64,000 nt of DNA from Thiomicrorhabdus sp. Kp2. Lineage in GTDB: Bacteria; Pseudomonadota; Gammaproteobacteria; Thiomicrospirales; Thiomicrospiraceae. Positions 1-64,000 of this stretch are shown here, piece after piece. Position numbers and translations under genes: made by a program. The stretch lies in contig NZ_ARWI01000001.1 of NCBI RefSeq assembly GCF_000478585.1, forward strand, positions 1,798,001 to 1,862,000. Reading direction: 5' to 3'. The notes below the pieces were generated by a model. The model made no database searches. It was not told the origin of the DNA and saw nothing but the letters and a program-made list of their open reading frames with translations. The stretch's first letter is position 1. The number at the start of each line of letters is the position of its first letter.

Positions 1-3000
1 CTGAATTGCCTGTGATGTTATTATTAGCTACCTCAAGATTATGTGCGTAACCGTTGATGAATATACCGCCCCCACTATTCGCACCAGTAATGGTAAAACC
101 GTCAATGCGCGAAGGATGGCGAGCGAAGCGGTTTGGCCCATTGCGTTTTGCAAGTACTGTGATACCTGCGCCACGCTCTGTTGGTAGTCCCGCAATTTGT
201 CCAGGTAGTAAATCAACTGTTCCGCTACTGATTAGGCCGTCAACTTTATCTATCCAGGCCTGTAGTTTTTCTGTAGGGCGCTGATTTGCATCGATAATGG
301 TATTCGCGCCAGAACCCTGCAGACGAACTGGTTTCGACATAATGACTAGCTCGTTATAATTTCCCGATTCGACTAGAATCAGAGCACCATTGGCTGCACC
401 ATCAATTGCTACTTGTATCGATTCTCCCGCCGCAACACGGACAGGGGTCTCGTTACTAACTGTTAAAGTCACTGTGTTGACGGATGTTTTTCCACTGTCT
501 CCACGTGTGACAACGAGTTCACCTGTCATTGCTGAAGCTGGCGCAACAACACGGATTTCATCAGGCGTCCAGGATTGTATCGATAGAGCCTGTTTGATAC
601 CGTTACTGTCAATCAATTCTACGGTGGCTGTATTTGAGCTGGCACCGAAGCTTAAGTCTCGGACGATGGTTGGTATATTGTAAGGTGCCGTTGCCAATGG
701 TCCTTCATAGGATGGGTTTGGCACCTCTACTGCCGTTCCAGCGGAATGAATAACAATCGTTTCCCCAGGTGCCACAAGCGGTCCAAAAGTTCCCGCCGTA
801 GCGTTATCAACCGAAGTGATTACTGGAGTGCCTTTGCTGGCTTTACAGTCAGCTGGGTTGAAACCTCCTGCAAATGCGGCTTGTGGCAACACAGGGGTGT
901 CTAGATAGGTTGTTGTTCCAGGCATAAACTGCGCCGTATAACATGCAGTACCGTAGTTCTCCAGTTTGAAAGGGTCAGGCTGACCATCTCCTGCATCATT
1001 CATACAGGCAGACATCATTGCTGGTGAGTAACCACTTGGAATTGGAATGTTTGCAGTATAAGTTGAAGGTAAAACACCATTGAACCGACCGAAGGCATCA
1101 CCGTAGGTACGGTATATCTCTCGTCCAGCCCAGTCACGCAATGAAATTGGCAAGTTAGCAGGCCCCCATTTCTCACCGAAGCCTGGCGAAGCAGGGTTAC
1201 TCTCGTTAGAAATGTCGTCGAGTACTAATCCCGTGAACTGTGCCGCAACTGGAGTAGTGGTAAATAGATGGAAGTCTGCTGCAGCTTGTCCTTGATCGGC
1301 AAGTACAACTTGTTTACGATTACATAGCGGACGCAGAGCATTTGCAAAAGGCGCTGGTTCAGCCACGCTGGGGAATAGACTCATGGTGTCAGGTACCTCG
1401 CGTAAATCTCCCACACAAGATGGCTGCGCTATGCCTGGTTCGGGTGCTAACGCAGCGGCTACAGTGGCTGCATCAGGGAAGGTAAACACGCCAGGTCCTC
1501 CAGCAGGTGGTGATACTGATACGGTTGAGAAGATGTCACCAAAACCGACGTTAACGTCTTCTTCTTTGATTAGCTCGTAACCTTCTGGTGGCACGACCTC
1601 TACAACGTAGGTTCCTGCTGGTATATCGTTAAAGGCATAGCCGCCATCAAATACACCTGGTCTTGCCTGGTTCCAATTACGAAAACCATCGTAACACTTG
1701 TCAATATTGGCAAGGCCTAGCGTTTCAATCGCGAATGCCGAACTCGCATCTTCGCCAGGGCAACCTTCAGGCAGACTGGCATCCCAACTGTCTGTGGTGA
1801 CTTCAGCAACTAAACTTAATGCTTTGTCTGTCAATAACTCAAGACGCACATTGTCAAAAAGAACCCATGCATTTGAAGAGGTGTTTGTTGCTAATAGGCG
1901 AATCACTAATGGTAGGCCTAGACTCGGATCATCAGCACTTGCCGTATAACTTACGGTAGATGTTAGGTATTCTTGGTCTGGGCTCAAGCTATCATTGTCT
2001 TGAGCAAGCAATACAAACGTTGTTCCTTGCATGACCCCAAGCTGTACCTGGTAGTCGGCAATTGAAATTCTGGTAGAGCGTTGGTCTCCTACTGCCACAC
2101 TCAGGTTGTAAGTACCTGTTTTGAGTACGCTACCAAGTGTTTGTTCCAGTGTACCGTCACCTTGGAGCTGATAAATATTTGCACCCTCTGCAACATTGGC
2201 ATTATTCGAGGGGTTAAAAATTCGACCAGATCCAGTTTTTACCCAGCCAGGTAAAGGATTGTCATTTAAAGATGCTCCATTCGCAAGAGCAAGTTCTTCA
2301 AAGCCTGCGTTGGCAATAGGAACATTGAAAGGAGCTGATCTGGCTACCTCACGGTATAGTCGAACTTTAACGCCAGGTATGCCTGGTTCCCAAGGATCTC
2401 CTACCGTTAGACGGGGATCATTTTCACCACGGGTTGACCCATAGAAGACAATGCCCGAGATACCTCCGTTTTCACCGACTTCATAGGGTTTTTTACCCCA
2501 GTTGAAAATGCTGGTTTGTCCTGGAAAGCCTTGGAAGGCTTGGGTTAGCACTGGTCCAGTTTCGGTGCGTGAAAGTTCTCCATTTGCTTGAACTTGCGGA
2601 TTTAGCAGGCCTGCATAAGGGTTGCCAGGGAGGTTTACATCACCACCGCCATCAACCGTTGTTGTCATGCCTGTTGCTTTAAATCTGGTATAGTCAACCT
2701 CAAGAACTTGCCATGAGAAAAATGGAAACGTTTGGTCAAATGACACAAAACCTTCTAAATCTGTTGGGAATGATTGGTTGACCGTACCATCGCGCCAGCG
2801 AAGGTTGATGGCCTGTTCAGACAATGGTAGCTCTCCATTGTCGAGGATACCGTTTTCATTCATATCCATAAATACATTATGTTCTGTACGAGTGAACCAA
2901 GCATTTACTGCGATGGGGTCAGTAAGTTCAACATTGCTATCAATAACATCGACTAACTGGTAGGCAATGATTTGGTCTAGGTAATCGTCCCAAACGACAA

Positions 3001-6000
3001 TTTGGTAATTCCCATTTGGGATACCATCGAGCATAAAAGTACCATCAGGTTCAGCATGAACTGTGCGGATATTGGCACCGTCACCTGCACTATCATTCAG
3101 CCCAACCCACGCCCTGGTATAGCTAAGAGCATCGTAAGATCCTGTTTCAAAAGAACCCAGGGCAGCTGGTGGTCGGGGGTCATGGAGTAGAGTAACTTGT
3201 CCGCTGATACTGTTGCTTCCAGCTACGGGTGGAGTTGTTGTTTGAGGGTCAACAAAGCCGATAAATGCATGTTGCATCTGCCCACCGAATTCAAGAAAAA
3301 ACTCTGGTTCGTTCGCTTTTACCCAAGCATCTATAACTTTGGAACCTTCGATGGTCGAAGTCTGTACCCATTCAGCTCCACCAAGAGGTTTAACAGCAAT
3401 AACCCCGTATTTACCAGGAGGTAGGTCTTTTATCAGAGCGCTACCATCTGGACAGGTGATAATCATGCCCGCAGTTGCTTGAGGAGCACAGGGTAACGAG
3501 TTTTTCAGTGGTGCGCCAAAGGCATCTTGACTCATGGTTCCGCCTGACATGCCATAACGTCCACCCGCATCCTCAAGCACGATTTGAAAACCTCCTAATC
3601 CAGGTTCATTAGCGTCGGGAGCACCATTGGTTGGGAAGTTGTCATTAAACACCAATACACTGATTTGAGCTGTTGGAATAGGTTGTTTGTTAACGTACAC
3701 CGTGACAGCGTTTGAACCAGGTGGAATTTGTGCTCCACCAATTGAGTGTCCATCAGCATCGACACCATCGTCAGGTAAAACGGAAACGTAATAATGTTTT
3801 GATGGGTCAAGTGCTACCTGAGCAAATTCGTTCGCTCCGCTACCTTGAGCAACAATTGGCATATAACTTTTGTGAAAGTTTAGGGATTGCTGATTAATGA
3901 GCGTGTCTGGTGCATTCGGATCATGATGGAAAGTCGCATCTTCCTGTACTAGCCAGCGGTAATTGGATACGTCTGTTCCGTCAGGATCTTGAACTGTCAG
4001 TGCAATATTTGCAACAGGATTAAAGTTAAGGGTAACGGTTGTAGGTTGATTGCCTGCTGTGTTTGGATCGCTGTCACTTTGCAAAGAACCATCGAAAGCG
4101 AAGTAATTGAATGTGACTGGAGCACCTTGAGTGTCACCCGTGTAGCTAAATGAACCGTCTTCATTGAGGGTTAGTCCTGTTGGTGGAGTTCCTTCGATTA
4201 CTGCAGTAAGAATGTCTCCATCAGGGTCAGCATCGTTACCGAGAACACCTGCTGAAGTTGATACTGTTATATCTGTTCCTGTGGTATTGGTATAAGGACC
4301 ATCCACAGCAGCCATTGGAGCATCATTAACGAATGAAATATTCAGTGTGACTTGGGCTGGATAGCTATTTCCGTCACCCGTGCTTGCACTGTAAGTAAAC
4401 CCATCCGTTCCTGAGTAGTTATCGTTTGGAGTGTAAGTAAAGGTGCCGTCACTATTTAAATTAATTGTGCCGTTTGAAGGGCTGCTCACTAGGGCAACGG
4501 TTGCATTAGTGAGCATAACATCGTTTGCTAGGACACTTACTGCATTAAGCGCTGTGTCTTCGGTAACATCGTAGACATCATCAACAGCATAAGTGGTAGC
4601 CGCAGGCGGTGGTGGCGTGCCCGTACCGACTTGTAGTTGAACCAGTATTCCGCCAGCTGGTAGAGCATCGGGATTGTCACTAGTCGTTCCGCTGTTTCCG
4701 CTAATACCACTGTTGCTAGGTGATGTACGGTCGAATAGTGAGAAGGTCACATCTTCGAAAGGCATGGAGACTAGTGTATCTAGAGTTTTTCCAGCAGGTA
4801 ATAGGGCGTGACTCTGCAATTTTACTAGTCCTGGATAGGGGTTTCCATCTTCGGCAATCAACCCCATATCTGGTCCGATAATAGCAGGGGTATGCGAGCG
4901 TAGACCAGCATTAAGGAAACGAAATAGGACTTTGTCACCAGGATTACCAGCCGCTATAGCTGTCTCAGGAGACATCTCTCCATTGACAAGTCTATAGATT
5001 GGGTTGTAATCCACTGTGCAAGGGTAGCCAACGGTTCCGTTCGCTACGTATTCGGCTAAAGGAACACATTCAGTTCCAGGAGCCCCCAAAGCAGCGGCTA
5101 ATGCAGCGTCGGCGCGCTGGTTCTGTAATGGGTCAATTTCACTTAAAAGTAGAATGGCATCTGTGTCATACGTTACATTCGGGTAAGCCGTACTCGCATT
5201 AGCATCGACAATAAGAGCACCATATAAACCCATTGGTATCTGAATAGATGGTTGAGTACCACTTTGGTAGAGATAAGTACCAGGGCGCAGGTTATTAAAC
5301 GTGTAAGTTTGAATATCACCTCTGGATGCCGTTTCAGCTGTAAAAGACTGTACGCGGTTTCTTCCGAGTGAGTCCATAGACATTACTGGATTACCACCGC
5401 CTGCTTGTCCAGGAATGATGATAGAAGTTGGTGTTCGAAGAGCGTTTCTAAGGTGAATGGTTAAGTTTGGTCCTGTTGAAACGGTTGTAGGAACCGCTGT
5501 AATTTCTTTTACTCTAAAAGCTGTTCCAGAAGCCGTGTTTTTGATTGCCAGTTTTGTCCCACTCGGAGCACCTATAACTTGGTAAGTAACCCAACCATGA
5601 TTTCCTCCTGCATTTTCGTGAGTCGTTGGTAATGAAGCGAGCGGCTCATGAATAGGTGTAGCTGTTACAGGATTTCCATCAAGTGTCACCTCTAAAGTAC
5701 TGGGAACGCCTCCCGCACTCCAGAGAGAGAATTTTTGCGGGGTTATGGTGCTATCAAAATCAAATACTGCGGTTTGATTAGCACCTACATTTGCATTAGA
5801 TACACCTATCCCTTGCCTTGTTCGATAAACACTTCCTGCAGGATTTCCGTTGCCTAGCAGGCCGCTAATTGTAACGCTTGGATTTCCTGGGTCGTTCAGT
5901 GTTGCTCCAGAGGCATTGGCTTGCACACCAAAGTTGATTGTGTAGGGGTTGAGCTGTGGCCCTGGGGCATTTTGTGAAGCCGCAGCTTGACCACAATTAA

Positions 6001-6247
6001 CAAAGCCTTGTCTACACCACTGGTATCCCCACATAGGAACCGTTTTGTCTTCAGATAGAGTCTTTTCAAAAGGCTGAGCTTGCAGATAAACATCCTTTGC
6101 GGATGAGATGTTACTGAACCCTGTCGCCATTAGAACGACTGTAACAAGGGTTAACAATTTAGCTCTATGTATTAACTTGTAGCCGTTGCTGGCACTCAGT
6201 TCTACTGTAGAATTTTGTATTGATGTTTTTTGCATTGCCTGTTTCAT
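1..6247 (-). CDS. Giant exported cupredoxin / Ig-like / beta-helix protein (3' end beyond window)
   Basis: The minus frame is open from ATG 6247 (AGAGGA about 8 nt upstream) to the left edge, giving more than 2,080 residues. A long signal region (about 1-47) is followed by a cupredoxin-like part. Around 320-345 it carries a segment ending IPMGLYGALIV that matches the second copper protein encoded upstream, but reads YQSG where copper His would be expected. From about 550 to 690 come two cadherin/Ig-like repeats (EDT...VLxND and VLGNDADPDGD). Next are SdrD/Cna-like modules with EPGLGG and NGILDNGELPL segments, then an IPT-like segment near 1810. At the window edge a right-handed beta-helix begins (GGGIFINGYAHNLEVANNNI). 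I infer an extracellular or surface protein exported with its operon partners, probably by the neighbouring T2SS. Its own oxidase activity is doubtful because the copper ligands in the first domain look lost. The family is recognised only at domain level. Confidence 0.8.
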   Translation of the reverse strand, partial: MKQAMQKTSIQNSTVELSASNGYKLIHRAKLLTLVTVVLMATGFSNISSAKDVYLQAQPFEKTLSEDKTVPMWGYQWCRQGFVNCGQAAASQNAPGPQLNPYTINFGVQANASGATLNDPGNPSVTISGLLGNGNPAGSVYRTRQGIGVSNANVGANQTAVFDFDSTITPQKFSLWSAGGVPSTLEVTLDGNPVTATPIHEPLASLPTTHENAGGNHGWVTYQVIGAPSGTKLAIKNTASGTAFRVKEITAVPTTVSTGPNLTIHLRNALRTPTSIIIPGQAGGGNPVMSMDSLGRNRVQSFTAETASRGDIQTYTFNNLRPGTYLYQSGTQPSIQIPMGLYGALIVDANASTAYPNVTYDTDAILLLSEIDPLQNQRADAALAAALGAPGTECVPLAEYVANGTVGYPCTVDYNPIYRLVNGEMSPETAIAAGNPGDKVLFRFLNAGLRSHTPAIIGPDMGLIAEDGNPYPGLVKLQSHALLPAGKTLDTLVSMPFEDVTFSLFDRTSPSNSGISGNSGTTSDNPDALPAGGILVQLQVGTGTPPPPAATTYAVDDVYDVTEDTALNAVSVLANDVMLTNATVALVSSPSNGTINLNSDGTFTYTPNDNYSGTDGFTYSASTGDGNSYPAQVTLNISFVNDAPMAAVDGPYTNTTGTDITVSTSAGVLGNDADPDGDILTAVIEGTPPTGLTLNEDGSFSYTGDTQGAPVTFNYFAFDGSLQSDSDPNTAGNQPTTVTLNFNPVANIALTVQDPDGTDVSNYRWLVQEDATFHHDPNAPDTLINQQSLNFHKSYMPIVAQGSGANEFAQVALDPSKHYYVSVLPDDGVDADGHSIGGAQIPPGSNAVTVYVNKQPIPTAQISVLVFNDNFPTNGAPDANEPGLGGFQIVLEDAGGRYGMSGGTMSQDAFGAPLKNSLPCAPQATAGMIITCPDGSALIKDLPPGKYGVIAVKPLGGAEWVQTSTIEGSKVIDAWVKANEPEFFLEFGGQMQHAFIGFVDPQTTTPPVAGSNSISGQVTLLHDPRPPAALGSFETGSYDALSYTRAWVGLNDSAGDGANIRTVHAEPDGTFMLDGIPNGNYQIVVWDDYLDQIIAYQLVDVIDSNVELTDPIAVNAWFTRTEHNVFMDMNENGILDNGELPLSEQAINLRWRDGTVNQSFPTDLEGFVSFDQTFPFFSWQVLEVDYTRFKATGMTTTVDGGGDVNLPGNPYAGLLNPQVQANGELSRTETGPVLTQAFQGFPGQTSIFNWGKKPYEVGENGGISGIVFYGSTRGENDPRLTVGDPWEPGIPGVKVRLYREVARSAPFNVPIANAGFEELALANGASLNDNPLPGWVKTGSGRIFNPSNNANVAEGANIYQLQGDGTLEQTLGSVLKTGTYNLSVAVGDQRSTRISIADYQVQLGVMQGTTFVLLAQDNDSLSPDQEYLTSTVSYTASADDPSLGLPLVIRLLATNTSSNAWVLFDNVRLELLTDKALSLVAEVTTDSWDASLPEGCPGEDASSAFAIETLGLANIDKCYDGFRNWNQARPGVFDGGYAFNDIPAGTYVVEVVPPEGYELIKEEDVNVGFGDIFSTVSVSPPAGGPGVFTFPDAATVAAALAPEPGIAQPSCVGDLREVPDTMSLFPSVAEPAPFANALRPLCNRKQVVLADQGQAAADFHLFTTTPVAAQFTGLVLDDISNESNPASPGFGEKWGPANLPISLRDWAGREIYRTYGDAFGRFNGVLPSTYTANIPIPSGYSPAMMSACMNDAGDGQPDPFKLENYGTACYTAQFMPGTTTYLDTPVLPQAAFAGGFNPADCKASKGTPVITSVDNATAGTFGPLVAPGETIVIHSAGTAVEVPNPSYEGPLATAPYNIPTIVRDLSFGASSNTATVELIDSNGIKQALSIQSWTPDEIRVVAPASAMTGELVVTRGDSGKTSVNTVTLTVSNETPVRVAAGESIQVAIDGAANGALILVESGNYNELVIMSKPVRLQGSGANTIIDANQRPTEKLQAWIDKVDGLISSGTVDLLPGQIAGLPTERGAGITVLAKRNGPNRFARHPSRIDGFTITGANSGGGIFINGYAHNLEVANNNITGNS

Positions 6248-6309
6248 TGCTCTGTCCTCTATATTGAGAGTTACCTGTTAGGGTAAGTAGTGCTCAGAAT
6301 GTGCATTTT

Positions 6310-6336
6310 GAAGTTTGCTTTGATTGTGCAAACTTC
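6310..6336 (-). other. Intercistronic hairpin between two copper-protein genes
   Basis: A perfect 9-bp inverted repeat (GAAGTTTGC / GCAAACTTC) with a 9-nt loop lies in the 110-nt gap between the second copper-protein gene and the giant gene. No T-run follows it on the minus strand. It is therefore more likely an mRNA-stabilising or attenuating structure than a strong terminator. Confidence 0.45.
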
Positions 6337-6357
6337 TGAATTTCCAATTTCGGGCTT

Positions 6358-7674
6358 TTATTCAGTTATTGTCACGCTAGGTGCCTCTATGATTAGCATG
6401 GTCATCATTCCACCAGGGAAGACATCGTTATTCACCATCTCACGCTCAGTGTGTGAGTGCCACATATATGCATAGCCTGCACCAGGGTTAAGTCCACCTT
6501 CACCAGGCGGGAGGCTGCCCATTGCTCCTAGGAAAGGGCTTCCACTGTAGAATCCACCAAATGCCATTGAACTTAGACTCGGTAATTCAACTGGAATAGG
6601 CTTGCCATGGTCAGGTGCCCATTCGTTTGGTTCCATTGGATCTGATGGTGAGTGACCATACATATCCCAACCTAGATCTTTTCCTGTCCATTCAAAAATT
6701 GCATCGACAGTGCCGCCTGGGATGGCAGGAATGGTATAAAGTAATGGTCCTGCAAGTTGGCTGGCATCTGTTGCGCTTAACAGTAAACGACCATCACGCG
6801 CGAGCACACGAGAGTGATTGCCATGAGTATGAAATGGGTGCATATCACGCCCCGCCGCAACTAAACGTAATAGTAATTTTTCACCAGGGTGCATACGAGT
6901 CATCGCATTGTAGGGCTGGTTAGGAAGTAAATCCGTACCTGCTGCTGCCATGGTGTCAGGAGCTGCTCTCCCATTAAGAAGCCAGTATTCAGGATGAAAC
7001 GGACCTGTTCCTACATCAATTGGACCAGGGCCTGAAGCTTGTTGTTGGGCTGCTTGATGAACTTCCATGTCGATTTCACTAAGAAGGTATAAATATTCAC
7101 GGTCGTAGCAAGTTTCTGAGTGGTCGTAGGCTGAGGCTACAGTACATCCTGCGGCTGGCGCAGAGGGGCGAACGATTAAAGCGCCATATAATCCCATCTC
7201 AATTTGAAGGTCAGGCCTTGTTCCACTGTGATATTGATATGTACCAGGTGTATTGGCAACAAAGCTGTAGGTAACCGATCCCCCTGCGGGTGCTTCTTGG
7301 GTTAATTTTCCAGCAACACCAGAGCTGGTTGTAACTTGGTGGCCTGGAAATACTATCGAAGTGTTGCCAGCTGCGGCTGGTAAACTGTTATTAAGAGTCA
7401 CTGTTACCGTTGTTCCCTGATCCACTATTAGCGTTGGTCCAGGAAGCTGCATGATACCGTTATTACTATAGCCCCAAGAATAAATGGAACCACCATCCGC
7501 TATTGATATATAGCCTTCGCTAGCCGTTAAGTTGAAGTTACTTCCCGTTTCACCAATGATCATGGCACGGACTGTGACAGGGGTTAACAAGAATATAAAC
7601 ACCGTCAGTACCGTAATGACTGAAAAGAAACTGGGTAACTTAGTATTGCTAATATTTGTTTTGAATATAGTCAT
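6358..7674 (-). CDS. Exported multicopper-oxidase-like protein, C-terminal copper motifs present, T1 Cys replaced by Ser
   Basis: 438 residues with a signal peptide at about 1-37 (hydrophobic stretch, then VRA). The strong RBS AGGAGA overlaps the preceding gene's stop. The C-terminal multicopper-oxidase motifs are visible: HPFHTHGNH at about 279-287 and HSHTEREM at about 404-411. In a canonical oxidase the second motif reads HCH, with the cysteine holding type 1 copper; here it is HSH. The N-terminal HxHG motif is missing, and only YHSG is seen near 146. The protein therefore probably binds copper but may not be a complete oxidase alone. It sits 10 nt after the first copper-protein gene and is likely co-transcribed. 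Related roles known in the superfamily include Mn(II), Fe(II) or phenol oxidation; none can be assigned from sequence. Confidence 0.82.
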   Translation of the reverse strand: MTIFKTNISNTKLPSFFSVITVLTVFIFLLTPVTVRAMIIGETGSNFNLTASEGYISIADGGSIYSWGYSNNGIMQLPGPTLIVDQGTTVTVTLNNSLPAAAGNTSIVFPGHQVTTSSGVAGKLTQEAPAGGSVTYSFVANTPGTYQYHSGTRPDLQIEMGLYGALIVRPSAPAAGCTVASAYDHSETCYDREYLYLLSEIDMEVHQAAQQQASGPGPIDVGTGPFHPEYWLLNGRAAPDTMAAAGTDLLPNQPYNAMTRMHPGEKLLLRLVAAGRDMHPFHTHGNHSRVLARDGRLLLSATDASQLAGPLLYTIPAIPGGTVDAIFEWTGKDLGWDMYGHSPSDPMEPNEWAPDHGKPIPVELPSLSSMAFGGFYSGSPFLGAMGSLPPGEGGLNPGAGYAYMWHSHTEREMVNNDVFPGGMMTMLIIEAPSVTITE

Positions 7675-7684
7675 TGCCGTTCTC

Positions 7685-8989
7685 CTAGTTAATCCGTATT
7701 TCAGTCATCATGCCACCGAAGTTTTCAGCATCATTGGCAAGTTGATCAAGGTTCTTGGTATAAAGGAAGTAGGTTCCAGTTGTTGTCGGAGCCGTGATAA
7801 TGACATCTGCAGACTGGCCTCCACCGAGAGTTAATGAATTCGTTTGGTAATTCATGTTGTTTCCAGCATTGTCACGTAACATTCGTGCATCCAGCCCTAC
7901 CACATCCATTGTCAGGCCGTTGGTACCGATTGTGTAAAATTGGGTTACGCTTAGATTCGATATCCTAAGCAGGATACGTTGTCCTGGTGATGCAGTAATC
8001 AAGCTGGATATTGGCTGAGAGATTTGGGTGTTTCCTAGAGGGTCTACAGTGTTGAGAGCTTCGGGATTTACTGTATCTGGATAACCACGACCATTTAATA
8101 AGAAGTAGCGATCCCGCATACCTGCAAAAGGAAGAGGTTGTACATTGAAGCTGGCATCATGGAAGTCAGGGTCAAATGAACCTATCTGGATTGGGAAGTC
8201 TACATCGTAACGTGTGGAGCCGTCACCATCATTATAGGCGTAAGTGGTGACTCCGCTGACATGACCATTTGGACAAGTACCACCAGGTATGGCGGGGTCG
8301 TTGATAGTGTCACAACGATTTTGACGTGGTCTGACGAATAGATTACCTAGCATCCCCATTTGCATGTGTTCGGCCGCTTCGACGTGGCAGTGATACATAT
8401 AGGTACCAGCGTCCTTCGCTTGGTAGTAATAGGTTAAAGTGGCACCCATATTGATTGATATTGAAGCGTCAGGTACGCCATCAAAGACAGCTGAAGCTTC
8501 AGCGAATCCGTGCCAGTGGATAGTATGAGGGTCAAACAGGTCGGGACGCATTGTCATACCGACATTTGTTAAAGATAGAAAGAGCTCATCATCTTCATCA
8601 ACCGCAATGGTCGGTGCTGGCGCATTCGCAGCCAGCATGCCTTTATCCATCACCCAGCCAGGGTATTCTCCACTGCTTGCAGTTGGTGCATCATCTACTC
8701 CAGGAAGGGGGAGGTCAGCAAAACTGAAGATATACATCGGTTTACCAGCACCAGTATTCTGATAGTTATCAGCCATGGTTACCATGCCGTCACCCGCCGC
8801 AAGGTGCATGCATTTTATGCCAGGGTTATTTGATCCAGGGTGAATGAGTGTTCCTGTTGCCTTGGGGCACTGTACATTGATGCTGCTTTCCTGCGCATTT
8901 ACGTCAAGTGCCACGAATAGCAGTAAGAAGACGGCAGCACTCAGTTCAATGAACGTAGATTTCATCGATTGGTTTCGTTGAAGTGTCAT
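7685..8989 (-). CDS. Exported multicopper-oxidase-like protein with HWHG and HCH copper motifs
   Basis: 434 residues. The start is ATG 8989, preceded by GAGGAG; an upstream in-frame TTG at 9010 lacks an RBS. A signal peptide ends near VNAQ (about residue 32). The cupredoxin motifs HTIHWHG (about 155-161) and YHCHVEAAEHMQMGM (about 197-211) give the first His pair and a full Cys/His/Met type-1-like set early in the protein. The later HPxHxH and HCHxxxH motifs of three-domain oxidases are absent, although a second cupredoxin-like half continues to the end. Together with the next gene, which has the complementary C-terminal motifs, this suggests a split or multi-subunit oxidase. It is the first gene of the operon, and a Fur-like site lies about 220 bp upstream. 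Periplasmic or extracellular. Confidence 0.85.
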   Translation of the reverse strand: MTLQRNQSMKSTFIELSAAVFLLLFVALDVNAQESSINVQCPKATGTLIHPGSNNPGIKCMHLAAGDGMVTMADNYQNTGAGKPMYIFSFADLPLPGVDDAPTASSGEYPGWVMDKGMLAANAPAPTIAVDEDDELFLSLTNVGMTMRPDLFDPHTIHWHGFAEASAVFDGVPDASISINMGATLTYYYQAKDAGTYMYHCHVEAAEHMQMGMLGNLFVRPRQNRCDTINDPAIPGGTCPNGHVSGVTTYAYNDGDGSTRYDVDFPIQIGSFDPDFHDASFNVQPLPFAGMRDRYFLLNGRGYPDTVNPEALNTVDPLGNTQISQPISSLITASPGQRILLRISNLSVTQFYTIGTNGLTMDVVGLDARMLRDNAGNNMNYQTNSLTLGGGQSADVIITAPTTTGTYFLYTKNLDQLANDAENFGGMMTEIRIN

Positions 8990-9211
8990 TTCGATCTCCT
9001 CGGCTTGCAAATTTTTATTAAATCCCTTGCAACGAGGCTATCTTATTTAGGCGAAACTATATAAATCTATTCTATATAACGTAGCCCTGTGCTGGGAGTG
9101 AGTCTTTTTGGCTTTTTAGCATTCTTTTAATGTTCTTTAGTTATTGTTTTAAAAAGGCACGTAATTCAATCAGTGATAAGTCGATTGAAAAGTGAACGTT
9201 AATTGGTATAT

Positions 9212-9250
9212 CAAATAATAATCATTAGCATAGTTGCTATTATTATCATT
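9212..9250. promoter_or_regulatory. Fur-like inverted repeat
   Basis: Two AT-rich arms, AATAATAATCATTAGCA and TGCTATTATTATCATT, face each other across 4 bp. By hand alignment the left arm matches about 14 of 19 positions of the classical Fur consensus and the right arm about 12. The site lies about 220 bp upstream of the copper-protein operon start and about 840 bp from gspD. If real, it would tie the copper operon to iron (or manganese) status. In such AT-rich DNA chance resemblance is possible. Confidence 0.4.
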
Positions 9251-9375
9251 ACTATCGTGATTTGTTTTTTAATGTGGTTAAGTGAATTATATTCATAAGT
9301 AGTTGATAAGAATAATCAAATTTATCTATAAAATTCATTGAATTAGTAAATAAAAGCATTCGCTTATGTTTTTTT

Positions 9376-9394
9376 ACACATGAAAGTCATGTGT
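9376..9394. other. Perfect hairpin ACACATGA-AAG-TCATGTGT
   Basis: An 8-bp perfect inverted repeat with a 3-nt loop, flanked by T-runs on both sides (four T follow on the plus strand). It is low in G+C, so it is a weak terminator at best. It could equally be a regulator site in the gene-free region before gspD. Confidence 0.35.
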
Positions 9395-10090
9395 TTTAAA
9401 GATATGTTTTAAATTTATTAAGGTTGTTTAGAGGTGTTTTATTCTGTCTTTATGAGGTGTTGGCCGAAGAACCTATTTATTTTTAGGAGTGTGATTTTTA
9501 GGTTGTCACGTTTATGGGTTTAATCTTTATTTGGTAAAACGGTTTAAGATTTAAATAGGTAAAGGCTTTAACTTAAAAGTTTTGTGAAGGCCATCTATAA
9601 AAAAGTGAAAGTCTGTATTATTAATATGTAATTTTTGTTTCGAACGAGCTTTCTTAGTTAATTCAAAATAAGTAAAGATTATAATTACTGTCTTTTAAGA
9701 TATTTTAGTTATATTATTAAAAGCGTTAATTTGATTGTTTTGCTTTCAATCAAATGATTTTGGATGTTATTGTTAGGGTAAATGTCCTGACTCAGTTGAA
9801 TCTCAAATTTAGATTAAAATTAACCTTAGTCAAACTTTGAGTGTATCTAATACTGTTTTTTGGTTCGGGCATGCAAAAAGTGTCAAAGAATAACCTTTTA
9901 TTACTCATAATTATGCTCAAAAAATTGATTCAAATGTAACCTATTGGGTGTTTTAGTTCTGCCTTGGGCGAGTGTTGCTGGGCTGATAGTGAACAATTAA
10001 AAGACTTTAATAAGCGACTTTGAAAAAGTAAGAAATAGCCAAACTCGAAACGTTTTGCTGCAATTGGATTAGAAGGATAGGGAAGGAATT

Positions 10091-12256
10091 ATGAATAGCT
10101 TAACCCACTTTTTAAATAACGGATGTTTTGATAAAAGCCGTTTATTTAAAAACCCATTATTTAAAAATGGCGTTATAAAAAATGCCTTGACGATTGCAGT
10201 GTTCAGTTCAATGCTGGTAATGGGAGCTTTTCAGAATGCCTTAGCGGAAGGGAGTTTGAAGCAAAACTTTAAACAAGCAGATATTAAAACGGTTATTGAA
10301 GCGGTCGCCAAGATTACCGGTAAAAACTTTATTATTGACCCTCGTGTAAAAGGTAATGTGACATTTATTGCGCCTGAGGGAATGGAGCCAGATGAGCTCT
10401 ATGACTCTTTACTTGCCGTGTTGAATGTATATGGTTATGTGGCTGTACCGAGTGATGGCGTGGTGAAAGTGGTGCCTGCAAACTTAGCACGCGACCAAAT
10501 TCCATATCGCACCTGGACAGAATATGATGAAGAATGGGTTACCGAAGTAGTGACCATTCATAATGTGAACGCCAGTAAACTGGTTGCCGTTTTAAGACCA
10601 TTAGTCGCTAAAGAAGGTCACTTAGTGGCGTTGTCAGAGAGCAATAAGTTAATTGTGTCTGATACGGTTTCTAATATTAAACGTATTAAGAGTATTTTGA
10701 AACGTGTTGATATCGATGTAAAAGGCGCATTTGAAGTGATTCAAGTTCAGCATACTTCAGCCGTTGAATTAGCCAAAACTTTAAAAAGTGTTATGCCTAA
10801 AAGCCAAGCAGGCGTAAACGCCACCATTGGTTTTGATGCACGTTCTAATCGCATTATTTTAAGTGGTGATGAATTAAAGCGCATGATGTTGCGGGCATTG
10901 ATTGCAGAGTTAGATGTTGAAGTGGATGCTGGTGGTGGTGTTCAAGTTATCTATTTACGTTATGCTAAAGCAACCGATATTGCGCCAGTTTTGCAAAAGA
11001 TTGCTGGTAACCAAGCGATTCAAACCATTGAAGAGTCAACCACAACAACGACGACTCCTCCAGACGCCCCAGCGGATGCCACGACAGGGATTCCTGAACA
11101 GGTGACAGGTTTAAATACTTCTATTTTGAATAAAAATGAGCTGAAAGAGAAAATTAGCATTGAGGCAGATGAGCGGATGAATGCACTAATTATTAGTGCA
11201 CCAACGACTGTAGTGAATGGCTTGAAAACGGTTATTAAACAGTTAGATATTCGCCGTGCCCAAGTACTAATTGAAGCCATCTTTGTTGAAATAGCAGCGG
11301 ATAAAGCGGCTGAATTAGGCGTTGAGTGGGGGTTGAGTGGTACAGGTGCTGCTGGCATAGTGAATTTTTCGGGTGCAATCCCATCTTTGATAGGTAATGC
11401 GGATAACCTTCTTGCTCAGTCACAAGTTATTGGTCGAGGTATTACTATAGGTGGCGGTGATGTTAACTCAGATGGAACTGGTTGGGGAGCTTTACTTCGT
11501 GCTTTAAATACTAACTCGTATTCCAATATCTTAGCAACACCCTCTATTTTGACACTGGATAATGAAGAGGCTGAGATTTTGGTTGGTAGAGAAGTACCAT
11601 TTCAAACAGGTTCTTATGCCAGTACGACGACAACCGTGACCAATCCCTTTACTACCATTGAGCGTAAAAACGTGGGATTAAAACTTAAAGTCAAACCACA
11701 AATTAACGAAGGTAATGAAGTTTACCTGGAGATTGATCAGGAAGTTTCTGATGTGATTGATAAGGGGCAAGCGGTTGATATTCAAACCTCTAAACGCCAA
11801 ATCAAAACTCGAGTGATTGTTGGTGATGGCAATATGGTCGTGCTCGGTGGTTTAATCAATGAAAAAGAAACACGTTCAAAATCTAAAGTACCAGGCCTGG
11901 GTGATTTACCAGGAATAGGCGGTTTATTTAGCTCTTCTTCTGACACTCGCGAAAAAGTGAATTTAATGGTGTTTTTACGTCCTGTCATTATTCGTAATAA
12001 TGAAATGAGTGATTACTACAGTAATAAAAAATACCACCATGTTTATGAACAGCAAGATGAGATGCTGCATCAATCTGAGGGTCAATTATTAGAAGGGTTG
12101 CGTCCAAGATTGCCAACGATTGAGCAATGGAAAAAAAGTGAACCAGCGACGCCTTTTGATGGTGATGCAAAGCAATCTAAAGCCGTTACTCAGCCAGTCA
12201 AAAAAGAAGAATCATTGATTCATGAGATGAGTGATCAAGAGCTGTTAGGGTTTTAA
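10091..12256 (+). CDS. gspD: Type II secretion secretin GspD
   Basis: 721 residues forming the outer-membrane channel of the T2SS. AAGGA lies just upstream of the ATG. A signal peptide ends at about residue 52 (NALA/EG). The N0 domain follows (KQNFKQADIKTVIEAVAKI), then N1-N3 repeats (VEVIQVQHTSAVELAKTL, QVIYLRYAKATDIAPVL), with a Thr-rich linker near 320. The secretin domain carries VPGLGDLPGIGGLF at about 600-614 and LMVFLRPVII at about 625-634, and a C-terminal tail of about 85 residues could be a pilotin-binding S-domain. It opens an operon gspD to gspN. gspC, which normally precedes it, is not found. The palindrome ACCAGGCCTGG lies in frame over the PGLG codons (11890-11900). Confidence 0.96.
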   Translation: MNSLTHFLNNGCFDKSRLFKNPLFKNGVIKNALTIAVFSSMLVMGAFQNALAEGSLKQNFKQADIKTVIEAVAKITGKNFIIDPRVKGNVTFIAPEGMEPDELYDSLLAVLNVYGYVAVPSDGVVKVVPANLARDQIPYRTWTEYDEEWVTEVVTIHNVNASKLVAVLRPLVAKEGHLVALSESNKLIVSDTVSNIKRIKSILKRVDIDVKGAFEVIQVQHTSAVELAKTLKSVMPKSQAGVNATIGFDARSNRIILSGDELKRMMLRALIAELDVEVDAGGGVQVIYLRYAKATDIAPVLQKIAGNQAIQTIEESTTTTTTPPDAPADATTGIPEQVTGLNTSILNKNELKEKISIEADERMNALIISAPTTVVNGLKTVIKQLDIRRAQVLIEAIFVEIAADKAAELGVEWGLSGTGAAGIVNFSGAIPSLIGNADNLLAQSQVIGRGITIGGGDVNSDGTGWGALLRALNTNSYSNILATPSILTLDNEEAEILVGREVPFQTGSYASTTTTVTNPFTTIERKNVGLKLKVKPQINEGNEVYLEIDQEVSDVIDKGQAVDIQTSKRQIKTRVIVGDGNMVVLGGLINEKETRSKSKVPGLGDLPGIGGLFSSSSDTREKVNLMVFLRPVIIRNNEMSDYYSNKKYHHVYEQQDEMLHQSEGQLLEGLRPRLPTIEQWKKSEPATPFDGDAKQSKAVTQPVKKEESLIHEMSDQELLGF

Positions 12257-12275
12257 GGCAATAGGATTTTGAATT

Positions 12276-13727
12276 ATGAATGTTGCACTACCATTTAGTT
12301 TTGCTAATAAAAATAAAGTACTGCTTAACAATGTTGAAGCAGGCTTATTGCTTGAATATACCGAAGAGACGCCAGCAAGTGCTTTATTAGAGCTTCAAAG
12401 AAAATACGTAAATTGTGATGTTGTACTTAATAAGATTGATAAAGCTAACTTTGATATGCAGATTCAGTCAAGTTACTCTTCGCATGGACAGCAGTCTATG
12501 GAAGCCATTGAGGCGATTGAAACCGAAGATTTAGCTTCTGTATTTGCTGAAGTCGGAGAGCCTGAAGATTTATTAGACAGTGAAGATGAAGCACCAATCA
12601 TCAAGTTACTGAATGCAATATTGGGTGAGGCCATTCGCTCTCGCGCTTCGGATATTCATATTGAACCCTTTGAAAACCAACTGCGTATTCGTTTCAGAAT
12701 TGATGGCATTCTAAAAACGGTATTAACGCCTAAAATTGCTCTAGCCAATATGCTGGTTTCACGTATTAAAGTGATGGCGCGTTTAGATATTGCTGAAAAG
12801 CGTTTACCACAAGACGGACGTATCTCATTGAAGTTAGGTGGGCGAGCAGTCGATTTAAGGGTTTCAACCATCCCTTCTAACTATGGCGAACGTGTGGTTT
12901 TACGTTTGTTAGATAAGAGTGCGGGACGTTTAAACCTTAAAGAACTCAAATTACCAGAACAAGTCGAAAAAGGCATTCAAGAAGCTTTATCTAAATCGCA
13001 TGGTATTTTCTTGGTAACAGGACCAACGGGTTCGGGTAAAACGACCACTTTGTATGCTGGCTTAAGTTTATTAAATGATGCTCAGCGCAATATTATGACG
13101 GTTGAAGACCCAATTGAATATAACATTGATGGTATTAACCAGACTCAAGTGAATACAAAAGCAGACATGACTTTTGCCAAAGGGTTGCGAGCGATTCTTC
13201 GACAAGACCCAGACGTGGTTATGGTAGGTGAAATTCGTGATGCAGAAACGGCCAATATTGCTGTTCAAGCCTCATTAACTGGGCACTTAGTTTTATCAAC
13301 TTTACATACCAACTCGGCAGTAGGTGCGGTTACCCGCTTGAGAGATATGGGGGTTGAACCGTTCCTATTGTCCTCCAGTGTGGTTGGCGTATTGGCTCAG
13401 CGTTTAGTAAGAGAGCTCTGTGATTGTAAAACCCCGCACGAAGCAGATAAAGTAGAGTGCGAAATACTGGGTGTTGAACAAGCGACCATTTATCAGCCAA
13501 ATGGTTGTGAACAGTGCCGTTATACAGGGTATAAAGGTCGAATGGGGCTTTATGAGTTGTTCTTAATGGATGAGAAGTTACGTTCTATGATTTACTCAAA
13601 TATGACAGAAGATGAGATTGAAGCGGTTTTAAGAGGCCATTCAAAATCACTACGTGAAAATGGCTATCAAGCCGTGTTAAAAGGGCAAACAAATCTGGCT
13701 GAAGTGCAAAGAGTGACTCAGTCTTAA
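12276..13727 (+). CDS. gspE: Type II secretion ATPase GspE
   Basis: 483 residues: the cytoplasmic hexameric ATPase that drives pseudopilus assembly through GspL and GspF. Walker A GPTGSGKTTT is at about 248-257 and the Asp/Walker B segment RQDPDVVMVGEIRD at about 309-322. The His-box segment TGHLVLSTLHTNSA follows. A zinc-type Cys cluster (CDC near 382, CEQC near 412) precedes YKGRMGLYEL. The N-terminal domain (about 1-100) is shorter and less conserved, as is usual. It follows gspD by 19 nt, with AGGA 9 nt before the ATG. Confidence 0.96.
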   Translation: MNVALPFSFANKNKVLLNNVEAGLLLEYTEETPASALLELQRKYVNCDVVLNKIDKANFDMQIQSSYSSHGQQSMEAIEAIETEDLASVFAEVGEPEDLLDSEDEAPIIKLLNAILGEAIRSRASDIHIEPFENQLRIRFRIDGILKTVLTPKIALANMLVSRIKVMARLDIAEKRLPQDGRISLKLGGRAVDLRVSTIPSNYGERVVLRLLDKSAGRLNLKELKLPEQVEKGIQEALSKSHGIFLVTGPTGSGKTTTLYAGLSLLNDAQRNIMTVEDPIEYNIDGINQTQVNTKADMTFAKGLRAILRQDPDVVMVGEIRDAETANIAVQASLTGHLVLSTLHTNSAVGAVTRLRDMGVEPFLLSSSVVGVLAQRLVRELCDCKTPHEADKVECEILGVEQATIYQPNGCEQCRYTGYKGRMGLYELFLMDEKLRSMIYSNMTEDEIEAVLRGHSKSLRENGYQAVLKGQTNLAEVQRVTQS

Positions 13728-13780
13728 TATGGTTGCGCAAGAGAGTCTTATGTTTCAACTAATTAATTTGGATACTCATT

Positions 13781-15004
13781 ATGCCTGCCTTTGAGTACAA
13801 AGCTTTAAGTTCATCTGGTAAATTGAAAAAAGGCTTTTTGGAAGGCGATTCGGAAAAGCAGGTTCGTCAAATTTTACGAGATCAAGGCTTAATTCCCACT
13901 GAAATTGAACCTCTCAGTAAACATGAAAAACACGCTTTGGGAGCTAGACAGGCGTTATTTGTTCCTCAAATCAAAACGGCTGATCTCTCTCTATTTACAC
14001 GTGAACTTTATACTTTGCTAGACGCAGGTACGCCCTTAAATGAGGCTTTAAAATCTATGGCTCAGCAAGCGGAATCAAAGCAGATGACACGTTTTGTGAC
14101 CAGTTTGCATACTAAAGTCGCTGAAGGGCATGGTTTAGCGAGTGCTATGAATCAAGCGCCTTTTAAAGTACCAACTGATGTGATTGCCACCGTACAAGCA
14201 GGTGAAGAGAGTGGTTATCTGGATAAGGTACTTTCACGTTTAGCAGAGTCGGTAGAGCAACGTGATCAGTTAAATAAAAAAATGAAAACGGCGCTTATCT
14301 ACCCAATTTTGATGGTTGTCGTGGCGGTAGTTATTGTATTCTTTTTGATGATGTATGTTGTGCCTAAGGTGGTTAAGGTATTTGACAATATGCAGCAAAC
14401 CTTGCCCCCTTTAACGCAAGGTTTATTGAGTTTTAGTGATTTTATTCAGCACCAATGGGGTTGGTTATTCGCTTTTGCATTATTCGCGTGGGGATTTTTT
14501 GTTTGGTTAATGCGTCAAGAAAATGGTCGTTATAAAGTCCATCAACTTATGCTTAACACACCAGGAATACAACGTTTTTTAATTTATTCTTCAGCCGCTC
14601 GTTGGGCAAGAACGCTTGGGGTGTTACTTTCAAGTGGGGTTGCCATTCAGGATGCGCTTAAAATTTCTGCTGAAGTCGTGACTTTAGAGCCATTGAAAAA
14701 ATTGGTTTTAAAGATGGTTTCTGATGTGCGTGAAGGTGAATCTGTCGCTTCTGCGATGCAAACAGCTGGCTTTTTTCCTCCCTTATTACTGAATTTAGTC
14801 AGAACGGGTGAAGGTAAAGGTCAGTTAGATACCATGTTATTGAAAGGTGCAAAACATTATGAATTTTCAGTTGAAACGGCAGCTAATACTTTAGTGAGCG
14901 TATTGGAACCTATTCTCATTATTATTATGGGGGCGGTGGTATTGACCGTTGTGCTGGCGATTATGATGCCAATTTTTGAAATGAACCAAATGGTTGGCAG
15001 TTAA
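13781..15004 (+). CDS. gspF: Type II secretion inner-membrane platform protein GspF
   Basis: 407 residues, the usual length for GspF. It is a polytopic inner-membrane protein with two homologous cytoplasmic T2SSF domains (about 65-190 and 265-390). The membrane segments are near 170-195 (YPILMVVVAVVIVFFLMMYVVPKV), 225-247 and 375-400. Characteristic motifs include FTRELYTLLDAGTPLNEAL and the corresponding second-copy segment LGVLLSSGVAIQDALKIS. It forms the platform on which GspE acts and follows gspE by 53 nt. Confidence 0.95.
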   Translation: MPAFEYKALSSSGKLKKGFLEGDSEKQVRQILRDQGLIPTEIEPLSKHEKHALGARQALFVPQIKTADLSLFTRELYTLLDAGTPLNEALKSMAQQAESKQMTRFVTSLHTKVAEGHGLASAMNQAPFKVPTDVIATVQAGEESGYLDKVLSRLAESVEQRDQLNKKMKTALIYPILMVVVAVVIVFFLMMYVVPKVVKVFDNMQQTLPPLTQGLLSFSDFIQHQWGWLFAFALFAWGFFVWLMRQENGRYKVHQLMLNTPGIQRFLIYSSAARWARTLGVLLSSGVAIQDALKISAEVVTLEPLKKLVLKMVSDVREGESVASAMQTAGFFPPLLLNLVRTGEGKGQLDTMLLKGAKHYEFSVETAANTLVSVLEPILIIIMGAVVLTVVLAIMMPIFEMNQMVGS

Positions 15005-15100
15005 AGGGGGGATGCATTCTTCTTTTAGCATCGGTTCGCACACTCTCATAAAAAATCTCAAGAGTTTTAAAAAAATTAAATTTTAATAAAGGTTAAGGTT

Positions 15101-15547
15101 ATGAAGCGATTAATAAATCAACAGAAATTAAAACACCAAAAAGGTTTTACCTTGATTGAGTTGATGGTTGTTGTTGTGATTTTAGCGGTGTTAGCAGGCC
15201 TGGTTGTTCCAAATTTAATGGATAGACCAGATGAAGCTCGTATTGTAAAAGCGAAACAGGATATTTCTGCGGTTTCATCCGCCTTAAAACTGTATAAGTT
15301 AGATAACTTTGTTTATCCAACAACCGACCAAGGGTTAGAAGCTTTGGTTACAAAACCTGACAGTGAGCCTGTGCCAAAGAATTGGAAAAACCTATTAGAT
15401 AATGTGCCTTTAGATCCTTGGGGTAATCCCTATTTGTATTTATCACCTGGCGAGCATGGAGCATTTGATTTGTTTACCTATGGCGCGGATGGCGTTGATG
15501 GCGGTGAAGGGGTAAATGCGACAATCGGTCAGTGGAACTTACAGTAA
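15101..15547 (+). CDS. gspG: Major pseudopilin GspG
   Basis: 148 residues. A 15-residue leader ending KG is followed by FTLIELMVVVVILAVLAGL, with Glu at +5 of the mature protein. It is cleaved and N-methylated by a prepilin peptidase that is not encoded in this window. The GspG hallmarks are present: YPTTDQGLEALV, the PLDPWGNPY segment and the C-terminal YGADG calcium-binding region. It forms the main shaft of the T2SS pseudopilus. A one-mismatch palindrome copy, GCAGGCCTGGTT, lies over the AGLV codons at 15194-15205. Confidence 0.96.
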   Translation: MKRLINQQKLKHQKGFTLIELMVVVVILAVLAGLVVPNLMDRPDEARIVKAKQDISAVSSALKLYKLDNFVYPTTDQGLEALVTKPDSEPVPKNWKNLLDNVPLDPWGNPYLYLSPGEHGAFDLFTYGADGVDGGEGVNATIGQWNLQ

Positions 15548-15574
15548 CCCCCTTTCGATTAGCGGATAATTTGT

Positions 15575-16096
15575 ATGCGTAAACAGGCGCGCCCAACTTT
15601 TCTAAGCAAACATAATTTGCAACAGGGTTTTACCTTGATTGAATTGATGGTTGTTGTGGTCATAATGAGTGTAGTCGTTTCAGTAGGTGTGCTCTCTTTA
15701 GGGCGGTTTAATCAAGATTTACTTGAAAACCAACAAGCCAAAATTGAGAGCTACTTTACACAAATTGCTGACCAATCTACCTTTAGCCAAACAATGTATT
15801 TAATTGTGCCAGATGATGAAGGCTTAACGCCATTTAAGTATGTTGACTATCAGTGGCAGTCGGTTGAGGATATGAGTGACTTGCCATGGCACAGTGGTTT
15901 TGTCGCAGAGTGGGAAGTGGACGAACATTTTGCAGAACAACAAAGTTTACCCAGGCCTGGTTGGGTGTTTTGGCCAAGTGGCGATGTTTTGGCAGGTAAA
16001 ATTTTGCTAAAAAGTATCAACGATGGTGTGACGGATCCTTCTGATAATGAAGTGGCGCTGAGTTGGAATGAATCTTTAGAGTTTGCCAAGAGATGA
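15575..16096 (+). CDS. gspH: Minor pseudopilin GspH
   Basis: 173 residues. Leader MRKQARPTFLSKHNLQQG, then FTLIELMVVVVIMSVVVSVG with Glu+5. The operon position between gspG and gspI and the length fit GspH. In the family this subunit links the shaft to the I-J-K tip. The gene end overlaps gspI by 4 nt. A palindrome copy CCAGGCCTGG (15951-15960) is read in the R-P-G frame, a different frame from that in gspD. Confidence 0.9.
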   Translation: MRKQARPTFLSKHNLQQGFTLIELMVVVVIMSVVVSVGVLSLGRFNQDLLENQQAKIESYFTQIADQSTFSQTMYLIVPDDEGLTPFKYVDYQWQSVEDMSDLPWHSGFVAEWEVDEHFAEQQSLPRPGWVFWPSGDVLAGKILLKSINDGVTDPSDNEVALSWNESLEFAKR

Positions 16097-16512
16097 AGAT
16101 ATGTTCAGGGGTATTGAATTGCATGAATACTGATAGTGAAGCAGGAAAACGCGTAGCGTTCGCTTCTGGCTTCACCCTGATTGAAGTGATGGTGGCTTTA
16201 GCGATTATTGCCATAGCACTTTCTGCAGTCAGTCGTAGTTTAGGTTTAACGGTGTCAAATCAAACGCATTTAGAGTCACGAGTATTGGCGACCTGGGTGG
16301 CGGAAAATTCGATTGTAGAACAGCAACTTTTTCCTGGCAAGCAAGCAGAGAAAAAACAGGTACAAAGTATGTTGAATCGCCAATGGGTCATTGAAACGAC
16401 AAGTGAACCGACCTTCATTCCAGAAATCTATCGAATGTCGGTTGAGGTAAGAGAGGAAGGGTCGGAGCAACTCTCTGCCAATTTATTTAGTGTAGTTGGA
16501 GCCAATGAGTAA
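16093..16512 (+). CDS. gspI: Minor pseudopilin GspI
   Basis: 139 residues from ATG 16093, which overlaps the gspH stop (ATGA). The inner ATG 16123 would give a more typical 16-residue leader before FTLIEVMVALAIIAIALSAVS. The start is therefore uncertain; either one leaves the mature protein unchanged. Length and the VLATWVAENSIVEQ segment fit GspI, which nucleates the pseudopilus tip with GspJ and GspK. Confidence 0.9.
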   Translation: MKICSGVLNCMNTDSEAGKRVAFASGFTLIEVMVALAIIAIALSAVSRSLGLTVSNQTHLESRVLATWVAENSIVEQQLFPGKQAEKKQVQSMLNRQWVIETTSEPTFIPEIYRMSVEVREEGSEQLSANLFSVVGANE

Positions 16513-17110
16513 TTTAACGCTCAAGTTGAAACAACAGCAAGGTTTTACCTTGATAGAGTTGTTGGTGGCTTTAGGGGTTTCTGCCGTGATAGCCGTTTTG
16601 GCTTATCAGTCCATTGACAGCATGGTGAATGTAAAGGCGAATGTTGAAGAACATGCCAGCCAAACAGAAATCCTACAGCGAGCGGTTTGGTGGATGGAGC
16701 AAGACTTTATTCAATTGACACCTCGCCCTATTCAGGATGAATTAGGCTCTGATTTGCCAGCGTTTCAGTATCGAGCGGATACAGGTATTGAACTGAGCAG
16801 AATTGCTCAGTTTCCAACGCCAAATTCGAATGGGGGTCTACAGCGAGTTGGTTATGTGTTGGATAATTCGGTGCTATACCGTTTAACTTGGCCTGTGATG
16901 GATCGTGCGCCTGACACTAAACCCAAAAAGGTCGTGTTATTAGAAGATGTCAGCAAACTGGATGTTGAGCTTTTAAACGCTTCAGATAAATGGGTAGACT
17001 CTTGGCCTGCGCCAACCCAAACTTTGGATGAGCTACCCAAGGCAACGAGAATTGTTATTGAGCATAAAACCCTGGGCACGCTTTCCCGTTTATATATGGG
17101 GGTAAGTTAG
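16505..17110 (+). CDS. gspJ: Minor pseudopilin GspJ
   Basis: 201 residues from ATG 16505, chosen for the GGAG 5 nt upstream; the longer TTG start at 16496 lacks an RBS. Leader MSNLTLKLKQQQG, then FTLIELLVALGVSAVIAVLA with Glu+5. GspJ-type features follow: a Trp-rich segment AVWWMEQDFIQL and RPIQD near 70. It belongs to the I-J-K tip complex. It overlaps gspI, and its stop overlaps the GTG start of gspK. Confidence 0.93.
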   Translation: MSNLTLKLKQQQGFTLIELLVALGVSAVIAVLAYQSIDSMVNVKANVEEHASQTEILQRAVWWMEQDFIQLTPRPIQDELGSDLPAFQYRADTGIELSRIAQFPTPNSNGGLQRVGYVLDNSVLYRLTWPVMDRAPDTKPKKVVLLEDVSKLDVELLNASDKWVDSWPAPTQTLDELPKATRIVIEHKTLGTLSRLYMGVS

Positions 17111-18105
17111 TGGTTTTGTATAGAAAAACGGTAGGCCTGTTTTATGAAAAGCAAAAAGGCTTTGCATTACTTACGGTAATGTTAGTGGTGGCTTTAGTGA
17201 GTATGGTCTCTAGTCAATTGCTCTATGATCAACAAGTTCATATACAGCGAAGCACCTATATGATTCACCAAGCGCATTCGATATCGGTGGCTTATGGATT
17301 TGAAGGCTGGGTCAAAAAAGGGTTAAAAGCAGATTTAAGAAATAATCCAACTGACCATTTGAATGAACAATGGGCACAACCCTTAATTCCAGTGGCATTT
17401 GCCGATGGTATGGTGAGTGGACGGTTGCTCGATTTGCATGCGCATTTAAATTTAAATAATGTGCTAGAACAAGATGCAAAGTTAAAAACGTTTTGGAAAA
17501 AAATGGTTGAGCGCTATCTTTCGCAAAGATTGCCTGAAGAGAATTTTCAGGGTTTTGCGGATGTGTTAACAGATTGGGTTGATGCTGATGATGACTCACA
17601 AGATTACGGTGCTGAAAGTGAGATATATTTATTGAATGAGCCCGCTTACCGAGCGGCAAACCAACCTATGGTTATGGTCAGTGAGCTGAAAAACCTACAG
17701 GGTATGGAAAAGATTAAGCCAATGAATTTACAAAAAATTGAGCAATATGTGACGGCACTGCCGAGTGTAACAACGATTAATGTGAATACGGCGGATATTC
17801 CCGTATTAACGGCAATGGCAGACTGGTTAACAGAAGATATTGCTAAACAGTGGGTGGTTCAAAGGAAGACTGAACCCGCTGAAGATACAGGTATGTTTAT
17901 GGCCTTTTTAACGGATAAAACAGGGTTTATGCCCGATGAGATTGTAAAGGATATCCCTGTTCAGGTCATCGATGTAAAAAGTCAATTTTTTTTATTACAA
18001 GCACAAGTTGATTATGGTGATGTAAAGCAGGTGGTTTCATCCATTTTTAATCGAAAAAGTGAAAACGAAGTCACATTAGTGCAAAGGTGGTTAAGTGTTG
18101 GGTAG
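17110..18105 (+). CDS. gspK: Minor pseudopilin GspK
   Basis: 331 residues from GTG 17110, which overlaps the gspJ stop; a GGGGG stretch lies upstream. The leader ends QKG, followed by FALLTVMLVVALVSMVSSQL. Position +5 is Thr rather than Glu, as is typical for GspK, the large tip subunit. The alpha-domain region includes LTDWVDADDDSQDYGAE and later TINVNTADIPVL, which fits the helix-hairpin-helix-like part of the T2SSK family. The gene end overlaps gspL by 11 nt. Confidence 0.95.
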   Translation: MVLYRKTVGLFYEKQKGFALLTVMLVVALVSMVSSQLLYDQQVHIQRSTYMIHQAHSISVAYGFEGWVKKGLKADLRNNPTDHLNEQWAQPLIPVAFADGMVSGRLLDLHAHLNLNNVLEQDAKLKTFWKKMVERYLSQRLPEENFQGFADVLTDWVDADDDSQDYGAESEIYLLNEPAYRAANQPMVMVSELKNLQGMEKIKPMNLQKIEQYVTALPSVTTINVNTADIPVLTAMADWLTEDIAKQWVVQRKTEPAEDTGMFMAFLTDKTGFMPDEIVKDIPVQVIDVKSQFFLLQAQVDYGDVKQVVSSIFNRKSENEVTLVQRWLSVG

Positions 18106-19342
18106 TAACCAAAATAAATCTGAAATACAGCAAACCGATGGTATTTTAGCCAACTCTTTGGTGGCAAGTATTTCACTTCAGGGTGAGTTGCAAATTCACA
18201 ATGTTGAAGGCAAATTACTGAATGCAGAAGACGTTATTTCTAAATTGACAGCAAGTAGAAGATTGAATCGTGAGCTTGCCATTGTTTGGTTGCCAACACA
18301 AAAGTTGGTTATGACCGAAGCCATCGTACCTGGAAAGCGAAAGGCGCATTGGATGGCGGCTTTGCCTTATGCTCTGGAGGAAGGTTTGTCGGAACCTGTT
18401 GAGAGCTATCATTTTGTGCCTTATAACCGTACCAATGCGGGTTTAGTCTCTTTAGCGGCAGCGAACCATGAAGACATGAAAAATTGGAAGCGTATAATTG
18501 AATCGGCAGGTTTAGGGTACGCGCAGTTGGTTCCCGATTGTTTTAGATTGCAAAATAACAACGGTGAAGTAGCTGAAGGCTCTCATGTTTGGACTCTTTT
18601 TCAGCAAGGCAGTACTGTCTTGGTGAGAACCAGTGCTTATCAAGGGTTGGCGGGTAACTCCGATTGGTATCATGCCATAAAAGAGCAGGCTTTAAATCAG
18701 CGCTACATGAAGGACTTACAAGCCGTAACGGATATAAAAGAAGTTACAGTGAAGGCTTCTGATTTATTAAGCAGTCATTCGCAAAACTTGCCAAAGGTTT
18801 TATCTTTAAGCTTAAGTCAGTATGCCTATAAAACTCGTTCGGGTAATGAGAACAAATGGTATGAATGGCGTTGGGTTGCTGTTTTGATTTTTATTGTTGT
18901 GGGGTTGTATTTAACTAACCAAGTTATGCAGACGCAGCAGCTTAAAGATCAAGTTGACTATACTCAACAGAAAAATACCGAGCTTTTTAAAGTGATGTTT
19001 CCAGAAGCTAAACGAATTGTTAATATCAAATCACAGACATTGATGTATCTCAAGCGGCAAACAGAAGGAAGTGGCGAAGCACTCTATTTGATGCCTATTT
19101 TGCAACAGGTTGAACCTTGGTTTAGTCAAGCCAAAACGGTTAAAGTAGAACAGCTTCAATGGCACAGAGATAAAAAACAAAAACCATTGGAATTAACAGT
19201 GACGGCGACAAATACCAAGGAATTAGAAAATATTATTGAACTGTCTAACGCACAAAATAATCGTTCTGTGAAGTTGAGTCTTTCTTTAAAAAATGTCAAT
19301 GCCGATGGCGCACAGGGAGTGATTTATGTGGACGCAAATTAA
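18095..19342 (+). CDS. gspL: Type II secretion assembly protein GspL
   Basis: 415 residues from GTG 18095, preceded by AAAGGTGG. The N-terminal actin-like cytoplasmic domain (ASRRLNRELAIVWLPTQKL, WMAALPYALEE) binds GspE. A single membrane helix near 258-280 (WVAVLIFIVVGLYLTNQVM) is followed by a periplasmic coiled coil and ferredoxin-like domain. Domain order and length match GspL. It overlaps gspK and is overlapped by gspM. Confidence 0.93.
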   Translation: MLGSNQNKSEIQQTDGILANSLVASISLQGELQIHNVEGKLLNAEDVISKLTASRRLNRELAIVWLPTQKLVMTEAIVPGKRKAHWMAALPYALEEGLSEPVESYHFVPYNRTNAGLVSLAAANHEDMKNWKRIIESAGLGYAQLVPDCFRLQNNNGEVAEGSHVWTLFQQGSTVLVRTSAYQGLAGNSDWYHAIKEQALNQRYMKDLQAVTDIKEVTVKASDLLSSHSQNLPKVLSLSLSQYAYKTRSGNENKWYEWRWVAVLIFIVVGLYLTNQVMQTQQLKDQVDYTQQKNTELFKVMFPEAKRIVNIKSQTLMYLKRQTEGSGEALYLMPILQQVEPWFSQAKTVKVEQLQWHRDKKQKPLELTVTATNTKELENIIELSNAQNNRSVKLSLSLKNVNADGAQGVIYVDAN

Positions 19343-19820
19343 CCAGGCCTGGTTGGATTTAGATGCACGAGAGCAAAACCTGGTTAAAGCGTTAGCTGTT
19401 TTTCTAGTTTTGGCCGCGTTATATGTCTTTATCTGGGCGCCAATTCAATCAAATAAACAGCAAGCACAGCAGCAGCTAGAGAGTGCTTTGCAAGAGTGGC
19501 AATGGTTGAATGAGCAAGTGCCAGCTGTAGAGGCTATGCGCTCTTCTGGCGGGGCTTCAAATTCTGTGCCAGTAACCTCCCAAAACCAATTGATGGCATT
19601 GCTGCAAAAAACCTTGCGTGAACAAAATCTGTTTAAAGATATTAAAACTTTGCAAGGTACGGCAAAGGGTGGAAAAGTTAGTTTTGAAAAGGTGGATGCA
19701 ACAAGGTTATTTAAGTGGTTAAGTCTACTTGAACAGCAAGGCGTAACCACAAATAGCTTACAAGCCTCATGGCTTGAAACAGGCCTGGTAAAGGCTGAAA
19801 TGCAATTTACTCTCCAATAG
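19326..19820 (+). CDS. gspM: Type II secretion protein GspM
   Basis: 164 residues. A short cytoplasmic N-terminus (INQAWLDLDAREQNLVKAL) and a membrane helix at about 20-40 are followed by a periplasmic coiled-coil and ferredoxin-like domain. It partners GspL in the inner-membrane platform. Two palindrome copies lie inside: AACCAGGCCTGGTT (19341-19354, read N-Q-A-W) and the one-mismatch ACAGGCCTGGTA (19779-19790, read T-G-L-V). Confidence 0.92.
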   Translation: MWTQINQAWLDLDAREQNLVKALAVFLVLAALYVFIWAPIQSNKQQAQQQLESALQEWQWLNEQVPAVEAMRSSGGASNSVPVTSQNQLMALLQKTLREQNLFKDIKTLQGTAKGGKVSFEKVDATRLFKWLSLLEQQGVTTNSLQASWLETGLVKAEMQFTLQ

Positions 19821-19830
19821 GAATATATCA

Positions 19831-20691
19831 ATGCATTTTTTTGGGTTCAGTCGCAATAAAAAACAGTTTGCTGGTTTTGTTGCCTTGTTTGTTGTGGTGT
19901 TATTGCTGTCTATTTTGTCACAACTGCCTGCTAACTGGGTGTTGTCAAAACCTTTTATAAAACAAGCCATAGAACAAAAAATTAATCCATCTCAAAAGCT
20001 CAAAATTCTCGCTTCACGTGGAACGATTTGGCAAGGTGAAGTGGATCTGGCTATTGAGAAGCATGTAGCTAACAACGCAAAGTCTGCAAGCGCTATTTCA
20101 ATCGGAAAAATCGCTTGGGATTTAAATCTTGCATCACTTTTGATTACCAAGTTATCTGCCGATATTGATTGGCAATTGGGTCAATCAACTTTGTCTGCTG
20201 AAGTATCTACGGGTATTTTTTCTTCAATGGAAACACGAAATCTGCATGTTTCTGACGTGAATGGTGTGATTAATCTTAAGGATTTAATGCCCAAATTAGC
20301 GTTTAAAAAAGTAGCCGAATCACCTATTACACAGAACTTAGCAGGCCTGGTTGGTATTAATCATGTTGAGGCTGAGTATTTGCTTCAAGCTAGGTGGTTT
20401 AGTGCTTTAGAATCGGATTTTCAAATTGACGAGTTATCGGTGATGAATAATGTATTTCCTACATTAAACCTTAAAGCCAATTTACAAGAAGAGCGAATCA
20501 AGGCGCGTTTAAATGGTCAGAAAACGGGCTGGCAATTAAATGGAACGGCCTCACTAAATAAAAGCTATGCTTATCATTTGGATTTGAATCTCAAGGCGAC
20601 TTCTGAGAAAGAGTTACCTGATTGGGCGTTTTTATTGCAAAAAAAATCAGCGGTCAATTATGTGACCAAGCTACAAGGGCGGTTGTTTTAG
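19831..20691 (+). CDS. gspN: Type II secretion protein GspN
   Basis: 286 residues with one N-terminal membrane anchor (about 15-36). A periplasmic domain begins with the GspN-type segments ILASRGTIWQGEVDLAI and SIGKIAWDLN. GspN is not universal in T2SS and its role is unclear. The gene starts 10 nt after gspM and closes the operon. A one-mismatch palindrome GCAGGCCTGGTT (20341-20352) encodes A-G-L-V. Confidence 0.9.
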   Translation: MHFFGFSRNKKQFAGFVALFVVVLLLSILSQLPANWVLSKPFIKQAIEQKINPSQKLKILASRGTIWQGEVDLAIEKHVANNAKSASAISIGKIAWDLNLASLLITKLSADIDWQLGQSTLSAEVSTGIFSSMETRNLHVSDVNGVINLKDLMPKLAFKKVAESPITQNLAGLVGINHVEAEYLLQARWFSALESDFQIDELSVMNNVFPTLNLKANLQEERIKARLNGQKTGWQLNGTASLNKSYAYHLDLNLKATSEKELPDWAFLLQKKSAVNYVTKLQGRLF

Positions 20692-20787
20692 TTGAGTTAA
20701 GACAATACTTGTATTTAGGCTAGTATCTCATTTAAGATGATTTTAGGTTTTAATTTTGATGCATTTTAAATAGAGATGTAATGCTGA

Positions 20788-22713
20788 ATGAAAGAGATGC
20801 GATTTTGGTTGTTGGCGTTACTTTTGATGTTTACCACAAATGCAAATGCAGTGATTCTTTCAAGCGATGAAGCGCCACATTTTATTAGTATAGAAAGCTA
20901 TCTCGCCCCATCGAAAGAGCTTTCACTTGCTGACGTTATCGAGATAAATGATTGGCAATCTCAGCCCAACCACTTTTCGTTTGGTTATTCTGGTGATACT
21001 CACTGGATTAAAATCGAACTTCAAAACATCTCTGATAAAACCCTTTCTCCTTTTCTTTGGATAACAGAGACCTTTCTGCATAAAGTGGTTTTTTATGAAA
21101 AAGTTAATAATCAGTGGCAATCCTTTACTAGAGGGTTGAATATTGATATTAATCATAAAGATGCATTAGATACCTATCCTCATTTTCAAGTACATTTAAA
21201 GCCGCAAGAAGCCAAAGTTATTTATGTTCAATTCAATGGTCAATTAGGTGTTTTTGGTGCTTTATTAGTGTCATCAGAAAAAGATTTTTATGATCAGGTT
21301 TTAAAAAAATCAATGATTTTTTCTTCATTGATTGTGGCACTTATTATGTTGTCCATTTTTTACCTGGTTTTACATGTGTACATTAAAGAGGCGAGTTTTA
21401 TTTATTACAGCCTCTATAGTCTAAGTTACTCCATTTGGGTGGCCTTGTATAACGGCTTAATTCCGATGTTTTTCAATGAGTGGGTTAATAATGCACTGTA
21501 TATATTTATGCCGATTGCATTTATTTTCTTAATCAAATTTTCACAATCTATCTTGGATACGCGTACACACAACTTACGTTGCCATATTTTTTTGAATGTA
21601 TTGATTGCTCTGTATGTCGTCGCCATCGCCTTTATCCCATTTGATGTGCAAACAGGGTTTGTATTGCATAATGTGGCGGTCACCATAACGATGGTTCTTC
21701 TCATTATTTTATCGCTTAAATCTTTAGCACGAAAGGAGCGATTAATTAACTTATATGTGGTGGGGTTGTTTGCCTACTTCTCTGGCATGATAGTTTTGTC
21801 TATGCTCGCTTTGGGGTGGTTGCCTTACAACGTCTTAACACGTAATGCTCCTTTTCCTGGTTCTATTATTGAGTTTGCTTTTTTTGCTTATATCCTGGCG
21901 CTTAAAGTTTTTCAAATACAAGATGAAAAAGAGATTTCCAATCAATGCTTGGTTGAGATGCAAGCTCAAACCAATCTTCGTTTAGAAAGACAGGTTTCAG
22001 AGCGAACGTCACAGTTAGAGAAAATGCTGAAAAAACAGAATGGTTTGGTTAAACAGTACGCCAGCTTTATCTCTTTTATTACCCATGAATTAAGAAATCC
22101 ATTGGGTATTATTAAAAGTCAGATTGCTTTATTAAGAAAAGAGTCGGAAAAAGGCATTAATAATTGTAGCAACCGTTTAAATACAATGAGCATGACAACC
22201 CAGCGTATGGAGATGTTATTTGATGATTGGTTGCTTTCGGATAAATTAGAAAATGATTTGTTCTCATTTGAAATTCAAACCTTTGAATTGTCTGATTGGA
22301 TGGGAACTCTAGAGGAGATGATTAAACAAACCTACAGTACGCACCAATTTTATTTTGAAAAACAGTCTGTTATGATTCATGCAGATTCTGTTTTACTCAA
22401 ACTGGCCTTTTATAACTTGATTGATAATGCGGTTAAATACTCCCCAGTAGGTTCGCTGATTAATATTAAGATTGTGGTAACAGAGAACAATATCTTTATC
22501 TATGTTGAAGATCATGGGGCGGGTGTCTCAGAAGAAGATGCGCAAAAAATCTTTGAGCGCTTTGTGCGAGGTAAAGGAGAAAGTCACATTCAAGGGACTG
22601 GTATAGGGCTATCACTCGTAAAGAACGTGATGGAGCTGCATGGCGGCGCTGCCTATATCGATCGTGAATACAAAAAAGGCAGCCGCTTTGTTTTACGCTT
22701 TAAGCGTGCCTAA
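20788..22713 (+). CDS. Sensor histidine kinase with 7TMR-DISM sensor region
   Basis: 641 residues. A signal peptide (about 1-22) precedes a periplasmic 7TMR-DISMED2-like beta domain (about 30-150; FSFGYSGDTHWIKIEL). About seven membrane helices follow (about 175-375), then a coiled linker (about 385-425). The HisKA box FITHELRNPLG puts the phospho-accepting His near 432. The HATPase domain (about 535-640) shows NLIDNAVKYS, VEDHGAGVS and GTGIGLSLV. The domain architecture suggests sensing of an extracellular carbohydrate or another small ligand. It is paired with the response regulator 46 nt downstream and may control the pilus and/or T2SS genes beside it. Confidence 0.92.
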   Translation: MKEMRFWLLALLLMFTTNANAVILSSDEAPHFISIESYLAPSKELSLADVIEINDWQSQPNHFSFGYSGDTHWIKIELQNISDKTLSPFLWITETFLHKVVFYEKVNNQWQSFTRGLNIDINHKDALDTYPHFQVHLKPQEAKVIYVQFNGQLGVFGALLVSSEKDFYDQVLKKSMIFSSLIVALIMLSIFYLVLHVYIKEASFIYYSLYSLSYSIWVALYNGLIPMFFNEWVNNALYIFMPIAFIFLIKFSQSILDTRTHNLRCHIFLNVLIALYVVAIAFIPFDVQTGFVLHNVAVTITMVLLIILSLKSLARKERLINLYVVGLFAYFSGMIVLSMLALGWLPYNVLTRNAPFPGSIIEFAFFAYILALKVFQIQDEKEISNQCLVEMQAQTNLRLERQVSERTSQLEKMLKKQNGLVKQYASFISFITHELRNPLGIIKSQIALLRKESEKGINNCSNRLNTMSMTTQRMEMLFDDWLLSDKLENDLFSFEIQTFELSDWMGTLEEMIKQTYSTHQFYFEKQSVMIHADSVLLKLAFYNLIDNAVKYSPVGSLINIKIVVTENNIFIYVEDHGAGVSEEDAQKIFERFVRGKGESHIQGTGIGLSLVKNVMELHGGAAYIDREYKKGSRFVLRFKRA

Positions 22714-22759
22714 GAAGTTTATAATTTAATCTTTTACTAAGGAGATAAATCATTAAATC

Positions 22760-23458
22760 ATGGAAGGTGTAACTGTATTAGTCATTGAAGATGAGATCGA
22801 TTTACGTGATGCCATTGTCTCCTTTTTAAATCTAGAAGACGCTTTTGCCGTGGGGGTGGGTAACCTCCAGGATGCCCAAAAGTGGTTAACTAAAAACTCA
22901 CCCGATGTGGTCGTTTTGGATTTAAACCTAGACGGTGATGATGGCATGGAGTGGTTGAGGAGCAACCCTTTTTCTGATGATGTATCGGTCATTATCGCTT
23001 CTGCAAGAGGTGAGGTCATTGATCGTGTTCAGGGCTTTAAGTTAGGAATTGATTCATATCTGATTAAGCCAATCGCCTTGGAAGAACTGGTGGCGATTAT
23101 TCTTAACCTTCAGCACAAAAAACAAACTCTACTACCTAGTATTGAGCAGGCGGAGTGGACTTTGAACACTCTTGATTGGAGCTTAAAAAATAAACACTTT
23201 TCAGAGCCAGTGAAGCTCACCAAGCTAGAAGAGATGGTGGTAAACCGTTTAGCGATTATGCCTGGGCAAGCGGTGAGTAAAAAAGAGCTGATTATTGCCT
23301 TGAATAAAAAAGAGGATTCTTACGATTTAAGAAGCCTAGAAGTTCTGATTAGACGTTTACGCCAAAAAATTGAACCTCTATCTGGAGACAGAACCAAGCC
23401 CATTAAAACGATTCATTCGATTGGTTATTCTTTTATAGAGCCAATTAAAATTATTTGA
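22760..23458 (+). CDS. OmpR-type response regulator
   Basis: 232 residues. The receiver domain (about 1-118) has the acidic pair E10/D11, phospho-acceptor Asp54 (VVLDLNLDG) and the LIKP lysine near 104. The winged-helix DNA-binding domain (about 135-230) ends with the typical IKTIHSIGYSF. AAGGAG lies about 15 nt upstream of the ATG, a long spacing. Cognate partner of the upstream kinase. OmpR/PhoB regulators bind direct repeats spaced about 10-11 bp; such an array lies 100 bp downstream of this gene, in front of the pilin operon. Confidence 0.93.
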   Translation: MEGVTVLVIEDEIDLRDAIVSFLNLEDAFAVGVGNLQDAQKWLTKNSPDVVVLDLNLDGDDGMEWLRSNPFSDDVSVIIASARGEVIDRVQGFKLGIDSYLIKPIALEELVAIILNLQHKKQTLLPSIEQAEWTLNTLDWSLKNKHFSEPVKLTKLEEMVVNRLAIMPGQAVSKKELIIALNKKEDSYDLRSLEVLIRRLRQKIEPLSGDRTKPIKTIHSIGYSFIEPIKII

Positions 23459-23557
23459 TTACATTTCAAATCATCTATCTCTATTCATAAATTCTTTATT
23501 TGATTAAATCATAATTTAAACAATCGCTAGTCATGGGTTGTTTATTCACTTCTGAAT

Positions 23558-23594
23558 GTCGGTTTGTGTCGTAATTTGTCGTAACTCGTCGTTA
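23558..23594 (+). promoter_or_regulatory. Array of four 10-bp-periodic GTCG repeats
   Basis: GTCGGTT (23558), GTCGTAA (23568), GTCGTAA (23578) and GTCGTTA (23588) begin exactly 10 bp apart. This same-face-of-helix direct-repeat arrangement is what OmpR/PhoB-type regulators use. The array lies directly between a gene for such a regulator and the pilin operon. I infer that it is the operator for the two-component system. Confidence 0.6.
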
Positions 23595-23670
23595 GTACTG
23601 TTTTTCAATAGGGGCCATACTTGGAGCCAATAAACGGTTTTGTGTGGTGTTTTGTATTGGGTTTTTAATC

Positions 23671-23684
23671 TACCAGGCCTGGTG
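23671..23684. repeat. CCAGGCCTGG palindrome copy (pilin operon leader)
   Basis: TACCAGGCCTGGTG, an intergenic copy of the iterated palindrome. It lies about 107 bp upstream of the GTG start of the first pilin gene. Confidence 0.8.
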
Positions 23685-23790
23685 GTTAAAACCATTCTTA
23701 GCGATTCTACTTCAGTTATCAAACAACAAAGACCGTGATTTAAAGTTTATTCACATATGAATGAGTTTAGTTAACGATTGGGAGAGCATC

Positions 23791-24585
23791 GTGAAGCATC
23801 AAGCAAATAATAAATCGCAACGTGGTTTTACCTTAGTTGAGATGTCGATTGTATTAGTTATTATCGGTTTAATTTTAGGTGCAGTGTCTATTGGTAAAGA
23901 CCTGCAAAGAGATGCCGAATACAGCAAAATCAAACAAAAATTTGTGGATCAATGGGTGCAGTCCTACAACGCTTATTACAAGCGAGCGGGTGTAGTGGTG
24001 GGAGATAACCAATCCGAGCCAAGATTTATGGTAAATGGTGAAGATTATGCTGCGGGCGCTGGCGAACCTGTGTCTGGTGGAAATATGACGGCTGTCACGG
24101 AACCTAATGCAATTTGTCAGGGAAGTCTTGGGCCTAAAATGGATAGAGCCAATGCAGATGCTGATTTACATGCATTATTTGATCGCTTAGGTGTCAGAAT
24201 GCCGCCAGGTCGTGCTGAAGGTTTGGAAGATCGTTATGTCTATTTAGATACCAATGGAAACCCACAAGAAATTCAAGTGTGTTTTCAGTGGAACCGTCCA
24301 GGGCGCGCAGAAGGTGCTGGTAATGTCATGGTTATTACTGGGTTAACCCCTGACTTGGCAAGGACTTTAGACCAAATGATTGATGGTAAGCCAGATGCAA
24401 GAGAGGGTTTGTTTAGACAGCAAGGTGTTGCCAATGGTACGGCTGGTACGGCAGGTGTTGAGTGGGATGGTAATAACTCTCAAGATGAGCAGGTTAGTGA
24501 TAACGGTGATGCAACCAATACGGCTGACAACCAAGATGAAGACCAGGTTATCACCTTGGTTGCTATCTATAAAATGAATCAATAG
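23791..24585 (+). CDS. Type IV pilin-like protein, paralog 1
   Basis: 264 residues from GTG 23791, chosen for GGGAGAG 6 nt upstream and a 12-residue leader. The longer ATG at 23761 would give an unusual 22-residue leader. Mature N-terminus FTLVEMSIVLVIIGLILGAVSIG with Glu+5. The globular part shares a signature with the pilins at 24596 and 41754: a Cys followed by LHALFDR, then MPPGRAEG, ED, YLDxNGNP and VCFQ. The two conserved Cys probably form a disulfide. LTPDLARTLD and DGKPDAR follow, and the end is DEDQVITLVAIYKM. First gene of the MSHA-like locus. It may be a major pilin, but it is longer than most (about 150 residues is common). Confidence 0.88.
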   Translation: MKHQANNKSQRGFTLVEMSIVLVIIGLILGAVSIGKDLQRDAEYSKIKQKFVDQWVQSYNAYYKRAGVVVGDNQSEPRFMVNGEDYAAGAGEPVSGGNMTAVTEPNAICQGSLGPKMDRANADADLHALFDRLGVRMPPGRAEGLEDRYVYLDTNGNPQEIQVCFQWNRPGRAEGAGNVMVITGLTPDLARTLDQMIDGKPDAREGLFRQQGVANGTAGTAGVEWDGNNSQDEQVSDNGDATNTADNQDEDQVITLVAIYKMNQ

Positions 24586-24595
24586 GAGAACCATC

Positions 24596-25447
24596 ATGTC
24601 TATGCAAAAAAAAGCTAAATTAAAAGGGTTTACGCTTGTTGAAATGGCTATCGTTTTGGCCATTATAGGTGTGATTTTGGGCGCTGTTTCTATTGGTAAA
24701 GATTTACAGCGAGATGCTGAGAACCAGAAAATTTATCAAAAATTTTTAGCTGCATGGAAGACATCCTACGATCAGTACTATAACCGTATTGGCGTGGTTG
24801 TTGGAGATAGCCAAGTTGCACCAACTTACATGGTAAACGGTTTTGAAGCCAATATTGGTGGGGGTGCAAATGGAGGTGCTTCTGGCAATGTAACTGGTGC
24901 TGTAGCGGGTGTTGCTGAGAACTTTACTAATACGGGTTTAAAAATTTGCCATGGACAAGGTTATGCGGCTAATACAGTCTCTACTGGAGATGCAGGGTTG
25001 GCCACACAAGATTTGCATGCGTTATTTGACCGTGCAGGTTTGAAAATGCCGCCTGGTCGTGCAGAGGGACAAGAAGATCGTTACTTATATTTAGATGCTA
25101 ATGGTAACCCTGTTGAGTTGCAGGTTTGTTTTCAATGGAATCCAAATGGAACGAATAGCGGCGCGGGTAATGTGCTTGTGTTAAGAGGGCTTACGCCAGA
25201 TTTAGCACGTACTCTGGATAGTATGATTGATGGAAAGCCTGACGCAATTGAAGGTCGATTTCGCCAGCAAGATGCCGCTTTAAACACAGGAGGCGCGAAT
25301 ACAAGTCAGCAACCTGGTGTTGAATGGCGTGCAAACAGCACCTACAAGGTGGGCGAGGAAGCCACGGCAACAGCAGATGGCGAAGGCGATAATCAAGATG
25401 AAAACCGAGTAGTGTTATTAACCGCGCACTGGCAGATGGATCAGTAG
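24596..25447 (+). CDS. Type IV pilin-like protein, paralog 2
   Basis: 283 residues with AGGAG just upstream. Leader MSMQKKAKLKG, then FTLVEMAIVLAIIGVILGAVSIG. It keeps the whole signature of the preceding pilin (LHALFDR, MPPGRAEG, YLDANGNP, QVCFQWN, LTPDLARTLD, DGKPDA). A Gly/Ala-rich insertion lies near 85-110, and the tail is DENRVVLLTAHWQM. It lies 10 nt after paralog 1, so a tandem duplication is likely. Which copy forms the main fibre cannot be told. Confidence 0.88.
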   Translation: MSMQKKAKLKGFTLVEMAIVLAIIGVILGAVSIGKDLQRDAENQKIYQKFLAAWKTSYDQYYNRIGVVVGDSQVAPTYMVNGFEANIGGGANGGASGNVTGAVAGVAENFTNTGLKICHGQGYAANTVSTGDAGLATQDLHALFDRAGLKMPPGRAEGQEDRYLYLDANGNPVELQVCFQWNPNGTNSGAGNVLVLRGLTPDLARTLDSMIDGKPDAIEGRFRQQDAALNTGGANTSQQPGVEWRANSTYKVGEEATATADGEGDNQDENRVVLLTAHWQMDQ

Positions 25448-25512
25448 GTTAATAAGCAGATTTGTCAGCAGATCAATGAAAGAATAATTGGATATTAGGA
25501 GCGAGGTTTGTT

Positions 25513-25986
25513 ATGTCACTACTCAGACTAGTAACGTTGGGATTGGGTGTTTTGGCTGCAGTATTTTTAGTGGTATCGGTCTCATATTCGGTGCAGCAGT
25601 GGCAAAAACTTCAAACCTCTCAGCAAGCGTATTTAGCGGCGGAGAGAAAGGTAAGAGTGATGTCTGAACTTGAGCAACAATTACCCGAGTTTCAAAAATA
25701 CCAAAATACATTGCTTTCTATTCAATCTGGTGTAGCAAATAATGCACTCAACAAAGAAGATTGGAGCCGTAAAAGTGTCATTGTTAAAAATAGTATTATT
25801 TCAAGACAGGATGTTTCTGGGTTTTTGAAAGGAATTTCTAACAAAGAGACTCAATGGTTTAAGCCAAAGCAGTTTGCATTAAAAACGATGAGCGAAAAAG
25901 ATGATCTTTTTCATTGGATTGAAAAAAGCTCCAATCAGCTTAATTTATTGCTTGAAGGTGAGTACATGATTCGGAGAGCGTTATGA
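25513..25986 (+). CDS. MshJ/PilO/GspM-like inner-membrane platform protein
   Basis: 157 residues: a short N-terminus, a membrane helix (about 4-27), a coiled-coil stretch (about 30-75) and a small periplasmic domain. No family-specific motif is obvious. The assignment rests on topology, size and position beside an MshI/GspL-like gene, with which it overlaps by 4 nt. It probably forms the periplasmic partner in a GspL-GspM-like pair. Confidence 0.6.
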   Translation: MSLLRLVTLGLGVLAAVFLVVSVSYSVQQWQKLQTSQQAYLAAERKVRVMSELEQQLPEFQKYQNTLLSIQSGVANNALNKEDWSRKSVIVKNSIISRQDVSGFLKGISNKETQWFKPKQFALKTMSEKDDLFHWIEKSSNQLNLLLEGEYMIRRAL

Positions 25987-27308
25987 GTGTCCCTTTAGGT
26001 TTTAAGCGAATATTGCATCTTGATAATCAGTATTGGTTATTAGAAGGTAAAAAAGCCATTTTAATGGATTCTTTAGAAGCGATTTCAGGTCCAAAAGTCA
26101 TTTTATCTGATTTTAACCACGCTTTAACAGGCATAGAGACCGTTCATCAAGGTAGCTCTTATGCCTCTGCGATTATCGAAAAGAATCTCAGAAGTCGCGG
26201 TGATATGGAAGGTGCTAGTGAGGTGTTGGTTTTAAAAACTCAAAAAGCCGCCTCAGCCCAAAATGTTTTCTATGCCGCCTTGCCAATAAACGAATATGCC
26301 ACCTATTTAGATACCATTAAAAAAGAGAGTGACCATTGTCTGTATATTCCTTTATGGAGTGCGATGTTAAATGTGGTTGATAAAGCCATTTCAACCGTGG
26401 TGGTTCAGCATGGTGGAGTGCTGGATGTGCTGGTCGTCGATTCTGGTTTTCCTTTGCATAGTATTCGAGTCTCTAGTGCTTCTTATGGCGGTCAAGATTG
26501 GGAGAGCGCCCTTAGCTATTTGGCAACAGAATTGAACCAGGTAGAGATAGATAACGCTTTGCAATTAGACAGTGTTAAGTGGTTCTTATGGTGTGCGGAT
26601 AATGCATCAGATAACTTAGCAGAGCAGTTTGAAGCCCTTTCTGGGAGAGTGGTTTCTGTCGCTAATAAGGAGGTCATTTCGGTAAACAACAAAGATTGTT
26701 CAACCAATTTTGATGCGCTATTTCAAGCTCTTTCTACTTGTGATGCGATTAAGGCTGAAACCAGTAAACCGCTGTTTCAGTTTGAACGAGCCTTACCTTG
26801 GGTGGCGGGTTTGGTTCTGGCGATTAGTGCAGGTGCTTTTTTGGCGGGTCTAAATTGGCAAAAAACGGCTGAAGAGTATATAGCCTCTACAAATGAATTA
26901 ATGGCATCTAGTCAGTATGAGGCAAAGCTGGCAAAGGCTAAGCAGCTCGTTGCTACAAACAATCAAACAGCCTCGATTCTCGAAACGGACAAAGTTGGTT
27001 TTATTGAAGAGCTCTATTCTATAACTGAATCAAATTCCATCCCGCAGATGGTTGCAGATTTGCAAGCCAGCGTGAACAAGTTTATTCATATTAATAATAT
27101 ACAGCTGCACAGTTCTGAAGAGAGTGATCGGTTTGGTATGGTGGTGCAAGGGTTTGTGGATCAAGACTTAGATTTTGCCTCTAAACAAGTTCGCCTATTC
27201 ATCGACCGTTTAATTGAAAAAGGCTACCAAATTGAAGATAAAGGTTTTGTGGCTAAGAATGGTAATAATGGGTTCCAGTTAATACTCATTCCTGGAAATA
27301 AGGAATAG
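25983..27308 (+). CDS. MshI/GspL-like (PilM-PilN fused type) platform protein
   Basis: 441 residues. The cytoplasmic region (about 1-260) has segments suggestive of a degenerate actin-like fold (VLVVDSGFPLHSIRVSSASYGGQDW). One membrane helix lies at about 268-292 (WVAGLVLAISAGAFLAGLNW). A periplasmic coiled coil and a ferredoxin-like domain follow (FGMVVQGFVDQDLDFASKQV). This is the GspL / MshI arrangement, in effect PilM plus PilN in one chain. Inferred role: coupling the assembly ATPase (34078) to the periplasmic platform. It overlaps the preceding MshJ-like gene. Confidence 0.65.
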   Translation: MSVPLGFKRILHLDNQYWLLEGKKAILMDSLEAISGPKVILSDFNHALTGIETVHQGSSYASAIIEKNLRSRGDMEGASEVLVLKTQKAASAQNVFYAALPINEYATYLDTIKKESDHCLYIPLWSAMLNVVDKAISTVVVQHGGVLDVLVVDSGFPLHSIRVSSASYGGQDWESALSYLATELNQVEIDNALQLDSVKWFLWCADNASDNLAEQFEALSGRVVSVANKEVISVNNKDCSTNFDALFQALSTCDAIKAETSKPLFQFERALPWVAGLVLAISAGAFLAGLNWQKTAEEYIASTNELMASSQYEAKLAKAKQLVATNNQTASILETDKVGFIEELYSITESNSIPQMVADLQASVNKFIHINNIQLHSSEESDRFGMVVQGFVDQDLDFASKQVRLFIDRLIEKGYQIEDKGFVAKNGNNGFQLILIPGNKE

Positions 27309-27316
27309 GTGTCAAA

Positions 27317-27835
27317 ATGAAATATAGTGGTTTAGTTTTATTATTGATTATCGCTGTTGCGGTCTATTTGTCGTGGGATGAAGCGGCCAATAAACAGTAT
27401 ATTCCATCTAACTCAGACTCTTCCTTGAGTGAATTACAAGACTTAAAGTCTAAAACGTTGGTACAAAATTCTCAAAAAAGTCAGGCTTCAGTCGTAAGTC
27501 AACAAATTGAAGTTATTGCCGCTTATCAATCAGCCGCCAATATGAATACAAATTTAATCGCTTTGGCACCGATTGCTCCAGTAATAAAAAAAACAACGGT
27601 GACTTTACCTTCACAGCGTTATATTCCTTACACGCGTGTTGCCGCTAAGAGTTATAAAAACTATGCGATTTCAATGATTTTTATTGCTCCCAATAATCGT
27701 TATGCCGTGATTGATGATCATTTTTCAAGAGTGGGTGATGTCTTGCCAGACGGTGGAAAGGTTGTGGCCATTGAAGAAAATTATGTTGAAGTAAAGCGCG
27801 GCAAAAAAATAGAGGCGTTTAAGATTAATTCTTAA
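27317..27835 (+). CDS. MshK/PilP/GspB-C-like periplasmic protein
   Basis: 172 residues with an N-terminal membrane anchor (about 4-20), a variable linker to about 100, and a compact C-terminal domain: RYAVIDDHFSRVGDVLPDGG, then KVVAIEENYVEVKRGKK. That pattern resembles the HR/T2SSB-type domain of PilP, GspC, GspB and MshK, which contacts the secretin N0 domain. The position (MshJ-like, MshI-like, this gene, then secretin) fits MshK. It could in principle serve the T2SS, which lacks gspC, but the context argues for the pilus. Confidence 0.6.
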   Translation: MKYSGLVLLLIIAVAVYLSWDEAANKQYIPSNSDSSLSELQDLKSKTLVQNSQKSQASVVSQQIEVIAAYQSAANMNTNLIALAPIAPVIKKTTVTLPSQRYIPYTRVAAKSYKNYAISMIFIAPNNRYAVIDDHFSRVGDVLPDGGKVVAIEENYVEVKRGKKIEAFKINS

Positions 27836-27869
27836 TCCATTGTTTGAAACGATGACAGAAATGAGGTGT

Positions 27870-27899
27870 TTGACAATAGCCCATTCCAACATTGTTAAT
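27870..27899 (+). promoter_or_regulatory. Possible internal promoter
   Basis: TTGACA at 27870-27875 is a perfect -35 hexamer. GTTAAT 18 bp downstream (27894-27899) matches four of six -10 positions. It lies in the 84-nt gap before the gene at 27920. The gap is the longest since 25513, so an internal promoter is plausible. Confidence 0.35.
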
Positions 27900-27919
27900 A
27901 GAAATCTAAGGCAGGTTAA

Positions 27920-28603
27920 ATGAAAGTGAAGCAGGTTGTCTATGTTGTTTTAGGCTTTATTTTGGTTGTAGGGACAGCTTATTGGACAGTTAACTATTTA
28001 GTGCCTGCTAATCAATCTGAAATACCTGTTGAGAATTCTTCTATTGTAAATCCTGAATATTCAGATGCCCAGGATAATTACAGACTGAATTCAGAGGGTA
28101 TAACCAGGCCTGGTAATATGAATGATCAGGTATCGAATCCCCCCGTGTTCAATGATGATGAATCTCAGTTAACTGAGGGAAAAGAGAATCAAGATAGCAC
28201 GCAAGAGTTTAGTGACCTAAAGCCACAAGAAGATCTAGCCGTTCAGCCAGCAATGACCCGTGAAAAAAATGCAGTGGATTCCGTTTCAGCTGAAGAACAA
28301 AAGCGAGCTAAGTTAAATATTATTCGCGATGAGTTAAAAAAAATAGCCTCAGGCGACCCTCAGAGTGTCGACTTTAATAAGTTGGATGCTTTGCTGCTTG
28401 AGTTACAAGAAATGGGTGATGCAAATGGTGTTGTTGGAGGTGTAAGCATTCCTCAATTAAGAAAAATCATTGCTCAATCCAACAAAATCATTGAGACCTC
28501 GCAGAACAAAGGGTTATTGCCTGGTGAAGACAAAAACGAAAAATTAAAAGAAGAAGTGCAAACATTGCAAGACCTCCAGCAGGGGGTTGTACCGAATGAG
28601 TAG
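27920..28603 (+). CDS. Unrecognised membrane-anchored protein of pilus locus
   Basis: 227 residues that I do not recognise. One N-terminal membrane helix (about 5-27) is followed by a long acidic, Asn/Gln/Pro-rich linker (about 30-120). A charged helical part (about 125-227) follows, including KRAKLNIIRDELKKIASG and LDALLLELQEMG. It ends in a four-nucleotide overlap with the next pseudopilin gene, so the two are translationally coupled. A palindrome copy AACCAGGCCTGGTAA (28102-28116) is translated within the linker as T-R-P-G. It could be an assembly or scaffold factor. Confidence 0.75.
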   Translation: MKVKQVVYVVLGFILVVGTAYWTVNYLVPANQSEIPVENSSIVNPEYSDAQDNYRLNSEGITRPGNMNDQVSNPPVFNDDESQLTEGKENQDSTQEFSDLKPQEDLAVQPAMTREKNAVDSVSAEEQKRAKLNIIRDELKKIASGDPQSVDFNKLDALLLELQEMGDANGVVGGVSIPQLRKIIAQSNKIIETSQNKGLLPGEDKNEKLKEEVQTLQDLQQGVVPNE

Positions 28604-29360
28604 TCTTCTTAAAGAAATTGATTCTCACGTTAGAGGATTTTCTTTAATTGAACTTTCAGTGGCGTTGGTGATTATTGGGGTGATATCGGTGGCGACCTTA
28701 CAAGTTTATAACTCGGCAAATACCTACAAAAATCAGGCAATGGCGAATAAAGGCCTGTTGCAAGCACAAGAAGCAGTGGTTTTTTTTGCACAAGCTAATT
28801 TCCGTCTTCCATGTCCAGACATAAATGGTGATGGTTATGAAGATTGTTCAGGTGGTTATAAGACAGGCCAGTTGCCTTTTTATACGATTGGACTTCCAGT
28901 CAGTAGTCAGGTTTCTGATGCCGATATTGGTTATCAAAACCTTATTTATGGGGTTTTTAGAGATTCCGTCAATGATGCCGAGCTAACCGTTTTAACAGAA
29001 CGAACTGGAGACAGTTTAGGTGATGCTGATTATCAAAACATTGATGATTTAAAAAAAGCATTATCGAATGCTAGTTTGCTCGCCATCAGTGTTAATCAAC
29101 CTTTTATAACAGGCAACAATGATACTTCTGGTAGTGAGGATTGCTTAACGAATAGGGTGGCTAATGGGGCTTTTTGGTTAGCTTCGTCCAGTGTTGAAGA
29201 CGCTGATGGTGATGGCAATCCTTTTGATGGTGTGAATGCGTTTTTAAAGCATGATGGAAGCGGTTCTCTTTGTTTCGCAGCACCTTCGAGAAGACAAGAT
29301 GCGAATTATGTAGATAGGGTTTCAGGTTTGGCCTTTAACGAATTAATAGGCTTACTTTAA
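28596..29360 (+). CDS. Minor pseudopilin of the RLPCPD / DxNxDGxExC family
   Basis: 254 residues from ATG 28596 (ATGA overlap with the preceding stop); the in-frame TTG 28587 is rejected. Leader MSSLLKEIDSHVRG, then FSLIELSVALVIIGVISVA with Glu+5. After the helix comes FRLPCPDINGDGYEDCSGG, a Cys-flanked Asp/Asn-rich loop resembling a calcium site, then LPFYTIGLP and IYGVFRD. A second part contains DADGDGNPFDGVN and ends near FNELIGLL. It is homologous to the genes at 37018, 39342 and 40517 but lacks their long C-terminal extension. Confidence 0.82.
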   Translation: MSSLLKEIDSHVRGFSLIELSVALVIIGVISVATLQVYNSANTYKNQAMANKGLLQAQEAVVFFAQANFRLPCPDINGDGYEDCSGGYKTGQLPFYTIGLPVSSQVSDADIGYQNLIYGVFRDSVNDAELTVLTERTGDSLGDADYQNIDDLKKALSNASLLAISVNQPFITGNNDTSGSEDCLTNRVANGAFWLASSSVEDADGDGNPFDGVNAFLKHDGSGSLCFAAPSRRQDANYVDRVSGLAFNELIGLL

Positions 29361-29391
29361 ACGGGTTTTTGAATGAATAATTATCAAAAGA

Positions 29392-31149
29392 ATGGGTTAT
29401 AAGATGCGTACTAAAAATCATACTTATGTTCAAATCGTGTCACTTGCTATGAGTGGTGCATTATTGGCGGGGTGTTCAACGGCTCACGTCTCCCAAAACA
29501 ATATTGATAATATCAAGGAAGTCGATAATCAATCTCATGAATTGATGACGACGCGTATTAATCAAGAGTCCAAAAAGTTTATGGACGAAAGCCAAAGCCT
29601 TTATAAAAAAATTCAAAACATCCCCAAAGTAGAACCTGAAGTCGTTGCTGTAGAGCCTGAGTTCAACCCTTTAGATGCGGTGAAAATTAGTGTAAATGTC
29701 AACAATGGAGACGTACAGTCGGTATTGCATGCCATTTCTGATCAAGCAGGCATGAGCTTATTGATGGATCCTCAGTTGTCGGAGCTCAAGCGCAAAATCA
29801 GTATGCATCTAAAAAATGTACCAGCCAGCCTTGTCTTTAACCAGGTCATGGAGCTCTTAGACTTTGATGGTCAAGTGAAAGGTAATGTCTTGATTGTGAG
29901 ACCTTATCGTGAAAAAGTGTATGAGCTGAACTTCTTACAGACTTCTACCAGTATTGACTACAGCATGGGTGGAGATGTCTTTGGTGCTAATACCAACTCG
30001 AATGGAAGTGGCGGTAGTAGTGGTGGTAATAAACCAATGACAGGTTCTTTAGCATTTAAAGGGACTGGCGCAACCCAAAGCAATCCATATAGTCAGTTAA
30101 GTGAAACTTTAGAAGACATTTTAGGTAGAAAAAAAGCCAATGAACAAGAGAGTGTGATTCCTGGTGTAACCAACCAAGCTCCAAATATGATGGGGCGTCT
30201 TCCTATGCCAATCAAAGAAACCCCAAAAGGGTTTCAACCTGTTTATTCTCTCAATGAGATGACAGGCACTTTATATCTAAAGGCCAAACCGTCACAAGTG
30301 GAGGCGGTTGATCAACTCATTTCACAATATAAATCGGTATTGTCAAGACAGGTACTGATTGAAGCGCAATTGCTTGATGTCCGTCTAGGAGATGGTAATC
30401 AGTATGGAGTTGATTGGAATAAACTTGGCCAAGATATTGCCTATAACTATGGTGCAGGTTCAGTTGATTTAGGCGGTGTGACCGATACGTTAAGCGGAAC
30501 AGGAAATCAGATTCGCTCAATTACTATTCCTTCTAACTCTTATGGCGTAGATGGCGCTACCAACCTAAAACTGGTGCATTCAGCTAATACCTTCTCAGTA
30601 GCGATGCAAGCCTTACAGCAGTTTGGTAGCTTAAGAGTACTATCGAATCCAAGTATCCGCGCTAAAAATGCTCGTCCAGCCTTTATTAGTGTAGGACGTA
30701 ATTCTCAGTATATTTCTGAAAGTACCTCCACTGTAAATAACGTGGGCGGTTCTTTAACCACAACCAGTGATGTATCAACCAGCTCGGTGTTTGATGGCAT
30801 CATTTTAGGATTCGAACCCTTTATTGATTCTGATGGAAAAATCAGTCTAACCATTCACCCTATGCAGTCGAATGTGGATAAAGCAAGTATGGCATTAGTG
30901 GATGTAGGAAACGGTACCAAAATCACCTTACCCGTAATTGATTTTAAAGGCTTAACCACATCGCTTAGTCTTAAAGATGGCGACACGGTTATTTTAGGTG
31001 GCTTAATGGATGAAGTGGCAACAGATTCAGGTGAGGGGGTGCCAGGGTTGAATGAAATTCCTGGAATCGGCGCGCTATTTGGTGGTAACCGTCTGCATGA
31101 TAAGGAGACTAGAGAGTTGGTTATGGTTTTACGTGTAACGATTCTCTAG
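29392..31149 (+). CDS. MshL/PulD-type lipoprotein secretin
   Basis: 585 residues. The N-terminus has a lipobox, SGALLAGC, with the acylated Cys at about 28; ATG 29404 is an alternative start that shortens only the signal. An STN/N0 domain follows at about 98-165 (VNNGDVQSVLHAISDQAGMSLLMDP). A Gly/Ser/Asn linker is near 200-225. The secretin core (about 320-585) contains VLSNPSIRAKNARPAFISVG, DGDTVILGGLMDE and VPGLNEIPGIGALFG. The MSHA-type secretin MshL is also an N-terminally lipidated type. It forms the outer-membrane pore of the pilus locus and is distinct from gspD upstream. Confidence 0.9.
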   Translation: MGYKMRTKNHTYVQIVSLAMSGALLAGCSTAHVSQNNIDNIKEVDNQSHELMTTRINQESKKFMDESQSLYKKIQNIPKVEPEVVAVEPEFNPLDAVKISVNVNNGDVQSVLHAISDQAGMSLLMDPQLSELKRKISMHLKNVPASLVFNQVMELLDFDGQVKGNVLIVRPYREKVYELNFLQTSTSIDYSMGGDVFGANTNSNGSGGSSGGNKPMTGSLAFKGTGATQSNPYSQLSETLEDILGRKKANEQESVIPGVTNQAPNMMGRLPMPIKETPKGFQPVYSLNEMTGTLYLKAKPSQVEAVDQLISQYKSVLSRQVLIEAQLLDVRLGDGNQYGVDWNKLGQDIAYNYGAGSVDLGGVTDTLSGTGNQIRSITIPSNSYGVDGATNLKLVHSANTFSVAMQALQQFGSLRVLSNPSIRAKNARPAFISVGRNSQYISESTSTVNNVGGSLTTTSDVSTSSVFDGIILGFEPFIDSDGKISLTIHPMQSNVDKASMALVDVGNGTKITLPVIDFKGLTTSLSLKDGDTVILGGLMDEVATDSGEGVPGLNEIPGIGALFGGNRLHDKETRELVMVLRVTIL

Positions 31150-31155
31150 AGGATT

Positions 31156-32442
31156 ATGAGCTTAATTTATAACTCATTAAAGCAACATGAAAAAAAGAGT
31201 GATTCACCGCCAAAAATGAATCCAATTAGTCAAAGAATGCAAGCTTTAGAAGAGCCGTCTTTTTCTAAAACTTTTTTTTGGCTACTCGTTTCAGGTGCCG
31301 TTCTAGCGGTTATTCTCGGTTTGTTTATTTTGCAAAACTACTGGGGCTACCAAGCTAAAGACGAGTATGTGAATAGTGTTAACCATCTGGTATTGGCGAG
31401 CAAACCACAGGAAGGTGTTGTGGCAACAGAAGAACCGTTATCGGTTCAAACTGAGTCAGTCATGTTAACTGAGATTGAGGATGAGAACGCTATAAACGGT
31501 GTCGTTATTAATGATGCTACAGCTACAAATCTTGTGGCTACGGTAGATAAAAAATTAACGATACAAAAGCCAGATTTGGCTCCTGTACCAGAAGAACGCA
31601 ATGAGCATAAAGCGAAGCCGCATACTGAGAAATGGCCTGTTTTAGAGAGTTTAAAACAACAAAACATCAAAGCTCAGGCGGAGGTGACTGAAGAAAATTC
31701 AATTACAACCTCCTTTGTTAAAAGTGATGAAACTGTACAAGCACATTTAATTGTAGAGGTGGATAGGACTCCTGAAACCAACCTAGATGCAGAAAAGAAA
31801 ACGGTTCAATTAACGGTAATTCAGCCACTAGAGAAAAGCTCTGATGTTAAAAAAGTTCGTCAAGAGGTTTCTCAAAAAGAGGATCAAACAATAGAGAAAG
31901 AGTCTGCTATTGCCGTGAAACAAGCTCAAATAATTGAGGTAAAACCTCGTAGTGTAGTCGCGACTAAACTAGTCAAAACACCTAGACCCGTTGTAAATAA
32001 AACCACTGAAAGAACCGTTGGTTCTAAAAGTGTGGATGCTCCACTTCTAGCCAATAAAAATACCATTGAATATTTTATGGCTGTCAAAACCAAAGTGGCA
32101 GAGATTAAACAATCGATTCGTTTTAACAATGAGAAAGAGGTGCAAGCTAATTTAAATGAGCTTGGGCTGTTGTCAGGTAAAGAGAGCGTTATTTATCAAA
32201 GAATGGATGGTTATGCATCATTAAAAAATCAACGTTATCAAGAGGCTGCAAATAGTTACCAAAAATTGTTAAACCAAAAGCCTGAAGACATGGAGGCGAA
32301 TATGAATCTAGTTATTGCATTAGCCGAATTAGGTGATCAGAAAACCGCTAAACAACAATTGAATCGGTTAGATTCCTTGTACCCCGAATCAAGCCAGTTA
32401 AAACACTATAAAAAAATGATTCACGCTAAATATGGATATTAG
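31156..32442 (+). CDS. MshN/GspB-like membrane protein with TPR region
   Basis: 428 residues. It begins MSLIYNSLKQHEKK, similar to the short cytoplasmic start of GspB and MshN proteins. One membrane helix lies at about 37-60, and a long charged Lys/Glu/Val-rich linker at about 65-310. A C-terminal TPR-like region (about 350-425) includes RYQEAANSYQKLLNQKPEDMEANMNL. It overlaps the ATPase gene at 32432 by 11 nt. GspB and ExeA partners are known to work together in placing secretins through the cell wall; I infer the same here. Confidence 0.72.
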   Translation: MSLIYNSLKQHEKKSDSPPKMNPISQRMQALEEPSFSKTFFWLLVSGAVLAVILGLFILQNYWGYQAKDEYVNSVNHLVLASKPQEGVVATEEPLSVQTESVMLTEIEDENAINGVVINDATATNLVATVDKKLTIQKPDLAPVPEERNEHKAKPHTEKWPVLESLKQQNIKAQAEVTEENSITTSFVKSDETVQAHLIVEVDRTPETNLDAEKKTVQLTVIQPLEKSSDVKKVRQEVSQKEDQTIEKESAIAVKQAQIIEVKPRSVVATKLVKTPRPVVNKTTERTVGSKSVDAPLLANKNTIEYFMAVKTKVAEIKQSIRFNNEKEVQANLNELGLLSGKESVIYQRMDGYASLKNQRYQEAANSYQKLLNQKPEDMEANMNLVIALAELGDQKTAKQQLNRLDSLYPESSQLKHYKKMIHAKYGY

Positions 32443-34045
32443 TTTAGCCATACCTAATGAAGGCATGTTTGATCGCATAGGTCTTACAGAATCTCCTTTT
32501 CCTGTAACACCTGATGCAAGTCATTACTTTTGTTCGCAAAGGCTAGAGTCACATGTTCTTGAACTGATGCACTGCATTCATATGCGTAAAGGTTTCTTAC
32601 TGTTCACCGCAGACGTTGGCCTTGGTAAAAGCACATTAAGTCGTTATTTGATTAACAACTTGGAAGAGCAATATACCGATGTTTCCTTGGTGTTGAATAC
32701 CTTTTTACAGGGCGTAGAACTATTAAAAGCCATTAATGATGATTTTGGCCTCAAAGTTGAAGGAGGGGTAAAAGCTCAGTTAGATGGGTTAAATCATTTT
32801 TTACTAGAGCAGTATCAGCAGCAACGAAATTGTTTAATTATTATTGATGACGCACAAAATTTAAGTACGGAAAGTTTGGAGATGATTCGTCTTATTTCAA
32901 ACTTTGAAGTCAGTACAGATAAGCTAGTACAAATTTTATTGATTGCGCAACCAGAGATAATGTTGACGCTAAATTTACCGAAAATTAGGCAGCTAAAAAG
33001 TCGCATTGCGCTCCATATCGAGCTGGCTCCATTTACGGAACAGGAGGTGTTGGATTATGTCTATTTTCGGCTTGATAGTGCAGGTAACCACTATCACGTT
33101 CAATTAACAAAAAAAGCAGGACAGAAGCTCCATAAGTTGAGTAAAGGCTATCCAAGACGCATTAATTTAATTATGGATAGAGTCTTATATGCATTATTAG
33201 TGGATGCAACGACTGTCGTGAATGACAAGCTTATTGTCTTAGCCAATAACGATATTGAGCAAACAGAGTATATGCGTGGTGTACAACAGGCTCAGGCCAA
33301 TACCCAGCGTTATCAAAGTTTGGTAGCAAGTTTTATTGGCTTATTAGCTGTTGGCCTAGCGGTTTGGCAATTTGCCCCCGATAGCTGGATAAATAAGTTG
33401 AATATACAGCAGATTGTTGCAGAGTCTCAAGCTAGTCTCGCATTAGAAGACACTGTGATGACCAAGGTAACGGTAAGTGAAAAGCGGGTTGATACGGTTG
33501 AGGAAAATCAAACGGATAAAGTGGTATTTAAAGAGTTACCAGGCCTGGTAAAAGAGGAAGTTTCAAAACCATTAGAGCTACCCAAAAATACCGAGTTAAT
33601 GCATTTCTTAAAAGACTATGGTGTGAGAGATGATTCAAGAGAGCTGGATATCGCTCTTGAACAAGAAAATTGGCTTTTATTTCAAAAAAAAATAGCGGAG
33701 CAGGGCTGGCAGGTTTTAATGAATGATAAGCCTTTTATTGAACCTCCTAGAAGCGTATTGGAATTAGTGTTAAAAGACAAAAAACAGCGTTGGTTGATGC
33801 TTTGGAAGCCCAAGTTACGATTTGATAAATACCATTTTGGTCTGAAGTCTTCACAAGTGGCAATATTGCAGAAACTGCTTAAACAACAAGGTTTTTTTAA
33901 GGATATGGAAGATGCAACGGTTGGGTCAAAAACCATGTATGCCGTTGCCAATTTTCAACGTTCTCTCGGTATTGAGCCAACGGGTAAAGCTGACCCGTTA
34001 ACATTGTATTTTTTAACTCAGGATAATCGTGCATTTGTTATGTAG
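32432..34045 (+). CDS. ExeA/MshM-like ATPase with C-terminal peptidoglycan-binding domain
   Basis: 537 residues. The AAA domain (about 15-270) opens with the family-type FGLTESPF-like start (IGLTESPFPVTPD). It has Walker A ADVGLGKST at about 60-68 (first Gly replaced by Ala), Walker B LIIIDDAQN near 134-142, and a SKGYPRRIN sensor segment. One membrane helix lies near 294-314. The periplasmic part ends in a PG_binding_1-like domain (about 470-535; SSQVAILQKLLKQQGFF, then ATVGSKTMYAVANFQRS). This is the full ExeA architecture, longer than MshM. It holds a perfect 16-bp TTACCAGGCCTGGTAA (33536-33551) read L-P-G-L-V. Confidence 0.85.
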   Translation: MDISLAIPNEGMFDRIGLTESPFPVTPDASHYFCSQRLESHVLELMHCIHMRKGFLLFTADVGLGKSTLSRYLINNLEEQYTDVSLVLNTFLQGVELLKAINDDFGLKVEGGVKAQLDGLNHFLLEQYQQQRNCLIIIDDAQNLSTESLEMIRLISNFEVSTDKLVQILLIAQPEIMLTLNLPKIRQLKSRIALHIELAPFTEQEVLDYVYFRLDSAGNHYHVQLTKKAGQKLHKLSKGYPRRINLIMDRVLYALLVDATTVVNDKLIVLANNDIEQTEYMRGVQQAQANTQRYQSLVASFIGLLAVGLAVWQFAPDSWINKLNIQQIVAESQASLALEDTVMTKVTVSEKRVDTVEENQTDKVVFKELPGLVKEEVSKPLELPKNTELMHFLKDYGVRDDSRELDIALEQENWLLFQKKIAEQGWQVLMNDKPFIEPPRSVLELVLKDKKQRWLMLWKPKLRFDKYHFGLKSSQVAILQKLLKQQGFFKDMEDATVGSKTMYAVANFQRSLGIEPTGKADPLTLYFLTQDNRAFVM

Positions 34046-34077
34046 ATTGTTCTAAATAAAACAGAAAGCTGGTCACT

Positions 34078-35760
34078 ATGTCAGAAGAGATAAATACACA
34101 AGTTGTTCGATTAGGCGAATCATTGCTCAATGCCGAGTTAATGAATCAAAATCAGATGGAGTTTGCATTACAAAAGCAAGCCGTTACTGGTGAACGTTTA
34201 GGTGAATTACTGGTAAGACTAGGCATTGTTTCTGAGTATGACTTAGCAAAACATTTAGCCACGCAAACGAGCATCGAATTTGTTGATGTTGACAGCCTTT
34301 CTAAGCCTAGTGCCGATATTCTTAGACTGTTCAACCAAGAGTATTGTTTAAATAGAGGGTTCTTACCCTTGTTTAGAGAAGGCAATGAGCTTGTCGTTGT
34401 CATTGGTAATGCGAATATCCATGATGTGAAACAGGCGGTGACTCAACGTGCAGGCATAAATTGTAAAATCAAGCAGGGGGAGTTCAGTAAAGTCCTGCAA
34501 GCGATTCGTCACAACTATTTCTTTATTGATAACCCTGTAGACAAGCTTTTCTTAAAAGAAGTTTCAAAGATTGATAAAGATAAAGATCAAGTTCTTTCTC
34601 CAGATAACTTGATTCACTATTTACTGCATCTAGCTGTGCTTCAGCGCGCTACTGATATTCATATTCAGCCTGAACCAAAAAGTATTCATATCTCATTTCG
34701 TGTTGACGGTGTGTTGCAGCCTGTTTTTGCCATTCCTACAACCTTAAAACGTTTAGTTGCTGCCATTAAACGGTATGCCGATATGGATATTTCTGACCAG
34801 TTACGACCTCAAGATGGCAGTTTCTCAACCAATATTCTTTCTATGCCTTTTGATGTACGTGTCTCATCGCTGATTTCTGAATATGGAGAAAACGTGGTGA
34901 TGCGTCTATTACCAAGCGGAATGCATGTTAAAGGCTTAAATGAATTAGGTTTCTTTGAAGAGGATTTAGCTACTTTGAATAATATGTTTGTGCATCCGCA
35001 TGGCATCTTATTAATGACGGGGCCAACAGGCTCAGGTAAAAGTACGACATTACATGCAGGCCTGCGTTCAAAAGGTATGGTTGGTAAAAACATTCTTACG
35101 GTTGAAGATCCTATTGAATATAAGCTACCAACCATCTGTCAAACTCAAGTTAACCGCAAAGCAGGCTATGATTTTTCACACGCCATACGCCAATTTTTAA
35201 GACATGACCCTGACGTGATGCTCGTGGGCGAGATTCGTGACGCTGAAACAGCACACGCAGCTATTACCGCAGCTGAAACGGGGCATTTAGTTCTATCCAC
35301 ATTGCACGTCAATAGTGTCTTAGGGGTGATTTCTCGTTTACAAGCGTTAGATGTTCCTGTGCAAATGATTGCCGATTCATTAGTTGGGGTTGTTAATCAG
35401 CGCCTGGCTCGTCAAATATGTTCACACTGTAAAACAGAATATCAACCGAGCGATGAAGAGTTGGTCTATTTTCCACAAGCGTCTAAAGAAATTACGCTCT
35501 ATAGAGGTGAAGGCTGTTCACACTGTAAAGGCACAGGGTATTTTGGCCGTATTCCACTTTATGAAATTTTATATGTTGACGCTGAACTACAAGAGATGAT
35601 TGCATCAAATGCCAGCCGTACTGAGTTAATGAGAAAGTTAGAGTCCTCTGATTTTAAAACCATTGAAACCATGGCGATTCAACAAGTGTTACTCGGCAAT
35701 ACCACTTTGGCGGAAGTTACCCGTCTATTAGGAAATAGCTTAGAGCGAGTTGCGCCATGA
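34078..35760 (+). CDS. MshE/PilB-type pilus assembly ATPase
   Basis: 560 residues. An MshEN/T2SSE-N domain (about 5-140; RLGELLVRLGIVSEYDLAKHLA) is the type that in MshE binds cyclic di-GMP. The ATPase core has Walker A GPTGSGKSTT at about 315-324, the Walker B/Asp segment HDPDVMLVGEIRD, and the His-box segment TGHLVLSTLHVNSV. Two CxxC pairs lie near 447 (CSHC) and 480 (CSHC). It drives assembly of the locus pilins. It is clearly longer than gspE (12276) and distinct from it. It overlaps the platform gene by 4 nt. Confidence 0.9.
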   Translation: MSEEINTQVVRLGESLLNAELMNQNQMEFALQKQAVTGERLGELLVRLGIVSEYDLAKHLATQTSIEFVDVDSLSKPSADILRLFNQEYCLNRGFLPLFREGNELVVVIGNANIHDVKQAVTQRAGINCKIKQGEFSKVLQAIRHNYFFIDNPVDKLFLKEVSKIDKDKDQVLSPDNLIHYLLHLAVLQRATDIHIQPEPKSIHISFRVDGVLQPVFAIPTTLKRLVAAIKRYADMDISDQLRPQDGSFSTNILSMPFDVRVSSLISEYGENVVMRLLPSGMHVKGLNELGFFEEDLATLNNMFVHPHGILLMTGPTGSGKSTTLHAGLRSKGMVGKNILTVEDPIEYKLPTICQTQVNRKAGYDFSHAIRQFLRHDPDVMLVGEIRDAETAHAAITAAETGHLVLSTLHVNSVLGVISRLQALDVPVQMIADSLVGVVNQRLARQICSHCKTEYQPSDEELVYFPQASKEITLYRGEGCSHCKGTGYFGRIPLYEILYVDAELQEMIASNASRTELMRKLESSDFKTIETMAIQQVLLGNTTLAEVTRLLGNSLERVAP

Positions 35761-36995
35761 GATATTTTTACTTTCAAAGATTGTTAGATACAGGGCAGAT
35801 TGCCTCTGGCGTTGAAAAGCTGGCTTTTGCCAATGAAACATCGGCACAGTTTTATTTAGAACAGCGCTGGGGTGATGCGGTTATTGTTAAATTAGTCATG
35901 CTGCCGACGTGGTTAAATTGGCCATACGACTTTATTATGCGCCTTTTCAGGCCACAATTAAAACGTGAAGAAGTGGCAGATTTTTTCAGAAATATCGCCG
36001 TCATGTTGAGAAGCGGTATTCCCATGTTTACCGCCATTGAAGATATGGCATCGGATGACTCATCAATACCTGTACAGCGTGTTTCAAAAGACATTTTAGA
36101 AAACTTAAAAACGGGAGCCTCGTTTAGTGAAGGGGTGGAGCGCCATTCGGATATTGTGCCGCAAACCGTCATTCATTTAATTCGTATTGGGGAGAGTTCT
36201 GGTAACTTAGACCGCACCCTAATGGATGCCGCTGAGCACCTTAAACGAGTAGATAAAATTGTTCGAGATAGCAAACGGGCAATGATTTACCCAGCATTTG
36301 TTTTCTTTACCATTTTAGCGGCCGCCGTATTTTGGATTAGCTATGTGATTCCAAATATCAGTGACCTGTTTAAGCAGATGCGAGTAGAGCTACCAGCCAT
36401 AACAAAAATGGTTTTGGCTATTTCAGATAACATAGGTCAAAATTTGTTACTGTCGTTTATTATTTTAGTTCTGTTATTCGTTGCTTCAGTTTACGCCATC
36501 CGTAACAGTTATCGAGTGCGCTACCAGTTCCATCGATTATTGATGGCGTTACCCGTGAGTAGAGTACTGGTCAACTCGTCTGCTCTAGCTTTTATTACAG
36601 AGTATTTAAGCCTATTGATTTCCTCTGGTCTAAGTATGGTCGAAAGCCTAGATATCTTAGAGCGTTCTACTGAAAATGAAGTCTATCGAAAAAGTATTCA
36701 AAACATGCGTGATGGGGTTATTCGAGGTAACTCATTAAGTTCTGAAATGCGTCAGATAAAGATGTATCCAAGATTTGTGGTCAGAATGATTAGTGTAGGA
36801 GAAGAGACAGGACGTATTGATGAACAGTTGAGTTATCTAGCCGAAGAATATCGTCAACGCTTTGATCATATTGTGGCGTCCATCAGTGAAATTATTAAAC
36901 CTGTGGTTATGCTGATTGCAGGTGGCCTATTCCTACTTCTTATCATCGCTCTGTTCTTACCGATTTATCAATTGGTTAGTCAGGTAAACGGCTAA
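35757..36995 (+). CDS. MshG/PilC/GspF-type platform protein
   Basis: 412 residues with duplicated T2SSF domains: ADFFRNIAVMLRSGIPMFTAI near 70 and FITEYLSLLISSGLSMVESL near 275. Hydrophobic segments lie near 178-200, 225-245 and 378-402. It starts in an ATGA overlap with the assembly ATPase gene, the standard E-G pair of MSHA loci. Inner membrane. Confidence 0.9.
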   Translation: MRYFYFQRLLDTGQIASGVEKLAFANETSAQFYLEQRWGDAVIVKLVMLPTWLNWPYDFIMRLFRPQLKREEVADFFRNIAVMLRSGIPMFTAIEDMASDDSSIPVQRVSKDILENLKTGASFSEGVERHSDIVPQTVIHLIRIGESSGNLDRTLMDAAEHLKRVDKIVRDSKRAMIYPAFVFFTILAAAVFWISYVIPNISDLFKQMRVELPAITKMVLAISDNIGQNLLLSFIILVLLFVASVYAIRNSYRVRYQFHRLLMALPVSRVLVNSSALAFITEYLSLLISSGLSMVESLDILERSTENEVYRKSIQNMRDGVIRGNSLSSEMRQIKMYPRFVVRMISVGEETGRIDEQLSYLAEEYRQRFDHIVASISEIIKPVVMLIAGGLFLLLIIALFLPIYQLVSQVNG

Positions 36996-37017
36996 GTTTG
37001 GTTGAGAGGGCGATGCG

Positions 37018-39345
37018 ATGAAGCGATTAGCGAGCATAAAAGAGCAGACTGGTTTTGGGTTATTGCACGTTGCCATTTTATTAATGATTATTGGCGGCTT
37101 AGCCAGTTATATGCTCAAGCCGATCGCTCCTCAAGCACCTACCAAAAGCAATGAGATTGCACTCAAAAAAGCCGATAAATTATTAAACGACTTTATTGTT
37201 AAAAATGGTCGACTACCCTGCGTTGATGCCAATGGAGATGGTGTTGAAGACTGTAGTAGTTCCAATGTAAAAGGCGGTTTGCCTTACATCACTTTAGGAA
37301 TGCCAGCCTCTGGATTTGTTGCTGGTGATTCACCAATAAAGTATGGAGTCTATAGAAAAGCCAACGATACAGCCCTTAAAAATGGTGGGCTAGATCGCTT
37401 AGAGACAAGCGATGTTAATGCGGTTTCTTTACTTAAAAATGATGCCGATTTGGCGAGTTTAAAAAATCGTTATCAGCCAACCATGGCTGGTGGCTATAGT
37501 TTTAATTTTTCGGGTGTCAATAACCTCAATACACTTGATTTTTGTCAAGGGCTGATTACGGCTGAGGCAGGCGCTTTAGACAGCTCAAAACTTTATGTAC
37601 AAACCTCAACGGGCGTCAGAAAAAATGTGGCCTATGCACTCTCTATGGGAGGCGCTTATGATGGCAATAATGATGGATCGTTAGATGATGGATTAAATGC
37701 CTCTTCTGCCGCAGCTTTTAATAGCTCGGGTACTTTACTATCAAGTGATTATGATGATTATGTCATCAGCCGCTCTTTTTCTGAGCTTAAACAGACTATG
37801 CAGTGTGATGTGACTATGCAATCACTGAATATGATGGCTAATTCGGTATTAATGGAAAAAGAGGTTAAAGATCAAGCAGAAGATATGGCTGATGCCGCGC
37901 TTGAAGGGGCGATTATGGCGGGTGTTGGCTTGGCCGTTATTGCCTATGATGTTGTGTTAGCCTCAGTTGATTTAGCCAATGCCAGTGCCACACTTGGGGT
38001 AGCTTCTGGTCTTTTATCTGGTGCGATTGCATCCTGTGCAGTTCTTGTGGGTTGTGCATTTATCCCTGTTTACACTGCGAGTGTCGTGGCGGCCTCAATT
38101 GGGGTTGCATTAAGTGGTGTTGCTGTTGGTGCGGCTGTGGCTGCAGGTGTTGCACAAGCCATTGCGACTGGCTTGTATGTGGATATTGCCATTCGCTCGA
38201 ATGCTTCAATCCCGCCTGATGTTGCGGCCACAACAACAGAGCCTGACTACACCACGATGATTGCTCAGTTAACATCTCAATACAATACCGCGGTTGCAGA
38301 GGCAACAGCCGCGAGAAACTACGCCAATCAAATGCAGACAACCGCTGATTCCGTGAAGGCAACTGCACTTCAACGGTTTTCCGACCTATATACTTATGCA
38401 AATAATTTAAGTAACCCAGTTGGTGGTCATCTACCCGATACCTATGCTTCTTGGAATGACTATAATGCAGCCAGAAATAACTTGTACAATCAATCTGAAG
38501 CCTACCAAGATGCGATTGATGATGAAAATAGCAAGCTGATTATCTATCGTGATAAAGCGCAAATAGCGGCTGGCTATAAAGAAGATTGTGATAATACAGC
38601 CTGTGTTTTTGATCCGCCACTTACCCAAGCGGATATCGATGCGCTTCCAGCGGGGGGCGATCCAAGTAATCTACCATCTTGCCCAGCTGGTGGTACGCCT
38701 GATTTAACTGCTCAATCTTGTATAGACTACGCGGTAGCCAAAACGGCGGAGGATAATGCTTATGCCGCTTATATCGCGGCTAAAACGGCTTCTGAAAGTG
38801 CTTATAATGCGACTTACCAGGCCGCAGAAAATCATCCTGTCTATATTCCACAACAAACAGAAACCACAACCGATTCTGAAGGCAATACAACGACCACGGT
38901 TACCCAAGCGGCAACTACCCGTACCTGTGCAAGTTACAATACAAATCCATTGCTACCCAATGTTTGTGGCTTGCCAAATAATTCTCGGTATGCAATGGGT
39001 GAGGTGGCCACCTACCATGCTTATGGGCTAACAACAGAGATTCCTATAGCGAATGTTAAAATTTATCTTTCCGATACCTTTCCAAACTCTTATCTGGATG
39101 CCATTTTGGTTAGGCAGCCAGACGCCGATTTAGCGAAGATTGATGCCGAAGCCAAAGAAGCGACTTTAGTTGATGTAAAAAACGGTTTAGACGGCATGAT
39201 ATGTAAGCAAGATGGTAAATATTGGGAAGAATCAACAGGGGTCTGTTCTGATAATCCTCCGCCTGGATATGGAACGGGATCCGTTGTTTCTAATGGAGGC
39301 GCTAATATCCTTCAAGAAGCCGATAAACAAGGAGTATTTAGATGA
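37018..39345 (+). CDS. Very large pseudopilin-like tip candidate with internal hydrophobic region
   Basis: 775 residues. The leader MKRLASIKEQTG is followed by FGLLHVAILLMIIGGLASYM. Position +5 is His, not Glu, recalling GspK-type tip subunits that lack Glu+5. A minor-pilin domain of the local family follows (RLPCVDANGDGVEDC, LPYITLGMP, YGVYRK, SDYDDYV, FSELKQTMQC). Residues about 290-400 form a long Ala/Gly/Val-rich, nearly uncharged region able to form several hydrophobic helices. Next are a helical Ala/Tyr/Asn-rich stretch (about 410-640), a Cys-containing part, and the tail EADKQGVFR, shared with its two neighbours. I infer a tip or effector-like subunit. The ATGA end overlaps 39342. Confidence 0.75.
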   Translation: MKRLASIKEQTGFGLLHVAILLMIIGGLASYMLKPIAPQAPTKSNEIALKKADKLLNDFIVKNGRLPCVDANGDGVEDCSSSNVKGGLPYITLGMPASGFVAGDSPIKYGVYRKANDTALKNGGLDRLETSDVNAVSLLKNDADLASLKNRYQPTMAGGYSFNFSGVNNLNTLDFCQGLITAEAGALDSSKLYVQTSTGVRKNVAYALSMGGAYDGNNDGSLDDGLNASSAAAFNSSGTLLSSDYDDYVISRSFSELKQTMQCDVTMQSLNMMANSVLMEKEVKDQAEDMADAALEGAIMAGVGLAVIAYDVVLASVDLANASATLGVASGLLSGAIASCAVLVGCAFIPVYTASVVAASIGVALSGVAVGAAVAAGVAQAIATGLYVDIAIRSNASIPPDVAATTTEPDYTTMIAQLTSQYNTAVAEATAARNYANQMQTTADSVKATALQRFSDLYTYANNLSNPVGGHLPDTYASWNDYNAARNNLYNQSEAYQDAIDDENSKLIIYRDKAQIAAGYKEDCDNTACVFDPPLTQADIDALPAGGDPSNLPSCPAGGTPDLTAQSCIDYAVAKTAEDNAYAAYIAAKTASESAYNATYQAAENHPVYIPQQTETTTDSEGNTTTTVTQAATTRTCASYNTNPLLPNVCGLPNNSRYAMGEVATYHAYGLTTEIPIANVKIYLSDTFPNSYLDAILVRQPDADLAKIDAEAKEATLVDVKNGLDGMICKQDGKYWEESTGVCSDNPPPGYGTGSVVSNGGANILQEADKQGVFR

Positions 39346-40517
39346 AGATACTTCAAAAAAACAGTGTGAATATTAAGCGAAATGAAGGGTTTAGTTTAAT
39401 TGAGCTCGCCGTTGGTTTGGCGGTGTTGGGCATTATTTTTTTAGCGATCCCTTCCATTACGCCAACCATTCAAAAACTGTTTGTGGCGGAAAATGATGAA
39501 CAAACTTTAAACAAGGCCAGCAGTGCGATAAAGGGGTTTTTAAAAGCCAATAGTCGTTTCCCTTGTCCTGATTCTAATGCAGACGGTTTTGAGAACTGTG
39601 CAGCGGGAATAGATTCTGGAGTCCTGCCTTATAAAACATTAAAGCTTTCAGCCCCTGTTAAAAACGGATTTGGCCAACCTATTGCATATAGCGTTTATCG
39701 TAAGAGCAGTGCCACTGTGAGTTTGGATGCGGATTTGGCGAGTCTAAAAAATCGTTTTACACCAATTTTGCCCAATGCTGAAGTAAGCACTCATTCAAAT
39801 GGTTTGGATTTTTGTTGGGCGTTAAAAAATGCCATCGGTAGTGTCAATTCCAATAGTTATAGCTACGTTGGCAGTAGTGCGAATCCTTATAATCAAGCTT
39901 ATGTTTTGGCTAGCCCAGGCGCTTCAAATGCCAATAATCTCGGTACGATTTTTGATGGTATTAATCAAGTCAACTCCAAGGGTTTTGAGCTGCCAAATAA
40001 AGTAATCGATAGCACTTATGATGATACAGTTAAAAGTGTGGGGTTTGCCGAGTTAGCGGGTGATTTACAGTGCTCTACTTTGATAGGGCGAGTGAATAGC
40101 GCAGCAAGAACAAGTTTTGCAATGTACGACGTGCAGAGATTGATGGATTACACGGTTGATTTTAGAGCCCTAGCTTTAGATGTGCATGAGGGGAATGTTG
40201 ATCAAGCTGAGTTTGTAGATTTATTAGCCAAGTTGGATGCGGCTATTTATCTAGCACAAACGATTATTGCGATTGCTGAAGGTGCCGAGAGTTTTGGCGT
40301 GGCGGTTGCGGCCATCGCAATTCCTGCTGTCGCGGCAGGAGCGCTAACCGCCAAAGGATTGATTGATGCGGCGAATGGTTTGTCGGATGCCAAGGAGGCA
40401 AGGGATGTTGCGGCGGCTCAAAAAGTAGAGGCCGCTGCGCAAAAGGTGGATATTGATGCTTTATATACCGCTAAGCTAGCAGAAGCAAAAGCGATAGATG
40501 CCAAAGGGTGGTTTTAA
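39342..40517 (+). CDS. Pseudopilin of the local LPCPD family with Ala-rich extension
   Basis: 391 residues. Leader MKILQKNSVNIKRNEG, then FSLIELAVGLAVLGIIFLAI with Glu+5. The domain shares RFPCPDSNADGFENC, VLPYKTL, YSVYRKS, LASLKNRF, a TIFDGIN segment and STYDDTV, with FAELAGDLQC. From about 260 a helical, Ala-rich extension follows (IAIAEGAESFGVAVAAIAIPAVA, then a Lys/Ala coiled-coil-like repeat). The tail is AIDAKGWF. Start and end overlap the neighbours (ATGA and TAATG), so the three tip-type genes are translationally coupled. Confidence 0.8.
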   Translation: MKILQKNSVNIKRNEGFSLIELAVGLAVLGIIFLAIPSITPTIQKLFVAENDEQTLNKASSAIKGFLKANSRFPCPDSNADGFENCAAGIDSGVLPYKTLKLSAPVKNGFGQPIAYSVYRKSSATVSLDADLASLKNRFTPILPNAEVSTHSNGLDFCWALKNAIGSVNSNSYSYVGSSANPYNQAYVLASPGASNANNLGTIFDGINQVNSKGFELPNKVIDSTYDDTVKSVGFAELAGDLQCSTLIGRVNSAARTSFAMYDVQRLMDYTVDFRALALDVHEGNVDQAEFVDLLAKLDAAIYLAQTIIAIAEGAESFGVAVAAIAIPAVAAGALTAKGLIDAANGLSDAKEARDVAAAQKVEAAAQKVDIDALYTAKLAEAKAIDAKGWF

Positions 40518-41734
40518 TGAATAAGCACTCTATGGATAAAAATCGATACGCTTTTAGGGGCTATAGCTTAATTGAGATGTCTGTTGCTTTAATGATTTTA
40601 GGTTTTGTGGTAACGGTGTTAACAAACTTATACCCTAAAGTGACGGAGAGCTCAGCCAAACAACAGTCTAAAATTCAAACAGAAAGACTGGAGCAGGCCA
40701 TTTTAGGATTTGTTTTTGCCAAAGGTCGTTTACCTTGTCCAGCAAGCGATATGAACGGTGTTGAGAACTGTAGCTTGGTTAAAGGAGAGTTTCCCTATCA
40801 GTCCCTAGGTATGGCTTATCCAATAAGAAATCAGGCGGGTGTCGCTTTGCGTTACGCCGTGTTTGATAAAGCTTTAACAGGGGCGTCTGATATGGAGCTC
40901 ACGACCTTAAAAGATCGCTATGAAGCTTATATTGCCACAGATGATAATTCGGTTAACCTGCGTCCAGTGGCGCAAAATAGCGTGTTAAATGTAGGTAGCC
41001 CAAATGGATTGGACCTGTGTCATGCAATCCAAAACGGTTCTAGTGCTTCAAACGATACCAATGTATTGCATACAGGAAGTGGTGCACAATTTGAACACAT
41101 TGCTTATTTAATCCATGATCTTGGTCTCTCAGATGCAGATGGGCTGAATAATATTGAAGATGGCAGTAATACCTTAGTGGCAACGGATTTAGAGTTTAAC
41201 TCGGCTCGTAATGGCGCTGAGGCCAGTAATGACGATTATGTTTATGTGAAGTCGTTTAACCAATTGTGGACGGATTTAGGCTGTGCTGGGGTAATTTCAT
41301 CTGTGGGACATGCCCACCCAAATACGGCAAGCGCATCGGCCATTATGAATCAGGCTTTAGCTGACTATAAGGTTCAGGCTGAATTGGCAGCGGATGTCGC
41401 TTCAGCTGATATTGCCGCCGCTGCGGCTGCGGTTGCAAGTGGTGTTGGAGCGACAGCCGCAGCAGCGGCAACGATTCCGATTGCAACCTCTGAATCCATC
41501 AATACTGCAGGTGCGGCTGCACCAACCGCCGCTCTTTCAATAGCGGCTGTTGCTGCGGCCGCCGCTGGTGTGGTAACAGCGGGGATTACGACAGCGCTTG
41601 CGGCAACAAATAAAACTGGCGCAGATGCATTAGTGGTTGATGTCAGTGCCATGTTGACCGAGATTAATACCTTAAATGCCTCTATTTATAGCAATGTAGT
41701 GCAAGCTGACGCAAAAGGCGTTTATCAACAATAA
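40517..41734 (+). CDS. Pseudopilin of the local LPCPD family with poly-Ala extension
   Basis: 405 residues from ATG 40517 (TAATG overlap); the in-frame start at 40508 is less likely. Leader ends FRG, followed by YSLIEMSVALMILGFVVTVL with Glu+5. The domain shares GRLPCPASDMNGVENC, FPYQSLGMA, YAVFDKA, LTTLKDRYEA and NDDYVYV, with FNQLWTDLGC. From about 285 an extremely Ala-rich region begins (ADIAAAAAAVASGVGATAAA and related stretches). The protein ends QADAKGVYQQ, like its two neighbours. Confidence 0.8.
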   Translation: MNKHSMDKNRYAFRGYSLIEMSVALMILGFVVTVLTNLYPKVTESSAKQQSKIQTERLEQAILGFVFAKGRLPCPASDMNGVENCSLVKGEFPYQSLGMAYPIRNQAGVALRYAVFDKALTGASDMELTTLKDRYEAYIATDDNSVNLRPVAQNSVLNVGSPNGLDLCHAIQNGSSASNDTNVLHTGSGAQFEHIAYLIHDLGLSDADGLNNIEDGSNTLVATDLEFNSARNGAEASNDDYVYVKSFNQLWTDLGCAGVISSVGHAHPNTASASAIMNQALADYKVQAELAADVASADIAAAAAAVASGVGATAAAAATIPIATSESINTAGAAAPTAALSIAAVAAAAAGVVTAGITTALAATNKTGADALVVDVSAMLTEINTLNASIYSNVVQADAKGVYQQ

Positions 41735-41753
41735 TGAAAAAAGAGAGAGCCTA

Positions 41754-42470
41754 ATGAAACCTTATAAAAGTAGAAACGTTGCAAGCCAGGTAAAACAGTT
41801 AGGTTTTACATTGGTGGAGATGTCTGTGGTTCTGGTGGTGATTGGTCTGATTATTGGTGCCGTTTCGATTGGCTCAGATTTACAGCGTAATGCGGTTTAT
41901 CAGCAAATTAGTTCTAATTTTATGCAGTCTTGGAGCCAAGCTTACCAAAACTATTTCAATAAAACAGGGATTGTGATTGGCGATTCGGCAAGCGCACCGA
42001 CTTTAAAAGTGGATGGCGCTAATGCTACACCAGGTGAAATTTGTACCACAAACCTTCATGGGTTTATGGATGCGGCAGGTATTACTATGCCAGCAGGGCG
42101 TGCAGAAGGTCATGAAGATGCCTTTGTCTATTTAGATAGCAATGGCAATCCACAGGAGACCACGGTCTGTTTTCAAAATGTTGATTGGAGTTTACCAGGA
42201 GCGACATCAGGCTATGTGGTTAGAAAACGTAATGTAATGGTACTGAAATCACTGACACCTGATTTAGCGCGTTTTTTGGATTCACAGGTTGATGGTAAAG
42301 TGGATGCGAGGTTTGGATTGTTTAGGGAAGGTTCTTTAGCAAACAGTACCAGTTCGGCATCAACCAATTGGTCTATAGATAACCGAAGAGCTTACGGCGC
42401 AACAACAAATACCAATTTAGATGAATCACAAGTCGCGGTTGTAACGGCTTATTTTATGATGAATAACTAA
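41754..42470 (+). CDS. Type IV pilin-like protein, paralog 3
   Basis: 238 residues. Leader of 17 residues ending QLG, then FTLVEMSVVLVVIGLIIGAVSIG. It keeps the pilin signature of 23791 and 24596 in shorter form: IC, LHGFMD, MPAGRAEG, YLDSNGNP, TVCFQ, LTPDLARFLD, DGKVDAR and the end DESQVAVVTAYFMM. It is separated from its paralogs by about 16 kb, at the far end of the locus. It is the last gene of the cluster, followed by a 22-bp palindrome. Confidence 0.86.
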   Translation: MKPYKSRNVASQVKQLGFTLVEMSVVLVVIGLIIGAVSIGSDLQRNAVYQQISSNFMQSWSQAYQNYFNKTGIVIGDSASAPTLKVDGANATPGEICTTNLHGFMDAAGITMPAGRAEGHEDAFVYLDSNGNPQETTVCFQNVDWSLPGATSGYVVRKRNVMVLKSLTPDLARFLDSQVDGKVDARFGLFREGSLANSTSSASTNWSIDNRRAYGATTNTNLDESQVAVVTAYFMMNN

Positions 42471-42523
42471 TTTACTTTGTATGAAATGCTCTAAAATTTG
42501 AGTGTTTATGCCGTTTCTCAACA

Positions 42524-42545
42524 AAGCTACCAGGCCTGGTAGCTT
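42524..42545. repeat. 22-bp perfect palindrome around CCAGGCCTGG
   Basis: Perfect inverted symmetry from 42524 to 42545 (AAGCTACCAGG and its complement). It lies between the convergent pilin and desaturase genes. It can form a stable hairpin and might also terminate transcription, although no long T-run follows. Confidence 0.85.
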
Positions 42546-42566
42546 ATAAAACTCCTCGTTTCTGAG

Positions 42567-43370
42567 TTACTTTCCTATCGGTAGAAACTTACCAATCCCT
42601 TCAAAAAAAGATGGTCTAAAGCACTCTGCTGGAATTTTATGTTTAATCTGTTCATGCAGTTCTGGAAGTTTTGACCAATGTACACCCTGCTTGAAATGAT
42701 GTGCGGTGTGGTAGCCTAAATTGCCTGTTAAGGTATTGAACCATTTGTCGGTAATATTGTGTGAACTGGCAAATTGGTCATCACTCTCAAGTCCTGTATG
42801 GTGGCCATAGGTCGCCCATGAAGTGTAGGCTAAACTGGTTATCATTGGCAAAATAAAGAGAAAAAATGCATTCACTGGATTGTAAAAAGTCAAAACGGCC
42901 AAAAGTAAGGCGGTAATCAATCCGTAAATAACAAATTGGCGTTGTTGTTTTGGAAAATGCTTACCCACTTGAAAACCACGATAGTAGGCTGTAAGGGTGA
43001 CCTTAATGGTATATTCAATTATTCCCATTTTAGAACCGTCTTGACGTTTCCAACGGCTTTCATCAATTTCTTGGTCCATAAAATTACGGTGGTGACCCAG
43101 GTTATGATGTAAAACCCAAAGGTTTGTGGTTACGCCTGTATGCAAAGCATAAAAAAACTCTAACGCTCGGTTAAGTATATGGCTTTTGAAAACATGACAG
43201 TGTTGGTGATGATGATTCCACGCAGAGATAACGCCTTTGGGTATAATCATTAGTAACCAAACGCCCATTAAAATCCAAATGTTTTCGAGTTGAAAGTAGA
43301 GAATAAAATCGATTAAAGAGACAAAAAGAATCAAAATAACGGGAAGGCGGTCAGCCTTTTGTTTGAACAC
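42567..43370 (-). CDS. Membrane fatty acid desaturase family protein
   Basis: 267 residues with several hydrophobic segments. The three histidine boxes of membrane di-iron desaturases/hydroxylases are present: HHHQHCH near 53-59, HHNLGHH near 88-94 and GYHTAHH near 219-225. The family inserts double bonds into, or hydroxylates, lipid chains in the cytoplasmic membrane. The exact substrate is not deducible. It is divergent from the MFS gene, with a 24-bp palindrome in the shared promoter region. Confidence 0.85.
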   Translation of the reverse strand: MFKQKADRLPVILILFVSLIDFILYFQLENIWILMGVWLLMIIPKGVISAWNHHHQHCHVFKSHILNRALEFFYALHTGVTTNLWVLHHNLGHHRNFMDQEIDESRWKRQDGSKMGIIEYTIKVTLTAYYRGFQVGKHFPKQQRQFVIYGLITALLLAVLTFYNPVNAFFLFILPMITSLAYTSWATYGHHTGLESDDQFASSHNITDKWFNTLTGNLGYHTAHHFKQGVHWSKLPELHEQIKHKIPAECFRPSFFEGIGKFLPIGK

Positions 43371-43465
43371 AGAAATACCTGAATAAATAAATGAGGCGGT
43401 ATTCTAACCGATTGCACTCTAACAGGTTAAAAAACCGACAATAAATAGGGGTATCGCCCTAAGTA

Positions 43466-43489
43466 AGAGTTACCAGGCCTGGTAACTCT
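43466..43489. repeat. 24-bp perfect palindrome around CCAGGCCTGG
   Basis: Perfect symmetry over 24 bp (arms AGAGTTACCAGG and its complement). It sits between the divergent desaturase and MFS genes, so it cannot be a terminator for either. This argues for a DNA-level or regulatory role. Confidence 0.88.
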
Positions 43490-43530
43490 AAAAATAATGA
43501 GGCTAAAATATCAAAAATGAATCGTCAACA

Positions 43531-44724
43531 ATGATAAGAATCTGGTTAATTGTCTTTACCGCTTTAGCAAGTATGATTGCGCCATTCTCAATCGATACTT
43601 ACCTGCCTTCTTTTCCAGCAATTGAAAGTTACTACGGCGTTTCACGTGAACTGTTAGCGTCTTCTATGGGGGCGTATTTAGGGGCTTTTGCGATTATCAC
43701 GTTAATTTGGGGGCCATTGGCCGACCGTTTTGGTCGTAAATATGTCGCGATGGTCTCTTTGTTTGGTTTTGCTTTAGCTTCTGCAGGTTGTGCTTTAGCA
43801 CCGACGTTTGATGGATTTATGATTTTTAGGGTATTGCAAGGGGTTTTAGCAGGTGGGGTGATTATCGGTTCACGAGCGATGGTGAGAGATGTTTTTCCTC
43901 CTAAAGAAGCCCAAAAAACCATGGCGATTGTGATGATGGTGTTTGCGATTGCCCCAGCGATTGCGCCAATTGTTGGGGGTTATCTACAAACCGTATTTGA
44001 CTGGCAAAGCATTTTTTGGTTTTTAACTTTGTATGCCTTGATTACGCTGGTTATTTTGTTGATGTTTATTGAAGAAACTCAGAATAGAGAACATGTCCAA
44101 TCCATCGCTCCTAAACATTTAGCTCGCTCTTACATTCATGCTTTAAGACACCCTATTTTTATTCGTTTAGTCTTGGCGCAAGCATTAATTTTTGGCGGCA
44201 TGTTTGTTTATATTGCGGGTTCAGCCAGCTTGATGTTTGACCATTTAAATTTAGGGCCAGAAGACTTTTGGGTTCAGTTTGTACCCATGGTGGGCGGTAT
44301 GATTTTAGGTTCGATGGCCGCACATAGAATGACCGATAACTATTCGCCGATTCATATGTCCAACGCCTCTTTTAGTGTAGTTGGCATCGCTGCTACGATG
44401 GCATTAATATCGGACTTTATCTTTGAACCATCGGTGATGAGCATTATTCCGTTTATTAGCTTATATGCCTTTGGCTTGTCTTTTGGCTTACCTGTATTGG
44501 CCACCATGGCATTAGATTGTTTACCAGAAAAGAGAGGCATGGCAGCCTCATTACAAAGTTTATTGCAAATGGGAACAGCGGCTTTAGTATCAATATTGGT
44601 GGTGCCATTTGTACATGACTCTTTATTACAAATGGCGAGTGCAACATTAGCGCTTTGGTTTATTGGGGTGGTGTTATGGCTGAGTGTTTATCGAGAAACT
44701 CAGTCCCTCGTAGAGCGTCGTTAA
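43531..44724 (+). CDS. Bcr/CflA-type MFS efflux transporter
   Basis: 397 residues and about 12 membrane helices. Typical Bcr/CflA features: IDTYLPSFPAI in helix 1, the loop motif GPLADRFGRKYV, and RVLQGVLAGGVIIGSRAMVRD (motif C region). The family is proton-driven export of drugs or small metabolites. Followed by a good terminator shared with adk. Confidence 0.9.
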   Translation: MIRIWLIVFTALASMIAPFSIDTYLPSFPAIESYYGVSRELLASSMGAYLGAFAIITLIWGPLADRFGRKYVAMVSLFGFALASAGCALAPTFDGFMIFRVLQGVLAGGVIIGSRAMVRDVFPPKEAQKTMAIVMMVFAIAPAIAPIVGGYLQTVFDWQSIFWFLTLYALITLVILLMFIEETQNREHVQSIAPKHLARSYIHALRHPIFIRLVLAQALIFGGMFVYIAGSASLMFDHLNLGPEDFWVQFVPMVGGMILGSMAAHRMTDNYSPIHMSNASFSVVGIAATMALISDFIFEPSVMSIIPFISLYAFGLSFGLPVLATMALDCLPEKRGMAASLQSLLQMGTAALVSILVVPFVHDSLLQMASATLALWFIGVVLWLSVYRETQSLVERR

Positions 44725-44756
44725 TGATGGCTATTATTTGCCTGTGGTGAATAAAC

Positions 44757-44790
44757 AAAAAGCCCGTTAAGCTTAACTTAACGAGCTTTT
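44757..44790. terminator. Bidirectional terminator between MFS gene and adk
   Basis: A 14-bp stem with one mismatch (AAAAGCCCGTTAAG / CTTAACGAGCTTTT), a 5-nt loop, and A/T runs on both sides. It lies between convergent genes. Confidence 0.85.
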
Positions 44791-44819
44791 TAATCACTTC
44801 TGAAAAATCAGGAATGGTT

Positions 44820-45476
<657 letters not shown>

Positions 45477-45561
45477 CTAGAGTGATAAGTTTGAAAATAA
45501 AAGAATCCCAATATTATACGGTGTTTCGTAGTGGCATAAAAGGTTAACCAAGATTTAGCTC

Positions 45562-45575
45562 AACCAGGCCTGTAA
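45562..45575. repeat. Degenerate palindrome copy
   Basis: AACCAGGCCTGTAA lacks one G of the full motif. It lies between adk and the kinase gene upstream. Confidence 0.6.
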
Positions 45576-45595
45576 GTTTTTTGGTAGAGTGTTGG

Positions 45596-46501
45596 CTAAG
45601 TGCGGCTTTGTTGTAAAAGTGATTGCATTATTTGAATGGCTTGCTGTTCATAAGCACCACCAAATAGATTGAAGTGGTTAATAACATGATAGAGGTTATA
45701 AAGCGGTTTGCGTTTTGGGTAATCGGTATCAAGCGGGAACACATCATTATAACCCGCATAAAATTGCTGGCTAAAGCCTCCAAATAGTTCAGTCATGGCA
45801 ATATCGGTTTCTCGGTCACCGTAGTAGCAAGCAGGGTCAAAAACAACGGCTTCTGAGGTTTTTTTAGAGGCATCGTCCATTGCAAACCCACTATTACCAC
45901 CCCATAAATCCCCATGCAGTAACGAGGCTTTTGGTGAATATTTTTTAAACCAAAAGGGCAGTGCTTCAATGAGTTGTTGGCCCAACTCAAACATAGCCGC
46001 ATTAGCACCACGTAATTGCGCCAACTCCAGTTGCGGTTGCAGTCTTTGTTTGCCATAAAAATCAACCCAGTTAAAATGCCACTGGTTTTTTTGAATGGTG
46101 TGGCCAATATAGTTGTCTTCAAACCAACCAAAAGGTTGCGAGGCATTATGAATTTGATGGTGCATTAAAGCTAAATCACGACCACGCTGAAAATCATCAC
46201 CTTTGGTGGTTAATGCAAGGTGTTCCATCAGTAACCAGGCGCTGTTTTCGCTAACACCAAACCCAAAGAGCTTTGGGCAACGAATACTATTGGATTGACT
46301 AATGGCGTTGAGATTATGTGCTTCGGTTTCAAATAGAGCGAGTAGAGAAGGCTGGTTAAGTTTTAAGAATAGATTACCCAGATTCGTATGGAGGTGGTAG
46401 GCCTGGTGAATATCGCCACCCGCAACCGAGTGTGCCGTATTGATATGAATGGGCTTGCCAAGCTGATCCGTTAATTGTTTTGAAAAAGCTTGCCAGTCCA
46501 T
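45596..46501 (-). CDS. Fructosamine kinase family protein
   Basis: 301 residues. An APH-like kinase fold with the catalytic segment LLHGDLWGGNSG near 198-209 and the metal-binding DPACYYGDRETDIAM near 226-240. The N-terminus WQAFSKQLTDQLG and SVAGGDIHQAYHL match the family. Relatives phosphorylate fructosamines or ribulosamines on glycated proteins for repair. Stand-alone gene between adk and the PBP1A gene. Confidence 0.9.
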   Translation of the reverse strand: MDWQAFSKQLTDQLGKPIHINTAHSVAGGDIHQAYHLHTNLGNLFLKLNQPSLLALFETEAHNLNAISQSNSIRCPKLFGFGVSENSAWLLMEHLALTTKGDDFQRGRDLALMHHQIHNASQPFGWFEDNYIGHTIQKNQWHFNWVDFYGKQRLQPQLELAQLRGANAAMFELGQQLIEALPFWFKKYSPKASLLHGDLWGGNSGFAMDDASKKTSEAVVFDPACYYGDRETDIAMTELFGGFSQQFYAGYNDVFPLDTDYPKRKPLYNLYHVINHFNLFGGAYEQQAIQIMQSLLQQSRT

Positions 46502-46559
46502 AATGATTTCCTCTTAAATATTGTAAATCATCGCTGTAACCATTGTTGTTTACAGGGTT

Positions 46560-49013
46560 CTAATCAAATAAATCTTCGGTAATCGCTTCAATCTGTTTTT
46601 GCGAAACGGATGGTATTTCAGGCGCATTCTCTTCCCTAAAGATTTCCATTAATGCACCAGGCGTGTTTTGCGGTACAGCTTGCCCTGTTTCTCGATCAAT
46701 CGGCACATTAACAATGCCATCAGGCTGGGTAAACGGTACATTTGGATAAGCTTGTAAAGCTAACTGCATATAATCCATCCAAATCGGTAAGGAGGCACGG
46801 CCACCCACCTCGCTACGCCCTAAGGTTGTTGGGCTATCAAATCCAACCCAAACGGTGGTCACAATATTAGAATTAAAGCCAGAGAACCAAGCATCTTTCT
46901 GCTCATTAGTGGTTCCCGTTTTACCAGCAATATCTTCACGGTTAAGCGCCTTGGCTTTTTTACCTGAACCGATGCGAATCACGTCTTGCATAATGGTATT
47001 CATAATGTAGACATTGCGCTCTTCAATAATACGCGGTGCATTACGTTCGTCACCAGGGATACACTGATTATTGGTACAGGCAATTTTCGGTTCGGTTTTA
47101 TACAAAATATCGCCATTAAAATCACGCACTTCGTCAATAATATAAGGCTCTATTAAGAAGCCTGTGTTTGAGAAGGCGGCATAAGCACGAGCCATTTCCC
47201 AAGGGGTGAACTGCACACTGCCTAAAGAGAGTGATAAGTCTCGGTGTTTATTAATTTCTTCTTCAGGAAAGCCAAAACGCTGAATATAGTCAGAGGCTTC
47301 ATTGATACCAAGCTGCATGAGTAGGCGAACCGATACTAAATTTCTTGAGAAGGCGAGGGCGTTACGTAAACGAGTCGGCCCATAAAAACGGCCAGAGTAG
47401 TTTTCAGGACGCCATACATCTTCAAGGTTTTTATCATGAAACACTACGGGAGCATCGTTAATAGTTGTAGCCGCAGTCATGCCGCTATTTAAACCAGCTG
47501 AATACAAGAAAGGTTTGATATTAGAACCTACTTGACGACGACCATGTGTTGCGCGGTTAAATTTGCTTCTAAAGAAGTCATACCCCCCCACTAAGGCTAA
47601 GATACGGCCATCATGCGAATCTAATGACACCAGTGAAGATTCTGTGGCAGGGTCTTGCGCTAATTGCCATAGATTATCTAGTAGCTCGAGATAGATAACA
47701 TCCCCAACCTTTAATACATCTTGAGGTTTTTTAGGGGCTTTGCCTTTGTAGTTTACGGTTTTAAATTCAGCCGCCCATTCCATTGTGTTAAATGGAATGC
47801 TGATTGTCTCACCGCTTTCCATCAGCACTTCTGTGTCTGATTTATTGAATGCGGTCACAATACCTACTTTAAGCTCACCATAGTTAGAGGTCTCTTTTAA
47901 GGCGGTTAATAACGTTTTTTCATCTTCAAAAGTGGTGATGTCTAAATTGGTGATTGCGCCACGATAACCGTGACGACGCTCATAACGTTGTAATCCACTG
48001 CGTACAGCGTGATTAGCCTGTGCTTGTAGTTGACTGTCAATGGTTGTGACAATGGTTAGACCATTTTGTAAGGCCTCTAAACCAAATTTTTCGAGCGCAA
48101 ATGCACGTGCCATTTCCGCCACATAGTCGGCTTCGACATCAATAATGGCCGCGTGTTTATCTGCATGAACTTCAACTTCTTGTGCCGCAATCATCTCCTC
48201 TTCGGTGATGAAATTTAGCTCATTCATTCGGCGTAATACATAATTACGACGTAGTTTAGCGCGACTAGGGTTAGCGATTGGATTGTAAGCCGAAGGTGCT
48301 TTGGGCAAACCTGCAATCATGGCATATTCATCCAAGGTAAGCTCAGCGATCGGGCGACCATAATAGGTTTGCGCAGCTGCGGCTACACCATAAGAGCGAT
48401 AACCTAAAAATATTTTATTGAGATAAAGGGCTAGAATCTCTTCTTTACTTAAATCGTTTTCGATTTTGTAAGAGAGAATGATTTCATTTAATTTTCGTAA
48501 ATAGGTTTTTTCTTTGGTTAAAAAGAAGTTACGTGCCACCTGCATGGTGATGGTTGAACCGCCAGATTTTTTATCACCCGTGGTAATTAGCTCATAAACA
48601 GCTCGGCCTAGACCACGATAATCCACCCCACCGTGTTCAAAAAAACGTTCATCTTCTGATGAGATAATCGCTTGAGTCATGCGTTCAGGAATTTCAGAAT
48701 ATTCTAATGGCAGACGTTTTTTTGTGCCGATTTCACTGATTAATTTATCGTCTCTAGTGACGATTCTTAAAGGGACTTGATAACTAACTTCTTTTAGTTC
48801 AGCAGTATCGGGAAGCGTGGGATAAATGGTTAAGTAATAATAGGTTGCTGCAATGGCAGGTAAGAGCAATCCAAAAATTACAAAGTTAACAGCAATAAAC
48901 CAAAGAAACAGTTTTCGTTTTGTTTTTTTAGGTTTAGGAGCAGGGTCTTGAGGGGCGCTCGGCTTAGCCATCTCGTTGTTAATTTCAATCGTCGGGTTGT
49001 TTACTTCACTCAT
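46560..49013 (-). CDS. mrcA: Penicillin-binding protein 1A (bifunctional peptidoglycan synthase)
   Basis: 817 residues. A cytoplasmic tail is followed by a membrane anchor at about 33-58. The glycosyltransferase domain shows SSEDERFFEHGGVDYRGLGR and GGSTITMQVARNFFL. An OB-like domain lies near 340-430. The transpeptidase motifs are SNIK (in RQVGSNIKPF, near 495), SRN (near 552) and KTGTTN (near 703). It polymerises and crosslinks cell-wall peptidoglycan. Length and the insert fit PBP1A of gammaproteobacteria. Confidence 0.95.
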   Translation of the reverse strand: MSEVNNPTIEINNEMAKPSAPQDPAPKPKKTKRKLFLWFIAVNFVIFGLLLPAIAATYYYLTIYPTLPDTAELKEVSYQVPLRIVTRDDKLISEIGTKKRLPLEYSEIPERMTQAIISSEDERFFEHGGVDYRGLGRAVYELITTGDKKSGGSTITMQVARNFFLTKEKTYLRKLNEIILSYKIENDLSKEEILALYLNKIFLGYRSYGVAAAAQTYYGRPIAELTLDEYAMIAGLPKAPSAYNPIANPSRAKLRRNYVLRRMNELNFITEEEMIAAQEVEVHADKHAAIIDVEADYVAEMARAFALEKFGLEALQNGLTIVTTIDSQLQAQANHAVRSGLQRYERRHGYRGAITNLDITTFEDEKTLLTALKETSNYGELKVGIVTAFNKSDTEVLMESGETISIPFNTMEWAAEFKTVNYKGKAPKKPQDVLKVGDVIYLELLDNLWQLAQDPATESSLVSLDSHDGRILALVGGYDFFRSKFNRATHGRRQVGSNIKPFLYSAGLNSGMTAATTINDAPVVFHDKNLEDVWRPENYSGRFYGPTRLRNALAFSRNLVSVRLLMQLGINEASDYIQRFGFPEEEINKHRDLSLSLGSVQFTPWEMARAYAAFSNTGFLIEPYIIDEVRDFNGDILYKTEPKIACTNNQCIPGDERNAPRIIEERNVYIMNTIMQDVIRIGSGKKAKALNREDIAGKTGTTNEQKDAWFSGFNSNIVTTVWVGFDSPTTLGRSEVGGRASLPIWMDYMQLALQAYPNVPFTQPDGIVNVPIDRETGQAVPQNTPGALMEIFREENAPEIPSVSQKQIEAITEDLFD

Positions 49014-49222
49014 GAACTGACTCTACTTGTATCCGTTTTGTAATTAAGGATGAAACCAATAAATATGGCATTTTGACTTTTCTATCTAGCACTTAAATGG
49101 AGTCAAAACTGTTGGTTATTATAGCTTTTTTGCGTAATAAGTTGATAGGTCAATTCGGCTTTAATGTCAATGTTTAGTTAGTTTGCGCTCGCACAGCGCA
49201 CAAATACACATGGCTAAAACGC

Positions 49223-49249
49223 AAAAAACCCAGCCTGAGCTGGGTTTTT
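49223..49249 (-). terminator. Terminator of the small membrane-protein gene
   Basis: Stem AAAACCCAGC / GCTGGGTTTT with a short loop, A-rich on one side and T-rich on the other. It follows the small gene at 49277. Confidence 0.85.
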
Positions 49250-49276
49250 GAAGTGAAAACTAATAAATGAATTAGT

Positions 49277-49486
49277 TTACTTGCTGTAACGACCTGATTT
49301 GATGTCGCCCCACATTAGGTATAGGTTACCAACAACGATAAATGTTGCCGCTAAAGCAACACCTGCAAGACCAATTGCAACCTGTACTGTTTGCGGTAGG
49401 ATATCAGCCCAAATGCCTAGTAGAACTGCAAGTGGAATGACCACTGATACAACGATAACAAGTAACATTTTTACAAAGTTATTCAT
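49277..49486 (-). CDS. Small two-helix membrane protein under FNR-type control
   Basis: 69 residues from ATG 49486, with GAGG 9 nt upstream; a longer TTG start at 49504 is less likely. Two hydrophobic helices (about 6-26 and 34-57) and a charged tail WGDIKSGRYSK. I do not recognise a family. It is a single-gene unit: it has its own promoter with a perfect FNR/Anr box (49534-49602) and its own terminator. This suggests a role under low oxygen, for example as an accessory subunit, but that is inference. Confidence 0.75.
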   Translation of the reverse strand: MNNFVKMLLVIVVSVVIPLAVLLGIWADILPQTVQVAIGLAGVALAATFIVVGNLYLMWGDIKSGRYSK

Positions 49487-49533
49487 GATTTTATGCCTCA
49501 ACAAAAGTTTTTTTATTTTTTATATTTTATATC

Positions 49534-49602
49534 ACCTCGAACTATACTGATATTGACTAGGAATTTCAATTAAATTCCATGAACAAGCTTGATTTATATC
49601 AA
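49534..49602 (-). promoter_or_regulatory. Class I FNR/Anr-type promoter
   Basis: TTGATTTATATCAA (49589-49602) fits the FNR consensus TTGAT-N4-ATCAA exactly and extends to CTTGAT...ATCAAG. On the minus strand a -35 TTGAAA (49569-49564), a 17-bp spacer and a -10 TATAGT (49546-49541) follow. A start near 49534 would place the box centre about 61.5 bp upstream, the classical class I position. Confidence 0.75.
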
Positions 49603-49662
49603 GTTTGTAGTCACCATTAAGAGCAAGAATTTTTTATGCAAATTACCGAGTTGTTTATAAGG

Positions 49663-50598
49663 TTACTCAATATTCTGAACCTGTTCACGCATTTGTTCAA
49701 TGAATACCTTTAATTCAACACTGGCTTGTGAAATGCTCGTATCGATAGCCTTTGAGCCAAGAGTGTTGGCTTCTCGGTTGAGTTCCTGCATTAAAAAGTC
49801 GAGCCTTCTTCCTATTGGTGTAATTGACTCGCAGTGTTTATTGGGGTTTTGTACTGGTTTGGTGAGAATAAGTTCAACTTCGGTCAAGTGGATTTTAATG
49901 CGGTCAATCTCTTCGCTGATATCCATTTTTTGAGCCAATATAGCCACTTCTTGATGAAAGCGATTGTTATCCATCTCTTCCGTTAAATCGGCAATGCGTT
50001 GTTTGAGTTTATTGGTGTGTTTTTCAAGTATTGTGGGTAACTTGGGTTCTAGCTGAGTGATTTGCTGTGAGATTTTTTGACAACGTTCGATAATCATTGC
50101 CGCCAAGCTTTGCCCTTCACGCAAACGGTGATTACTAAAGAGGTTTAATGCGTTTTCTAAGCCTGTAAGAAGAGTGCTTTCCCACTCGTCTTGTGTGCCA
50201 TTCTTGTTATTTTCTTGTAATACCCCTGGCCATTTTAGAATATCCAGCGGGTTAATGTGTGTGGCTTCTATTAGAGATTGTTGCACCTCATTCACTGCTT
50301 GTGTCAGCGAGGTTAAAACGTTTTGGTTAAGGTGAATTTGTTGTTGGGTTTGTGCAGGTTCAAATTGTAAACTAATCTCTAGTTTACCACGTGAAATTTG
50401 CTGTTTAACCAGGTTTCTAATCGCCATTTCAAGGTGTCTAAAGGGCTCTGGAAGGCGAAGGCTTATTTCTAAATAACGCTGGTTAACAGAACGAATCTCC
50501 CAGCTAAATTGTCCAAGTTCAGTATTTTCTTGAGTACGGGAAAAGGCCGTCATACTGTTGGCAGAGTACTGTATATTTTGGTTTTGTGGGGCATTCAT
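49663..50598 (-). CDS. yicC: YicC-family endoribonuclease
   Basis: 311 residues from ATG 50598, preceded by AAAGGA; the longer in-frame start at 50631 is rejected. N-terminal YicC-N features: SMTAFSRTQ, SVNQRYLEISLRLPE, and ISRGKLEISLQ. C-terminal DUF1732 features: EEIDRIKIHL, GRRLDFLMQELNREANTLGSKA. In E. coli YicC has been described as an RNA endonuclease. It is divergent from rdgB. Confidence 0.94.
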   Translation of the reverse strand: MNAPQNQNIQYSANSMTAFSRTQENTELGQFSWEIRSVNQRYLEISLRLPEPFRHLEMAIRNLVKQQISRGKLEISLQFEPAQTQQQIHLNQNVLTSLTQAVNEVQQSLIEATHINPLDILKWPGVLQENNKNGTQDEWESTLLTGLENALNLFSNHRLREGQSLAAMIIERCQKISQQITQLEPKLPTILEKHTNKLKQRIADLTEEMDNNRFHQEVAILAQKMDISEEIDRIKIHLTEVELILTKPVQNPNKHCESITPIGRRLDFLMQELNREANTLGSKAIDTSISQASVELKVFIEQMREQVQNIE

Positions 50599-50699
50599 AG
50601 CCAATCCTTTTATCGAATGTGTTGCTTTCAACAGTGTCTATTGAAAGCTTCATTTATAATAGTGGTAATTTAACAAGCTTCTGAATAAAAGGGAATGAG

Positions 50700-51311
50700 A
50701 TGACACAAACCGTTGTATTGGCGACAGGTAATGCGGGTAAGTTGCGAGAGATGTCTGATATTTTGCAACCTTATGGATGGCAAGTGAAACCACAGTCAGA
50801 GTTTTTTTCAAGCGAGGCAGAAGAGACAGGACTAACGTTTATTGAAAATGCCATCTTAAAAGCACGTTACGCTTCTCAACAAACGGGGTTGCCTGCAATA
50901 GCTGACGATTCTGGCATTGAAGTTTCTGCGTTAAAAGGTCGTCCTGGCATCTATTCGGCACGTTATTCGCAGGATCTTCATGGTGAAAACACTAATGATG
51001 AAACCAATCTTCAAAAGTTATTGGAAGAGTTGGCAGGCCTGCCTTCTGAACAAAGACAAGCCAGTTATTACTGTGCGATGGTCTATGTTGAGCATGAAAA
51101 TGATCCTACCCCCATTATTGGTTTAGGCCGTTGGTATGGTGAAATCTTGACTGAAAAGCGAGGTGATGGTGGATTTGGTTATGACCCGATTTTTTGGGTT
51201 GAAGAGTTTGCTAAAACAGCGGCAGAGTTGCCTAAGGCACAAAAAAACCAAGTGAGCCACAGAGCGCAAGCATTGAATGGTTTGGTTATGCAGTTAAGAC
51301 GCGGTGCTTGA
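50700..51311 (+). CDS. rdgB: XTP/dITP pyrophosphatase (RdgB/HAM1)
   Basis: 203 residues. It removes non-canonical purine nucleotides (dITP, XTP) from the pool. Motifs: TGNAGKLREM at about 9-18, ADDSGIEVSALKGRPGIYSARY near 68-89, GDGGFGYDPIFW near 160, and SHRAQAL near 188. It carries the perfect palindrome GGCAGGCCTGCC (51032-51043), a one-base-per-arm variant of the iterated motif. Confidence 0.96.
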   Translation: MTQTVVLATGNAGKLREMSDILQPYGWQVKPQSEFFSSEAEETGLTFIENAILKARYASQQTGLPAIADDSGIEVSALKGRPGIYSARYSQDLHGENTNDETNLQKLLEELAGLPSEQRQASYYCAMVYVEHENDPTPIIGLGRWYGEILTEKRGDGGFGYDPIFWVEEFAKTAAELPKAQKNQVSHRAQALNGLVMQLRRGA

Positions 51312-51364
51312 TAATTGTGAATGTTGAATTTTGGGTGATTACGTTAGACCTATTGGGTTTTTCA

Positions 51365-51404
51365 ATTTACCAGGCCTGGTAAATGTTTAATTACCCAGGC
51401 CTGG
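51365..51404. repeat. Doublet of CCAGGCCTGG palindromes
   Basis: A 20-bp perfect palindrome (51365-51384, arms ATTTACCAGG) is followed 25 bp later, core to core, by a second CCAGGCCTGG (51395-51404). Both lie between convergent rdgB and the exonuclease gene. Confidence 0.85.
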
Positions 51405-51415
51405 TATATTTGTTT

Positions 51416-52813
51416 TTAAACCCAAACTTCTTCAGCGTATTCCACAATATGCACGGTTTTATTTAACTTGTCTTCAATCGCTTTTTTAAAGACTTCTTGT
51501 TTGTCGCGCTCTCCGTGAACCAAAAACACTTTATCAAGCGTTTCAAATGCGCCCATCCATTTAAGCATGTCTTTTTGATCTGCATGAGCTGAGAAACCAT
51601 TAATCATCAGTCGATTGGCGCGTACTTTAATTTTTTCACCATACACACGAATAAATTCAGCGCCATCCACTAAGTTCCTACCCAGCGTACCTTCAACTTG
51701 GTAACCTACAAAAATCAAAGTATTTCTTTCGTTCCATAAACGGTGTTTAAAATGATGAAGAATACGGCCACCATTACACATGCCGCTTCCAGCAATGATA
51801 ATGGCACCCGATTCAACTTCATTAATTTGCATGGAATCTGCTCCGCTAATGGTGTATTCCAAATACGGAAAATCAAACACAGAACCGTCTTTATTAAACA
51901 GCTCTTGTGCCGTTTTGTTTAGGTGGTTGTGATTTTGGTTGTAAATTGCGGTCGCCTTGATGGCCATTGGCGAATCTACAAATACTTTACATTCTGGTAG
52001 TTCATCGTTGTAGTACATCTGTTTCAGTAAAATCAAAATTTCCTGAGTACGCTCAATGGCAAAGGAAGGAATAATGACATTACCTTGGTTTTTTATCGTT
52101 TGAACTACAGCGGTTTTAAATTCATCCACACTCGCTTCTAAAGAGCGATGGTTTCGGTCACCATAGGTAGATTCTATATAGAGTGCGTTTGCGTTTGGAA
52201 CGGTTTCAGGTGCAGTCATAACTGTGTCAATGCAGCCACCCAAATCGCCAGAAAATACCACGGTTTTATTTTGTCCATCATCGCTAAAGTCAAGTTGAAT
52301 GGTGGAAGAGCCTAATATATGCCCTGCATTTCTAAAGGTGGCATTTACACCTTTATCGATTTGTATGGTCTCGTTATAGTTGGCATATTGAATATTCATA
52401 TCAAATACCGCTTTGGCATCGTCAATGGTATAAATAGGTTCAGGCACTTCACCTTCATCACCACGACGTTTGGCCTTTTTTAGTGACGTTTTGTAATCTT
52501 CTTGTGCTATTTTGGCACTGTCTAATAACACCACTTCAGCTAAGTCCATAGTGGCTCTGGTGGCAATAATACGTCCGTTAAAACCTTCTTTAACTAGCTT
52601 AGGTATACGCCCAACGTGATCTAAATGGGCATGAGTAATCAGTAGAATATCAACATCTTGAGGGTTAAAACCAAAAGGGTCTGCTGAATCATGGTCGGTA
52701 TGGCCTTGAAACATGCCACAATCGATTAGTATTTTAGGGCCAGATTTAAGCTGTAAAAAATGGCATGAACCCGTAACGGTTTCTGCCGCACCAAATGATT
52801 GAATGGGAACCAT
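51416..52813 (-). CDS. MBL-fold / beta-CASP RNA-processing exonuclease family protein
   Basis: 465 residues. Metal-binding motif THAHLDHVG near 58-66, SGDLGG near 190, the beta-CASP region with FVDSPMAIKATAIY, GSGMCNGGRILHH near 345-357, and the C-terminal RMBL part NGFSAHADQKD near 405. The family (YsH1/CPSF73-like) cleaves RNA with two zinc ions. It is cytoplasmic and has no clear operon partner. Confidence 0.9.
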   Translation of the reverse strand: MVPIQSFGAAETVTGSCHFLQLKSGPKILIDCGMFQGHTDHDSADPFGFNPQDVDILLITHAHLDHVGRIPKLVKEGFNGRIIATRATMDLAEVVLLDSAKIAQEDYKTSLKKAKRRGDEGEVPEPIYTIDDAKAVFDMNIQYANYNETIQIDKGVNATFRNAGHILGSSTIQLDFSDDGQNKTVVFSGDLGGCIDTVMTAPETVPNANALYIESTYGDRNHRSLEASVDEFKTAVVQTIKNQGNVIIPSFAIERTQEILILLKQMYYNDELPECKVFVDSPMAIKATAIYNQNHNHLNKTAQELFNKDGSVFDFPYLEYTISGADSMQINEVESGAIIIAGSGMCNGGRILHHFKHRLWNERNTLIFVGYQVEGTLGRNLVDGAEFIRVYGEKIKVRANRLMINGFSAHADQKDMLKWMGAFETLDKVFLVHGERDKQEVFKKAIEDKLNKTVHIVEYAEEVWV

Positions 52814-52900
52814 AATGCAATCCTTTATTTATAGGGTAAGTTTGCAGATTATCACAAGCTTGATTCTAAGCACATAATTAAAATCAATATCTTGTGCTTT

Positions 52901-52914
52901 TTACCAGGCCTGCC
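52901..52914. repeat. Degenerate palindrome copy
   Basis: TTACCAGGCCTGCC, with one arm matching and the other diverged. Intergenic, just downstream of the small exported-protein gene. Confidence 0.55.
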
Positions 52915-52924
52915 AAAATAACTA

Positions 52925-53323
52925 TTATTGATTGGCTAAGGTAACGGTAACGCCTTTATTCGAAACTAAATAATCACGTCCTAAACCGCTATTAGCCATA
53001 GTGCCTTTAATATTATGTTGTCCGCGAACCACCGTTCCCACAGGGATAACTTGACCTTGTTTTATGCAATGGATTGGTTGTAATTTAAATTCATAACGCA
53101 ATCTTTGATGATTTAAATACGCTGTGCCCTGGGCTTTACAGCCTTTGGCTTCACCTGTCGTAATGATAAGTTCAACTGGGGACGGGTTGTCCTGAGTGGG
53201 TTGGCCTTGAATAGGGGTTATTAAAATTGCGTGGGTAATTGGTTCAGCGGCTGAGCTGTTATGAGTAAACGAGAGCAGTGTCATGCAAGAGATTACTAGG
53301 GTTATAGTGTGTTTATGTAACAT
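52925..53323 (-). CDS. Small exported protein of unknown function
   Basis: 132 residues with a clear signal peptide (about 1-25, SSAAEP). The mature part has two Cys, near 62 (AKGCKAQG) and 85 (IHCIKQG), that could form a disulfide, and beta-strand-like alternation (LRYEFKLQPI, GVTVTL). I do not recognise a family. Probably periplasmic. Confidence 0.7.
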   Translation of the reverse strand: MLHKHTITLVISCMTLLSFTHNSSAAEPITHAILITPIQGQPTQDNPSPVELIITTGEAKGCKAQGTAYLNHQRLRYEFKLQPIHCIKQGQVIPVGTVVRGQHNIKGTMANSGLGRDYLVSNKGVTVTLANQ

Positions 53324-53513
53324 GTGTATCCCCTCTAATGTGGAATATCAGTATCTCTTAATGTTGAGTTAATTTTCAATAAAAACAGGTATTTAAAATT
53401 GTTGGGCATGCTCAAGATAGAGTTATGAAAGAGGCGCATAGGGTTAATTTTACCCTCGAAAAATATGAGAAAACGTTAGAATAAACGCAAAATATAGGCC
53501 TTCTGATACAGCT

Positions 53514-53527
53514 GACAGGCCTGGTAA
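53514..53527. repeat. Degenerate palindrome copy upstream of hemW
   Basis: ACAGGCCTGGTAAC, one mismatch from the full motif. It lies 22 bp before the hemW start. Confidence 0.55.
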
Positions 53528-53549
53528 CATCAATTTTAGAGAGAACTGT

Positions 53550-54707
53550 GTGAATTTTACTCAACCGCTTCCGCTTAGTTTGTATGTGCATTACCCTTGG
53601 TGTGTTCAAAAATGCCCATATTGTGATTTTAATTCACACACGCTTAAACAAGAGGTCGATGAAGCCGCTTATATTAAGGCGTTAATTGTGCAGCTAGAGC
53701 GTTTATTGCCGCAAATTTGGGGCAGACCGATTGTCTCTATCTTTTTTGGTGGCGGTACGCCGAGCCTAATTTCCGAAGAGGGTTTGAACCGTTTTTTATC
53801 TCAAGCTAGAGCCTTATTAGGGTTTTCACCCGAAATAGAAATCACTCTTGAGGCGAACCCAGGTACGGTGGATTTTGAAAAATTTGCAGGTTTTTATGAG
53901 GCGGGAATTAATCGTCTGTCGATGGGGATTCAGAGTTTTGAAAATGAAAAGTTACAGGCGTTAGGCCGAATTCACTCTTCGGACGAAGCGCATAAAGCGA
54001 TTTTAGCGGCCAAATCAGCAGGTTTTAAGAACTTTAATTTAGACTTAATGTTTGCCTTGCCCAACCAAACCTTAGAACAGGCCATTGCCGATGTGGAGCA
54101 AGCAATAAGTTATCAACCTCCACACTTATCACATTATCAATTGACCTTAGAGCCAAATACCCCTTTTTATAAAAATCCGCCTATTCTTCCCAATGATGAC
54201 CAGGCCTGGGAGTTTCAACAAGCTTGTCAGCAAGTGATTGCCAATGCAGGTTATGAACATTATGAAGTGTCGGCTTACGCGCAAAAGAATCGCCAATGTA
54301 AACATAACCTAAATTATTGGCAGTTTGGCGATTACATTGGTTTAGGTGCGGGTGCACATGGCAAAATTACCATGGCGCCAGAAGGGCGTATTTTGAGAAC
54401 CCAAATGCCCGCTTCTCCTGGTGGGTATGTTGAGGCGATGAAATCACCTAATGCAGGCCGTACACACTGGTTGGAAGAAGCCGATGCGATTTTTGAATTT
54501 ATGTTGAACGCTTTGCGTTTACAGCAGGGCTTTGATTTGAATTTATTTACCTTGCGAACAGGGTTACCACAAAATCGGATTAATGAAATTTTAGAAGACC
54601 TTCAAGCCCAAGCGTTGATTGGCATTAATCAAGACAATTGGCTAATGTTAACTGACAAAGGTCAACAGTATCTTAATAATGTGGTGAGTGCTTTTTTGAA
54701 TGAGTAA
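53550..54707 (+). CDS. hemW: Radical SAM heme chaperone HemW
   Basis: 385 residues from GTG 53550, with AGAGAG upstream. The radical-SAM cluster motif WCVQKCPYCDF is at about 17-27; FFGGGTPSL and EANPGTVD follow; RLSMGIQSF is typical of the HemN/HemW family. HemW is regarded as a heme chaperone rather than a coproporphyrinogen oxidase. A palindrome copy ACCAGGCCTGGG (54199-54210) is read D-Q-A-W. Confidence 0.93.
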   Translation: MNFTQPLPLSLYVHYPWCVQKCPYCDFNSHTLKQEVDEAAYIKALIVQLERLLPQIWGRPIVSIFFGGGTPSLISEEGLNRFLSQARALLGFSPEIEITLEANPGTVDFEKFAGFYEAGINRLSMGIQSFENEKLQALGRIHSSDEAHKAILAAKSAGFKNFNLDLMFALPNQTLEQAIADVEQAISYQPPHLSHYQLTLEPNTPFYKNPPILPNDDQAWEFQQACQQVIANAGYEHYEVSAYAQKNRQCKHNLNYWQFGDYIGLGAGAHGKITMAPEGRILRTQMPASPGGYVEAMKSPNAGRTHWLEEADAIFEFMLNALRLQQGFDLNLFTLRTGLPQNRINEILEDLQAQALIGINQDNWLMLTDKGQQYLNNVVSAFLNE

Positions 54708-54761
54708 ATCGTATAATGTTTTTGCCAACAAAAACCCATTTTGAACCTAAGGGCTAAACCT

Positions 54762-56903
54762 GTGACTAAAACGACCATTAAGTGGACCAAACGTGCCATT
54801 TTAATTCTTGCCATAATCCCCATACTGCTTTTTTTAGCGTTTGCAGGCGCGGTGAGTTTAATTGACTTCAATCAATACAAACCTCAAATAGAACAAGAAG
54901 TTGCCCAACTGACTCAGCGAGATTTTAAGATTGAAGGAGAGGTTAAGGTTTCCATTTTACCGTTTATGTTTCATATGGGGGATATGCGCTTAAAGAACCA
55001 ACCTGGTTTTGAGACAGAAAATTTGATGACAATGAAAGAAGCGCAAATTGAACTTTCATTAAGGGCGCTTTTTTTAGAGAAAAAACTTAAGGTGATTAGC
55101 TTAGAGTTGATTGAGCCGCATGTTCACTTTATTAAACAGGCCGATAAAAACAACTGGTCGGATATTAAGTTTTTAGCGGGGCTATTCTCAGCAAACCAAT
55201 TGGCAGAAATCGTTTCTCAAGAGAGACAAACTGCAAGGCTGAACACGGCTCACTATGATGTGTCGGTTAATGATTTGGCCAAAAAAGTGGTAAGTTCTAC
55301 ACACGCTAAAAGTCTTAATCTTGGTCAGGTTAACGACAGCTGGCAGTTAGAAAGCCTGGCTATAAAAAATGCCCAAATTGATTACAGCGATAGAGAACAA
55401 AACTTTAGTGTTAGTCTCAAAAAAGCCAATCTATTAACCTTTGATATAGAGCCGAATAAGCCATTTCAAGTGAACAGTGATTTTGTGTATGAACACAGTC
55501 AGTCTCCGCGTGTATTTGATTTTGAAATTAATGCACAGATGTTATTGGCTAAGCAGTTCAGTCAGTTGCACCTAGCAAATTGGCATGGTGTGTTTCGTTT
55601 GCAGCTACCCAAAGAGCAAAACCGACCTGACATTCGTTTAACGACCAGTGGTGAAAACCTGATGGTCGACTTCTCCCAACAACAGATCTATGTAAAAAAA
55701 GCGGTGTTAGAAGGTCTAAACTCACAAGTCGAGACGAGTTTTGATGGTTCTTTTGGTGCAAATCCAGTTTTTGAAGGTGAATTTGACGCGAAAGAAATCA
55801 ATATAAAATCCTGGGTTGAACATTTAGGTTTTCCTGCACCAGAGATGGCCGATCAAAAGGCCTTGAGCCAAGCCAGTGGAACATTTCATTGGCGCTGGGA
55901 TGGTAAAAAACTCTCTATAGAACAAGTAAAGGTTAAGGTAGATGAGTCAGACATTACGGGTTATTTAAGCATCCCTTTTGGCTCTATGGACTCAGTCAAT
56001 GCCACTACGGTATTTGATTTAACGGTTAAAGATTTCTCTCTCGAAGATTATTTAATTAAAACGGCTTCCAATATTCCAACAGCGTCACAAGTTACCAGGC
56101 CTGGTGGTTTGAAAAAAGGTATTTATCCTATTCCGATTAGTTTTTTACAAACAACGTCTCTTCAAGGAAAGTTAACACTGGTTGACTTTCGCGCTTTAGA
56201 TAGACAGGCTCAACGTATTGACCTTGAGTTGAACAGTCGCAATGGAAAATTAGAACTTGCTCCTTTTGATATTGCGTTTTTACAGGGTATTGTTGAATCT
56301 AAACTCTTGGCGGATTTATCGAAACCACAGCCTGAATATTTCTGGAAAGGTCGTACGAAATCTTTATCGTTGAGTGAAGTCTCTGTGAAGGGGCAGCAAC
56401 CTGTTACAGGAACGCTGGATAGTCATTTTGCCTTAAAGACAGAAGGGGTAAACCCGATTGACTGGGCGAAAAATTTGCAAGGTAATATCAATGCGAATAT
56501 TGAGCAGGCAAGAGTATATGGCCTGGATTTAAATCAGCTGTTACAAGGTCAGGTAGCGTTGAATGCTCAGCAGCCCTTGTTTACTGAATTTAACAGTTTG
56601 CAAGTGAATGGCCAGTTTACCGATGGCGTGTTTACCCCCAAACGTTTTTTAGCCACAGCAGAGCGTTTTAAAGGCACAGGGAATGGTGAATTAAGTTTAG
56701 TGAATCAACAAGTGAAAGGGGATTTACATTTACAGATAGACAAACCCTCTGAAGCATTGTCTGAGCTTAAAGGGTTAGTGATTCCATTGACTTATCAGGG
56801 CGATATGATGAACCCAAGTTGGTCGGTTAATTTGGCCGAATTAAACCCCAAAATTATTGATTCTTCGCCCGTACTGAGTGCTTTGCAAACGCTTATTAAC
56901 TAG
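54762..56903 (+). CDS. AsmA family protein
   Basis: 713 residues from GTG 54762, with AAGGG 8 nt upstream; a TTG at 54741 is in frame but has no RBS. One N-terminal membrane helix (about 12-35, AILILAIIPILLFLAFAGAV), then DFNQYKPQIEQEVAQLTQRDFKIEG-type AsmA segments. A long periplasmic beta-rich body and a C-terminal AsmA_2 part (NGQFTDGVFTPKRFLATAERF, GTGNGELSLVNQQVKGDLHL) follow. The family is linked to lipid transport and outer-membrane homeostasis. A palindrome copy TTACCAGGCCTGGTGG (56092-56107) is read T-R-P-G-G. Confidence 0.9.
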   Translation: MTKTTIKWTKRAILILAIIPILLFLAFAGAVSLIDFNQYKPQIEQEVAQLTQRDFKIEGEVKVSILPFMFHMGDMRLKNQPGFETENLMTMKEAQIELSLRALFLEKKLKVISLELIEPHVHFIKQADKNNWSDIKFLAGLFSANQLAEIVSQERQTARLNTAHYDVSVNDLAKKVVSSTHAKSLNLGQVNDSWQLESLAIKNAQIDYSDREQNFSVSLKKANLLTFDIEPNKPFQVNSDFVYEHSQSPRVFDFEINAQMLLAKQFSQLHLANWHGVFRLQLPKEQNRPDIRLTTSGENLMVDFSQQQIYVKKAVLEGLNSQVETSFDGSFGANPVFEGEFDAKEINIKSWVEHLGFPAPEMADQKALSQASGTFHWRWDGKKLSIEQVKVKVDESDITGYLSIPFGSMDSVNATTVFDLTVKDFSLEDYLIKTASNIPTASQVTRPGGLKKGIYPIPISFLQTTSLQGKLTLVDFRALDRQAQRIDLELNSRNGKLELAPFDIAFLQGIVESKLLADLSKPQPEYFWKGRTKSLSLSEVSVKGQQPVTGTLDSHFALKTEGVNPIDWAKNLQGNINANIEQARVYGLDLNQLLQGQVALNAQQPLFTEFNSLQVNGQFTDGVFTPKRFLATAERFKGTGNGELSLVNQQVKGDLHLQIDKPSEALSELKGLVIPLTYQGDMMNPSWSVNLAELNPKIIDSSPVLSALQTLIN

Positions 56904-56935
56904 TGATAAGTTTAGCGCTTAGCGTTATTTAGCCG

Positions 56936-57658
56936 TTATACACGTTCAAAAATCAAATCCCAAACGCCATGCCCTAAACTGTGGCCACGCGCCTCAAACT
57001 TAGTTAAAGGGCGGTACTCTGGTCTCGGTGTGTATTGGCCTTCACCACTGATATTGCGGTAGTTTTCAGCCGCATTCATCACTTCCATCATGTGCAAGGC
57101 ATAATCTTCCCAGTCGGTAGCCATATGAAATTGCCCACCTGGTTTTAAGTGTGAAGCGATGGTTTGCGCAAAAGCAGGTTGCACAATACGGCGCTTGTTA
57201 TGGCGTTTTTTATGCCAAGGGTCAGGGAAGAACAGATAAACACCCGCTAAAGAATTTTTAGGAATGCATTTTTCTAACACTTCAATGGCATCGTGGTTAT
57301 AGACACGAATATTGGTTAAACCTTTCTCCTCTACCAGCTTTAATAAAGCACCGATACCAGGCCTGTGAACTTCAATCCCAATATAGTTTTGCTGTGGATT
57401 GGCCTCAGCCATCTCAGCCAAACTTTTTCCCATACCAAAACCAATTTCAACAATGGTGGGCGCATCACGACCAAACAGTTCGGTTAAATCTAATAATTCA
57501 TCACTGACGGTTAAACCAAACTTAGGCCATTGCGTATCAATCGCATTTTGTTGTGCCGCGGACAAACGCCCTTGGCGTAATACAAAGCTTTTAATACGGT
57601 GAGTGATGGTAGGACGATTATCGTCTTGAGTAGGGTTGGATTTGTTTTCTTCAGTCAT
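56936..57658 (-). CDS. trmB: tRNA (guanine-N7-)-methyltransferase TrmB
   Basis: 240 residues. It methylates G46 of tRNA using SAM. Motifs: [14 protein letters not shown] near 71-84, [13 protein letters not shown] near 93-105, and [16 protein letters not shown] near 148-163. It is convergent with the AsmA-family gene and divergent from mutY. The degenerate palindrome ACCAGGCCTGTG (57356-57367) lies within the HRPG codons. Confidence 0.95.
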
Positions 57659-57784
57659 AATTTTCTAGGGTGCAAAGGTCTAAGAATAGGTTGAGTTAAT
57701 TTTGATTGCGTATAGTATAACGTAAATCAAAAAATACAATTCTTTAAGCGTGTTTTGCCGCGTTTATTTCTGTTTAGTGAACTC

Positions 57785-58915
57785 ATGACAATACATAATA
57801 AAAACAACTTTTCTGCTCGACTACTCGCTTGGTTTGACCAATACGGACGCCACGACCTGCCTTGGCAACAAGAGATTAATCCATACCGTGTTTGGGTCTC
57901 TGAAATTATGTTGCAGCAAACTCAAGTTAAAACCGTGATTCCTTATTACCAAAAGTTTATGAGCCATTTCCCAACGGTTAAAGATTTAGTCAATGCATCT
58001 CAAGAGCAGGTTTTATCACATTGGGCAGGCCTGGGTTATTATGCTCGTGGGCGTAATTTACATAAAAGCGCGCAAATTATCGTCAATGAATATGGCGGTG
58101 AATTTCCCCAGAATTTTGATGAAATTGTCGCTCTACCTGGCATTGGTCGTTCAACAGCGGGGGCGATTTTATCCATTGCTTTGCAACAAAAATATGCCAT
58201 TTTAGATGGCAATGTAAAGCGAGTTTTAAGCCGTTATTATGCCATTGAAGGTTGGCCTGGTGAAAAGGTCATAGAAAATGACCTATGGCTTAAAGCCAGT
58301 GAATTAACACCGCCAGAGCGTTTTGCAGACTACACTCAAGCCATTATGGATTTAGGGGCTACGCTCTGTACACGCAGTAAACCAAATTGCCAGGCCTGTC
58401 CTCAACAGCCGTACTGCCAAGCTTATCAGCAAGATAGAGTGTTGGATTTTCCTTATAAAAAGCCCAAAAAGGAAAAACCAATCAAGCAGGCCTGGTTATT
58501 GATTCAGGCCAATGAAAATGGCGATGTCTTTCTAAAAAAACGACCTCAAAAAGGGATTTGGGGCGGCTTATGGAGTTTACCCGAATTTGAAAGTCGTACC
58601 TTGTGTGAGCAATATGCAGAAAGCCAAGGAAGTCATGCAGATACTTTGATAGAATGGGATACTTTCAGACATACTTTTTCTCACTATCATTTAGATATTC
58701 ATCCTGTTTATTTAGATATGAGTGGGGAGTTTAAAAAGCAGGTCGCTGAGCTTAACGCTGAATACCGTTTGCAAGCAGAACCAAAAGCTCAAATAGAGCA
58801 TTTTGGTGAATGGTATTCATTAGAGGCGCTAATGCAAAGCAAGGTGGGTTTACCTGCACCAGTCACTAAGTTAATAACGCTTCTAGACAAACGTAAGAGT
58901 GATGGCTTAAGTTGA
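57785..58915 (+). CDS. mutY: A/G-specific adenine glycosylase MutY
   Basis: 376 residues from ATG 57785; the TTG at 57755 is less likely. It removes A mispaired with 8-oxoG. Motifs: HDLPWQ near 20, the helix-hairpin-helix LPGIGRSTAGAI, LDGNVKRVLSR, and the [4Fe-4S] ligands C-x6-C-x2-C-x5-C (from CTRSKPNCQACP). A C-terminal NUDIX-like domain follows (KKRPQKGIWGGLWSLPEFE). Three near-copies of the palindrome lie inside (58024, 58390 and 58487). Confidence 0.95.
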   Translation: MTIHNKNNFSARLLAWFDQYGRHDLPWQQEINPYRVWVSEIMLQQTQVKTVIPYYQKFMSHFPTVKDLVNASQEQVLSHWAGLGYYARGRNLHKSAQIIVNEYGGEFPQNFDEIVALPGIGRSTAGAILSIALQQKYAILDGNVKRVLSRYYAIEGWPGEKVIENDLWLKASELTPPERFADYTQAIMDLGATLCTRSKPNCQACPQQPYCQAYQQDRVLDFPYKKPKKEKPIKQAWLLIQANENGDVFLKKRPQKGIWGGLWSLPEFESRTLCEQYAESQGSHADTLIEWDTFRHTFSHYHLDIHPVYLDMSGEFKKQVAELNAEYRLQAEPKAQIEHFGEWYSLEALMQSKVGLPAPVTKLITLLDKRKSDGLS

Positions 58916-59004
58916 GTTAATTTATAAAAAAAATATAAAATTATAAAAATTATTAAAAACAAAAATAACAGATAAAACAATCTAGATGGGTTACGGAGTA
59001 GATT

Positions 59005-59274
59005 ATGAGCAGAACAGTAAATTGCGTAAAAATGGGTGAAGAGTTAGAAGGGTTAGATTTTTTACCGTTTCCAGGTGAGTTAGGTCAAAAAGTCTACGAT
59101 AATGTTTCTAAAGAAGCTTGGAAACAGTGGTTAGGCCAACAAACGATTTTAATTAATGAGTATCGTTTATCGAGCCTAGACCCTAAAGCACGTACTTTTT
59201 TATTGGAAGAGATGCAAAAGTTCTTATTTGATGATCAGGACATTGATATGCCTGAAGAGTTTAAGTCTGTTTAA
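59005..59274 (+). CDS. yggX: Fe(2+)-trafficking / Fe-S protection protein YggX
   Basis: 89 residues, the normal family size. It starts [17 protein letters not shown] and contains [19 protein letters not shown], matching YggX. It is thought to protect labile Fe-S clusters and to aid iron handling. It follows mutY, the common gammaproteobacterial order, after an 89-nt AT-rich gap. Confidence 0.95.
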
Positions 59275-59309
59275 TCACCTGGATGAGGTGTTTTTAAGGT
59301 AAGAAAAGA

Positions 59310-60515
59310 GTGAGTCAATTAATTGATATTTATGTAGGTCGTCAGCCTATTTTTAATAGAAACTTAGAAGTCATTGCTTATGAGTTGCTGTTTCGTAGTG
59401 GTTCGCAAAACAATCATGCGATGATTTTAGGCGGGGATACCGCTTCTGCTCAAGTGATGATGAATGTCTTTGGCGAGATGGGTTTAGAGGAAGTTTTAGG
59501 CCAACATAAAGGGTTTATTAATTTCACTGAGGGTCTATTATTAAGAGAGTACCAACCCTTTTTTCCAAAAAAGAAAGTGGTCATTGAAGTCTTAGAAGAT
59601 ATCAGCGTTTCTCCTCAATTAATTTCTTCGCTTACCAAACTAAAAGAGCTTGGTTTTAAGATTGCGCTGGATGATTATATTTTTAATCCCGAGTTACAGC
59701 CGCTAGAACGGTTTGCCGACATCATTAAGGTTGAAATCACTCAAGTAGGGCCTAAAAAATTAGCCGAACACACTGCCAGATTGAAGGCACAGGGAATTTT
59801 ATTATTGGCCGAGAAGGTTGAGACCCGTGAACAATATGAGTTTTGTGTCAAATTAGGCTTTGACTATTTTCAAGGTTATTTCTTTGCCAAACCTAAAATT
59901 ATTCAAGGTAAACGCCTACCTAATAATAAACTTACCATTCTAGAATTACTCTCTAAAGTGTATGACCCTGATGTCGATATGCATTGCTTGTCGGATATTA
60001 TCAGTAAAGATGTTTCTTTAAGCCAAAAACTACTTAAATTTGTGGCAGAAACCAATCATACAGGCATACAGATCGCCTCCATTCACGATGCGGTGTTACG
60101 TTTTGGTTTGAACCGCTTAAAGAGCTGGGCAAGCATGTTAGTGCTTTCGGGTGTTGATGATAAGCCTGTTGAACTGTTTACGACCGCCTTAACCCGCGCT
60201 AAATTTTGTGAGTTAGTGGGTGGTAAAATCGGTAAAGCATCTATTGATAGTTATTTTACGGTTGGCCTGTTTTCATGTTTGGATGCGGTGATGGACGCTG
60301 AGCTTTCTAGCCTGATAAAAAAATTAGGACTCGAACCAATGGTAGAAGCCGCTTTGTTAGAAGAGCAGGGCGATTTGGGGCATGTATTAACGATGGTGAA
60401 AGGGTTGGAGCAAGGAAAAACAGACTTTATTGTGCCTGACTCCATAACCGCAACAGAAGCTTCTAATTTGTACCTTAAAGCAATGCAGTTTGCTGAGAAT
60501 GTTGACTTAGGTTAG
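59310..60515 (+). CDS. EAL-HDOD signalling protein (YuxH type)
   Basis: 401 residues from GTG 59310, with AGG about 9 nt upstream. The N-terminal EAL-like domain is degenerate (IAYELLFRSG in place of a full EAL catalytic motif; later KIALDDY and VEVLED). The C-terminal HDOD domain begins near 200 (LLSKVYDPDVDMHCLSDIIS). Such proteins are usually non-catalytic regulators that bind partners. The assembly ATPase at 34078 has an MshEN domain, but a functional link is only speculation. Confidence 0.9.
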   Translation: MSQLIDIYVGRQPIFNRNLEVIAYELLFRSGSQNNHAMILGGDTASAQVMMNVFGEMGLEEVLGQHKGFINFTEGLLLREYQPFFPKKKVVIEVLEDISVSPQLISSLTKLKELGFKIALDDYIFNPELQPLERFADIIKVEITQVGPKKLAEHTARLKAQGILLLAEKVETREQYEFCVKLGFDYFQGYFFAKPKIIQGKRLPNNKLTILELLSKVYDPDVDMHCLSDIISKDVSLSQKLLKFVAETNHTGIQIASIHDAVLRFGLNRLKSWASMLVLSGVDDKPVELFTTALTRAKFCELVGGKIGKASIDSYFTVGLFSCLDAVMDAELSSLIKKLGLEPMVEAALLEEQGDLGHVLTMVKGLEQGKTDFIVPDSITATEASNLYLKAMQFAENVDLG

Positions 60516-60540
60516 TTAAGTTTATTATTTTTAAGTCATA

Positions 60541-60572
60541 AAAAAGCCCTCACTTCAAAGTGAGGGCTTTTT
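60541..60572. terminator. Bidirectional terminator between HDOD gene and hemE
   Basis: A 15-bp perfect stem (AAAAAGCCCTCACTT / AAGTGAGGGCTTTTT) with a 2-nt loop. It serves both convergent genes. Confidence 0.93.
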
Positions 60573-60612
60573 GCTTTATAACCTATGACTCTCTATAAAG
60601 AGTGTCTAACGA

Positions 60613-61677
60613 TTATTTATGATATTCAGGACTGTAATCTACAACGGCATTGATAAACGCATCAACCGTCTCTGGGTCAATTCCAGGGTGAATACCATGG
60701 CCAAGGTTAAAGATATGACCTTCGCCTTTACCATAGCTCTCTAATACGCTTTTTACTTCTTGACGAACACGTTCAGGAGAGGCATAAAGAACCGTTGGAT
60801 CCATATTCCCTTGAAGGGCTACACGGTCACCTACTTGGGCACGCGCGTCAGCCATGTCCATTGTCCAGTCAATACCTAAACAGTCTGCGCCTGCATCCGC
60901 CATGGCGTGTAACCACTGACCACCACCTTTGGTGTAAAGAATACATGGGACTTTACGGCCATCTTTCTCTTTGATTAAGCCATCAACAATTTTAGCCATA
61001 TAGTCTAGTGAGAAAGCTTTGTAATCACGTGGCGTTAATAAGCCACCCCAAGTATCAAAGATTTGTACCGCTTGTGCGCCAGCTTCAATCTGAGCGTTTA
61101 AATAAGCGGTTACGGAGTCTGCTAAAACGTCTAAGATTTGGTGCATCATTTTTGGTTGTTCAAACATCATGCCTTTGACTTTACCAAACTGCTTGCTTGA
61201 ACCACCTTCAACCATATAGGTTGCTAAAGTCCATGGACTACCAGAAAAACCAATTAAGGGTACACGGCCATTTAACTCTTTACGAATGGTACTGACCGCA
61301 TTCATTACATAACCTAAGTCAGAACCCATATCTGGAACAAATAGGCGGTCAACATCGGCTTGTGTTTTGATGGGTTTATCAAAGATAGGACCTTCACCTT
61401 CAGCAAAACGTAGTTCAAGTCCCATAGCATCAGGAATCGTTAAGATATCTGAAAATAGAATAGCCGCATCAAGCGGATAGCGGTCTAAAGGCTGAATGGT
61501 CACTTCGCACGCTAATTCTGCGTTTTTACAAAGATCCATAAATGAGCCCGCTTTAGCACGAGTTGCACGGTATTCTGGCAGATAACGACCCGCTTGACGC
61601 ATCATCCAAACAGGCGTGCGGTCAACTGGTTCTTTAAGAAGTGCACGTAAAAAACGATCGTTTTGTAACTCTGCCAT
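60613..61677 (-). CDS. hemE: Uroporphyrinogen decarboxylase
   Basis: 354 residues. It converts uroporphyrinogen III to coproporphyrinogen III in heme synthesis. Family motifs: [17 protein letters not shown] near 21-37, [17 protein letters not shown] near 67-83, [13 protein letters not shown], and [10 protein letters not shown] near 328-337. No operon partner is seen; the upstream gap carries a palindrome copy. Confidence 0.97.
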
Positions 61678-61818
61678 AACAAGGCCCTTTCTGTTAACGC
61701 TTAAAAAATAGGGGGTTATTTTAGCGTAAAGTGACCTTAAAGCAAGAATTTACACAAAGTGTTACTTGGCGAGCAAGCTATTTGCTTGAATCAAACAGCT
61801 TGTTAAGAACAAATAATC

Positions 61819-61832
61819 TACCAGGCCTGGTA
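61819..61832. repeat. 14-bp palindrome copy TACCAGGCCTGGTA
   Basis: A perfect palindrome in the gap between hemE and the nuclease gene. It lies 142 bp upstream of the hemE start and 8 bp past the nuclease stop. Confidence 0.85.
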
Positions 61833-61839
61833 ACTTAAA

Positions 61840-62658
61840 TTAGGGTGCACCAATTGGACTAAAGTTGGCGATGGCGTAGGGTTCTTTAATAATCATATAC
61901 ATAGCGCCTTTATAGAGGTAAGCGTAGCCACGTACTTCAATGGTTTTACCTTTCAAGGCTTCTAATTGGTCGTAAACAAATTTATCCCAATACTTCTTTT
62001 GAACACGGATACCCGTAGTATCCATATTAATAATATAGTTGGTTGAAGACTTATCTACTTTAACGACTTTACCTTTAATGATTCTAAAACCTTCATCGTC
62101 CGACGTGAGCGTGGTGCTTTCAGCCAACGGAAAATGTCTATCTGGGTTTTTGGCTAAAAAATCCCAAAGTTGATAACCGCCATTACGGGCTTTTTGTTCG
62201 GCTTTATAGTAACAGTCGGCATGTTTGAGGTTGTTGTACATTGAACGGTTTAGAGCAAAACCACTCTCAAGCATTTTTTGTTGAACACTGGTGCCATCTT
62301 TAAAAAATAGGTGGGCAAGTTGGCGGTTACGATTGTCTAAACGTGTGCTATCAAATTCAACGCCCACTTCTAAATCATTATTAGCCAGCAATTTATTTAA
62401 AAAGGTTTGCGACTCTTTGGCTAGAGGTTCGCCAGGTGTATGCCATTTTTGTTTTTTTTCTAATTGTGGCGCATAAATACCTGCGAGCTTGACTCTTTGT
62501 TTGTTAATGACAATGGTGTCGCCCGTAATCGCGTATTCAGCTTTAGTCCAAAGTAGCTTTTTGGTGTCGATGGCACAGCTTTTTTCATCAGCAGCTAAAA
62601 CATTTAGTGAGAGAAAAAGTGTGGTTAAGATAACAAGCGGGGAATTTAGTATTTTCAT
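61840..62658 (-). CDS. Exported staphylococcal-nuclease-like protein
   Basis: 272 residues with a signal peptide at about 1-22 (LNVLAADE). The SNase (TNase)-like domain (about 35-165) has RVKLAGIYAPQLEKK, the GVEFDSTRLDNRNRQLAHLF segment with the expected Arg/Asp-rich active-site region, and VQQKMLESGFAL. A C-terminal beta domain (about 190-270; GKVVKVDKSSTNYIINM) may be OB-like. The likely location is periplasmic; the substrate is unproven. Confidence 0.8.
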   Translation of the reverse strand: MKILNSPLVILTTLFLSLNVLAADEKSCAIDTKKLLWTKAEYAITGDTIVINKQRVKLAGIYAPQLEKKQKWHTPGEPLAKESQTFLNKLLANNDLEVGVEFDSTRLDNRNRQLAHLFFKDGTSVQQKMLESGFALNRSMYNNLKHADCYYKAEQKARNGGYQLWDFLAKNPDRHFPLAESTTLTSDDEGFRIIKGKVVKVDKSSTNYIINMDTTGIRVQKKYWDKFVYDQLEALKGKTIEVRGYAYLYKGAMYMIIKEPYAIANFSPIGAP

Positions 62659-62777
62659 GGCTTTGATTGTAATGATTTTAGTGAGAAATACAAAGCAATT
62701 GATAAGCCAAAGCTTGATGGTTGTGTGTTTACTGAATATTTACCTAAGCGCATTGTATGATTGATAAAATGAAAGTT

Positions 62778-62990
62778 TTAACCACGAAGACACGAAAGCA
62801 CGAAGAGACTCTAAAATCTAACATCTGTTTTATTTGAATGAATAACCAATCTCAATGTAATTGGTTATAGGTTCTAAAGCTTTATAAATAAGTGATTAAG
62901 ACATGGGTCAATGTAAGGATTGTGTTCATATAGATATAGTGGTTTCTATTTATTTTTATATCTTCGTGTCTTAGTGACTTCGTGGTTGAT
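62778..62990. repeat. ACCACGAAG-type inverted-repeat element, about 213 bp
   Basis: The left arm AACCACGAAGACACGAAAGC and the inverted right arm (62961-62989, reading AACCACGAAGTCACTAAGAC on the other strand) share most positions. The arms themselves consist of CACGAAG-like units about 9 bp apart. AACCACGAAG-type repeats are common intergenic sequences in diverse bacterial genomes. The arrangement looks like a small non-coding mobile or repeat unit. Confidence 0.6.
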
Positions 62991-63054
62991 TTTTTACAAT
63001 GCTGAATAATCAATACACAAAATATGGATACCCATTCATTAAAATTCAGCTATA

Positions 63055-63093
63055 AAAAAAGCGCTAGAGGCTTTTGGCCAATAGCGCTTTTTT
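63055..63093 (-). terminator. Terminator of rpmE2
   Basis: Stem AAAAAAGCGCTA / TAGCGCTTTTTT with a loop of about 15 nt, 21 bp downstream of the rpmE2 stop. Symmetrical A/T runs allow use in both directions. Confidence 0.85.
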
Positions 63094-63113
63094 GTGTAAT
63101 CAAAAAGATTTGA

Positions 63114-63362
63114 TTAACGACGAGCGTATTTCTGCTTGAATTTCTCAACACGACCTTCAGTATCTACAAGAGTCTGCTTACCAGTGTAGAAAGGGTGAGA
63201 TGCGCTAGAAACTTCAACACGTACTAGCGGGTAGTCTTTACCGTCTAGAGTAATAGTGTCGCCAGAAGTCTTTTCAATTGTTGAACGAGTAATGAAAGTT
63301 TCGCCAGTTGAGATATCCTGGAAAACTACTTCTTTGTACTCTGGATGAATGTCTGCTTTCAT
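63114..63362 (-). CDS. rpmE2: Ribosomal protein L31 type B
   Basis: 82 residues. It begins [16 protein letters not shown] and contains [12 protein letters not shown]. No Cys is present, so this is the zinc-free (C-minus) type B form, in many bacteria induced by zinc shortage. No clear Zur box is visible; an AT-rich inverted repeat lies at 63410-63427. The upstream gene is rho. Confidence 0.96.
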
Positions 63363-63409
63363 GATGACGGTCCAATTAATTAGTTAATTCTTTAAAAAAT
63401 GAGCATTAT

Positions 63410-63427
63410 ATTCTTAAAAATAAGAAT
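63410..63427. promoter_or_regulatory. AT-rich inverted repeat upstream of rpmE2
   Basis: ATTCTTA-AAAA-TAAGAAT, 7-bp perfect arms, 48 bp upstream of the rpmE2 start. It could be an operator. It does not match a Zur consensus well, and the base composition makes chance plausible. Confidence 0.25.
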
Positions 63428-63526
63428 TGCAACAAACTTTTTACAGTTGGTTGCAAATTTTTACCAATGAATACAGTGTTTTAGTTGCGTAACAATTATT
63501 TACAGCAACTCTCTCTTAGTGGCTTT

Positions 63527-64000
63527 TTAGCCTTTCATGGCATCAAATAATGCCTGGTTTGTTTTTGATACTTTCATTTGATCAATCAATGTTTCTATCG
63601 CTTCAACTTCATTCATTGATTGTAAGAAACGACGAAGAATCCAAATATTTTGTAACTCTTCAGGAGTGGTCAGTAACTCTTCTTTACGAGTCCCCGACTT
63701 CGTCAGGTTGATCGCTGGGAAAGTACGTTTTTCTGCAATATTGCGAGAAAGGTGTAGTTCCATGTTACCTGTACCTTTGAACTCTTCAAAGATAACCTCG
63801 TCCATTTTAGAACCAGTATCCACAAGAGCCGTGGCAATAATGGTTAAAGAGCCTCCTTCTTCAATATTACGTGCCGCACCAAAGAAACGTTTTGGACGGT
63901 GTAAAGCATTCGCATCCACACCACCCGTTAAAATCTTACCTGATGCAGGCACAACCGTATTGTAAGCACGTGCTAAACGAGTAATAGAGTCTAATAAGAT
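63527..64000 (-). CDS. rho: Transcription termination factor Rho (5' end beyond window)
   Basis: The C-terminal 157 codons are present and the frame stays open to the right edge ([16 protein letters not shown] precedes [12 protein letters not shown]). Typical Rho segments: [20 protein letters not shown], the Q/R-loop region [32 protein letters not shown] and [17 protein letters not shown]. The hexameric RNA helicase terminates transcription. The rest of the gene lies outside the window. Confidence 0.97.

Follow-up and report, generated by a model that had tools for sequence, protein, structure and literature searches.

The window, by which we mean the whole 64,000-nucleotide stretch of Thiomicrorhabdus sp. 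Kp2 DNA that was analysed, contains a block of short direct repeats between a two-component system and a pilus locus. A histidine kinase gene lies directly upstream of the regulator gene, and the repeats sit between the stop codon of the latter (23458) and the start of the first pilin gene. The regulatory genes and the array are positioned as follows.

20788 to 22713, + strand: 7TMR-DISM sensor histidine kinase gene, 641 aa (Pfam 7TMR-DISM_7TM, 7.9e-25; 7TMR-DISMED2, 3.2e-14; HisKA; HATPase_c)
22760 to 23458, + strand: OmpR/PhoB-family response regulator gene, 232 aa, product proposed to bind the repeats (Pfam Response_reg, 1.7e-19; Trans_reg_C, 1.5e-13)
23558 to 23567, 23568 to 23577, 23578 to 23587 and 23588 to 23597, + strand: proposed operator of four tandem decamers, consensus GTCGKWWTTN (direct reading; register shared by four species; sole such array in the window)

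The repeat array

Direct reading of positions 23558 to 23597 gave GTCGGTTTGT GTCGTAATTT GTCGTAACTC GTCGTTAGTA, that is, four tandem decamers, and bore out the preliminary description of GTCG at 23558, 23568, 23578 and 23588 with an exact 10-bp step. Decamers 2 and 3 both carry GTCGTAA, and decamers 1 (GTCGGTT) and 4 (GTCGTTA) diverge more. All four half-sites have the same orientation, and the 10-bp spacing places them on one helix face; the block has the form of a tor-box-like array, a single promoter carrying four like-oriented boxes of 10 nt.

The chance expectation from base composition for four-copy GTCG arrays was ∼1e-6 per 64 kb and 5e-5 per 2.73-Mb genome. When any tetranucleotide with at least three different letters was counted in four copies at a spacing of 8 to 14, exactly one array was detected in the window, the GTCG array, and none in 30 second-order Markov sequences. 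A decamer weight matrix, which was partly derived from the scored block itself, gave this block 45 bits compared to a maximum of 15.9 across 20 simulated 64-kb sequences, and a scan of the 64-kb window with this matrix detected no array besides that at 23558 to 23597.

Other targets had been put forward for the repeats. The suggested sites in front of gspD and of the copper operon gained no support: there was one array in the window and there were two strong sites genome-wide, both genes being covered by the window scan and the genome-wide model search rather than located separately. Repeat pairs also failed as a genome-wide signature, as two copies of GTCGKNW were no commoner than a reversed control, and pairs alone are uninformative. 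No array was present upstream of the kinase gene or of the type II secretion system (T2SS) pseudopilin gene gspG, and autoregulation and T2SS control were consequently rejected.

The pilus promoter and operon

The downstream region contains the following features.

23592 to 23597, + strand: poor -35-like hexamer TTAGTA, contained in decamer 4 (first four letters TTAG in three species and TTGG in one)
23616 to 23621, + strand: candidate -10 hexamer CATACT, 28 bp past the last GTCG (ATACT invariant in all four species)
23670 to 23685, + strand: candidate leader hairpin CTACCAGGCCTGGTGG in the predicted 5' untranslated region (five pairs unbroken in four species)
23780 to 23793, + strand: GGGAGAG ribosome-binding region, conserved, with the GTG start codon (all four species share the unchanged block AACGATTGGGAGA ... 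TCGTG)
23791 to 24585, + strand: first pilin-like gene, at the head of the presumed target operon (N_methyl domain)
24596 to 25447, + strand: second pilin-like gene, same operon (N_methyl domain)
29392 to 31149, + strand: MshL-type secretin gene (TIGR02519 pilus_MshL, 278 bits versus a cut-off of 250; Pfam Secretin)

The -35 position was occupied by TTAGTA, TTGGTA or TTAGAC among the species, and the distance from the last GTCG to the -10-like hexamer (CATACT or GATACT) was 28 bp in three species and 29 bp in one. No ordinary sigma-70 match was found across the array and the -10 hexamer. This combination of a weak -35 and no sigma-70 match is as expected of an activator-dependent promoter. The operator overlaps the -35 position, the -35 is weak and the distance to the predicted -10 is fixed, which is the geometry of a class II promoter, and the regulator would presumably substitute for a good -35. 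In the leader hairpin, two of the five pairs were changed on both sides, only four sequences being compared.

The start of the pilin gene in all four species is most likely the GTG at 23791 behind GGGAGAG and not the upstream ATG at 23761, because conservation across all of them is seen only in the region of the GTG. Orthologues of this gene (82 to 87%) were detected only in the four regulator-bearing genomes. The downstream locus appears to encode an MSHA-like pilus, the MshL-type secretin and the N_methyl pilins being the only markers among the msh genes on which this assignment draws. A further pilin-like gene, the third of this family, is located far downstream in the window (41754 to 42470); its relative in another genome of the genus (G007, L171 4916 to 5614) is on a short contig with a transposase-like gene and no pilus locus.

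The regulator and its orthologues

Both the receiver domain and the winged-helix Trans_reg_C domain of the regulator scored over the Pfam cut-offs, which places it in the OmpR/PhoB family. Direct repeats about one helical turn apart are the form expected for sites of this family, and such repeats were present and conserved here. TorR was the best NCBIfam model, but at 102.3 bits versus a cut-off of 275 the regulator was rejected as a TorR equivalogue and would at most work like TorR.

Orthologues of the regulator were detected in 3 of 31 other genomes of the genus, with identities of 79% (G015), 79% (G022) and 72% (G009); outside these and the Kp2 genome (G000), the next-best match in the genus genomes searched was ∼30%. 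The Asp of the VVLDLNL motif and the Lys of LIKPI or LVKPI were retained across the four orthologues. Wherever orthologous loci were examined, the order of kinase, regulator and pilus genes, with the T2SS genes before them, was kept.

Two further relatives were observed. G022 has a second copy of the regulator gene (L033 9263 to 9961; 62% identical) beside a gene for a 1,617-aa autotransporter. The aligned phospho-acceptor position of this paralogue is E and not D (VMEHNL versus VLDLNL), suggesting that it may act without phosphorylation, and no four-repeat array was found near the paralogue or the autotransporter gene. In a Comamonadaceae metagenome-assembled genome (L037 7923 to 10666), a regulator of 42% identity is encoded together with a 7TMR-DISM-like kinase, next to HlyD- and TolC-like export genes. 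This locus was set aside as an equivalent, having other neighbours, no pilus locus and its sole GTCG pair inside the kinase gene.

Conservation of the array and its joint occurrence with the regulator

It had been proposed that loss of the repeats from orthologous loci with the same regulator would speak against an operator. Arrays were present at orthologous positions in G000, G022, G015 and G009, so that all four loci with the regulator kept the decamers, the 10-bp register and the -10-like hexamer. In the alignment, the GTCG cores were kept (with one GACG, in G015) and the linkers varied, no bases were inserted or lost, and the last core was followed by TTAG or TTGG. The DNA upstream of the array was not conserved: 0 to 2 invariant columns per 20 were counted there versus 11 to 12 within the block.

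When 32 congeneric genomes were searched for four GTCG copies with at most one mismatch, the pilus array was recovered from each of the four genomes with the regulator. The other 28 genomes yielded two one-mismatch matches (G005 and G031) of unlike sequence, and the reversed control pattern gave three matches. The arrays of G005 and G031, and several one-mismatch arrays in G015, were set aside for their unlike linker sequence. Across the 32 genomes, the regulator and the repeats were present or absent together. A sequence-only model, R1, detected six strong sites, all of them in the four regulator-bearing genomes, and nothing else with E < 0.03. As R1 contains the sites from which it was built, their E-values are not independent, and the pattern searches are the unbiased evidence; the R1 search scored 150 candidates per genome and may miss weak sites.

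A GyrB tree grouped the four genomes carrying the regulator in a clade of six (support, 100/99) with G016 and G010, both of which lack the regulator and the array, and G016 was sister to G015 (98/95). The tree pattern requires three changes, at least two of which are forced by well-supported branches. The absence of both elements from the sister of G015 indicated that the regulator and the array changed together at least twice.

A second site upstream of a type 11 secretion operon

The unguided search for four GTCG copies revealed a second perfect four-copy array in the Kp2 genome (1592822 to 1592855), 110 bp upstream of a SlipAM-family gene. This array is flanked on one side by a DUF389 gene and on the other by the gene for the SlipAM-family outer-membrane protein, which points away from the array. 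When three cores were searched for with one mismatch allowed, an array was detected in G009 (9129 to 9152) upstream of the SlipAM orthologue (75% identical), which on further reading consisted of five to six decamers in the same orientation as that of G000. The other neighbour of the G009 array, a phosphoribulokinase-like gene, points the same way, and the SlipAM operon is thus the likely target. Both SlipAM arrays run opposite in orientation to the pilus array. Their -10 is poorly conserved, with TATAAT in G000 and no clear hexamer in G009.

The SlipAM gene product scored 26.2 bits with PF04575 (cut-off, 22) and slightly higher, 28.8, with DUF2860. The next gene is a candidate cargo gene in both G000 and G009. 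Structure prediction for the G000 cargo gave a low-confidence model (mean pLDDT, 40) whose best solved-structure matches were nearly all surface proteins of the type 11 cargo class, and no Pfam domain was found in the cargo homologue tested.

SlipAM-cargo operons are also present in four genomes without the regulator, G016, G001, G023 and G012, and no array was found at any of these. Their best three-decamer scores ranged from -2.9 to -4.4, compared to 33.3 in G000 and 27.5 in G009. The operon has the same position after gyrB in G016 as in G009. Two tandem cargo homologues follow SlipAM in G016 (L122 7772 to 10623) versus one in G000 and G009.

In G000, a two-core search added a further intergenic site, which precedes an unlinked cargo homologue. 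This site has three copies at 10- and then 11-bp spacing, and its score of 2.7 is within background (95th percentile, 2.9); its position upstream of a second cargo gene is no more than suggestive. A separate sequence, ACTGTACCTAAGTACAATAnTAAT, is shared by cargo-homologue promoters of G000 (L070, 567105 region) and G016 (L122, upstream of 9379). It contains the palindrome TGTAC-CTAA-GTACA at a -10-like TACAAT and could be bound by a second regulator.

Discussion

The neighbouring two-component regulator very probably docks at the repeats, because relatives keep the repeats only with the regulator and because the repeats also precede export-system genes in two species. The proposed link of the 7TMR-DISM kinase and OmpR-type regulator to pilus expression was likewise supported, and this support is of a comparative kind, from orthologous loci and joint occurrence. 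In the mechanism that we propose, the kinase would phosphorylate the regulator, which would then occupy the four half-sites head to tail, in the form of two cooperative dimers. With the fourth half-site over the -35, RNA polymerase would be recruited in the class II manner and the pilus operon switched on. The type 11 secretion (SlipAM/Slam) operon of G000 and G009, with its candidate cargo gene, would be a further target of this regulator, and in G000 the regulator may act on a second, unlinked cargo gene via the weaker three-copy site. The explanation as a whole, an operator of the adjacent OmpR/PhoB-family regulator that activates the pilus operon, is in our judgement likely. Weighing against it are the reversed orientation and poorly conserved -10 of the SlipAM arrays, the background-level score of the three-copy site and the lack of an array near the G022 paralogue.

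The array could instead be the operator of another clade-specific transcription factor encoded elsewhere, the adjacent regulator being a bystander that works at other sites. There is no site in front of the kinase-regulator pair and no sign of autoregulation, and the co-occurrence is confined to one six-species clade in which other clade-specific regulators could correlate equally well. At the pilus locus, moreover, these three elements (regulator, array and operon) are co-inherited and linkage alone could explain their joint occurrence; only the unlinked SlipAM sites break this. We nevertheless regard another factor as improbable, since the array adjoins this regulator in all four species, direct repeats at 10 to 11 bp are the hallmark of its own family and G016, the sister of G015, is without regulator and array together. 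The odds are far lower still for a repeat that binds no protein, whether a chance or mutational tandem repeat or a part of an RNA leader or small open reading frame. Slippage can create tandem repeats, and the array is intergenic; however, a 10-bp period cannot be coding, the array is upstream of the predicted -10 and probably untranscribed from that promoter, the cores were kept and the linkers changed between species whose regulators are 72 to 79% identical, unlinked copies recur at a functionally related operon and the simulations produced no such array.

The direction of control is a separate question. Activation rather than repression is what we infer from the geometry alone. The regulator could bind the array and repress the pilus operon, the fourth half-site blocking RNA polymerase at the -35; the array does overlap the -35 position of the predicted promoter, and many promoter-overlapping operators repress. 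This appears rather unlikely to us, given the weak -35 variants, the lack of an ordinary sigma-70 match and the position of the array, as upstream arrays that end at the -35, on the helix face of the polymerase, are typical of OmpR/PhoB-family activators.

The predicted activator operator has several known counterparts. The known OmpR/PhoB-family sites are all direct repeats, and arrays of three or four motifs are bound by PhoP of Mycobacterium tuberculosis cooperatively and more tightly than arrays of two (PMC4832192). PhoB at the pho box and M. tuberculosis PhoP bind direct repeats on one helix face as tandem head-to-tail subunits (PMC4832192), as is predicted here, although their motifs are 7 bp with 4-bp spacers (11-bp period) and the present array repeats every 10 bp with GTCG as its core. 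TorR, an OmpR-family regulator of torCAD in Escherichia coli and Salmonella, acts at four 10-nt tor boxes (CTGTTCATAT type) in one promoter (PMC9239176). The box here is GTCGKWWTT and all four are contiguous in exact 10-bp register; the sensor is a 7TMR-DISM kinase, and the target is a pilus, whereas that of TorR is a reductase.

The pilus locus resembles that of the Vibrio MSHA type IV pilus in its MshL-type secretin and a similar assembly operon; papers on the Vibrio pilus stress control by c-di-GMP. In the literature searched, a dedicated pilus operator of a 7TMR-DISM two-component system was not found. The second target resembles type 11 secretion systems, for which the SlipAM and cargo class has been described (PMC8406197, PMC12282271), in having a SlipAM-family (DUF560) protein and a neighbour whose rough model resembles solved β-barrel cargo. 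It differs in that the genome is environmental and the cargo homologue tested has no Pfam domain. A text search of PMC8406197 found no pilus or two-component control of type 11 secretion.

We read the array as a tor-box- or pho-box-like operator of ordinary mechanism that would govern a small unreported regulon, an MSHA-like pilus together with type 11 secretion. On balance, we somewhat favour the broader reading that the 7TMR-DISM system, via contiguous four-decamer operators, switches on the pilus, the type 11 secretion operon and exported surface proteins, and that a sister lineage lacking the regulator also lacks the operator at its retained secretion operon. A natural comparison of G015, G009 and G016 could show how an operator is lost once its regulator is gone. 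For a two-component system with a 7TMR-DISM sensor, the array supplies a defined DNA target open to testing. The mechanism is ordinary, and the content of the regulon is the interesting part: it predicts co-expression of the pilus and the type 11 secretion operon, a prediction that would help in assigning a function to environmental type 11 cargo, and, if true, these genes would form a compact surface-attachment regulon.
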